From: a virus
IMG/VR virus record: IMGVR_UViG_3300025887_000101
Location: 1 to 30,766 of that record
Strand: one strand, 5' to 3'
Length of the DNA: 30,766 nt
Shown: positions 1 to 30,766 of the stretch, in pieces
Layout of the letters: each line of letters begins with the position of its first letter
Numbering within the stretch: the first letter of the stretch is position 1
Notes under the pieces: generated by a model
The model's input: only the letters and a program-made list of their open reading frames with translations
Told to the model about the DNA's origin: nothing
The model's database searches: none
Position numbers and translations under genes: made by a program

Positions 1-168
1 TAACGAGTGAAGGAGGTGGATAGGTTCCCGATTGCAAGTATCGGACTCGCGTATTTCTCCTTTAAGTAGGGTTTGGTCACGAGGTAGAAAAAGCGAAAGG
101 GAATCCATTTTATATAAGAGCGCATCCGTTGTGGGTGCGTTGCTAGTGAAATGGAAAAGGAAAACCCC
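1..168 (+). other. Left edge: leader of the first gene with a small hairpin
   Basis: No convincing gene was found here. A purine-rich stretch near 11-16 looks like a ribosome site, but only GTG or TTG starts follow and no protein-like reading frame results. A 7-bp hairpin (121-127 with 133-139, loop of five, one G-T pair) sits about 30 bases ahead of the start at 169 and would lie in the 5' leader. No good -35/-10 pair was found, so the promoter for this arm probably lies upstream of the window. Confidence 0.4.
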
Positions 169-663
169 ATGACAAATACAGCAATCGTAAACGACATCAA
201 AGTAATCGAGAACAACTTCGTAACTGCAATGGGTAGCGGTGTTGCTGCTACTGCCCACTTGATTGCTCTCATTCAATCAGTAGTGAAGTCAGAGCAAGGC
301 GGTGTCCTTGCTAGTGCCATTGCCCGATTGAATAAGAAGGGCGATGCGCATGGCTCACGTGCTGTCCGCTCTATTACTGCTGCCATCTTTGTTGGTGCCA
401 AGATTGGGACTGCCAAAGACAAGAAAACCCTCCTTGTATCCCTCAAGGATGCTACCGTTGACGTCGAGGCCCTTGGTCGCTTGGTTGCCGCTGGTGGTGA
501 GAAGCTCTCCATTCGTGATGCATTGGTAAAGCGTGTGAAGGGTGAGACTGAAGTGAAGGAGTTGGACTTGGTCAAGTATGCCGAAGGTCTTGTGAAGCGC
601 ATGGAGAAAGAGGGTGTTACATCCGCTGCCCTTATTGCTGCCATCCAAGCCGCTGCCAAGTAA
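169..663 (+). CDS. Unrecognised 164-aa phage protein
   Basis: I do not recognise this protein. The start at 169 is preferred over the in-frame ATG at 151 because AAGGAAA lies about seven bases upstream of 169, whereas 151 has no ribosome site. The protein is Ala/Val/Lys-rich and looks mostly helical. Residues 20-50 and the last 15 are Ala-rich amphipathic helices, and the central part has many Lys and Asp residues. No cysteines, signal peptide or clear membrane segment are seen. It is the first gene of an accessory arm of small genes. Its codon usage is biased to GCT/GCC, CGT and GGT, which suggests good expression. It could be an early host-takeover protein, but that is only inferred from position. 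Confidence 0.75.
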   Translation: MTNTAIVNDIKVIENNFVTAMGSGVAATAHLIALIQSVVKSEQGGVLASAIARLNKKGDAHGSRAVRSITAAIFVGAKIGTAKDKKTLLVSLKDATVDVEALGRLVAAGGEKLSIRDALVKRVKGETEVKELDLVKYAEGLVKRMEKEGVTSAALIAAIQAAAK

Positions 664-751
664 TTGCTTTCTAATGGGTGCCGCTATCGGTGGCACCTTA
701 TTGAGTGCAATCGAGTGCTTACATGAAACACGTAGGAAAGGTGTGACTACT

Positions 752-880
752 ATGACACAAGTAATTTTGAACGGACAGAGCGTGGGTGCAATCACTCGTG
801 AGAACCTCTCCACATTCCTTCGTGTCTCCACTATGGTGGTGGTGTCACATACGCCAACAACAATCTGCTTGGAAGGGTAA
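752..880 (+). CDS. Micro-ORF, 42 aa, starts MTQVILNGQ
   Basis: A 42-aa frame beginning MTQVILNGQSVG. An AGGAAAGG element about nine bases upstream fits a ribosome site. An alternative in-frame ATG at 674 would give 68 aa but lacks a ribosome site. The N-terminus is nearly repeated by the micro-ORF at 1488 (MSQVILNGQRV), so the two look like members of one small family, which supports coding. The C-terminal part is not protein-like, and a neighbouring frame in the same stretch reads YGGG in both copies, so the 3' half may be frameshifted or decayed. Function unknown. Confidence 0.45.
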   Translation: MTQVILNGQSVGAITRENLSTFLRVSTMVVVSHTPTTICLEG

Positions 881-884
881 TACC

Positions 885-962
885 ATGGGTGCTGCCCTCC
901 TACTTATCATATCAACGGCCGTGATGGCCTATCTCATATACAAGGACGAAAGCAATGGGTGA
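885..962 (+). CDS. Single-TM microprotein, 25 aa
   Basis: The 25-aa frame MGAALLLIISTAVMAYLIYK plus five polar residues (DESNG) is one hydrophobic helix with a charged C-terminal tail, typical of phage membrane microproteins. A weak GGAAGG site lies about 11 bases upstream. Its last codons overlap the next gene by 8 bases, and the shared 17-base stretch aaggacgaaagcaatgg supplies the next gene's ribosome site. The same stretch recurs at the end of that next gene. Holin-like or envelope roles are possible for such proteins, but nothing here proves one. Confidence 0.5.
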   Translation: MGAALLLIISTAVMAYLIYKDESNG

Positions 963-1352
963 AGTATATCTTGAAAAGGTGGTGTTTGCCATCGATGACA
1001 ATTGGAATGTCCATACCGTCGCCAAGTTCTTGCGACACGTGGACACCTTGCGTGCCATGGGAAAGATCAAGCCTGTGGTGCAATGCATCGGGAACTGGGA
1101 AGGCGTTCTGGAGGTCTCTTACATGATGGACCTCAAGGAATTCGACAAGCATGTAGTCCCATACGGCTTTGTGGAGGGGCAGGAGGCCGTCCTAGTGGTG
1201 GCAGGTGATACACGCCAACCTTGCCATATCCGCTTCCCTACCGGTCACACAGTGAGCGTGGGGCCTATGGTGGAAATTGACGGGCCTATAGGTAACTGGA
1301 CGTATGTTCCAGCCACAAACAAATACTTCACATGTAAGGACGAAAGCAATGG
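942..1352 (+). repeat. Two copies of a 17-base gene-junction repeat
   Basis: The sequence aaggacgaaagcaatgg is present at 942-958 and 1336-1352. Each copy encodes the C-terminal residues KDESNG of one gene and also carries the purine-rich ribosome site and ATG of the next, overlapping gene. This suggests duplication of a translational-coupling junction. Confidence 0.75.
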
Positions 1353-1356
1353 TTAA
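955..1356 (+). CDS. Unrecognised 133-aa protein
   Basis: Unrecognised. It overlaps the preceding TM micro-ORF by 8 bases and the following lipoprotein-like ORF by 8 bases, so the three are translationally coupled. The protein appears soluble, with alternating beta-like stretches. Residues 1-60 look alpha/beta, and residues 75-120 are rich in Gly, Pro and Val with several short strands, suggesting a small beta-barrel-type fold. The C-terminal CKDESNG is dictated by the repeated junction sequence. No catalytic motif is visible. Confidence 0.7.
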   Translation: MGEVYLEKVVFAIDDNWNVHTVAKFLRHVDTLRAMGKIKPVVQCIGNWEGVLEVSYMMDLKEFDKHVVPYGFVEGQEAVLVVAGDTRQPCHIRFPTGHTVSVGPMVEIDGPIGNWTYVPATNKYFTCKDESNG

Positions 1357-1477
1357 GAAACTATCTCTCACGATCATCGCCGCGTGCTACCTAGTGAACA
1401 CGGTCGCCATTTATGGGGCCGAAGGTGGTGGCTCTAACGTTTGTGCAGGTAACTTCTGCTATCATATTGAGGATTAA
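1349..1477 (+). CDS. Small exported or lipoprotein-like peptide, 42 aa
   Basis: A 42-aa frame not captured by length-based gene calling. It starts MVKKLSLTIIAAC: two lysines, a hydrophobic run and then Cys13 in an I-A-A-C context that resembles a lipobox. Signal peptidase I cleavage after the YGA at residues 22-24 is the alternative. The mature part is Gly-rich with two further cysteines (Cys32 and Cys37). The start uses the repeated ribosome-site junction and overlaps the upstream gene by 8 bases. Small phage lipoproteins are often outer-membrane spanin subunits, but no partner spanin was identified. Confidence 0.5.
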   Translation: MVKKLSLTIIAACYLVNTVAIYGAEGGGSNVCAGNFCYHIED

Positions 1478-1487
1478 GGCAAGGACT

Positions 1488-1565
1488 ATGTCACAAGTAA
1501 TCTTGAATGGACAACGTGTTAAACTTATGGTGGTGGTAACGATCACCAAACATCTAAAGGATTAA
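1488..1565 (+). CDS. Micro-ORF, 25 aa, paralogue of the 752 ORF
   Basis: A 25-aa frame beginning MSQVILNGQRVK. The first nine codons match the ORF at 752 almost exactly at the protein level, with an AAGGA ribosome site four bases upstream. As in that ORF, the sequence tatggtggtggt follows and reads YGGG in the -1 frame. Either this is a true microprotein family or both copies are remnants of a longer gene. Function unknown. Confidence 0.4.
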   Translation: MSQVILNGQRVKLMVVVTITKHLKD

Positions 1566-1569
1566 GAAC

Positions 1570-1659
1570 ATGATGGACTACCTAGAAGAACTAGCCGACA
1601 CACCCACCTTGTCCGAGGACATGGATGATATTGAAACAATCTTGATGGAGGAACTCTGA
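1570..1659 (+). CDS. Acidic micro-ORF, 29 aa
   Basis: A 29-aa frame beginning MMDYLEELAD and ending IETILMEEL. It is very acidic and predicted helical. A possible AAAGGA site lies 7-8 bases upstream of the double ATG. It ends two bases before the next start, and its own last codons carry the GGAGG ribosome site for that gene, so it may serve mainly in translational coupling. Phage micro-proteins of this acidic type sometimes mimic DNA, but that is speculation here. Confidence 0.4.
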   Translation: MMDYLEELADTPTLSEDMDDIETILMEEL

Positions 1660-1660
1660 T

Positions 1661-1882
1661 ATGTCATATATTTCTGGATGGTTTGAAGGGGAGTGCGGTG
1701 CAGTCTTGTTTGAATACGAGGGTATCACTGACTTTGAGGCCCTCGCCTTTCGTCTATACCTAGACTTTGGTGACGATTGTTGGGGTGTAGATATGGAGAT
1801 TGAAGGGGAGTATCTAGACGGGACAGACGTTGAGACTACTATGACAGAGCTACGCAGCGACTTGGAGTTCCTGTGTAGTTAA
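1661..1882 (+). CDS. Acidic 73-aa protein of unknown function
   Basis: Unrecognised. A strong GGAGG site lies seven bases upstream of the ATG. The protein is highly acidic (many Asp and Glu, very few Lys or Arg) and aromatic-rich, for example GWFEGE near the start and LYLDFGDDCWGVD in the middle. A small acidic single-domain protein encoded early in a phage is compatible with a host-enzyme inhibitor or DNA mimic, but no specific family match was recognised. Confidence 0.65.
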   Translation: MSYISGWFEGECGAVLFEYEGITDFEALAFRLYLDFGDDCWGVDMEIEGEYLDGTDVETTMTELRSDLEFLCS

Positions 1883-1920
1883 TGGAAACCAAGACACTAA
1901 CTTAGGAAAGGGTTAGTCTG

Positions 1921-3426
1921 ATGGAAAACGTTAGAGAACCAATCAAGGTGGGTGACTACCTGCAAGTGAAGCGCGGCTCAGTTACTGCGCACTGGTGTGA
2001 AGTCGTGGCTATATCACAGTGTGGTAGGCACATCGTGTATACGGGCCAAGGCCTCTTGGATACGCACCTATTCTTTGAGCCAAGGCTGCGTGAGTATGCA
2101 TCAGCTGGTGATGTATACGACATGGCTGGCTCAGTCTTTGATAGAAGTGGGATCAAGCCGTCCAAGTATGGCACAATTGATGAGGTGGCCGCTGTCCTGT
2201 TGCAAACAGCTATGACATCCTCTCACTCTCAGCCTTGGCGTCCTTTCGTCTCCTTCTTGGAAGGTAACTATTCAGGTGCTGGTATCCAGTATGATGGTCT
2301 ATGTGAGGCCGATCGTGCCCTAGCTATATTCAAGCCAGAAAAGGTGGAGGGTAGCTCAGCTATCAGTCTCTACCTTAACGCCAAGGACGCTAAGCGTGAG
2401 CGCCGTACAACAATGAAAGGTGGTCGTGCGTTCAAGCACATGTTCAACCACCTGTCCGATAAGGAGATTGCCGCTTTAGCTGAGGCATGGATCGAGGAGA
2501 GTTCACCTCGTGAGTTCGTTCTCAAGGTAGGTGGTGAGCGTAAAGACTTTCGCAGGGCATACTGTGGTGTTCGTGCTAAGTATCGCAACCCAGCAACAAC
2601 TAGCTACCGTAAGTCTCTTGCTACCTCATGTATGCATACCACCAAAGTAGATGATGGTTGTGAGAACATGTCACCAGCTGAGGTGTATGCATCAGGTGAC
2701 TTCAAGGTTGCTTGGCTAGAGACGCTGGAAGGCCACATAGCGGCCCGTGTTGTGTTCTCAGCTAGGGTAGACACCCAGTCGTACCATGCACCCATCTACG
2801 GAGCCTGTGAGCAATCCTTAGACATGCTTGACACCTACTTGCAGGATAACAAGGTAGAACTGTCCTCTGACTTAGGTGAGTGGCATAGCCTCAAGCTTCT
2901 GAACATAGAGTCGAATGGTCGCACCGTTGGCCCATACATGGATGGATGCATCAGGGGTAACGTTAGCGGTGACCATATCGTTCTGTCACACAGTGGAGAC
3001 CTTGACTTTGACTCCACTGATGGTTACGCTAGTGATGGTGAGATGTGTGCTCACTGCGGTGATAGTGTTCATGAGGATGAGCTATACCATACTGACGATG
3101 GTGGCCTTTGCGAGCACTGCTTCAATGAGAACTTCGCTTACACTGAGGGTGGTGACGTTATCCCAGCTGAGAATGCTGTCTATGCTCTGAATCGTAGCTC
3201 ATGGAATGGTAACTGCTACGAGATCTGCGTTCACATTGATGATGCTGTATTCTGTGAAGACCTTGACCAGTATTGGGTTGAAGAAGATGTTACTTACTCT
3301 GAGTGTGGTGACTATGCTATCCCTACCCACCTCATGAAGGACTACCCTGCGTATTTCCCTAGTGAGTTCGGGGAAGATGATGATGAAACAACTAACAACA
3401 ACAACATAGAGGAGGAAGCAGCATGA
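1921..3426 (+). CDS. 501-aa phage protein with C-terminal zinc-ribbon region
   Basis: No family I can name. The N-terminal 40 residues (VGDYLQVKRG, then a VVAIS strand) look like a small beta domain. Residues 60-120 are alpha/beta and 150-230 are rich in Arg and Lys. Around residues 375-400 there is a clear Cys4 zinc-ribbon pattern, CAHCGDSVHEDEL followed by LCEHC, and more Cys lie further on (CYEIC, FCEDL, SECGDY), suggesting a second degenerate ribbon. The C-terminus is very acidic with an Asn run. It overlaps the following peptidase gene in an ATGA junction, so the two are probably co-translated. A ribosome site AAAGGG precedes the start. Function unknown; nucleic-acid or protein binding through the ribbons is a reasonable guess. 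Confidence 0.8.
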   Translation: MENVREPIKVGDYLQVKRGSVTAHWCEVVAISQCGRHIVYTGQGLLDTHLFFEPRLREYASAGDVYDMAGSVFDRSGIKPSKYGTIDEVAAVLLQTAMTSSHSQPWRPFVSFLEGNYSGAGIQYDGLCEADRALAIFKPEKVEGSSAISLYLNAKDAKRERRTTMKGGRAFKHMFNHLSDKEIAALAEAWIEESSPREFVLKVGGERKDFRRAYCGVRAKYRNPATTSYRKSLATSCMHTTKVDDGCENMSPAEVYASGDFKVAWLETLEGHIAARVVFSARVDTQSYHAPIYGACEQSLDMLDTYLQDNKVELSSDLGEWHSLKLLNIESNGRTVGPYMDGCIRGNVSGDHIVLSHSGDLDFDSTDGYASDGEMCAHCGDSVHEDELYHTDDGGLCEHCFNENFAYTEGGDVIPAENAVYALNRSSWNGNCYEICVHIDDAVFCEDLDQYWVEEDVTYSECGDYAIPTHLMKDYPAYFPSEFGEDDDETTNNNNIEEEAA

Positions 3427-4388
3427 GTAACGTAACAAGACACACGCTGATAAACCTACTGCAAACCATGCGTCCAGCCTACTCGCTGACTGAACGTAGG
3501 TTCTGTGAGACTTACCTTGAACCTACATTCGGTAAGCCTGACGCACATGGTAACTATATCTTGAGTGTAGGCAACAACCCAACGATTGCCTTCACTGCCC
3601 ATACCGACACTGTCCACCGCACTGAGGGTGTTCAGACCCTATCCGTGGAGAACAACTTTGTTACTTCTATGACGGGTAGTTGCTTGGGTGCTGATTGTAC
3701 TACAGGCCTTTGGTTACTCTTAGGAATGATCGAAGCGGGTATCGAAGGTGTCTACATTGCCCATGCCGCCGAGGAAATCGGTGGGGTCGGTAGCTCCAAA
3801 CTGGTAGAGGACAACCCTGCTTGGCTCTCTAATATCCAAGTATGCTTGTCTTTCGATAGGTTCGGCACCAACAGTGTCATCACCCACCAAGGTGGTAGGC
3901 GGACAGCTAGTGACGACTTTGCGGAATCCCTCGCGGATATCCTTGGGATGCCACAGCTTAAACCCGACACGACAGGGACCTACACAGACAGCATGGAGTA
4001 TGCTGGTATCGTGCCTGAGTGTAGCAATCTCAGTGTCGGATACTACGATCAGCACACGTCTAAGGAGTCACAGGACATACTCTACGCTGAAACACTGCTT
4101 GAGAGGCTCTGTAAGGCCGACTGGAGCGCCTTGGTGGTTTCTCGTGACCATACCCAGCCTATAACGTATGACGACGCTCTACGGTCCTCTTATCAAGATG
4201 CCTCTGATGAGGTGAATGAGGAGGACATAGACGCCATTACAGCTCTACTCCTTGACAGGCCACGCCTGATAGCCGAGCTTCTATATGATTACGGCTTGAC
4301 TATCGACGTGCTGGCTGACGAGCTAAAGCTTGACTACTCAGATATGAGATATTATACTGATGAACACTCAGCTAAGTCTTATTATTAA
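3423..4388 (+). CDS. M20-like zinc metallopeptidase
   Basis: The protein carries the ligand pattern of M20/M28-clan di-zinc peptidases: HTDTVH with His60 and Asp62, GADCTTG with bridging Asp91, AEEIGG with the catalytic Glu117-Glu118 pair, FDRFG with Asp145, and QHTSKE with His211. All five expected metal-ligand positions and the catalytic glutamate are present, so it looks enzymatically competent. Residues 1-245 form the catalytic region; the last 75 residues are an extra helical acidic tail. No dimerisation (lid) insertion of the usual M20 size is evident. No signal peptide, so it should act in the cytoplasm on peptides or amide-linked small molecules. It overlaps the upstream gene by 4 bases. 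Substrate unknown; amidohydrolase activity is an alternative. Confidence 0.75.
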   Translation: MSNVTRHTLINLLQTMRPAYSLTERRFCETYLEPTFGKPDAHGNYILSVGNNPTIAFTAHTDTVHRTEGVQTLSVENNFVTSMTGSCLGADCTTGLWLLLGMIEAGIEGVYIAHAAEEIGGVGSSKLVEDNPAWLSNIQVCLSFDRFGTNSVITHQGGRRTASDDFAESLADILGMPQLKPDTTGTYTDSMEYAGIVPECSNLSVGYYDQHTSKESQDILYAETLLERLCKADWSALVVSRDHTQPITYDDALRSSYQDASDEVNEEDIDAITALLLDRPRLIAELLYDYGLTIDVLADELKLDYSDMRYYTDEHSAKSYY

Positions 4389-4407
4389 TCCTTGGAAAGG
4401 AAACACT

Positions 4408-4611
4408 ATGTCTTTCACATACATCTTCGAAATCAAAGTAAACAAGAATGTGGTCGAGTCCTTGACGACTAATGACATGAGCGAGGGCCAAGAGTGGGCC
4501 TCAGCTAACACACTCGTAGGGGACTTGGTCGTCGTCTCAGAAGCCTATGAAGGCTTGGATGGCCAACTAGAGGTGACAGAACATGTGACCTCCTACTATG
4601 TAGACCTATAA
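4408..4611 (+). CDS. Unrecognised 67-aa protein
   Basis: The start at 4408 is chosen because GGAAAGGAAA lies just upstream; a longer in-frame ATG at 4360 falls inside the preceding gene without a ribosome site. The protein begins MSFTYIFEIKVN and looks like a small alpha/beta fold of alternating strands and one helix, acidic overall, with no Cys. It ends shortly before the strong promoter at 4621, so it closes the first transcription unit. Function unknown. Confidence 0.65.
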   Translation: MSFTYIFEIKVNKNVVESLTTNDMSEGQEWASANTLVGDLVVVSEAYEGLDGQLEVTEHVTSYYVDL

Positions 4612-4620
4612 AGATTTAGC

Positions 4621-4650
4621 TTGACAAGGTGCCTAACTGTTTGTTATACT
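4621..4650 (+). promoter_or_regulatory. Strong sigma-70 promoter with extended -10
   Basis: TTGACA at 4621-4626, an 18-base spacer ending in TGT, and TATACT at 4645-4650. This is a consensus -35, an extended -10 (TGn) and a near-consensus -10. It lies in the 152-base gap between two genes and should drive the unit from 4764. Four other promoters in the window share the same design. Confidence 0.85.
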
Positions 4651-4696
4651 TGCCGTAGGGCATATAAGAGAATGACTATAAATTAGAAGATTGGTT

Positions 4697-4718
4697 ATAC
4701 TTTAAGTATACTTTAAGT
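4697..4718 (+). promoter_or_regulatory. Tandem repeat with palindrome, possible operator
   Basis: The 11-base unit atactttaagt is repeated head to tail (4697-4707 and 4708-4718), and the join makes a perfect 10-base palindrome aagtatactt at 4704-4713. It lies about 50 bases downstream of the promoter's -10, inside the leader. A protein-binding site is possible, though AT-rich direct repeats can also arise by slippage. Confidence 0.4.
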
Positions 4719-4738
4719 AACACTTAGAGTTAGCCAAC

Positions 4739-4755
4739 CTCCTACTCAGAAGGAG
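4739..4755 (+). promoter_or_regulatory. Hairpin covering the ribosome site of the 4764 gene
   Basis: CTCCT at 4739-4743 can pair with AGGAG at 4751-4755 across a 7-base loop. The right arm is the Shine-Dalgarno sequence for the ATG at 4764, so the stem could limit initiation. With five base pairs it is only moderately stable. Confidence 0.35.
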
Positions 4756-4763
4756 TAACTACT

Positions 4764-4988
4764 ATGAGACATTCACCAGTATCATTCCACGAGGAGCTTG
4801 AGGAGATTATGGATCAGATGTCCGACGATGATATGTCGGTAGGTGATAAGCTTGATGTAGCAATCTCCTTAGCTGGTCTCCTCCTACTTCGAATAGATGA
4901 CCTTCAAGGCTTCGCAGTAAGCAAGGGTCTAACTGACAAGGACTTCCAAAGATACATTGAGGGTATTTCGAATGTCACATACCATTGA
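4764..4988 (+). CDS. Unrecognised 74-aa helical protein
   Basis: First gene after the promoter at 4621, with an AAGGAG ribosome site eight bases upstream of the ATG. Acidic N-terminal half (EELEEIMDQMSDDDMS), then a Leu-rich helix around residues 30-45 and a short basic C-terminal helix. Probably a small all-helical soluble protein. Its end overlaps the next micro-ORF by 17 bases. Function unknown. Confidence 0.7.
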   Translation: MRHSPVSFHEELEEIMDQMSDDDMSVGDKLDVAISLAGLLLLRIDDLQGFAVSKGLTDKDFQRYIEGISNVTYH

Positions 4989-5073
4989 CACCGTCGATGA
5001 TCCCTGCGATGATATCAGTGAGAACATTGACAAGTGGATCAGAACCCTAACACCAAAGACAGAGGAGACCTAA
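4972..5073 (+). CDS. Micro-ORF, 33 aa, acidic
   Basis: A 33-aa frame beginning MSHTIDTVDDPCDDI and ending in TPKTEET. It starts inside the previous gene with a GAGG element nine bases upstream. Its last codons contain the GAGGAG ribosome site of the next small gene. Without it there would be a gap of nearly 90 bases in an otherwise gapless operon, which favours it being real. Function unknown. Confidence 0.45.
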   Translation: MSHTIDTVDDPCDDISENIDKWIRTLTPKTEET

Positions 5074-5076
5074 CAG

Positions 5077-5256
5077 ATGTTTATAACACTTGACACAGCT
5101 CTACCAGTCATCACGTTACTTATCGTAGCATATCAGTCATATAAGCTGTATGAGCTAGACAAGGACATGGATGACCTAGTAGACAAGCACAACGACTTCG
5201 TGGAGAGTGTAGCCACTGTCTTCGACGCCATCATTGAACAAACACCAGAGGAATAA
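5077..5256 (+). CDS. Small membrane-anchored coiled-coil protein, 59 aa
   Basis: Residues 1-23 contain a hydrophobic stretch (LPVITLLIVAYQS) that could span the membrane. The rest is a charged helix (YELDKDMDDLVDKHNDFVESV) with heptad-like spacing. This N-in, C-out or C-in layout resembles small phage membrane proteins such as i-spanins, but the helical part is short. GAGGAG lies eight bases upstream of the ATG. It ends four bases before the collagen-like gene, whose ribosome site is in its last codons, so the two are likely co-expressed. Function unknown. Confidence 0.55.
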   Translation: MFITLDTALPVITLLIVAYQSYKLYELDKDMDDLVDKHNDFVESVATVFDAIIEQTPEE

Positions 5257-5260
5257 CACC

Positions 5261-5893
5261 ATGAAAACCATCATCACAACAACCGCAATCATCCTGCTAA
5301 TGACTACAGCAGCAACAGCAAGCCCTAAGACTTGCCCAGTTAAGACAAACACAAGCGGCGTACAGATCATCAAGAATGGCTGCGCTGCCTTTGTAGGTGG
5401 CACAGGCGCTACAGGCCCTCAGGGGCCCCAAGGAGAGCAAGGTCCACAAGGTGAGCAAGGGGTATCAGGTAATGACGGACAAGACGGCGCACAGGGCCTT
5501 ACAGGGGCTAATGGAACAAACGGAACGGATGGAACAGATGGACAAGACGGGACCAACGGTACTAACGGTGTTGATGGTATTAATGGCACAGATGGGGCTA
5601 ATGGCTCTGACGGTTCTGCTGGTCGTGACGGTGTAGATGGTGCTGACGGAGACAAGGGAGACACTGGTAAGGATGCTGTAGCACCACTAGGCTCACTATC
5701 CTTTGCAGCAGCTAGTGCAACCTTATACGGGGATGGTATCGGCTTTGGTCTATCTAACTCTAACTACGGTAGCCTTGAAGGTTCTATCGTGGTAGGCTTC
5801 GACCTTGATAACGACTGGCGCTTGGTGGGTGGTATCACTACAGACTTCAACGGTAAGACTGCGGTATCTGTCGGCCTCGGCTACAACTTCTAA
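5261..5893 (+). CDS. Secreted collagen-like protein with YadA-like outer-membrane anchor
   Basis: The start at 5261 gives a clean signal peptide: Lys2, a hydrophobic run to about residue 16 and a TAATA cleavage site near residue 20. A short head with two cysteines (Cys25 and Cys41) follows. Residues 46-137 are about 30 uninterrupted Gly-X-Y triplets, first GPQGPQGEQ and then many GTDG/GTNG units. Residues 143-210 hold a predicted helix and four amphipathic strands ending in GLGYNF, with a terminal Phe. This matches the trimeric YadA-type membrane anchor and BAM recognition signal. The collagen stalk and YadA anchor both trimerise, so the architecture is a miniature trimeric autotransporter. 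It would sit in the host outer membrane, not the virion. Surface modification or exclusion of other phages is a guess. A tail-fibre role is disfavoured by the signal peptide. Confidence 0.8.
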   Translation: MKTIITTTAIILLMTTAATASPKTCPVKTNTSGVQIIKNGCAAFVGGTGATGPQGPQGEQGPQGEQGVSGNDGQDGAQGLTGANGTNGTDGTDGQDGTNGTNGVDGINGTDGANGSDGSAGRDGVDGADGDKGDTGKDAVAPLGSLSFAAASATLYGDGIGFGLSNSNYGSLEGSIVVGFDLDNDWRLVGGITTDFNGKTAVSVGLGYNF

Positions 5894-5905
5894 AGGAGAA
5901 CTAAC

Positions 5906-6142
5906 ATGCTACTCAAGGTAGAAACAATCGAGAAGGTACAAGGCAGCTCAATCCAAGAATTCTGGACTGCACCTATGTATATCGTGAACGGTGAGTTCTT
6001 GGCCTCGTCTATTGACCGCCATAACATTCAAGGTAAGCCCTTCGACTTAAAAGAAGGTGAGACGGTGGAGGTGCTTACCAAACCCGATAGTCAGTCCGAC
6101 AGGTTCACATGGATAGCCCGCAAGTATACGCAAACGAAGTGA
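5906..6142 (+). CDS. Unrecognised 78-aa protein
   Basis: Good AAAGGAG ribosome site ahead of the ATG and a 12-base gap from the collagen-like gene. The protein begins MLLKVETIEKVQ and looks like a small beta-rich domain: strands near residues 2-10, 20-33, 52-58 and 66-73. No Cys, no membrane segment. Its position directly after the secreted protein does not by itself imply a shared role. Function unknown. Confidence 0.7.
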   Translation: MLLKVETIEKVQGSSIQEFWTAPMYIVNGEFLASSIDRHNIQGKPFDLKEGETVEVLTKPDSQSDRFTWIARKYTQTK

Positions 6143-6155
6143 TAGGAGAACTACT

Positions 6156-6353
6156 ATGACTAAGGAAACACAAGCACAGATCGACTCACTACTCCGAATG
6201 ATTGCACTGAACCAAGGACGAGTAGACAGCCTGATCGAAGAGCATGGTCATGGGTGTCGCCCCTCCTACGTTAGTGAGGAGCTATGTCACTACGGGGAAC
6301 GAGTGGAACGTTACAAGGCTGAGCTCAAAGAACTACAAGGGGAACCTAAATGA
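6156..6353 (+). CDS. Small coiled-coil protein, 65 aa
   Basis: Two helices with heptad-like leucines (TQAQIDSLLRMIALNQGRVDS and YGERVERYKAELKELQGE) flank a loop containing one Cys and several His. This is a helical-hairpin pattern. AGGAGA lies seven bases upstream. The stop overlaps the start of thyX in an ATGA junction, so it is translationally coupled to it. Function unknown. Confidence 0.65.
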   Translation: MTKETQAQIDSLLRMIALNQGRVDSLIEEHGHGCRPSYVSEELCHYGERVERYKAELKELQGEPK

Positions 6354-7012
6354 CTAACCAGATAACAGCAACTTACATCGACCACTGCGGATCGGACCTA
6401 TCAACTGTCAACGCAGCACGGGTTAGCTTCGGTAAGAGCAGCCATTTTGAAGGACGGGTAGGTGGCCCTAACGTACTGTCAGACAGAGACACTAAGCTAA
6501 TCAACTACCTAGCCAAGCACAAGCACCTATCACCCTTCGGGCATGCCTTCTCATCCTTCCACGTCAAGGCTCCTATCTTCGTAGCACGTCAACTAGTCAA
6601 ACACCAATACCTACGTTGGAATGAGATCAGTCGTCGGTACGTTGATGATGAACCAGAGTTCTATGTACCAGAGGTATGGCGTGGACGAGCAGAAAACGTG
6701 AAGCAAGGTAGTTCTGGGACAGTTAAGTTACCTGCTGACTTAGTTGGAAATATGGCAAAGTCAGCTAAAGAGGATTACCAATATTTACTGGACATAGGTA
6801 TTTGTCCTGAGCAGGCACGTATGGTACTGCCACAGTCTACAATGACTGAGTGGTACTGGTCAGGTAGCCTTGATGCCTTCGCTAACATGTGCCGACTTCG
6901 TTGTGCTACAGATACACAAGCAGAGACACGGTTAGTTGCAGATGACATTAGCAAGAAGATGTCTGAACTATTCCCTGTGTCGTGGGCCGCTTTAATGGTC
7001 TGTAGATCATAA
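6350..7012 (+). CDS. thyX: Flavin-dependent thymidylate synthase ThyX
   Basis: ThyX methylates dUMP to dTMP using methylenetetrahydrofolate and NADPH via FAD, giving thymidine for phage DNA. The family motif RHRxxSxNExSxRY appears at residues 84-97 as KHQYLRWNEISRRY; Arg to Lys at the first position and Ser to Arg in the middle are deviations, but the NE and RRY core is intact. The conserved block near residues 160-180 (ARMVLPQS, TEWYWSGS) and the RLRCATDTQAE segment are also present. At 220 aa it has the usual length. It fits the later nucleotide genes (class II RNR, glutaredoxin, MazG-like) as part of a DNA-precursor set. ATGA overlap with the gene before it. Confidence 0.92.
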   Translation: MTNQITATYIDHCGSDLSTVNAARVSFGKSSHFEGRVGGPNVLSDRDTKLINYLAKHKHLSPFGHAFSSFHVKAPIFVARQLVKHQYLRWNEISRRYVDDEPEFYVPEVWRGRAENVKQGSSGTVKLPADLVGNMAKSAKEDYQYLLDIGICPEQARMVLPQSTMTEWYWSGSLDAFANMCRLRCATDTQAETRLVADDISKKMSELFPVSWAALMVCRS

Positions 7013-7089
7013 ACCATTGATATGACTTGTGGATCATACTACTGAGCAATTCGTGACGATCCTAATGAACAAATGGAAGGAGAAATAGA

Positions 7090-7287
7090 ATGGCTTGGCA
7101 CTATCAACTGATGAAACACACAGAACCTGACGGTGAGGTCTGGTACGCAGTACATGAGTTTTACGAACGTGCTGGTTACACCGCCAACCCCGAAACAATC
7201 AGGGGTAGGGACATAGACGACATCAAGTGGATGCTAAAGCATGTGCTAGAAGACATTGAGAAATATGGAGTAAAAGACTATGAGTGA
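7090..7287 (+). CDS. Unrecognised 65-aa phage protein
   Basis: Starts 77 bases after thyX, with GGAAGGAG ahead of the ATG; the gap between them holds no gene or clear signal. The sequence (MAWHYQLMKHTEPDGEVWYAVHEFYE) suggests three short strands followed by a helix (DIDDIKWMLKHVLEDIEKYG), a small alpha/beta unit that I have the impression of seeing in other phage genomes without function. It overlaps the next gene by 8 bases. Confidence 0.7.
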   Translation: MAWHYQLMKHTEPDGEVWYAVHEFYERAGYTANPETIRGRDIDDIKWMLKHVLEDIEKYGVKDYE

Positions 7288-7552
7288 CTACCGAGTAGAT
7301 GCAGCAACTAAGGAAGAGTGGGCTGAACGAGCAATGAAAGCTGAGGCTAAGGTAGCTGACCTAGAGGATCGGTACGGTTACATTGAGGAGGTGTGGCGTG
7401 ACTTATACTCCGACAACATTCGACAGTCGGTTAGTGTAGAGACGATGCGTGAGAACTTTGAGAAGATCAGGGACACAAGTACTGAGAAGTATTTAGATGT
7501 CCTAGAACAGTTTGTTGAATACATGGAGAAAGCCTCCATCTACAAGAAGTAA
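7280..7552 (+). CDS. Coiled-coil protein, 90 aa
   Basis: Almost entirely helical and charged: residues 9-40 (EEWAERAMKAEAKVADLEDRY) and 52-85 (VETMRENFEKIRDTS, then LEQFVEYMEKA) have coiled-coil heptads. No Cys or membrane segment. Overlaps the upstream gene, consistent with coupling. Small coiled-coil proteins just upstream of helicase genes are frequent in phages, but function here is unknown. Confidence 0.7.
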   Translation: MSDYRVDAATKEEWAERAMKAEAKVADLEDRYGYIEEVWRDLYSDNIRQSVSVETMRENFEKIRDTSTEKYLDVLEQFVEYMEKASIYKK

Positions 7553-7563
7553 AGGAGAGAGTG

Positions 7564-7812
7564 ATGCTTACCGTAGAAATAGATTATGACTGTACCATTA
7601 TTACAACACTAGATGAGACAGCATCTTACGAGGACGTTGAGGTGATCCTAGACGATACTACGGTATTCATCGCTCAGTACATCGAAGACACCGACCGACG
7701 ACAGGTGCTTGAACTAAGCTACCAACAGCTCACCGACATCCTAATGGCTATTGACTTACCTGAGGGAGCGTATTACACTAAGGCCAAACGTAACAGAGAG
7801 GAACCACTATGA
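7564..7812 (+). CDS. Unrecognised acidic 82-aa protein
   Basis: ATG at 7564 follows AAAGGAGA closely; the GTG at 7561 in the same frame is an alternative start. The protein (MLTVEIDYDCTIITTLDET) looks like paired strands followed by two helices and is acidic. The stop overlaps the helicase-primase start in an ATGA junction, so its translation feeds the replication gene. Function unknown. Confidence 0.65.
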   Translation: MLTVEIDYDCTIITTLDETASYEDVEVILDDTTVFIAQYIEDTDRRQVLELSYQQLTDILMAIDLPEGAYYTKAKRNREEPL

Positions 7813-9401
7813 CGAACCACGCCCATCAGCCCTGTCCCTATGAGGCTTGTGGCTCCTCCGATGCGTTCAGTTGGGAACCTAACCTACAAGTAGGAAGCTG
7901 CCACTCTTGCGGAAGATCGTACCCTATGGCTGGTATGTCTAAGATGTCAATATTCAGTTGGGTAGCAGATGACTACCCCTTAAAGGAAAGGAAACCACCA
8001 GTGACACAACGAGAGATAGCCTCAGGAGTATACGAGGGTATCCGAGGTATTAGCCCTGAGGTCTGCGAACTGTATGGTATTCAGCTTCAGTTAGACACTG
8101 AAGGTGATCCAGTGCGGTACGCCTTCAAGTGGCCCAGCAATGTTAAGTACCGTGGATACGATGAGAAGAAGTTCTGGCTAAAGGAGCGCACCAGCCTAGA
8201 CGATCTATTCGGACCTGACTTCAACTCAGGTAGTTCTAACCGAATCTACATTACCGAGGGTGAGTTCGATGCTGCATCGCTCTATCAGATCCTAGGTAAG
8301 ACATTCCCAGTTAAGTCTCTACCATCTGCAACCATCACGGAGCGATTCATCAAGAAGAACTTCGAGTACATCAACTCCTTCAAAGAGATTGTGTATGCTG
8401 GTGAGCAAGATGCAGCAGGTAAAGCAGCAGCTGAGAAGATGTATGAGTTGTTCCCTGATAGGTTCTTCTATGTGCCTATGTCCAAACACAAGGACGCTAA
8501 CGAGTTCCTTATGGCTGGTGACAGTGACGACCTGATGTGGTCAGCACGTAAGCCCCAGCGGTTTAGCCCAGACAACTTCTATATGGGTGATGACGACATC
8601 AAGGATACGATCCTACGAGAGAACCCTTACAGCTACGTACCGACAGGACACAGCGGCCTAGACGATAAGATCAGAGGTCTAGTCAAGGGTGGTCTTACAT
8701 TCGTTAAGGCACCTCGAGGCGGCGGTAAGACTGAGATGGTTCGCTTCTTCGAGTGTGGTCTACTCAAAGACCCTGACGTTAAGATCGGACTGATGCACAT
8801 GGAGGAGATGCGGTCCACTACCTACCGTGCGATGGCTACCTACGAGTTGAATACCAACGTGCGTACCAAGGAGGATGCTGCGTCAGCAAGTGTTAGTGAG
8901 GAAGCAGTCATTGCAGCAGCTCAGAAGATGGCTGATGATCGTGTTGTTGTCTTCGAGCTAAGGTCACATGATGACCCCATGAAGCTCTTAGACTACGTGC
9001 GTATGGCTGCTACAGTCTACAGTGTTGACTACGTCTTCATCGACCATGTACAGCGCCTAGCGTACCTCTCACAGGGCGGGGCAGACGGTGCTACCTCACT
9101 GCTTACCTCGATCGGCTCCCGCATGGCTCAGTTAGCTAAGGAGCTAGACATTGGTGTCATATTCATCTCACAGGTGAACGATGATGGTCGTACCAAGTAC
9201 GCTGGTTCCCTCGAGGAAGAGGCAATCATCTGCTTGAAGCTAGAGCGTGACACTGAGAGTGAAGACGAGGACGTGCGGAACACTACACACTTCGTCGTAG
9301 ACAAGAACCGACCCTTCAGCCGACTAGGTAAGGCTGGTTCCATTTACTACGACCCTAGTACAACCATCTTATCAGAGGAGAACTTCGACAATGAAGAGTG
9401 A
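7809..9401 (+). CDS. T7 gp4-like primase-helicase
   Basis: A bifunctional replication protein that unwinds DNA at the fork and makes primers. Visible modules in order: a primase zinc finger (Cys9, Cys14, Cys32, Cys35), a TOPRIM primase core with ITEGEFDA around residue 150 and a second acidic motif GEQDAAGK near 198, and a RecA-type hexameric helicase. The helicase has Walker A APRGGGKT (301-308), Walker B YVFID (408-412), a sensor ISQVNDDGR (454-461) and the C-terminal KNRPFSRLG segment. At 530 aa it is slightly shorter than T7 gp4 (566) and all core motifs look intact. ATGA overlap upstream and an 11-base overlap downstream put it in a tight replication operon ahead of the polymerase. Confidence 0.93.
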   Translation: MTNHAHQPCPYEACGSSDAFSWEPNLQVGSCHSCGRSYPMAGMSKMSIFSWVADDYPLKERKPPVTQREIASGVYEGIRGISPEVCELYGIQLQLDTEGDPVRYAFKWPSNVKYRGYDEKKFWLKERTSLDDLFGPDFNSGSSNRIYITEGEFDAASLYQILGKTFPVKSLPSATITERFIKKNFEYINSFKEIVYAGEQDAAGKAAAEKMYELFPDRFFYVPMSKHKDANEFLMAGDSDDLMWSARKPQRFSPDNFYMGDDDIKDTILRENPYSYVPTGHSGLDDKIRGLVKGGLTFVKAPRGGGKTEMVRFFECGLLKDPDVKIGLMHMEEMRSTTYRAMATYELNTNVRTKEDAASASVSEEAVIAAAQKMADDRVVVFELRSHDDPMKLLDYVRMAATVYSVDYVFIDHVQRLAYLSQGGADGATSLLTSIGSRMAQLAKELDIGVIFISQVNDDGRTKYAGSLEEEAIICLKLERDTESEDEDVRNTTHFVVDKNRPFSRLGKAGSIYYDPSTTILSEENFDNEE

Positions 9402-9651
9402 CTACGACATCGACGACTACGATCTAACACACCTACAGGATTCCTTTGCTTACTTTGAACTTGACGAGGAGGAGGAAGACATGCATACTTACGACAACAA
9501 CGACAAGCGTGACCAACTAGAGTACGAGATGTCAACGCTTGAAACGTTTATAGTACAAGCAGCAGTAGACGGAGCTGACTCTGACACCATCGAACGGTTG
9601 GAGGATGAGCTTGAGTTATTGACGCTAGACTACTACAAGTTAGGAACATAA
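9391..9651 (+). CDS. Acidic 86-aa protein between helicase and polymerase
   Basis: Very acidic N-terminal half (DYDIDDYDLTHLQDSF, then ELDEEEEDMH) followed by a helical C-terminal half with leucine spacing (IERLEDELELLTLDYY). It starts within the last codons of the helicase gene; GAGGAG lies about ten bases upstream. Fixed between helicase and polymerase, it may act at the replisome, but no family was recognised. An acidic tail could interact with a DNA-binding partner; that is inference. Confidence 0.7.
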   Translation: MKSDYDIDDYDLTHLQDSFAYFELDEEEEDMHTYDNNDKRDQLEYEMSTLETFIVQAAVDGADSDTIERLEDELELLTLDYYKLGT

Positions 9652-9661
9652 AGGAGGGCCA

Positions 9662-11620
9662 ATGCGTATTGCATTCTGCGACATAGAAACGAATGCCATT
9701 GAGCACCCTGATCGTTGTTGGTTAGTCGGTGGCAAGATGGCAGATACAGGAGAGGTCTTCAAGTTTGAGAACATAGACAGTGATCCAGTTGCATGTAAGG
9801 CAGCTACGGAGTGGCACCATTCGCTAGACAAGATGGTAGGCCATAACTTCATCCAGTACGATCTACCACTACTCAACAGGTGGTTAGACAAACCCCTTGA
9901 TCCACGTAAGGTACTCGACACCTTGATCGTGTCACGTACAGTTGATTACGACATCGACATACCTAAGGGTGGTGCTGGCCCACACAGCCTCAAGAGTTGG
10001 GGCATACGCCTAGGTGTACACAAAGGAGACTACACCGACTTCCTTAACTTCAATCAGGAAATGATCGACTACTGGTACGGTGACCTCGATACTACTGAGG
10101 CTCTGTTCAATCACTTCAAGCCCATCGTGTACGACCCTAACTGGTCCAAGTCACTACGGGCCGAGCATGACTTACAGATCGAACTGGTACGCACCAAGTA
10201 CCACGGCTTCCACTTCAACAAGGAGTTAGCTCAACACCTCCTAGAAGGTGTCAATGAACAGAAGGAAGAACTAGAGCGTCAGTTCCAAGAAGACTTCCCA
10301 CCTAAGCTACTACCTGTTCACTCAATCAAGTACAAGGAGAAGGCAAACGGTGAACCATACGCCAACATCCTTACAACAAAGGCGAAGTACCCACTGACCC
10401 AGCGTGTAGGTGATGAACTAATCTGCCACGACTTCGTACACTTCAACCCAGGTGCATCTAAGGATCGTGTAGACGTACTGTGGGACGCTGGATGGACACC
10501 CTTCGAGAAGACTAAGACACACTTCCTCTTCGAGAGGCTCAAGGTCGGAGACCCTTACGGTAAGAAGGTACCTGAGATGTCTCAAGAGTTCTACGACGAG
10601 AAGAAGAAGGACCTACAGCGGTACGGCTGGACAGTCGGTGAGGACAACCTCTCAACGCTTCCTGACACAGCGCCGAGGGGTGCTAAGGCTCTAGCCCAAT
10701 GGCTCACCCTAGAGGGCCGTAGAAGCTCTCTGGTAGAGTGGATTAACCAAGTATGTGATGATGGGAGGATACACGGTACGATCAACAACATTGGTGCTTG
10801 GACAGGACGGTGCGCACACAATGCACCTAACACAGCTAACATCCCCTCCGCCTTTCACGGAGACCCTAAGAACGCAGTGGAGGTCATCAAGAGCAAGTAT
10901 GACAAACACTTACGAGAGTGCTGGGACGTACCACAGGGCAGCTGGCTAGTAGGTTGCGATGCTGACGGTATCCAGCTACGAGTACTAGCTGACTACATGT
11001 GGAGACACTTCAGTGCTGACATGTACGCCAAGGCTATCATGGAAGGTGTCAAGGAAGACGAGACAGACATCCACAACATGAACAAGAAAGCGTTAGACGT
11101 ACCCAATGGAACACGGGACATGGCTAAGACTTTCATCTACGCTTGGTTACTAGGTGCTGGTGTTGCCAAGACAGCAAGTATCCTAGGGGTTAACCAACGG
11201 GAAGCATCAGCTGCCCGTACACGATTCGAGCAGAACATCGACGGTCTATCTGCTATGAAGCGTAGGTTAGTACCTCACATCGCCCAGAGAGGTTACTTCA
11301 TTGGTTACGATGGCAGACAAGTCAAGGTACCTAGCGAACACAAGACACTTGCTGGTATCCTACAATCAGGTGAGTCAGTGCTGATGAAACATACACTGAT
11401 TAACTTCCACGCGAAGGCACGAGCAGAGCTTATCAACTTCAAGCTAGTAGGCTTCATCCACGACGAGGTACAGGTCGAAGTCAAGGGTACTAAAGAGGAG
11501 GCACAACACCTTGGTCAACTGGTAGCAACTACCATGACGGAAACTGGAGCTGAGTTAGGGTTCCGTATCCCTACCCCAGGATCGTACGATGTAGGTCTTA
11601 ATTGGCTTGACACACACTAA
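9662..11620 (+). CDS. T7-like family A DNA polymerase with 3'-5' exonuclease
   Basis: Replicative polymerase. The exonuclease motifs are complete: DIE at Asp7/Glu9, HNFIQYD with Asp67, and YGDLD with Tyr139/Asp143. Polymerase motif A is CDADGIQLR with catalytic Asp433, motif B is RDMAKTFIYAWLLGAG (485-500) with Lys489 and Tyr493, and motif C is HDE with Asp601. Tyr at 493 corresponds to T7 Tyr526 (E. coli position 762). Compared with my recollection of the family, the steric-gate Glu in motif A is Gln438 and the Tyr equivalent to Klenow 766 is Leu497, both unusual. Length 652 versus 704 in T7. Ribosome site AAGGAGG. The last codons contain the -35 of the next promoter. Confidence 0.95.
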   Translation: MRIAFCDIETNAIEHPDRCWLVGGKMADTGEVFKFENIDSDPVACKAATEWHHSLDKMVGHNFIQYDLPLLNRWLDKPLDPRKVLDTLIVSRTVDYDIDIPKGGAGPHSLKSWGIRLGVHKGDYTDFLNFNQEMIDYWYGDLDTTEALFNHFKPIVYDPNWSKSLRAEHDLQIELVRTKYHGFHFNKELAQHLLEGVNEQKEELERQFQEDFPPKLLPVHSIKYKEKANGEPYANILTTKAKYPLTQRVGDELICHDFVHFNPGASKDRVDVLWDAGWTPFEKTKTHFLFERLKVGDPYGKKVPEMSQEFYDEKKKDLQRYGWTVGEDNLSTLPDTAPRGAKALAQWLTLEGRRSSLVEWINQVCDDGRIHGTINNIGAWTGRCAHNAPNTANIPSAFHGDPKNAVEVIKSKYDKHLRECWDVPQGSWLVGCDADGIQLRVLADYMWRHFSADMYAKAIMEGVKEDETDIHNMNKKALDVPNGTRDMAKTFIYAWLLGAGVAKTASILGVNQREASAARTRFEQNIDGLSAMKRRLVPHIAQRGYFIGYDGRQVKVPSEHKTLAGILQSGESVLMKHTLINFHAKARAELINFKLVGFIHDEVQVEVKGTKEEAQHLGQLVATTMTETGAELGFRIPTPGSYDVGLNWLDTH

Positions 11621-11635
11621 ACCTTATGCTACAAT
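11607..11635 (+). promoter_or_regulatory. Sigma-70 promoter with extended -10, overlapping the end of the polymerase gene
   Basis: TTGACA at 11607-11612, a 17-base spacer ending in TGC, and TACAAT at 11630-11635. The -35 lies inside the last codons of the polymerase gene. It should drive the single-strand DNA-binding protein gene at 11671, giving that abundant protein its own promoter, with a terminator right after the gene. Confidence 0.8.
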
Positions 11636-11670
11636 TACTCTACAACAACAACTAGCTATGGAGATATATA

Positions 11671-12195
11671 ATGGCTACTAAGACAATTGAACTGACAGGC
11701 ACACTTGAGTGGGCTAAGCTCTTCGAAGGTAACCGTGACAACGGAGAGTATGACATTGAGACAGATGGTGCTACAACCGTTGACCTCATCATGGATGACA
11801 AGACACTGAAAGCTATGAAGGATGCTGGTATCCGAAAACAAGCAAAGGAATCAGAGGGTGGCTATCGAGTCAAGTTCAAGCGCCCTTGGAAAGATAAGTT
11901 CGACCGAGAGTGGGCAGCTGGTCCACCTAAGGTCTTCGGTCCAGATGGTTCGGAGTGGGACGATGGTGAGCTGATCGGCAACGGTACGGTTGGTGTAGTC
12001 TTCGTCGATGTCTACGACACCAAGATGGGCAAGGGTTGCCGACTCAACGGAGTGCAGGTGATTGACCACGTAGCCTTCGAAGGTGCAGGAGGTCAGTCAG
12101 CAGGTATCAAACCACGAGACTACACCAAGGACACACCGAAGGCAGAGGCCCCACCCGTAGCCGCTAAGAAGAGTCCAGGAGATATTCCGTTCTAA
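11671..12195 (+). CDS. Single-stranded DNA-binding protein, T7 gp2.5-like
   Basis: A 174-aa protein in the T7 gp2.5 position just after the polymerase. The C-terminus ends in PGDIPF after a Pro/Ala/Lys linker, the short acidic-plus-Phe tail by which SSB proteins dock partner replication proteins. The body (residues 1-135) is beta-rich and compatible with an OB fold, with aromatic and basic residues such as KFKRPWKDKF that would contact DNA. It has its own promoter (11607) and terminator (12206), consistent with high expression. Ribosome site GGAG before ATG. The assignment rests on position, size and tail more than on sequence identity. Confidence 0.85.
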   Translation: MATKTIELTGTLEWAKLFEGNRDNGEYDIETDGATTVDLIMDDKTLKAMKDAGIRKQAKESEGGYRVKFKRPWKDKFDREWAAGPPKVFGPDGSEWDDGELIGNGTVGVVFVDVYDTKMGKGCRLNGVQVIDHVAFEGAGGQSAGIKPRDYTKDTPKAEAPPVAAKKSPGDIPF

Positions 12196-12205
12196 GTACG
12201 GAGAG

Positions 12206-12229
12206 AGGGAGTCCCAGTGGCTCCCTTTT
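12206..12229 (+). terminator. Rho-independent terminator after the SSB gene
   Basis: AGGGAG at 12206-12211 pairs with CTCCCT at 12221-12226 across a 9-base loop, and the stem runs into TTTT. It lies 11 bases after the stop at 12195. A partial terminator would raise single-strand-binding protein relative to downstream genes. Confidence 0.7.
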
Positions 12230-12274
12230 CACTCTCACCACTAAAGGGACACGACTCTATAAGGAATAACAACA

Positions 12275-13138
12275 ATGACTAAGACAATAGAAACGTTAGT
12301 CGAGGACATGGAGAACGTGATCCTCGGCAACAACGGGTGGGACTACCTACTCGGTCAGAACATGGCCTCCACGATAGCTGTCCTAGCTAAGAGCCGCTTC
12401 GACAAACCACAGGAGCCTCGAGGTTACCTATCCATGTCAGGCCTTGGTACACCCTGTAACCGTAAGCTCTGGTACAAGATCAACCAGACTGAGTTAGCAC
12501 AACCTTTACGTGCAAACGCCCTGCTCAAGTTCTTCTATGGTGACATGATTGAAGAGCTTGCTTTATGTATCGCACAGCAAGCAGGACACAGTGTTGTAGG
12601 CCAACAGGATCGCATGGAGGCCCACGGTATCAAAGGTAGCCGAGATTGTGTCATCGACGGTATGACAGTTGACGTTAAGTCAGCATCTCCCTACTCCTTC
12701 AAGAAGTTCCAAGAAGGTAATCTAAGAGAACAGGATCCCTTCGGTTACATCTCTCAACTCTCCTCCTATGTATATGCAGCTAAAGATGATCCACTTGTGA
12801 CAAATAAGACACACGGTGCCTTCCTAGTGATTGACAAGGTGAATGGACATATCTGCTTAGATGTCTATGATCTGACTGAGGAGATGAAGACTAAGGAAGA
12901 AGAGATCAGGGCTATCAAGGAGATGGTAGCTCAGAAGGTACCACCTGAGCGTGGCTTCGAGGATGAACCACAAAGTAAGACATCCCCTAACATGAAGCTG
13001 AAGATGGAGTGCTCCTATTGCGAGTTCAAGCGAGCTTGCTGGCCTGGCCTTAAGCTCTACGCATACAGCCACGGTCCTGTATACCTGACTAAAGTAGTCA
13101 AGGAACTACGGGTAGACGAGTCGGACGACTGGTCATGA
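12275..13138 (+). CDS. Cas4/RecB-like PD-(D/E)XK nuclease with Fe-S cluster residues
   Basis: A DNA exonuclease of the Cas4-like branch. Residue 61 is a Cys in the typical CNRKLWY motif, and residues 246, 249 and 255 form C-x2-C-x5-C, together the four-cysteine [4Fe-4S] signature of Cas4 and AddB. The catalytic core is present: Glu93/94, Asp124, Asp133-x-Lys135 (VDVKSAS) and the QxxxY motif at Gln161-Tyr165. In T7 the gene before endonuclease I order differs and gp6 supplies the exonuclease; here this protein probably fills that role in recombination and host-DNA breakdown. There are no CRISPR genes nearby, so a CRISPR adaptation role is unlikely. Its stop overlaps endonuclease I in an ATGA junction. 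Confidence 0.88.
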   Translation: MTKTIETLVEDMENVILGNNGWDYLLGQNMASTIAVLAKSRFDKPQEPRGYLSMSGLGTPCNRKLWYKINQTELAQPLRANALLKFFYGDMIEELALCIAQQAGHSVVGQQDRMEAHGIKGSRDCVIDGMTVDVKSASPYSFKKFQEGNLREQDPFGYISQLSSYVYAAKDDPLVTNKTHGAFLVIDKVNGHICLDVYDLTEEMKTKEEEIRAIKEMVAQKVPPERGFEDEPQSKTSPNMKLKMECSYCEFKRACWPGLKLYAYSHGPVYLTKVVKELRVDESDDWS

Positions 13139-13542
13139 GACGAAGTGCAACACGACAACGAGCTCTCGCTGCTGGGTACCGATCAGGCCTAGAGGAGGAG
13201 ATGGCTGAGAACCTCAAGGAACGGGGTATCACCTTCACCTACGAAGAAGAGAAGATCAAGTGGTTAGACAGTAAGGTTAGAACCTACACCCCTGACTTCG
13301 TACTTGAGAACGGTATCATCATTGAGACCAAAGGTCGGTTCGTTTCAGCAGACCGCAGGAAACACAAAGAGATCAAGAAGCAGTACCCTGACTTAGACAT
13401 TAGGTTCGTGTTCAGTAACTCACGAGCTAAGCTATACAAAGGTGCTAAAGGTTCCTATGCTGACTGGTGTGATAGCCAAGGCTTCTTATACTCAGATAAA
13501 GTAGTTCCAGAAGACTGGATGAAGGAAAGTAAAGATGGATAA
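13135..13542 (+). CDS. Endonuclease I, T7 gp3-like Holliday-junction resolvase
   Basis: It aligns by eye over its full length with T7 endonuclease I: RSGLEEEMAE, YTPDF, IIIETKG, DLDIRFVFSNSRAKLYKG, SYADWC and DKVVPEDWMKE. Active-site residues are intact (Glu20, Asp54, Glu64, Lys66; T7 has Glu20, Asp55, Glu65, Lys67). It resolves branched DNA before packaging and helps degrade host DNA. At 135 aa it is close to T7's 149. Overlaps the upstream nuclease by 4 bases and the downstream phosphatase by 8. Confidence 0.95.
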   Translation: MRRSATRQRALAAGYRSGLEEEMAENLKERGITFTYEEEKIKWLDSKVRTYTPDFVLENGIIIETKGRFVSADRRKHKEIKKQYPDLDIRFVFSNSRAKLYKGAKGSYADWCDSQGFLYSDKVVPEDWMKESKDG

Positions 13543-14308
13543 GACAGCAGTAGTATTTAGCTGTGGACACAGTGACCCCCAGACAAGCAATGATCGTTAT
13601 ACATGGTTAGGTAAGTTCTTGTATGACATCAAACCTGACTACGTTGTAGACCTAGGAGATGGTGCTGACATGCGCTCCCTCAATAGCTTCGACACACGGA
13701 AGCCCGAGGCTATCGTAAGTCAGTCCTACGAGAAGGACATCGAGCACTACAACGACTCCCAAGAACGACTACGCCACTACTTCAAAGCGAACAAGCGTAA
13801 GAAACCTTCTTGGTATGGCTTCGAAGGTAATCATGAACACCGCATCAAGACAGCAATTGGTTTTGATCCAAGACTAGAGGGTAAGAAGTATGGCATTAGT
13901 TTCAAACATCTTCAAACAAACAAGTGGTTCGACGAGTACCACGAGTACGAGCATGGAGCGCCCAAGATCCATAACTACGATGGTGTGGACTACGCTCACT
14001 TTGTGGGGGCTGGTAACTTTGGTCGCGCTCTGTCTGGCGTTCACCACGCTTATGGGCTTATACAAAATCGCTACAGGTCTTGCACTGTTGGTCATTCTCA
14101 TAAGCGTGATATGTATTTTAAAGATGGTGCAGGTGCTGGTGGCGCTATCGGGTTGGTCGCAGGGTGTTTCAAAGGTGCTAAGGAAGATTGGGCTGGTCAA
14201 GCAAACAACGATTGGTGGAAAGGTGTGGTCGTCAAGAGAGCTGTTTCCAACGGTGTATACGAACCACAGTTTGTTAGTCTTCAGACACTGCGACGGGAGT
14301 ACGGATGA
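13535..14308 (+). CDS. Calcineurin-like metallophosphatase
   Basis: A 257-aa metallophosphoesterase-fold protein. Motifs: GDGAD (LGDGAD near residue 42), GNHEHR near 99-104, and GHSHKR near 187-192 are the second, third and last blocks of the family. The first block, normally D-x-H, reads Cys10-Gly-His12 here, so one metal-coordinating Asp is replaced by Cys; Asp14 nearby may or may not compensate. It is encoded with recombination nucleases, and phosphatase or nuclease activity on DNA ends or nucleotides is possible. It closes this transcription unit before a hairpin at 14328. Confidence 0.82.
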   Translation: MDKTAVVFSCGHSDPQTSNDRYTWLGKFLYDIKPDYVVDLGDGADMRSLNSFDTRKPEAIVSQSYEKDIEHYNDSQERLRHYFKANKRKKPSWYGFEGNHEHRIKTAIGFDPRLEGKKYGISFKHLQTNKWFDEYHEYEHGAPKIHNYDGVDYAHFVGAGNFGRALSGVHHAYGLIQNRYRSCTVGHSHKRDMYFKDGAGAGGAIGLVAGCFKGAKEDWAGQANNDWWKGVVVKRAVSNGVYEPQFVSLQTLRREYG

Positions 14309-14327
14309 GGATACTGAAGCAAGACTT

Positions 14328-14350
14328 AGGGGTGACAAGTAGTCACCTCT
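14328..14350 (+). terminator. Hairpin between transcription units, possible terminator
   Basis: AGGGGTGAC (14328-14336) pairs with GTCACCTCT (14342-14350) over a 5-base loop, nine pairs with one G-T. No T-run follows, so it may be a weak terminator or 3' end stabiliser. It lies between the phosphatase stop and the promoter at 14359. Confidence 0.5.
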
Positions 14351-14358
14351 CTACCCTC

Positions 14359-14387
14359 TTGACACACCCAACCCAGTGTGGTATAAC
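14359..14387 (+). promoter_or_regulatory. Sigma-70 promoter with extended -10
   Basis: TTGACA at 14359-14364, a 17-base spacer ending in GTGTGG, and TATAAC at 14382-14387. Same architecture as the promoters at 4621, 11607, 18333 and 23542. It should drive the nucleotide-metabolism unit starting at 14413. Confidence 0.85.
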
Positions 14388-14412
14388 TGCACTCTTTGAC
14401 TAGGAGAATACA

Positions 14413-14574
14413 ATGGAATTCGAAGTAAGTATTCGTATTAAAGTAGACTCTAGCTCCTTCTACTGGGACGCTAGTGTAGCAGATCGACTAGAGTCTGTTC
14501 ATGAGATGATTAGAAATGCGATGTATGACCTTGACGATGTGAGCATTAAGTCAATGGAAGTGGAGGAGTTGTAA
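14413..14574 (+). CDS. Unrecognised 53-aa protein
   Basis: First gene after the promoter at 14359, with AGGAG eight bases upstream of the ATG, giving a short leader. The sequence starts MEFEVSIRIKVDSSSFYWD, two strands, and ends with a helix and the strand SIKSMEVEEL. Its stop overlaps the MazG-like start by one base (TAATG), and its last codons carry that gene's GGAGGAG ribosome site. Function unknown. Confidence 0.65.
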   Translation: MEFEVSIRIKVDSSSFYWDASVADRLESVHEMIRNAMYDLDDVSIKSMEVEEL

Positions 14575-14948
14575 TGAGTTATTCAAACTTTGATATGGTT
14601 GCCGATTTCACCTACGCTATGGGACAGCCTCTAAGTCAACCCCATATGTTTGACGAAGGGTACGACGTTGACCTAGAGTCTATGCGGTTCAAGCTTATCA
14701 TGGAGGAGGTCGATGAGTTTGCAAACGCTACCGACAAAGAGAACTTGCTTAAGGAGTTAGCTGATATCTTGTACGTAGTTTACGGTTACGCAGCAACGTA
14801 CGGACTGCCTATCGACGCAGCCTTCGAGCGAGTCCATGAGAGCAACATGAGCAAGTTAGGTGAAGACGGTAAACCCATCTACCGTGAGGACGGTAAGGTC
14901 CTGAAGGGCCCTAACTACAAACCAGCAGACTTAAGTGACTTGGTATGA
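14574..14948 (+). CDS. MazG-like nucleotide pyrophosphohydrolase
   Basis: All-alpha NTP pyrophosphatase fold. The metal-binding motif is EEVDE (Glu44, Glu45, Glu48) followed by ELAD (Glu61, Asp64), and a further conserved segment RVHESNMSKL lies near residues 90-99, as in the MazG/PRA-PH group. At 124 aa it is a single-domain protein. Such phage enzymes hydrolyse (d)NTPs to monophosphates and may recycle host nucleotides or moderate the stringent response; which substrate applies here cannot be read from sequence. Encoded ahead of the class II RNR, in keeping with a nucleotide role. Confidence 0.85.
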   Translation: MSYSNFDMVADFTYAMGQPLSQPHMFDEGYDVDLESMRFKLIMEEVDEFANATDKENLLKELADILYVVYGYAATYGLPIDAAFERVHESNMSKLGEDGKPIYREDGKVLKGPNYKPADLSDLV

Positions 14949-15037
14949 GCTTAGAGAACAATACCTACTTACTCGTCATGGTGCTATTTGATAAGGAACT
15001 GACACGTGACAGGAAAGCATATAGCAGTTTGGTTTAG
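14945..15037 (+). CDS. Possible micro-ORF, 30 aa
   Basis: The ATG overlaps the preceding stop (ATGA). The frame reads MSLENNTYLLVMVLFDKEL and ends at 15037, running into the start of the next gene. Without it there is a 57-base gap. The hydrophobic centre could be a short membrane segment. Support is limited to the coupling junction, so it may be chance. Confidence 0.3.
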   Translation: MSLENNTYLLVMVLFDKELTRDRKAYSSLV

Positions 15038-15752
15038 TTGTGGTGCTGCCAGTGCGGTAGCAGCCAAGCTAACACTAGATAAGTATGGGGCTGACAATAA
15101 GGTCTCTATAATCAACAACCCAATAGCTGAAGAACATGAGGATAACACACGCTTCCTAAAGGATGTTGAGGATTGGCTAGGACAAGAGATAATCTTAGCA
15201 TCTCACTCTAAGTACCCAAGTAATAGTTGCGTTGAGGTCTGGGATGACAGGAACTACATCTCAGGACCTATGGGCGCACCCTGCACAATGATCCTAAAGA
15301 AACAGGCTAGGCAACAGTGGGAAGAGGTCAACAAACCTGACTACACTGTCCTTGGATTCACATCTGAGGAGCAAGGTCGCTCTGACAAGTTCAAGCTCAC
15401 TGAGCGGGACACACTACTAACTCCCTTGATTGATGTTGGCTACACTAAACAGGATTGTTTCAACGTACTGGCAGATGCTGGTGTTGAGCTTCCTGCTATC
15501 TATCGACTAGGCTACCCAAATGCTAACTGTATTGGTTGTGTAAAGGCGTCCTCTGCAACCTACTGGAACTTAGTAAGAGAAACCTTCCCTGACGTATTCG
15601 AGGAAAGGTTAAAGCAATCCCGTAGGATCGGAACAAAGCTAACGTACTATAAAGGTAAACGCATCTTTCTAGATGAGCTACCTAAAGATGCAAAAGGAAG
15701 ACCACTGAAAGACTACGATTTTGACTGTGGCATCTTCTGCGAAGAAAAGTAA
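15006..15752 (+). CDS. PAPS-reductase-family (adenine nucleotide alpha-hydrolase-like) protein
   Basis: The N-terminal WFSCGAASAVAA (residues 9-20) is a variant PP-loop as found in phage proteins usually annotated as phosphoadenosine phosphosulfate reductases. Further on lie GAPCTMILKK, a typical Cys-containing segment of this family, then NCIGC and a terminal CGIFC, so six or more cysteines could hold a metal or Fe-S cluster. The start is a GTG at 15006 with AAGGAA upstream; no ATG fits. True sulfate reduction is unlikely for a lone phage gene. Members of this superfamily also activate substrates by adenylation in sulfur insertion into nucleic acids (for example DndC, TtcA), so base or RNA thiolation is a possibility. 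It sits between MazG-like and RNR genes. Confidence 0.75.
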   Translation: MTGKHIAVWFSCGAASAVAAKLTLDKYGADNKVSIINNPIAEEHEDNTRFLKDVEDWLGQEIILASHSKYPSNSCVEVWDDRNYISGPMGAPCTMILKKQARQQWEEVNKPDYTVLGFTSEEQGRSDKFKLTERDTLLTPLIDVGYTKQDCFNVLADAGVELPAIYRLGYPNANCIGCVKASSATYWNLVRETFPDVFEERLKQSRRIGTKLTYYKGKRIFLDELPKDAKGRPLKDYDFDCGIFCEEK

Positions 15753-15770
15753 CAACTTTAAGGATAAAGA

Positions 15771-17771
15771 ATGAAGAACTATCAAGAGTTTTCTACACGT
15801 GCTAATGTGGTAACACGGCGTACGTATAACCGTCCTAAAGAGGATGGTACCTTCGAATCATGGTCTGAGACAGTTGACCGTGTTGTTGAGCACCAGCAGT
15901 GGCTCTGGGAACGTGCCAAGGGCAACACCCTCGACAATCTAGAGCTCGTTGAGCTTGATAAGCTCCGTACACTTATGATGGAACGTAAGGCTACAGTATC
16001 AGGCCGTACCCTGTGGCTTGGTGGTACAAATGTATCCAAGACACGTGAAGCATCACAGTTCAACTGTTCCTTTGGTCGTGTTGAGACTGTACATGACATC
16101 GTAGATGCTATGTGGTTGCTGCTTCAAGGGTGTGGTGTAGGTTTCGAGCCAGTTGTAGGCACACTCAATGGCTTTGCTAAGAAGTTAGACGTTAAGATCA
16201 TCCGTTCTGCTAAAGTCTTGGGTGAAGCTAAGGGTTGTCCAAGTAACCAGTCATGGACATCTGTAGACGAAGACGGCAAGAAGACATACCACCTCAAGAT
16301 TGGTGATAGTGCTGAGGCTTGGGCTAAGTCAGCAGGTAAACTGTTTGCTATGAAGGATGCTGTAGATGTATTGGTACTGGACTTTACTGAGGTACGTGCA
16401 GCAGGTGAACGCCTCAAGGGTTATGGTTGGATTAGCTCAGGCGATGAGACTGTATCGTCTGCCTTCAACCGTATCTGTGATTTGATGAATGATCGTGCTG
16501 GTCAGTTGCTTACACGTATCGACATCCTTGATGTGCTTAACCACTTGGGTACTACACTGTCCTCTCGTCGTTCAGCTGAGATTGCTTTGATGCCAGTGTC
16601 TGACCCTGAAGTAGATGCCTTCATCTCAGCTAAGAAAGACTTCTGGTTACATGATAACGAGCACCGTCAGCAGTCCAACAACTCTATCGTCTTTCACAAG
16701 AAACCAACCAAGTGGGAACTGTCATACATCTTCGACAAGATGGTTGAGGCTGGTGGTTCTGAGCCTGGGTTCATTAACGCAGAAAGTGCAAAGAAGAGAG
16801 CACCACACTTTAAAGGTGTAAATCCTTGCGCAGAGATTTTGCTTGGAAATAAGAGTTTTTGTAACCTAGTCGAGGTTGACTGGGGTAAATACCTTACTGA
16901 CTTCGGTGGACTACAGGAGGCTGTTGAGATTGTAGCTCGTGCTAACTACCGTCAGACATGTGTGAACCTAGACGATGGTGTGTTGCAGCGTTCATGGCAT
17001 GAGCTTAACGAGTTCCTACGTCTTTGTGGTGTAGGTGCTACAGGTATCGTCAAGTTCTTGGATCACCACACAGGTGCAAGCAACATTGAGGCTATGCTAC
17101 AGGCTCTGCGTTCTTCTGCTAAGAAGGGTGCTAACTCGATGGCTGATGAACTAGGCTTGCCTCGTGCTAAGCTGGTCACTACAGTCAAGCCTTCTGGTAC
17201 CTTGTCTAAGATCATGGACACTACTGAGGGTGTACACAAGCCCTTGGGTAAGTACCTTTTCAACAACGTGACTTTCTCTAAGCATGACGAGATCATCCCT
17301 ACACTGGTAGCTGCTGGTTATAAGGTGATCGACAAGCCATTCGAGATTGACAGTGTGTTGGTTACATTCCCTGTAGCATACGAGGATGTTAAGTTCGATG
17401 TAGTAGACGGTAAGCATGTCAACCTTGAGTCAGCCATTGGACAGCTTGATCGTTACAAGTTGATGATGGATCACTACGTAGACCACAACTGTTCTGTCAC
17501 TATCAGCTACGACACTGGTGAGGTTCCTGTCATCATTGATTGGATCTTGGACAACTGGGATACGTACGTCGGTGTATCTTTCATCTATCGTAATGATCCT
17601 ACTAAGACAGCAGCTGACCTAGGCTATGCTTACCTTCCACAAGAGGTTGTCTCTGAGGAAGTCTACCGTTCGTACGCTAACACACTGATGCCAGTAGACT
17701 TGACTAACCTGGCCTCTACAGATGATCTGTCTGACGAAGCTTGTGCTACAGGTGCTTGCCCTATCCGTTAA
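15771..17771 (+). CDS. nrdJ: Adenosylcobalamin-dependent class II ribonucleotide reductase
   Basis: Reduces ribonucleotides to deoxyribonucleotides using a thiyl radical generated from coenzyme B12. The pattern matches the monomeric RTPR type: redox Cys99 in FNCSFG, thiyl NPCAE at Asn351, Cys353 and Glu355, the second redox Cys364 exactly 11 residues later, and the mobile C-terminal pair Cys658/Cys663 in CATGACPIR. The blocks GCGVGFEP, NNSIVFH and VKPSGTLSKIM also fit. No intein is seen and at 666 aa it is compact relative to the Lactobacillus enzyme (739). It lacks a separate beta subunit gene, as expected for class II. A glutaredoxin follows. B12 dependence means the phage relies on host-synthesised or imported cobalamin. 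Confidence 0.93.
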   Translation: MKNYQEFSTRANVVTRRTYNRPKEDGTFESWSETVDRVVEHQQWLWERAKGNTLDNLELVELDKLRTLMMERKATVSGRTLWLGGTNVSKTREASQFNCSFGRVETVHDIVDAMWLLLQGCGVGFEPVVGTLNGFAKKLDVKIIRSAKVLGEAKGCPSNQSWTSVDEDGKKTYHLKIGDSAEAWAKSAGKLFAMKDAVDVLVLDFTEVRAAGERLKGYGWISSGDETVSSAFNRICDLMNDRAGQLLTRIDILDVLNHLGTTLSSRRSAEIALMPVSDPEVDAFISAKKDFWLHDNEHRQQSNNSIVFHKKPTKWELSYIFDKMVEAGGSEPGFINAESAKKRAPHFKGVNPCAEILLGNKSFCNLVEVDWGKYLTDFGGLQEAVEIVARANYRQTCVNLDDGVLQRSWHELNEFLRLCGVGATGIVKFLDHHTGASNIEAMLQALRSSAKKGANSMADELGLPRAKLVTTVKPSGTLSKIMDTTEGVHKPLGKYLFNNVTFSKHDEIIPTLVAAGYKVIDKPFEIDSVLVTFPVAYEDVKFDVVDGKHVNLESAIGQLDRYKLMMDHYVDHNCSVTISYDTGEVPVIIDWILDNWDTYVGVSFIYRNDPTKTAADLGYAYLPQEVVSEEVYRSYANTLMPVDLTNLASTDDLSDEACATGACPIR

Positions 17772-17778
17772 CTCTAAC

Positions 17779-17901
17779 CACCTGAGCATGTGTCTAAACT
17801 GCTCGCACCCTAACGTAGAGATAGACTTAGGCTGATAAGTTTGGTCACTGAGGCCAGCGCCTAAGTTTTACACCTGAGCATGTGTCTAAACTGCTCACAC
17901 C
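17779..17901 (+). repeat. 31-base direct repeats flanking a hairpin
   Basis: Copies at 17779-17809 and 17871-17901 differ at one base (cacctgagcatgtgtctaaa and so on). Each contains TGAGCA ... TGCTCA/G inverted arms that can form a 5-6 bp stem with an 11-base loop. They flank the 8-bp hairpin at 17825-17866 in the 147-base gap between RNR and glutaredoxin genes. Confidence 0.8.
17825..17866 (+). ncRNA. Structured intergenic element, possible terminator or processing site
   Basis: ACTTAGGC (17825-17832) pairs perfectly with GCCTAAGT (17859-17866). Inside, TGGTC and GGCCA form a second 5-bp stem over ACTGA. The outer stem runs into TTTT (17866-17869), so it could act as a terminator, but the large loop and flanking repeats suggest a folded RNA element. 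No known RNA family was recognised. Confidence 0.45.
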
Positions 17902-17918
17902 ATTGAAGGAGGTGACCA

Positions 17919-18146
17919 ATGACATTCATCATCATTACACAAGACCAGTGTTCGTACTGCGATAAGGCTAAGAAGCTTATGGTAGGCAATAGACTGCACT
18001 CAGTATCCTACAACATCCATAGTTCCAAGTGGCTTAGAGATTTGCTAGGTAAGGCAGAGCTTACAACTGTACCCCAAATCTGGAACTCAGATGGTGAGTA
18101 TATTGGTGGGTACGAGGAACTTGACAAGTACATAAAGAGCCTCTAA
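17919..18146 (+). CDS. Glutaredoxin-like thiol reductant
   Basis: A 75-aa thioredoxin-fold protein with the active site CSYC (Cys11, Cys14), the cis-proline motif TVPQIW near residue 50 and the GGYEEL segment near 63, all typical of glutaredoxins. Phage glutaredoxins re-reduce ribonucleotide reductase, and the gene follows the class II RNR directly. Ribosome site GAAGGAGGTG upstream of the ATG. Intact, of usual length. Confidence 0.9.
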   Translation: MTFIIITQDQCSYCDKAKKLMVGNRLHSVSYNIHSSKWLRDLLGKAELTTVPQIWNSDGEYIGGYEELDKYIKSL

Positions 18147-18157
18147 GTTACAGATAA

Positions 18158-18234
18158 CTTCTCTTAGCTCAACTGGATAGAGCAAGTCACTTCTAATGAC
18201 TAGGTTACAGGTTCGAGTCCTGTAGGGAAGACCA
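18158..18234 (+). tRNA. tRNA-Arg (anticodon TCT)
   Basis: A full 77-base cloverleaf: a 7-bp acceptor stem CTTCTCT/AGGGAAG, D arm GCTC/GAGC, anticodon stem AGTCA/TGACT with loop CTTCTAA (anticodon TCT, reading AGA), a 5-base variable loop and T arm ACAGG/CCTGT with TTCGAGT. The CCA end is encoded. It would supply AGA/AGG decoding, which is often rare in hosts with moderate to high GC. Confidence 0.93.
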
Positions 18235-18238
18235 AATT

Positions 18239-18324
18239 GTCAGTGCAGGTTTGCCAATAGCAACAGCTACCTAAGGCGTCAGTAGCACCGTTATTGAGGG
18301 GTTCAATTCCCCTGACTGGCACCA
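18239..18324 (+). tRNA. tRNA-like element with encoded CCA, atypical anticodon arm
   Basis: The 3' half is a textbook T arm (AGGGG, TTCAATT, CCCCT) plus acceptor strand GACTGGC, discriminator A and CCA. The 5' strand GTCAGTG pairs in six of seven positions (one G-T, one G-G mismatch). Length is 86, as for Leu or Ser tRNAs. But the middle does not give a normal 7-base anticodon loop: GCTAC/GTAGC closes an 11-base loop and no U33-anticodon register is clear. It could be a divergent or decayed tRNA or a tRNA mimic. Confidence 0.5.
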
Positions 18325-18332
18325 AGACAGCC

Positions 18333-18362
18333 TTGACAAGGCATAACAAAGTGTGGTACACT
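18333..18362 (+). promoter_or_regulatory. Sigma-70 promoter with extended -10
   Basis: TTGACA at 18333-18338, an 18-base spacer ending in GTGTGG, TACACT at 18357-18362. It should drive phoH and the downstream genes to the end of the forward arm. Its start point falls inside the terminator hairpin at 18364. Confidence 0.8.
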
Positions 18363-18363
18363 T

Positions 18364-18394
18364 AGGGGAGGCACCGCGAGGCGCTTCCCTTTTT
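18364..18394 (+). terminator. Rho-independent terminator overlapping the promoter start region
   Basis: AGGGGAGGC (18364-18372) pairs with GCTTCCCTT (18383-18391), nine pairs with two G-T, followed by a T-run 18390-18394. It lies directly downstream of the -10 at 18357. Transcripts from upstream would form the full hairpin; transcripts starting near 18369 would lose part of the left arm. Confidence 0.75.
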
Positions 18395-18412
18395 CATTAA
18401 TAGGAACACAGT

Positions 18413-19120
18413 ATGCAACAGAAGCCAAAACCAAAAGCTACAAGAGCTAAGCGTGAAACAACCTATAAGGGAGCGAGCGCTAAACCCGTCTCAGGTCTTG
18501 TACCAAAGACTGACCATCAGGGTGACCTCATCAATGCCATCAAAAGCTCATGTCAGGTGATCGTATTCGGACCTGCTGGTACTGGTAAGACATACGTTAC
18601 AGCTACAATGGCTGCTGACTTGTACACCCTTAAGAAGATTGATAAGATCGTAATCACTCGTCCTATGATCTCGGTAGGTAAAGAGATTGGTATCCTTCCT
18701 GGAGACCTAGGCGAGAAGGTAGCCCCTTGGGCACTACCCGTCCTCGACGTATTGAACAAGCATCTTGGTAAGGGTGCAGTAGAGACAGGGATCAAGAACG
18801 GGAACATTGAGATGGCTCCCCTAGCTCTTATGCGTGGCCGTAGTTTCGACGATGCATTCATCATCTGTGATGAGGCTCAGAACATTACCACACACGAACT
18901 AAAGATGCTCCTCACACGAGTAGGTGAAGGTTCCACCATCGTCCTCAACGGGGACATCATGCAGACAGACCTGAAGGACGGAGATGGTCTTACGAAGATT
19001 ACACACCTAGCTAAGAAGCACATGCTCCCTATCCCTATTGTGGAGTTCAACCTAGACGACATCGTTCGTTCAGACATCTGCGCCCAATGGGTGCGTGTAT
19101 TCTACAAGGAGAAGATATAA
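18413..19120 (+). CDS. phoH: PhoH-like ATPase
   Basis: P-loop ATPase of the PhoH group: Walker A GPAGTGKT at residues 53-60, the family block TRPMISVGKEIGILPGDLGEK, Walker B IICDEAQN near residue 155 and the sensor LNGDIMQTDL near 180. At 235 aa it is the compact phage form. PhoH-like proteins resemble the helicase part of superfamily 1 enzymes and have been linked to RNA metabolism; the role in marine phages, where it is widespread, is unsettled. It heads the unit driven by the promoter at 18333. The N-terminal 20 residues are Lys-rich. The stop overlaps the next start by one base. Confidence 0.92.
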   Translation: MQQKPKPKATRAKRETTYKGASAKPVSGLVPKTDHQGDLINAIKSSCQVIVFGPAGTGKTYVTATMAADLYTLKKIDKIVITRPMISVGKEIGILPGDLGEKVAPWALPVLDVLNKHLGKGAVETGIKNGNIEMAPLALMRGRSFDDAFIICDEAQNITTHELKMLLTRVGEGSTIVLNGDIMQTDLKDGDGLTKITHLAKKHMLPIPIVEFNLDDIVRSDICAQWVRVFYKEKI

Positions 19121-19440
19121 TGGCTAAATGGAGCTTAGGAGAATACTGCCCGATCTGCGACTGCTTACTTGATGATCGAGGCCACTGTGGAGAGTGCTTA
19201 ATGACAGACAACAACTACAACAACATTGACAAGCCCTTTCACTACAACCAAGCTGGCATCGAGTGCATTGACTACATCAAGCAAGTTCTTGGTAAGGAGG
19301 GCTTCATCGCTTACTGTCGAGGTAATGTAATGAAGTACAACCATCGCGCCTTCTATAAAGGCAATCCCACAGAGGACATGGCGAAAGCTGAACAGTACCT
19401 CAAGTGGGCCAATGAGACACTCAAGGAGATACACAAATGA
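19120..19440 (+). CDS. DUF3310 / T7 gp1.7-like protein with N-terminal zinc finger
   Basis: The start at 19120 (TAATG overlap with phoH, AAGGAGA upstream) is preferred over an in-frame ATG at 19087 inside phoH. Residues 10-26 are a Cys4 zinc finger (Cys10, Cys13, Cys23, Cys26). Residues 35-100 carry the DUF3310 pattern: KPFHYNQAGIECIDYIKQVL, GNVMKYNHRA, and EDMAKAEQYLKWA. The T7 gp1.7 relative is a nucleotide kinase for dTMP and dGMP, so a role in nucleotide supply is plausible; kinase activity for this member is inferred. The end, KEIHK, is dictated by a junction sequence shared with the next gene. Confidence 0.85.
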   Translation: MAKWSLGEYCPICDCLLDDRGHCGECLMTDNNYNNIDKPFHYNQAGIECIDYIKQVLGKEGFIAYCRGNVMKYNHRAFYKGNPTEDMAKAEQYLKWANETLKEIHK

Positions 19441-19790
19441 GAGTTTTGATAGCAGGGGGCAGAGATTTTACAGATAAGCAGTTCCTGACTGAGTACATGT
19501 CCACTTACCTAGGTTCGGTCACAACCTTAATATCAGGTACAGCTCGTGGTGCTGATACCCTCGGGGAGGAGTGGGCAAAGGAGAATGGCATTGCCATAGA
19601 GAGGTACCCTGCCCAGTGGTCTAGAGACGGTAAGGCTGCGGGCCCCATCCGTAATGCAGAGATGCTGAAGAAAGGTAACCCTGACTTAGTCGTAGTCTTT
19701 GAAGGAGGCAAGGGATCGGCACACATGGCTTCGATTTCCAGAAAGGCTGGGGTTAATACGGTGGAACCAAGAAAGGAGATTCACAAATGA
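19423..19790 (+). repeat. Two copies of an 18-base gene-junction sequence
   Basis: aaggagatacacaaatga (19423-19440) recurs with one change at 19773-19790. Each copy encodes the C-terminal KEIHK, supplies the ribosome site and provides the ATGA overlap to the next gene. Similar in principle to the junction repeat at 942 and 1336. Confidence 0.7.
19437..19790 (+). CDS. SLOG-superfamily protein (YspA/DUF2493-like)
   Basis: A Rossmann-like nucleotide-binding protein: it begins with MRVLIAGGRDF, followed by ISGTARGADTLGEEWAKENG and ending in GPIRNAEML and PDLVVVFEGGKGSAHM. These are the SLOG/YspA blocks that bind a nucleotide or ligand phosphate. Members are common in phages and near nucleotide-signal systems, and some SLOG proteins sense nucleotide second messengers in immunity, so a decoy or sensor role is possible but unproven. 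117 aa, ATGA overlaps on both sides, encoded after the gp1.7-like gene. Confidence 0.85.
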   Translation: MRVLIAGGRDFTDKQFLTEYMSTYLGSVTTLISGTARGADTLGEEWAKENGIAIERYPAQWSRDGKAAGPIRNAEMLKKGNPDLVVVFEGGKGSAHMASISRKAGVNTVEPRKEIHK

Positions 19791-20470
19791 TTCGTAGTAT
19801 CATAGCGGGGGCTTTGCTGTTAGCGAGTCCTCTATACGCAGAAGAACTCAGAGTAATCAACCTACCCGAAGAGGATGTAATCCTTCTATCTGGAGACATC
19901 ATTGAAGGTACAGCACAACGCCTTGATGACATCCTGACAGCTAATCCTACCATCACTAAGGTGGGTATGGTCTCTGGTGGTGGTTTGGCCTACGAAGGCT
20001 TCAACGTAGCTGACGTACTAAGTAACCACGACGTTACAGCTGTTGTCCCACGAGGCTACGTCTGCCTCAGTGCTTGTGCTATTGGTTTCATTGGGGCTAA
20101 GGACTATGTCATCCTAGGAGCCCTTGGTTTCCACAACATGTATATCACTGCTGAGAACATGGTTGATGCTGATAAGCTAATGCTAATCATTCGTGGTCAG
20201 CAGTTTGGTGTACGTACAGCTATCTTCTTCATTCAGAATGGCTTTGAGATCGAGTTACCCTACATCATCAGTGCGGTTACTACACCTGAGGAGTTCATTG
20301 TCTTTACCAGTACAGAAGACCTGATGACATTCTTCGCACGTAATGAAGAGGACAACATCATTAACTACCTAGACAACAACGACATTGATGACGCATGGAT
20401 TGAAGAGCACCTATGGGACTCAGAACGGTTCAGGTTGTTCATGCAAGGAGGAGATAACAATGCACCTTAA
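19787..20470 (+). CDS. Exported ClpP-fold (COG3904-like) protein
   Basis: A signal peptide at residues 1-18 (basic start, IIAGALLLASPLYA, then EE) sends it to the periplasm. The body fits the ClpP/crotonase fold: IPLSGDIIEG-like strand (LLSGDIIEG), VSGGGLAYEGFNVADVL in place of the ClpP oxyanion loop, then CLSACAIGFIGA with nucleophile Ser95 between Cys93 and Cys97, and GFHNMY with His116. This Cys-x-Ser-x-Cys block is the hallmark of periplasmic COG3904 proteins. The acidic helical C-terminus (residues 180-227) is extra. It heads an envelope cassette with ExbB/ExbD-like genes. Protease activity is likely but the acid residue of the triad was not located. Confidence 0.75.
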   Translation: MIRSIIAGALLLASPLYAEELRVINLPEEDVILLSGDIIEGTAQRLDDILTANPTITKVGMVSGGGLAYEGFNVADVLSNHDVTAVVPRGYVCLSACAIGFIGAKDYVILGALGFHNMYITAENMVDADKLMLIIRGQQFGVRTAIFFIQNGFEIELPYIISAVTTPEEFIVFTSTEDLMTFFARNEEDNIINYLDNNDIDDAWIEEHLWDSERFRLFMQGGDNNAP

Positions 20471-20912
20471 TCTTAGATTCTGGAAGTTCTGGACTACGGA
20501 GGTTGTACTACTTGTAAGCCTCTACGCTGCCTTAGTACCGCTGGGTGGCTACCACTTCATTCTAGACAATGACTTCACTTACATCTCACTCATCAACCTA
20601 ACGATCTTGGTAGCTTCCTCCCTCTGGGTTGGACTACGGATCACCACAGGTGATAAGAAAGGAACGGACTTACAATGGTATCTAGCAGATGTCACACTCT
20701 CCCTCGGAATGGTAGGCACACTCTTTGGGTTCCTTATGGTTCTCTACTCGACCTTTGAGGGTATCGACGTAACAGACACAGACTCAATGAAGGGCGCTAT
20801 CGAAAGTCTAGCCACAGGAATGGGGACTGCACTGCTTACGTCTCTGGTTGGTCTCGTTAGCTCTATCGTTATGAAGCTACAGCTGGTCATCTTGGAAGAT
20901 GAGAATGCGTAA
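20460..20912 (+). CDS. ExbB/TolQ/MotA-family proton-channel subunit
   Basis: The start at 20460 has GGAGGAG upstream; a longer in-frame start at 20385 lies within the previous gene. Four hydrophobic segments near residues 15-29, 43-60, 79-97 and 118-138. The last two hold the family blocks: SLGMVGTLFGFLMVL matches the LGLLGTVxG motif, and ATGMGTALLTSLVGLVSSI matches the ALxTTAxGL motif that lines the ion path. At 150 aa it is minimal. In the family, five subunits surround two ExbD-like helices and convert proton flow into motion; the partner is encoded next. It overlaps genes on both sides. Confidence 0.8.
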   Translation: MHLNLRFWKFWTTEVVLLVSLYAALVPLGGYHFILDNDFTYISLINLTILVASSLWVGLRITTGDKKGTDLQWYLADVTLSLGMVGTLFGFLMVLYSTFEGIDVTDTDSMKGAIESLATGMGTALLTSLVGLVSSIVMKLQLVILEDENA

Positions 20913-21504
20913 GTATTCGTCCAACCTAGCCTTCGTCGATCTACTATTTAACCTACTGGTAGGATTTACCTCTTTGTTCATCATTGCATTCCTGATGATT
21001 AACCCAGTGTCCCAAACGGGACAGACAACCCCACCTGTTAGAATGTTTGTAGAGATCGAGTGGGATAGTGAGTTTACTCAAGACATGGACCTGTTTGTAC
21101 GAGGCCCCAATGGGAACGTAGTCTACTACGCCAACAAGGACGGTGGTTATGTAGTACTCCAACGGGATGACTTAGGTTCAACCAACGACACCTACATCCT
21201 CAATGGGGAGCGTATCGTCATCAAGCGTAACTACGAGATTGCTAACTTCTCTGATTTACCTGCTGGTGAGTACGTTATCGGAGTCTTTTACTTCTCACGG
21301 CTAGGTGATTCAATTGACGTTAAGACAACAGTACGATCCATCTCACCACACCGACTGGTCTACGAGGGTACAGCACAAGCCCTTACACCACGCACTGAGC
21401 GCACTCTCCTATCCTTTGTAATTGACAAGGACGGGAAGGTTACTGACCTTAACACTGAGGTACAGATACCAATCACAGGACGAAGAAAGGTAGGTGGTTT
21501 ATGA
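20899..21504 (+). CDS. ExbD/TolR/MotB-like protein with large periplasmic beta domain
   Basis: A short cytoplasmic start, then one TM helix (about 11-34) beginning FVDLLFNLLVGF, where Asp14 is the expected proton-binding Asp of ExbD/MotB helices. The periplasmic part (about 48-201) is not the usual ExbD domain or a MotB peptidoglycan-binding domain. It opens with VEIEWDSEFTQDMDLFVRGPNG and continues YYANKDGG, resembling the DUF2135-type beta-sandwich (DLDLHV-PNG pattern), and ends Arg-rich. So this is an ExbD-like anchor with a load domain of unknown target. Two nearby ATGs (20899, 20905) are possible starts. Overlaps both neighbours. Confidence 0.72.
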   Translation: MRMRKYSSNLAFVDLLFNLLVGFTSLFIIAFLMINPVSQTGQTTPPVRMFVEIEWDSEFTQDMDLFVRGPNGNVVYYANKDGGYVVLQRDDLGSTNDTYILNGERIVIKRNYEIANFSDLPAGEYVIGVFYFSRLGDSIDVKTTVRSISPHRLVYEGTAQALTPRTERTLLSFVIDKDGKVTDLNTEVQIPITGRRKVGGL

Positions 21505-21935
21505 CGGTCCTTATAGTTCTAATCATTATGTTTGGGTTAGCAGCCGCTGCCCTTACATATACTTCTAAGTTAAAGAGTTACATCAAACTTGGTATCCTGC
21601 CTATCTTTATATTGAGTACTATGACGGGCTATGCGTACTTCCTCGAAGAAGTAGGTAAACCAGCTGATCGTTCACTACCCGCTGAAGCTGACTATGTCTT
21701 CCACAGGGTAACATCAGACGATACAATCATTGTGTGGCTGACAGATGCAGGAGAAGATCGACTCTATGTGATCCCTTACTCAAGGGAAGCAGCTAAGGAG
21801 TTAGAGGAGGCTAAGAAGAAGTCTGAGGAGGGTAACGCCCAGTCCATCAAGACTAACGACAATCCAAGGGGTCAGCAGACGTTATCGACTAGTGATAACC
21901 TTGACTTAGACTCTCAACCTGAAACCAAAGAGTAA
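21501..21935 (+). CDS. Two-TM protein of the envelope cassette
   Basis: Two hydrophobic helices (about residues 2-20 and 28-48) with a short basic loop (SKLKSYIK), then a soluble beta part (DYVFHRVTSDDTIIVWLTD, RLYVIPYS) and a charged, Asn/Ser-rich tail of about 50 residues that looks disordered. The basic loop between the helices suggests that both termini of the soluble part face the periplasm or both the cytoplasm; positive-inside favours the loop in the cytoplasm. Overlaps the ExbD-like gene by 4 bases, and the transporter follows nine bases later. No family recognised. Confidence 0.68.
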   Translation: MTVLIVLIIMFGLAAAALTYTSKLKSYIKLGILPIFILSTMTGYAYFLEEVGKPADRSLPAEADYVFHRVTSDDTIIVWLTDAGEDRLYVIPYSREAAKELEEAKKKSEEGNAQSIKTNDNPRGQQTLSTSDNLDLDSQPETKE

Positions 21936-21944
21936 GGACATACA

Positions 21945-22916
21945 ATGTTTAACTTCTTCAAAAGTAGAGAGTGGGCCTTATGGGCCTACGGGGGTAGCCT
22001 AGCTATCCTCTTCACCCTCTGGTACTTAGTACAACTCGACGTTAAGATTAACGATTGGTTCGGGTCGTTCTACGATATGATCGGTGAAGCCCTCTCAGGG
22101 GACCGTACAGTGACCATCAGTGAGTACTACGGACAGTTGGCTACCTTCGGTAAGATAGCAGCTATCTATGTCGCTGTGTCCCTCTCTGTGAGCTTCTTCA
22201 CACAACACTGGTTGTTCCGCTGGCGTACCTCTATGGTAGAGACATACCACGCCCTCTTCTATAAGGCTCGTCACATCGAAGGAGCTTCACAGCGTGTCCA
22301 AGAAGACACAGTCAAGTTCTCTCGTATCATGGAAGGTCTAGGTGTTTCCTTCGTAGAGAGCATCATGATCCTTGTAGCCTTCTTCCCGATCCTTATGGGC
22401 TTGTCAATGGGTATCACAGTCACCTTCTTCGGTGAGTGGCAGTACGGTCTCGTAGCCTCAGCTATCATCTGGTCAGCAGGTATCACAGTCGTGTTGCTTG
22501 TTGTAGGACACGTACTCCGCCTAGTCAATATCGAGTACGACATCCAAGCCCGTGAAGCAGCCTACCGTAAGGTTCTAGTCATCGCAGAAGACGAAGATAA
22601 CATTAGACCCAAAACACTCAACGAAGTGTTTGACACCGTACGTAAAATACACTATACTAACTATGCAAGGTACGCCATCTTCAACGTAGCTCGTCTTGCA
22701 TGTCTACAAGCTAACGTACTAGTAGGTTACATCGTACTTGCTCCAGCAATCGTAAGTGGTGCCATTACTCTTGGTGTCATGCAGCAAATCCTTCGTGCCT
22801 TCGGTCGTGTAGAAGGCTCCATGATGTATCTCTTCAAGTCATGGTCCACAATCATCGAACTACTCTCAGTATACAAGCGCTTAAATGAATTTGAAAAGGA
22901 ACTCAACAATGCTTAA
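21945..22916 (+). CDS. SbmA/BacA-family inner-membrane peptide transporter
   Basis: A 323-aa polytopic membrane protein matching E. coli SbmA in conserved blocks recalled by eye: FRWRTSM (91-97), RHIEGASQRVQEDT (109-122), GVSFVESIMILVAFFPIL (133-150), EAAYRK (204-209), FNVARLACLQ (about 256), ITLGVMQQ, and near the end SWSTIIELLSVYKRL (about 299-313). SbmA and BacA import peptides and are proton-driven; a mycobacterial relative also takes up cobalamin. It lacks the N-terminal extension of roughly 80 residues and has no ATP-binding domain, like SbmA. The glutamate-rich EAAYRK region, implicated in coupling, is retained. Encoded after the ExbB/D-like pair. It overlaps the ClpP gene by 8 bases. 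Confidence 0.9.
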   Translation: MFNFFKSREWALWAYGGSLAILFTLWYLVQLDVKINDWFGSFYDMIGEALSGDRTVTISEYYGQLATFGKIAAIYVAVSLSVSFFTQHWLFRWRTSMVETYHALFYKARHIEGASQRVQEDTVKFSRIMEGLGVSFVESIMILVAFFPILMGLSMGITVTFFGEWQYGLVASAIIWSAGITVVLLVVGHVLRLVNIEYDIQAREAAYRKVLVIAEDEDNIRPKTLNEVFDTVRKIHYTNYARYAIFNVARLACLQANVLVGYIVLAPAIVSGAITLGVMQQILRAFGRVEGSMMYLFKSWSTIIELLSVYKRLNEFEKELNNA

Positions 22917-23538
22917 TGCAATCATCAACGGTAGCAAGAAGAAGTCAAAGAAGACCAAGAGCAAGGAGGCTGTAGCAGCGCCACCCCAGTTGCAATCTCC
23001 TGGCTCCTACCTACGTGAATCAGGTATCCTCTTCCTGACAGATAAGTTCGATCAAGAGAAGATCATGCCACTGGTAGCTCAGATCTATGAGTACAACTTT
23101 ATGCCAGAGGAACTACGACCAGAGGCCATTACCTTAGTCATCAACAGCCCAGGAGGTTCAGTACACTCAGCCTTCCACCTCATTGATGCTATGATGCTAT
23201 CAGAGATTCCAGTTAATACAATGGGGCACGGACTAGTAGCCTCCTGTGGTGTCCTGACTATCATGGCAGGTAAGAAGCGTATGGTGACACACAACACCTC
23301 AGTGATGAGCCACCAGTACAGCTGGGGTAGCCAAGGTAAGGAACATGAACTCCACGCTAAGATCAAGGAGTTCGATATGGCAGGTGATCGTATGGTGAAC
23401 CACTACAAGAAGTTCACTAAGAAGTCAGAGAAGTACATCCGTAAGCATCTACTACACGCTACAGATGAGTGGTTGACACCTGAGGAGTGCCTCAAGCATG
23501 GCCTTGTAGACGAAGTCATTAACACTTACTCTAAATAG
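22909..23538 (+). CDS. ClpP-like serine protease, cytoplasmic
   Basis: The start at 22909 has AAAGGA upstream and overlaps the transporter gene. After a Lys-rich N-terminal 20 residues, the ClpP core is clear: INSPGGSVHSAFHLIDAM (79-95), nucleophile Ser112 in GLVASCGV, His135 in SVMSHQYSWG and Asp186 in TDEWLTPEE with GLVDEVI after. The triad is complete. No signal peptide, unlike the protein at 19787. Phage ClpP-type proteins often serve as prohead proteases, but capsid genes are not adjacent here, so turnover of host or cassette proteins is equally possible. Confidence 0.88.
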   Translation: MLNAIINGSKKKSKKTKSKEAVAAPPQLQSPGSYLRESGILFLTDKFDQEKIMPLVAQIYEYNFMPEELRPEAITLVINSPGGSVHSAFHLIDAMMLSEIPVNTMGHGLVASCGVLTIMAGKKRMVTHNTSVMSHQYSWGSQGKEHELHAKIKEFDMAGDRMVNHYKKFTKKSEKYIRKHLLHATDEWLTPEECLKHGLVDEVINTYSK

Positions 23539-23541
23539 GAC

Positions 23542-23571
23542 TTGACAAGAGGGGTATGCTTATGGTATACT
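23542..23571 (+). promoter_or_regulatory. Sigma-70 promoter with extended -10
   Basis: TTGACA at 23542-23547, an 18-base spacer ending in ATGG, TATACT at 23566-23571. Only one small frame (23609-23863) and a terminator (23885) follow before the convergent virion genes, so the transcript should be only about 340 bases. Confidence 0.85.
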
Positions 23572-23608
23572 CCTCCTAAGAGTGTAGCAGTACAAGGAGT
23601 ATCTAGAC

Positions 23609-23863
23609 ATCAAAAAGGTTACCCCTAAAAGCAAGAAGCCTCCCACTCCATCACTGGAACAAGAGGCCAAGGACTTCCTTAAAGAGAAGTCTAAAGAGAA
23701 ACTACTTGATACTGGTCCCGTAGAGAGTCTCTCCACTCCTCGGGAACTACTAGCAGCTTCAGTACTATCTGGGTTGCTAGCGTCAGGTAGAGGACAGCGA
23801 GCAGAAGAACTCGTAGAAGAAGCATACAGATATGTCGATCTCTTGCTTCGGTATAATAAGTAA
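23609..23863 (+). CDS. Small basic/helical protein, 84 aa, apparently starting at AUC
   Basis: The frame from 23588 to the stop at 23863 is open and protein-like, and has its own promoter (23542) and terminator (23885). It contains no ATG, GTG or TTG near its beginning. AAGGAG at 23594-23599 lies nine bases upstream of ATC at 23609, so the most likely start is the rare codon AUC, giving xKKVTPKSKKPPTPSLEQEA. The N-terminus is Lys/Pro-rich; the rest is helical (AKDFLKEKSKEKLLD, RELLAASVLSGLLASG, AEELVEEAYRYVDLLLRYN). A sequencing error for ATG cannot be excluded. Function unknown. Confidence 0.6.
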   Translation: MKKVTPKSKKPPTPSLEQEAKDFLKEKSKEKLLDTGPVESLSTPRELLAASVLSGLLASGRGQRAEELVEEAYRYVDLLLRYNK

Positions 23864-23884
23864 CAAGTAACGTACCACCTAATG

Positions 23885-23919
23885 AACCCCCTTGGCCCTA
23901 AGAAGCCTTGGGGGTTTTT
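23885..23919 (+). terminator. Rho-independent terminator at the convergent junction
   Basis: AACCCCC (23885-23891) pairs with GGGGGTT (23910-23916); inside, GGC pairs with GCC. A T-run follows (23915-23919). It ends the forward arm, 14 bases before the stop of the reverse-strand virion gene. In the reverse direction the U-tract is poor, so it may work mainly in the forward direction. Confidence 0.8.
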
Positions 23920-23932
23920 CTTTGTTTAAAGG

Positions 23933-26900
23933 TTACTTGTTAATACCAGCTAGGTAATCCATAGTATCTCTGGATTCGATCAGCCCCTTGATACCAGCTA
24001 GCTGTACAGTTGTGGCATCTCCGATATCTTCAAGACCCATCTCAGCTACAGCCCACTCTAAGTCAGCAGCAGGATACTTCTTATGCAGTGAGAACCGGAT
24101 AGACATATCGTTGTTTGGATCACGGGAACCCTCTACGTATAGCATAGTCTCTGCATACTTCTTAGCATTTGCAACAATATTATCCACCATGATACGCTTA
24201 TACCGCTCAGGCTTATTAGCGAAGTCGTTCTCTTCCCACTCGTAAGTTGCCTTATCGTTAATATAGCTAAAGAAGATGTTGTGGTAACGGTTAGCGGCTT
24301 CTGGAGCCTTATTGGCAATAGACACAGCGATATTAAGGGTAAACGGTTCAATGCCTACGTTGTTCAACAAACGCTCTGTATTGGTTAGGTTGAGAGTCCT
24401 AGCACCGATGAGAGCAGTAGGCTGTACATCTACAGCACCTTGAGCCGAAGAGTACTTCTGAACAGGCTCTTTACCTGTAAGTAGAAGTGAAATCTGGTCA
24501 AAGTTACGGAGAGCTGTGTTAGCTACGTGCCCAAGACCTTGCCGACGGTCTGGTGTGATATAGGTGTCCCTGTTCATTACACCTACGGCAGTATTGACAG
24601 CACCAATAGGACGAGTTGCAGCAGCTACAACCTGTGCACCTACGGAACCCATGACGCCTTTAGTCTCAGCCCAAGCAGCTGCTGTGTCACCAGAGATTAG
24701 AGCCTCTGCTACAGCTACAATATCGTTCTGAGTAGTAGTCAAGTTCTTAGTTAGACCACCCAAGCCAAACTGCTTTTCAAACTGAGCAGTAATCTCTTTA
24801 GGAACCTCTTTACCTTCCATGTGATAGGAAGCGATACGAGCAGCATACTTGAAGAAAGAAGCTGGGTAATCGAACTTAACGTCAACTACTTCGCCTGTAT
24901 TATCGATGTCTTGTCCGATACCCAAACCAAGACCTCGTAGGTACGTCTCACGGTCAGCCATTGTGTAGATCAGTGTAGTCCCCACAAGAGCCTTAGAGAA
25001 GACCTCCTTGAAGCTACGGTCCTCGTACTTCCCCATAGCCTTCATAACAAGACCAAGCGGTGTAGCAGCAGTAGAGAAAGACACAGTGTTGTTAAAGAAG
25101 CGACCGAATGGAACCATCAAACCGATACCTGGAATCTTACGTGCATCCTCGATAACAGCTGCTACTTCCCCAATGGCGTCCTTACCTTTGAATGACTTAG
25201 AGAAGATACCTTCCATAGTGCGGTTTACTGCACCAGCTTCTAGTTCACGGTACTCCTTTGTACGCATTACCTGAGATAGAGCTGGGTTCTTAGTAGAGTC
25301 AAAGAACTCGTTGTAACCACCCTTGAATCGGAGGGTACTCCCATCTTCCAGCTTAACGCCAGTAGTACGCAAAGCTTTATCAATCTGGTACATAAACTCC
25401 TGAGACTTTGTTAAGGCATCCTGCCCTTGCACAAAGGTAGCCCGCTGTAGGCCATCGACAACAGAATCAACACGAGACCCCACCATCAACTCCTTAGGGG
25501 AGAGTTTACCACTGAACAAGTCCTTAGTAGTCTGTTCAACACCACCGGACGTGATGTCATTGAGGTCACCTAGGAACTGGCTGCGTACACGCATGTAGTC
25601 CTCGAAAGCTTCTCCTGTAGCCCTGTTATCAAGCAGGAGGCGCATACGGTTACCTACTGACTTCAGCATACCAAAGCCTACGTCAAGGTCAGCCTTCGCC
25701 CCTTGGGAGCCTACAACAGCCTTCATCGTACCGTGCCCAACGTGGAGCAAGGCCTGTGACAAATCAGACACAGTGTTAAAGGCTGCACCACCTGCCCAAC
25801 CAGATACGTTGAGAGCAGAAGTAGACGGGTGTGCCACAAGAAGTCGTACAACACGTCCTTGGTAATCAGACACTAGCTTACCTACTTTACCTACTGACCC
25901 AGCCGAGGACCAACCAGCATCGAGTGCCTTATCGACGAAGGTAGCTACGTCCAGCTTAGAGATGTCTATTTGGTTTGTGATCTGAGCAGCACGTCCAATA
26001 GCACCCAAGGATGAGCCAGACTCACTCGACTTACGAGCGAATAGGTTACCGAAGTCCTCAGGGGAGATACCATCGAGCTCCTTAAAGTTCATCTTAAAGT
26101 TCTGCTTAAGTACAGACACCAAGTCAGATACTTCCTCAGGGGAGGCATCCTTGATAATGTCAGCCATCCAATCAGAGTAGAGATCATCCCTATTCTTCTT
26201 AACGTGCACAAGGCCACGTTCATTTGTTATCTGAGCAAGGCCCTTAAAGTAGACCTCACCTGTATCAGCGTTGGCACGACCCAAGAGTAAGTCTTGGAAG
26301 AACTCAGTGTCAGGAGCCCTTACATCTTTACCAGCTGAAACCTTCTGAGCCCATGTACCTGACTTAGGCACAGTCTCATCTGAGTAGGCTTTAAGGGAGT
26401 CTGTAAGCTCTGTAATCAAGTTCTTAGTAGTAGGGATTTCCACCTCGAGGGATGGCATCTTGACACCAGAAGCTCCCTTTGTTAGTACACGTGCAGCTTG
26501 TACACCACCTAGAACGGCACCCCCTACAAAGGCTAGGCCAACGGCTAGCTCATCGACATCGTCTCGAACACCTAGCTCAATCAAGTTACCTTGGTATAGT
26601 GTCTCCATACCTGCGTTAACGATACCATCGATAGCTGTAGTACCTGCAATGTCTTTCAGAGCAGAAGTCTGAGCTAGACGGGCAATACCATTCTTAGATG
26701 CCAGTGCCTTAGCTGCAGCACGGTTAGTGGCAGTCATAGCCGCAGACTCCGAACCCTCTCGGATAATACGGGACATGACAGTGTTACCAGCACTACGTGC
26801 AGCCTTTGTAGCTACCTCTTGAGTAGCGCCCTTACCTAGCTGAGCTGCAAGAACTTTACCGAACTCCTTGATGCCCTGCCGCTTGACTGCTTCAGTAGCA

Positions 26901-27745
26901 ATACGACCACCAGCTCCAGTAGCCAGCTTACCCCACCCGAGGGTTACAAGGTTAATTGGGTCAAGGATAACACCTTGTGTGTAGTCAACGACTGCCTGAC
27001 CAAGGTTAGACCAAGAAGAGCTCTTAGAGAAGGAGCCCTCTGCATTGTCGAAGATGCTATAAGCTTCAGCTGTGTTACGGACTCGATCAGCATCACCTTC
27101 AAGACTCTTGATATAGGAGAAATCAGCTAGTCCACGTACAGTGTTACCAGACGACGTTGAGCGACGTTCCTGTACAAAGGCATCAATCACTTCTTCTTGT
27201 GAATGCTCCTTAACCCAAGACGAACCCCTCCGGTCAGACATGTGAGCCAGAATAGGTTTAATAAGCTTATCATCTGTATAGAAGTCGTCTACAGTATAGG
27301 TCTGAGCTTCTACACCTTCTGGCAAGAAGTTCCAAGTAGTTGCATTCTTTTCATTAGACTCCACTTGTTCAGTTGAGAGGGGATTACCCTCCCGATCAAA
27401 GCGTGGCTTAAAGGTATCAATACTATCTAAACCAGTTACAGGTTCAATAGCAGTCGGGGGAAGATCAACAGGAATAGCTTCCTCAGTCTGTGTGTCTACA
27501 TCACTTACTAATGGGTTACCCTCTCGATCAAAGCGTGGTTTAAAGACACCTGGTTCTGTAACAACAGGTTCCTCTTGTACAGGTGCAGGTTCTTCAGACA
27601 CAGGAGTAGGCTCAGGGGCTGCAGGAGCCGCCTGAGGTACTGGTGTAGACTTGAGGGTATCTCCAAGTCGATTGATAGGACGACCTAACTCATCCTTCTC
27701 TTCAGCTACATTTACAGGTTTAAAGGTATCAGATAGACCAGCCAT
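23933..27745 (-). CDS. Large internal virion (ejection) protein, T7 gp16-like by size and order
   Basis: A 1270-aa protein. Residues 1-130 are Pro/Glu-rich and probably disordered, with the 12-residue motif FKPRFDREGNPL twice (about 68 and 113) and a related TFKP at 8. The remaining part is largely helical and Ala-rich, with amphipathic or hydrophobic stretches such as DPINLVTLGWGKLATGAGG and LAFVGGAVLGGVQAARVL that could insert into membranes. Size and position as the last of three virion genes match T7 gp16 (1318 aa), which forms the ejection conduit. No N-terminal lytic transglycosylase motif was seen, in contrast to T7 gp16. Ribosome site TAGGAG before the start. No RNA polymerase motifs were found. 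Confidence 0.75.
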   Translation of the reverse strand: MAGLSDTFKPVNVAEEKDELGRPINRLGDTLKSTPVPQAAPAAPEPTPVSEEPAPVQEEPVVTEPGVFKPRFDREGNPLVSDVDTQTEEAIPVDLPPTAIEPVTGLDSIDTFKPRFDREGNPLSTEQVESNEKNATTWNFLPEGVEAQTYTVDDFYTDDKLIKPILAHMSDRRGSSWVKEHSQEEVIDAFVQERRSTSSGNTVRGLADFSYIKSLEGDADRVRNTAEAYSIFDNAEGSFSKSSSWSNLGQAVVDYTQGVILDPINLVTLGWGKLATGAGGRIATEAVKRQGIKEFGKVLAAQLGKGATQEVATKAARSAGNTVMSRIIREGSESAAMTATNRAAAKALASKNGIARLAQTSALKDIAGTTAIDGIVNAGMETLYQGNLIELGVRDDVDELAVGLAFVGGAVLGGVQAARVLTKGASGVKMPSLEVEIPTTKNLITELTDSLKAYSDETVPKSGTWAQKVSAGKDVRAPDTEFFQDLLLGRANADTGEVYFKGLAQITNERGLVHVKKNRDDLYSDWMADIIKDASPEEVSDLVSVLKQNFKMNFKELDGISPEDFGNLFARKSSESGSSLGAIGRAAQITNQIDISKLDVATFVDKALDAGWSSAGSVGKVGKLVSDYQGRVVRLLVAHPSTSALNVSGWAGGAAFNTVSDLSQALLHVGHGTMKAVVGSQGAKADLDVGFGMLKSVGNRMRLLLDNRATGEAFEDYMRVRSQFLGDLNDITSGGVEQTTKDLFSGKLSPKELMVGSRVDSVVDGLQRATFVQGQDALTKSQEFMYQIDKALRTTGVKLEDGSTLRFKGGYNEFFDSTKNPALSQVMRTKEYRELEAGAVNRTMEGIFSKSFKGKDAIGEVAAVIEDARKIPGIGLMVPFGRFFNNTVSFSTAATPLGLVMKAMGKYEDRSFKEVFSKALVGTTLIYTMADRETYLRGLGLGIGQDIDNTGEVVDVKFDYPASFFKYAARIASYHMEGKEVPKEITAQFEKQFGLGGLTKNLTTTQNDIVAVAEALISGDTAAAWAETKGVMGSVGAQVVAAATRPIGAVNTAVGVMNRDTYITPDRRQGLGHVANTALRNFDQISLLLTGKEPVQKYSSAQGAVDVQPTALIGARTLNLTNTERLLNNVGIEPFTLNIAVSIANKAPEAANRYHNIFFSYINDKATYEWEENDFANKPERYKRIMVDNIVANAKKYAETMLYVEGSRDPNNDMSIRFSLHKKYPAADLEWAVAEMGLEDIGDATTVQLAGIKGLIESRDTMDYLAGINK

Positions 27746-27771
27746 GTGTTACTCCTACAGGTTTCTTATTG

Positions 27772-30228
27772 TTATTGATTCATAGCTAATACAAGGGCTT
27801 CTTGAACCTTCTCATCACCAAACTTCTCTTGCATTTCAATGATTAGAGCGTCGAGTTCAGCTTGATCCATACCGTTCCCAGAGAGACCCTTGACTATAGC
27901 TTCAATACCGACAGCTAGCTCTTCTTCGGGTGCTAGTGGTTTACCCTTAGCCTCTACGTATGGTGCTACTACGGCGTCTAGCGCAGACCGTACCTTAGGT
28001 GAGTTTAGTTCAGTTGCACCCATCTGTGTAGGACGGTAACCATCAGGCATCGACTTAGACTCTGTAGAGAGTTGATCAGACTCCATTCCAACCCGATCTA
28101 GACGTGACTGTTCCATTCGTCCTAGGTTTGTATCCCCAGCCGTTACTTGAAGTTCAGCCTCGACTATCTTCCGTGTCTCTGGGCTAAGCGCTTCGAGAAT
28201 CTTAGGTAAGTTCAACTCAGTTGCACCCATTTGTGTAGGGGTGTAACCATCGGGCATCGACTTAGACTCTGTAGAGAGCCTATCAGATTCAGCTCCTACT
28301 CGTCCTAGTCGGGACTGCTCCATCCGCTCTAGGTTTGTATCAGAAGCATTCTCAGGAGACCCTTGTACACCCGATTCAGATGGACGCACCCCTGTGTCTT
28401 GGAAGCCTACAGTGCCGATACGTTGACGACTGTCAGTAACAGGAATAATCTGTTGTATCCCACTTACCAGGGAATTAATAGCTTCCTTAACTGCAGCACC
28501 CTCTGGTGTTGAGCCCGTGTTAATCTCCTCACGAGTAGGAGGTTTCTTTAATTCAGAACCGTAGGCAGCTGCCATACGCTCTTCGTCACCTGTGTCACGG
28601 GTTAGACTCTCAGAGTAAATGTCGGCTATCTTCTGAGAAGCTTCTGCAGCAGAGATACCATTGTTCCAGAGATTACCTGCTACCTCATCAAGCTCACCTG
28701 CAGATTCAAACCAATCAGTTCCGTCTAGACCTATTGTCTCATTTACAAAACCAAGGCCTACACCCATCCAACTACCTACTTCAAGAGCAGAGCCTAGCGC
28801 CATACCAGCTCCTCGATCAGCACCTTTAAGCATATACTCTCCAGTCTTATTCCAAACGGTCTTAACAGTATCTGCTACTTTCTGAGCACCTTCCTGACCA
28901 AACGCTTCACCGTACTGTTCTCGGATGGCGACAGCACTGGCTTCAGGGAATACACCAAAGTCTTCTACAGATACTGGGGCACCCGTCTCGATACCGTATG
29001 AACCGCCCTCTGCCTTACCTGTGGCAAAACCTTCACTAGGTGTAAAGCCAGAACCGTACGTAATACGAGCTACACCTTCTTTACCAAAGACTTCTAGTGC
29101 TTGAGCCATAACCTCTGGATCATCTGGATTCTCTAAGAGAGCCTCCTTACGACGTTGTTCCTCAGCAGACTGTGCTGGACCTGAGCCTACAGGTGCGGCA
29201 CCCGGGATTGTAGCCCCATCAGCTGGTACGAGACTAGGGCTCTGTGTAACGTAGCCACGGAACATAGGATTATCCTTATACGCCCTAAACTCAGTAGGAT
29301 ACAGCTCTGCAAGTTCAGACAAGACCTGCTGTCCATGTGTACGCTTACGGCGCTCCATAATAACGTCCCGAGCCGCTCCATCGGGGGCGCTATAGTACTC
29401 ACTTAACTCAGTCTCACCCATAGTAGACAGAATACCTTGTTCAAAGGCAGTTTTCTGATTCTTAAACAACTCAGGACGCTGCTTATTTATGTCTACAAAG
29501 TTAGTCAGGTTAGCATCGATTGTAGCTGAGTTTAGATTTATAGCCTTCAGGTCAGTAAGCAATTCAAGAGATTTGCTGTAACCCTCTGGGGTAGTCATAT
29601 CCAAGTTATTGATAGTAGCAAGGTACTCAGCTGCTTTCTTCTTGTTCTCTGCATAGCCAGGGACCTGAGTCACACGGATAGTCTCTCGAATTTGGGATGC
29701 TGTTGGCATAGTGCCAGTAGTACCCTCAATCTTCTTAATAAGAGACCAGAACTCGTGTGCATCTGCAGGGTCCGTAAGAGTTTCACTAACAGAGGTAATG
29801 TAGTCTACATCTTCTTGAGAGGTAGTATCGTCTGACAAGCTGGTCTCAAGCCAGCCGTTTAACTTAAGAACGCTATCCTCTAGTGTTTTTGGAGCAGGAA
29901 TAGGACCTTCACCACTACCACCGGTAGCAGGGGGAGTTACACCACTGCCAGCCGCCAAACGGGCTGCAGTCCGTACAGCTGCATTCTGCTCAGCTTGTGT
30001 TCGGTCGTAAGTTCCTTGAGTACGGAGTTCTGCGGAGGCAGTATACTCATCAAGCTTAGCTTGCCGCTTCAGGTTAATCTCATCCATCCGACGACGATAT
30101 TCAGTCTCTTCATTCCGGTACGCACGATCCTCGTCGCGAACAGACTTACGCTCCTCAGCCAGAGCTTCCTGTTGGTCACGCACTTCAATATCCTTGGTAG
30201 CCTGTACTACTCCAGCCCAAAATGACAT
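27772..30228 (-). CDS. Internal virion protein, T7 gp15-like by size and order
   Basis: An 818-aa protein. Residues 10-90 form a long charged helix (EVRDQQEALAEERKSVRDED and beyond), likely coiled coil. A Gly/Pro linker follows near 90-115, then helical domains. Near residues 470-500 is a Gly/Ala-rich segment (GAGMALGSALEVGSWMG) that may be membrane-active. The C-terminal third holds two 48-residue repeats (28199-28342 and 27992-28135 on the reverse strand) sharing RMEQSRL, LSTESKSMPDGY and PTQMGATEL. Position between the gp14-like and gp16-like genes and similar size to T7 gp15 (747 aa) support an ejection-protein role. One-base overlap with the upstream gene. Confidence 0.7.
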   Translation of the reverse strand: MSFWAGVVQATKDIEVRDQQEALAEERKSVRDEDRAYRNEETEYRRRMDEINLKRQAKLDEYTASAELRTQGTYDRTQAEQNAAVRTAARLAAGSGVTPPATGGSGEGPIPAPKTLEDSVLKLNGWLETSLSDDTTSQEDVDYITSVSETLTDPADAHEFWSLIKKIEGTTGTMPTASQIRETIRVTQVPGYAENKKKAAEYLATINNLDMTTPEGYSKSLELLTDLKAINLNSATIDANLTNFVDINKQRPELFKNQKTAFEQGILSTMGETELSEYYSAPDGAARDVIMERRKRTHGQQVLSELAELYPTEFRAYKDNPMFRGYVTQSPSLVPADGATIPGAAPVGSGPAQSAEEQRRKEALLENPDDPEVMAQALEVFGKEGVARITYGSGFTPSEGFATGKAEGGSYGIETGAPVSVEDFGVFPEASAVAIREQYGEAFGQEGAQKVADTVKTVWNKTGEYMLKGADRGAGMALGSALEVGSWMGVGLGFVNETIGLDGTDWFESAGELDEVAGNLWNNGISAAEASQKIADIYSESLTRDTGDEERMAAAYGSELKKPPTREEINTGSTPEGAAVKEAINSLVSGIQQIIPVTDSRQRIGTVGFQDTGVRPSESGVQGSPENASDTNLERMEQSRLGRVGAESDRLSTESKSMPDGYTPTQMGATELNLPKILEALSPETRKIVEAELQVTAGDTNLGRMEQSRLDRVGMESDQLSTESKSMPDGYRPTQMGATELNSPKVRSALDAVVAPYVEAKGKPLAPEEELAVGIEAIVKGLSGNGMDQAELDALIIEMQEKFGDEKVQEALVLAMNQ
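27992..28342 (-). repeat. Two 144-base in-gene repeats in the gp15-like protein
   Basis: Copies at 27992-28135 and 28199-28342 are separated by 63 bases and keep the reading frame. They encode 48-residue units with conserved RMEQSRL, TESKSMPDGY and QMGATEL segments. The protein matches more closely than the DNA, suggesting an old duplication kept for function. Confidence 0.85.
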
Positions 30229-30766
30229 TATACTACACCCTCATTCTTAGACGGACGTGACATCAGACCACCGGTAGGTGCTGCTGGCTCTTCGCTCATC
30301 ATAGCTTCATTATCCATCATACCTTCAACAGGCATCATCTCTTCTTGTTCGTCTGTTGTATCTGTCTCACCCGAAAGGAAGTCAGTAGTCTCACCAGTCT
30401 TCTCTTCGTACTCATCAAGAAGCTTACGAGCCTTCTTGCTATTGATGGCATACTTAACCCTACGCTTCTCTTTACTCTCGTCAGGGAAACCCTCTTCGTA
30501 CTCAATACCAGCTTGGTCAGCACTGCTCTTAATGAACTCATGGATGATTGGTGCAATGATAAGAGAGACATCAACACTGTGACGACCATCCATAACAGCA
30601 CCACGAAGGATACCACTCGTTAGCGTGACGACGTCCATGCCTAACTCCATAGCGTCTAGGAGGTCCTCTGTCTTATCAGCTAGTCGATCAAGGTGCCAGA
30701 ATACAGCATCCTCAGGCTTAGTCATCTGAGGAGGGTTCTCGTAGGGTGCGTTCTTAGGTTCTGCAG
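30228..30766 (-). CDS. Virion-associated protein, gp14-like position, cut by window edge
   Basis: The frame is open through the right edge; codons upstream of the first ATG (at 30725) read AEPKNAPYENPPQ and lack a ribosome site, so the true start is probably outside the window. Visible: a helical region (VFWHLDRLADKTEDLLDAME), a hydrophobic/amphipathic region (VDVSLIIAPIIHEFIKSS), a basic helix (INSKKARKLLDEYEEKTG) and an acidic, Met-rich disordered tail. First of three reverse-strand virion genes, in the place of T7 gp14. Function is inferred from order only. Confidence 0.6.
   Translation of the reverse strand, partial: AEPKNAPYENPPQMTKPEDAVFWHLDRLADKTEDLLDAMELGMDVVTLTSGILRGAVMDGRHSVDVSLIIAPIIHEFIKSSADQAGIEYEEGFPDESKEKRRVKYAINSKKARKLLDEYEEKTGETTDFLSGETDTTDEQEEMMPVEGMMDNEAMMSEEPAAPTGGLMSRPSKNEGVV

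Follow-up and report, generated by a model that had tools for sequence, protein, structure and literature searches.

The closest described counterparts of the protein discussed here are the 'agglutinating adhesins' of two lytic phages, gp119 of phiEco32 (ABY52920) and a protein of FSL SP-076 (AGF88343). Both share with it a signal, a short segment with two cysteines, collagen and a YadA-type anchor, and in both phages, as here, the adhesin gene lies outside the virion block. Their anchors are clear members of PF03895 that end in Trp and are separated from the collagen by a neck, whereas the anchor described below belongs to a separate clade that stays under the Pfam threshold, ends in Phe and has almost no neck. 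The trimeric autotransporter adhesins (TAAs, type Vc) YadA, Hia and AtaA share with the protein, as modeled, the order of signal, passenger and C-terminal helix plus four strands; however, it is far smaller, is phage-encoded and has collagen in place of the YadA head and long coiled coil. The immunoglobulin-binding Eib proteins (P-EibA, C, D and E) are also phage-carried TAAs with a YadA anchor, but they are encoded by E. coli prophages and not by a lytic phage, and we know of no collagen in them. A collagen triple helix protein of 168 aa from Synechococcus phage S-ESS1 (ARB05735) is similar in its signal-like N-terminus, two cysteines and short collagen run, and its C-terminal beta domain matches our anchor model, although more weakly (Foldseek E 0.05); it differs in its shorter stalk and in an extra C-terminal tail past the beta domain. 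A further likeness is that its gene is found near thyX and an AdoCbl ribonucleotide reductase, opposite to the tail genes. Finally, Llp of T5 is a superinfection-exclusion lipoprotein and an early, phage-made outer-membrane protein (PMC9586334). The likeness to Llp concerns the proposed role only, as this periplasmic lipoprotein, which jams FhuA, is unlike the present protein in architecture.

The window analyzed here is the whole 30,766-nucleotide stretch of viral DNA in IMG/VR record IMGVR_UViG_3300025887_000101. An earlier note had read one of its genes as a miniature TAA, and the ORF and 210-aa translation that it gave agree with ours (Table 1). Signal peptides were called throughout from hydropathy and the -1/-3 rule applied by eye. 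The protein starts with the hydrophobic segment MKTIITTTAIILLMTTAATA, the best 10-mer of which has a KD hydropathy of 2.53, followed by allowed -1/-3 cleavage sites (A18-T-A20 before S21), consistent with the putative signal peptide that had been proposed. A signal-like N-terminus of the same kind (hydrophobic core, -1/-3 sites) is present in all seven homologues, among which the MKT start and the cleavage region are conserved, and the head cysteines C25 and C41 are kept in three homologues in the alignment. A search with the signal and head part alone gave no new combinations. Cysteine pairs occupy the same place before the collagen in the proteins of S-ESS1 (L219, 38662-39168), phiEco32 (L220, 41719-42516) and SP-076 (L221, 6792-7754); in these unrelated phage proteins they possibly form a disulfide clamp at the tip of the rod.

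Table 1. Coordinates of the adhesin-like gene, its predicted parts and its neighbors within the window.
Feature	Coordinates	Strand	Basis
Candidate sigma-70-type promoter, TTGACA-18-TATACT; upstream of genes 4764-7012	4621..4650	+	Consensus match only: 11/12, TG before second hexamer
Small protein of 59 aa with one N-terminal hydrophobic stretch; stop 4 bases before adhesin start	5077..5256	+	No Pfam match
Whole gene, 210-aa collagen-stalked trimeric-autotransporter-like protein	5261..5893	+	ORF, translation, Pfam, AlphaFold, Foldseek
Putative Sec signal peptide, aa 1-20, cleavage between ATA and SPK	5261..5320	+	Hydrophobic core, -1/-3 rule, conservation in homologues
Short head, aa 21-45, with C25 and C41; distal rod tip if exported	5321..5395	+	Alignment
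Collagen stalk, aa 46-138, 31 Gly-X-Y triplets; ~27 nm if triple helix	5396..5674	+	Pfam, shuffles
Predicted C-terminal membrane anchor, aa 140-210; helix and 4 strands, terminal Phe	5678..5890	+	AlphaFold, Foldseek, profiles, alignment
Thymidylate synthase (thyX), downstream neighbor; nucleotide/replication context	6350..7012	+	PHROG; 58% identical to P12053L ThyX

The stalk, previously put at about 30 Gly-X-Y triplets, counts 31 without interruption; shuffling the protein 20,000 times gave runs of 10 at most. Pfam Collagen (PF01391) matches the stalk with E = 1.9e-15. With a rise of 0.286 nm per residue, the homologues would have rods 11 to 66 nm long if these form triple helices. The best PHROG matches of the protein are tail fibers, the better of which cover essentially the collagen stretch; we rejected the tail-fiber identity that these PHROG names would imply, since it is the collagen that produces the matches. 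Likewise, the whole-protein matches in genomes that were read cover collagen only.

The C-terminal 71 aa were modeled with AlphaFold2 from a seven-sequence alignment, giving one helix (residues 145-152) and four strands (159-166, 172-181, 186-195 and 200-208) with a pLDDT of 80 and a pTM of 0.66 for the monomer, in line with the four-strand anchor ending in Phe that the earlier note had claimed, whose residues 140-210 are the span modeled here. When this model was compared with the PDB using Foldseek, the first four matches were the anchors of Hia (3emo, 2gr7 and 2gr8) and AtaA (9vnj), each at probability 1.00, with YadA (2lme) at rank 7 and probability 0.96; the E values of the PDB anchor matches ran from 3e-3 to 0.3, ~3e-3 being the best. 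No family other than TAAs reached a comparable probability there (0.96-1.00 for TAA anchors), so that a search that could have refuted the proposed YadA-type C-terminus favors it at the level of the model. Among viral models the named top matches were phage YadA-like proteins, including the 'agglutinating adhesin' of phiEco32. Bulky hydrophobic residues alternate along the strands (p = 2.5e-4) and the last residue is Phe in 7/7 aligned anchors; as predicted, the segment has the helix, the four antiparallel strands after it and the aromatic last residue by which the type Vc anchor fold is recognized. A collagen stalk and four strands per chain are compatible with three chains. A single-sequence AlphaFold run on the homologue in contig L084 reached a pLDDT of 33, and a sequence search of the PDB found no relative of the window protein.

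The profile comparison suggested by the earlier note gave a divided answer. In a six-frame scan of eight records, PF03895 (YadA_anchor) matched in four, in every case at this protein's C-terminus, but all matches lay under the curated cut-off: none of the members reached 22.7 bits, the best scoring ~14.7. The cut-off marks what Pfam counts as detected and sets no condition on structure, but by sequence the protein is at most a candidate member of the family. The window anchor alone had no match in Pfam, and sub-threshold matches to PF13505 (OMP_b-brl) appeared in two of the seven members. Aligned by hhalign to 41 anchors (30 bacterial and 11 from phages), the anchor clade of the window matched over its full set of four strands, up to and including the final residue, with Prob 61%; the score exceeded those of 500/500 column shuffles (200/200 in a separate run). 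The match in global mode, whose score 1/200 shuffles reached, was not convincing. The C-terminus as modeled has a YadA-type fold, and it is probably a divergent homologue of the YadA anchors. Using tblastn, neither the whole protein nor the anchor found anything among sequenced phages even at E 10, and the genomes of 84,980 species held no close relative of the anchor.

Relatives of the C-terminus were found on nine IMG/VR contigs, two of which are identical to the window in this part. In the seven aligned sequences 36 of the 71 anchor columns are invariant, and the anchor is kept in unrelated phages at ~70-80% identity with dN/dS of 0.07-0.20, so it is under purifying selection. The signal and anchor are constant, with 13, 18, 24, 31 or 77 collagen triplets between them in intact copies; in the L084 homologue the anchor is joined to a non-collagen stalk with an I..N.. 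pattern, read by eye as heptad-like, as in TAA stalks. Two side observations concern these copies. A homologue at 8001-8504 of L006 (the same contig as L088) has a stop inside the anchor and an altered 3' end, its signal and collagen being intact. Directly adjoining the stop of the L084 homologue is the start of a gene (6435-6719) for a small, secreted-looking protein of phrog_2315 with a signal-like N-terminus, a possible partner of the adhesin homologue.

The window is a fragment of a cobavirus-like podophage. Its ribonucleotide reductase and PhoH are 92% and 81% identical to those of Celeribacter phage P12053L, which points to a probable host in the Rhodobacteraceae. The adhesin gene shares the plus strand with thyX, primase and polymerase genes, and we infer that it is transcribed early. 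The candidate promoter in Table 1 is the best such site in 9 kb, in a region where the number of sites is not above chance. TTGACA/TTGACT motifs lie upstream of several copies by eye, and scans around the copies in contigs L085 and L089 found no above-chance site on the strand of the adhesin gene; a promoter of its own is plausible. We take the large minus-strand ORFs at 23933-30725 to be virion genes from the layout of P12053L; they had no match in PHROG or Pfam. The adhesin cassette lies upstream of thyX in the window, L087 and L084, and after the DNA polymerase gene in L005 and L006. L085 and L089 are siphophages related to each other, with 97.6% identity across 2.5 kb. The adhesin gene lies between terminase and portal in L085, and in L089 it is flanked by a head-tail adaptor gene and a gene of 388 aa; in each phage it runs opposite to the virion genes. 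The P12053L genome has no copy. With its variable sites and its absence from P12053L, the adhesin gene is a phage moron. Elsewhere on the plus strand, the gene at 955-1356 is S-adenosylmethionine-lyase-like (PF23780, under the cut-off; its P12053L homologue, P12053L_01, scores 33 bits) and a candidate anti-restriction gene. In L005 and L006, homologues of it immediately follow the adhesin gene. An M28-like peptidase gene at 3423-4388 (phage family phrog_4191, E 2.7e-76) is adjoined by a 501-aa ORF at 1921-3426, and a tRNA-Arg (TCT) gene is found at 18158-18234.

The wider phage record was examined for proteins of either kind. Among the other phage collagen ORFs, 72 had a start that could be read; by eye, ~2 of them have a signal or membrane N-terminus, and nine pass a crude hydropathy cut. 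The marks of a collagen tail fiber, namely no export signal and a gene in the virion block, are not those of the window gene. At E 1e-4, 61 records of sequenced phages contain an anchor of the phiEco32 type. All 11 phage YadA-anchor proteins that were read, from different lineages, have signal-like N-termini; the label 'tail protein' is attached to several, and collagen is present in four (phiEco32, SP-076, Erwinia RF1 and Munch). In phiEco32 gp119 and the SP-076 protein YadA_anchor is significant (E 4.5e-19 and 1.3e-19), and both genes are located in non-virion regions; gp119 is annotated from a start further upstream, and an internal Met opens its signal-like segment. The position of the SP-076 adhesin gene away from the tail genes was noted by the original authors (PMC3728262), and a YadA-anchor-like ORF has been reported from a T4-like phage, in a region that can be deleted (PMC5449768). 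Pantoea phage AAM22 (L227, 1562-4220) encodes an exported YadA-anchor protein, and its neighbor on the opposite strand is a collagen 'structural protein' with neither signal nor anchor, a pair that is a natural control for the two kinds of protein.

Given the putative signal, the anchor fold, the profile matches, the modularity, the purifying selection and the non-virion context, we consider the window protein to be an exported, outer-membrane-anchored, TAA-like protein made by the phage, with a probability of roughly 0.8; the destination proposed in the earlier note, the host surface and not the tail, is favored by sequence-derived evidence from the signal, the anchor and the gene context. 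By analogy with the families concerned, Sec would export the protein during infection, three chains would form a shared 12-strand barrel inserted into the outer membrane via BAM, and the collagen would thread outward as a triple-helical rod of ~27 nm with the two-cysteine head at its tip. A brush of such phage-made collagen rods could then cover the infected cell.

That the protein is instead a virion component, a collagen-bearing tail fiber or tail appendage, is highly unlikely. Collagen is common in phage tail fibers, which are the best PHROG matches of the window protein, the family that contains the SP-076 protein (phrog_26246) is named 'tail protein', cyanophage YadA-domain proteins have been detected in virions (PMC9146016), and structural operons of pelagimyophages contain collagen/YadA domains (PMC7029224). 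However, the PHROG matches lie essentially on the collagen stretch, and tail fibers, which are cytoplasmic in assembly, require no signal, ~97% of other phage collagen ORFs having none. The AAM22 pair and the opposite-strand copies of L085 and L089 also argue against it. If the C-terminus were a small beta domain of other origin, such as a collagen-trimerizing foldon, and the protein were secreted or periplasmic with no membrane anchor, the missed Pfam cut-off and the sub-threshold OMP_b-brl matches would fit; we regard this reading as improbable in view of the helix followed by four strands with alternating hydrophobic faces, the terminal Phe, and TAA anchors as the sole PDB matches at probability 0.96-1.00.

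If the protein is anchored in the outer membrane as we favor, its benefit may be superinfection exclusion, steric or receptor-directed, keeping other phages, sibling or rival, off the infected cell or its debris. This role, proposed by analogy and held tentatively at somewhat below even odds, is the one we prefer; early outer-membrane phage proteins are known for it, as with T5 Llp (PMC9586334). The rods could also make infected cells clump together or adhere to particles or algae, so that more hosts are reached at lysis. Autoagglutination and adhesion are the best-known activities of TAAs (YadA, AtaA), related proteins of phages bear the name 'agglutinating adhesin', and Rhodobacteraceae are frequently attached; against this, the tip has no recognizable adhesive head, only ~25 residues with two cysteines, and long-term adhesion suits prophages (Eib) better than a short lytic infection, for which a long-lived adhesin has no obvious use. 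We judge adhesion unlikely as the main benefit.

A phage-borne TAA is an already known kind of protein, even with collagen and a Pfam-significant anchor (phiEco32, FSL SP-076), and the window protein is a divergent member of this existing, under-described class. What is new is the marine clade, which has a sub-threshold anchor of its own, the stalk exchange and the mobility between podophages and siphophages, as well as the recognition that exported collagen-TAAs recur in lytic phages under the names 'tail protein' or 'agglutinating adhesin'. We found no literature describing the collagen architecture as a class, in a search that left subscription literature mostly outside. It is conceivable, though doubtful, that lytic phages of many lineages and hosts have in common a class of mobile exported mini-TAAs whose collagen or coiled-coil rods can be exchanged and which recoat the infected cell as a general superinfection-exclusion brush, misfiled as 'tail protein'.

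Exported stalk and outer-membrane-anchor proteins of this kind appear in unrelated phages of enterobacteria, Xanthomonas, probably marine Rhodobacteraceae and possibly cyanobacteria, and where examined their genes are mostly outside the virion modules. At 71 aa the anchors would be very small natural type Vc anchors with swappable stalks, and coliphage phiEco32 makes the question of their role directly testable in E. coli. If these proteins act on the infected cell, they would represent an overlooked route, shared among phages, to remodeling of the host surface, and the 'tail protein' labels in databases would be wrong.
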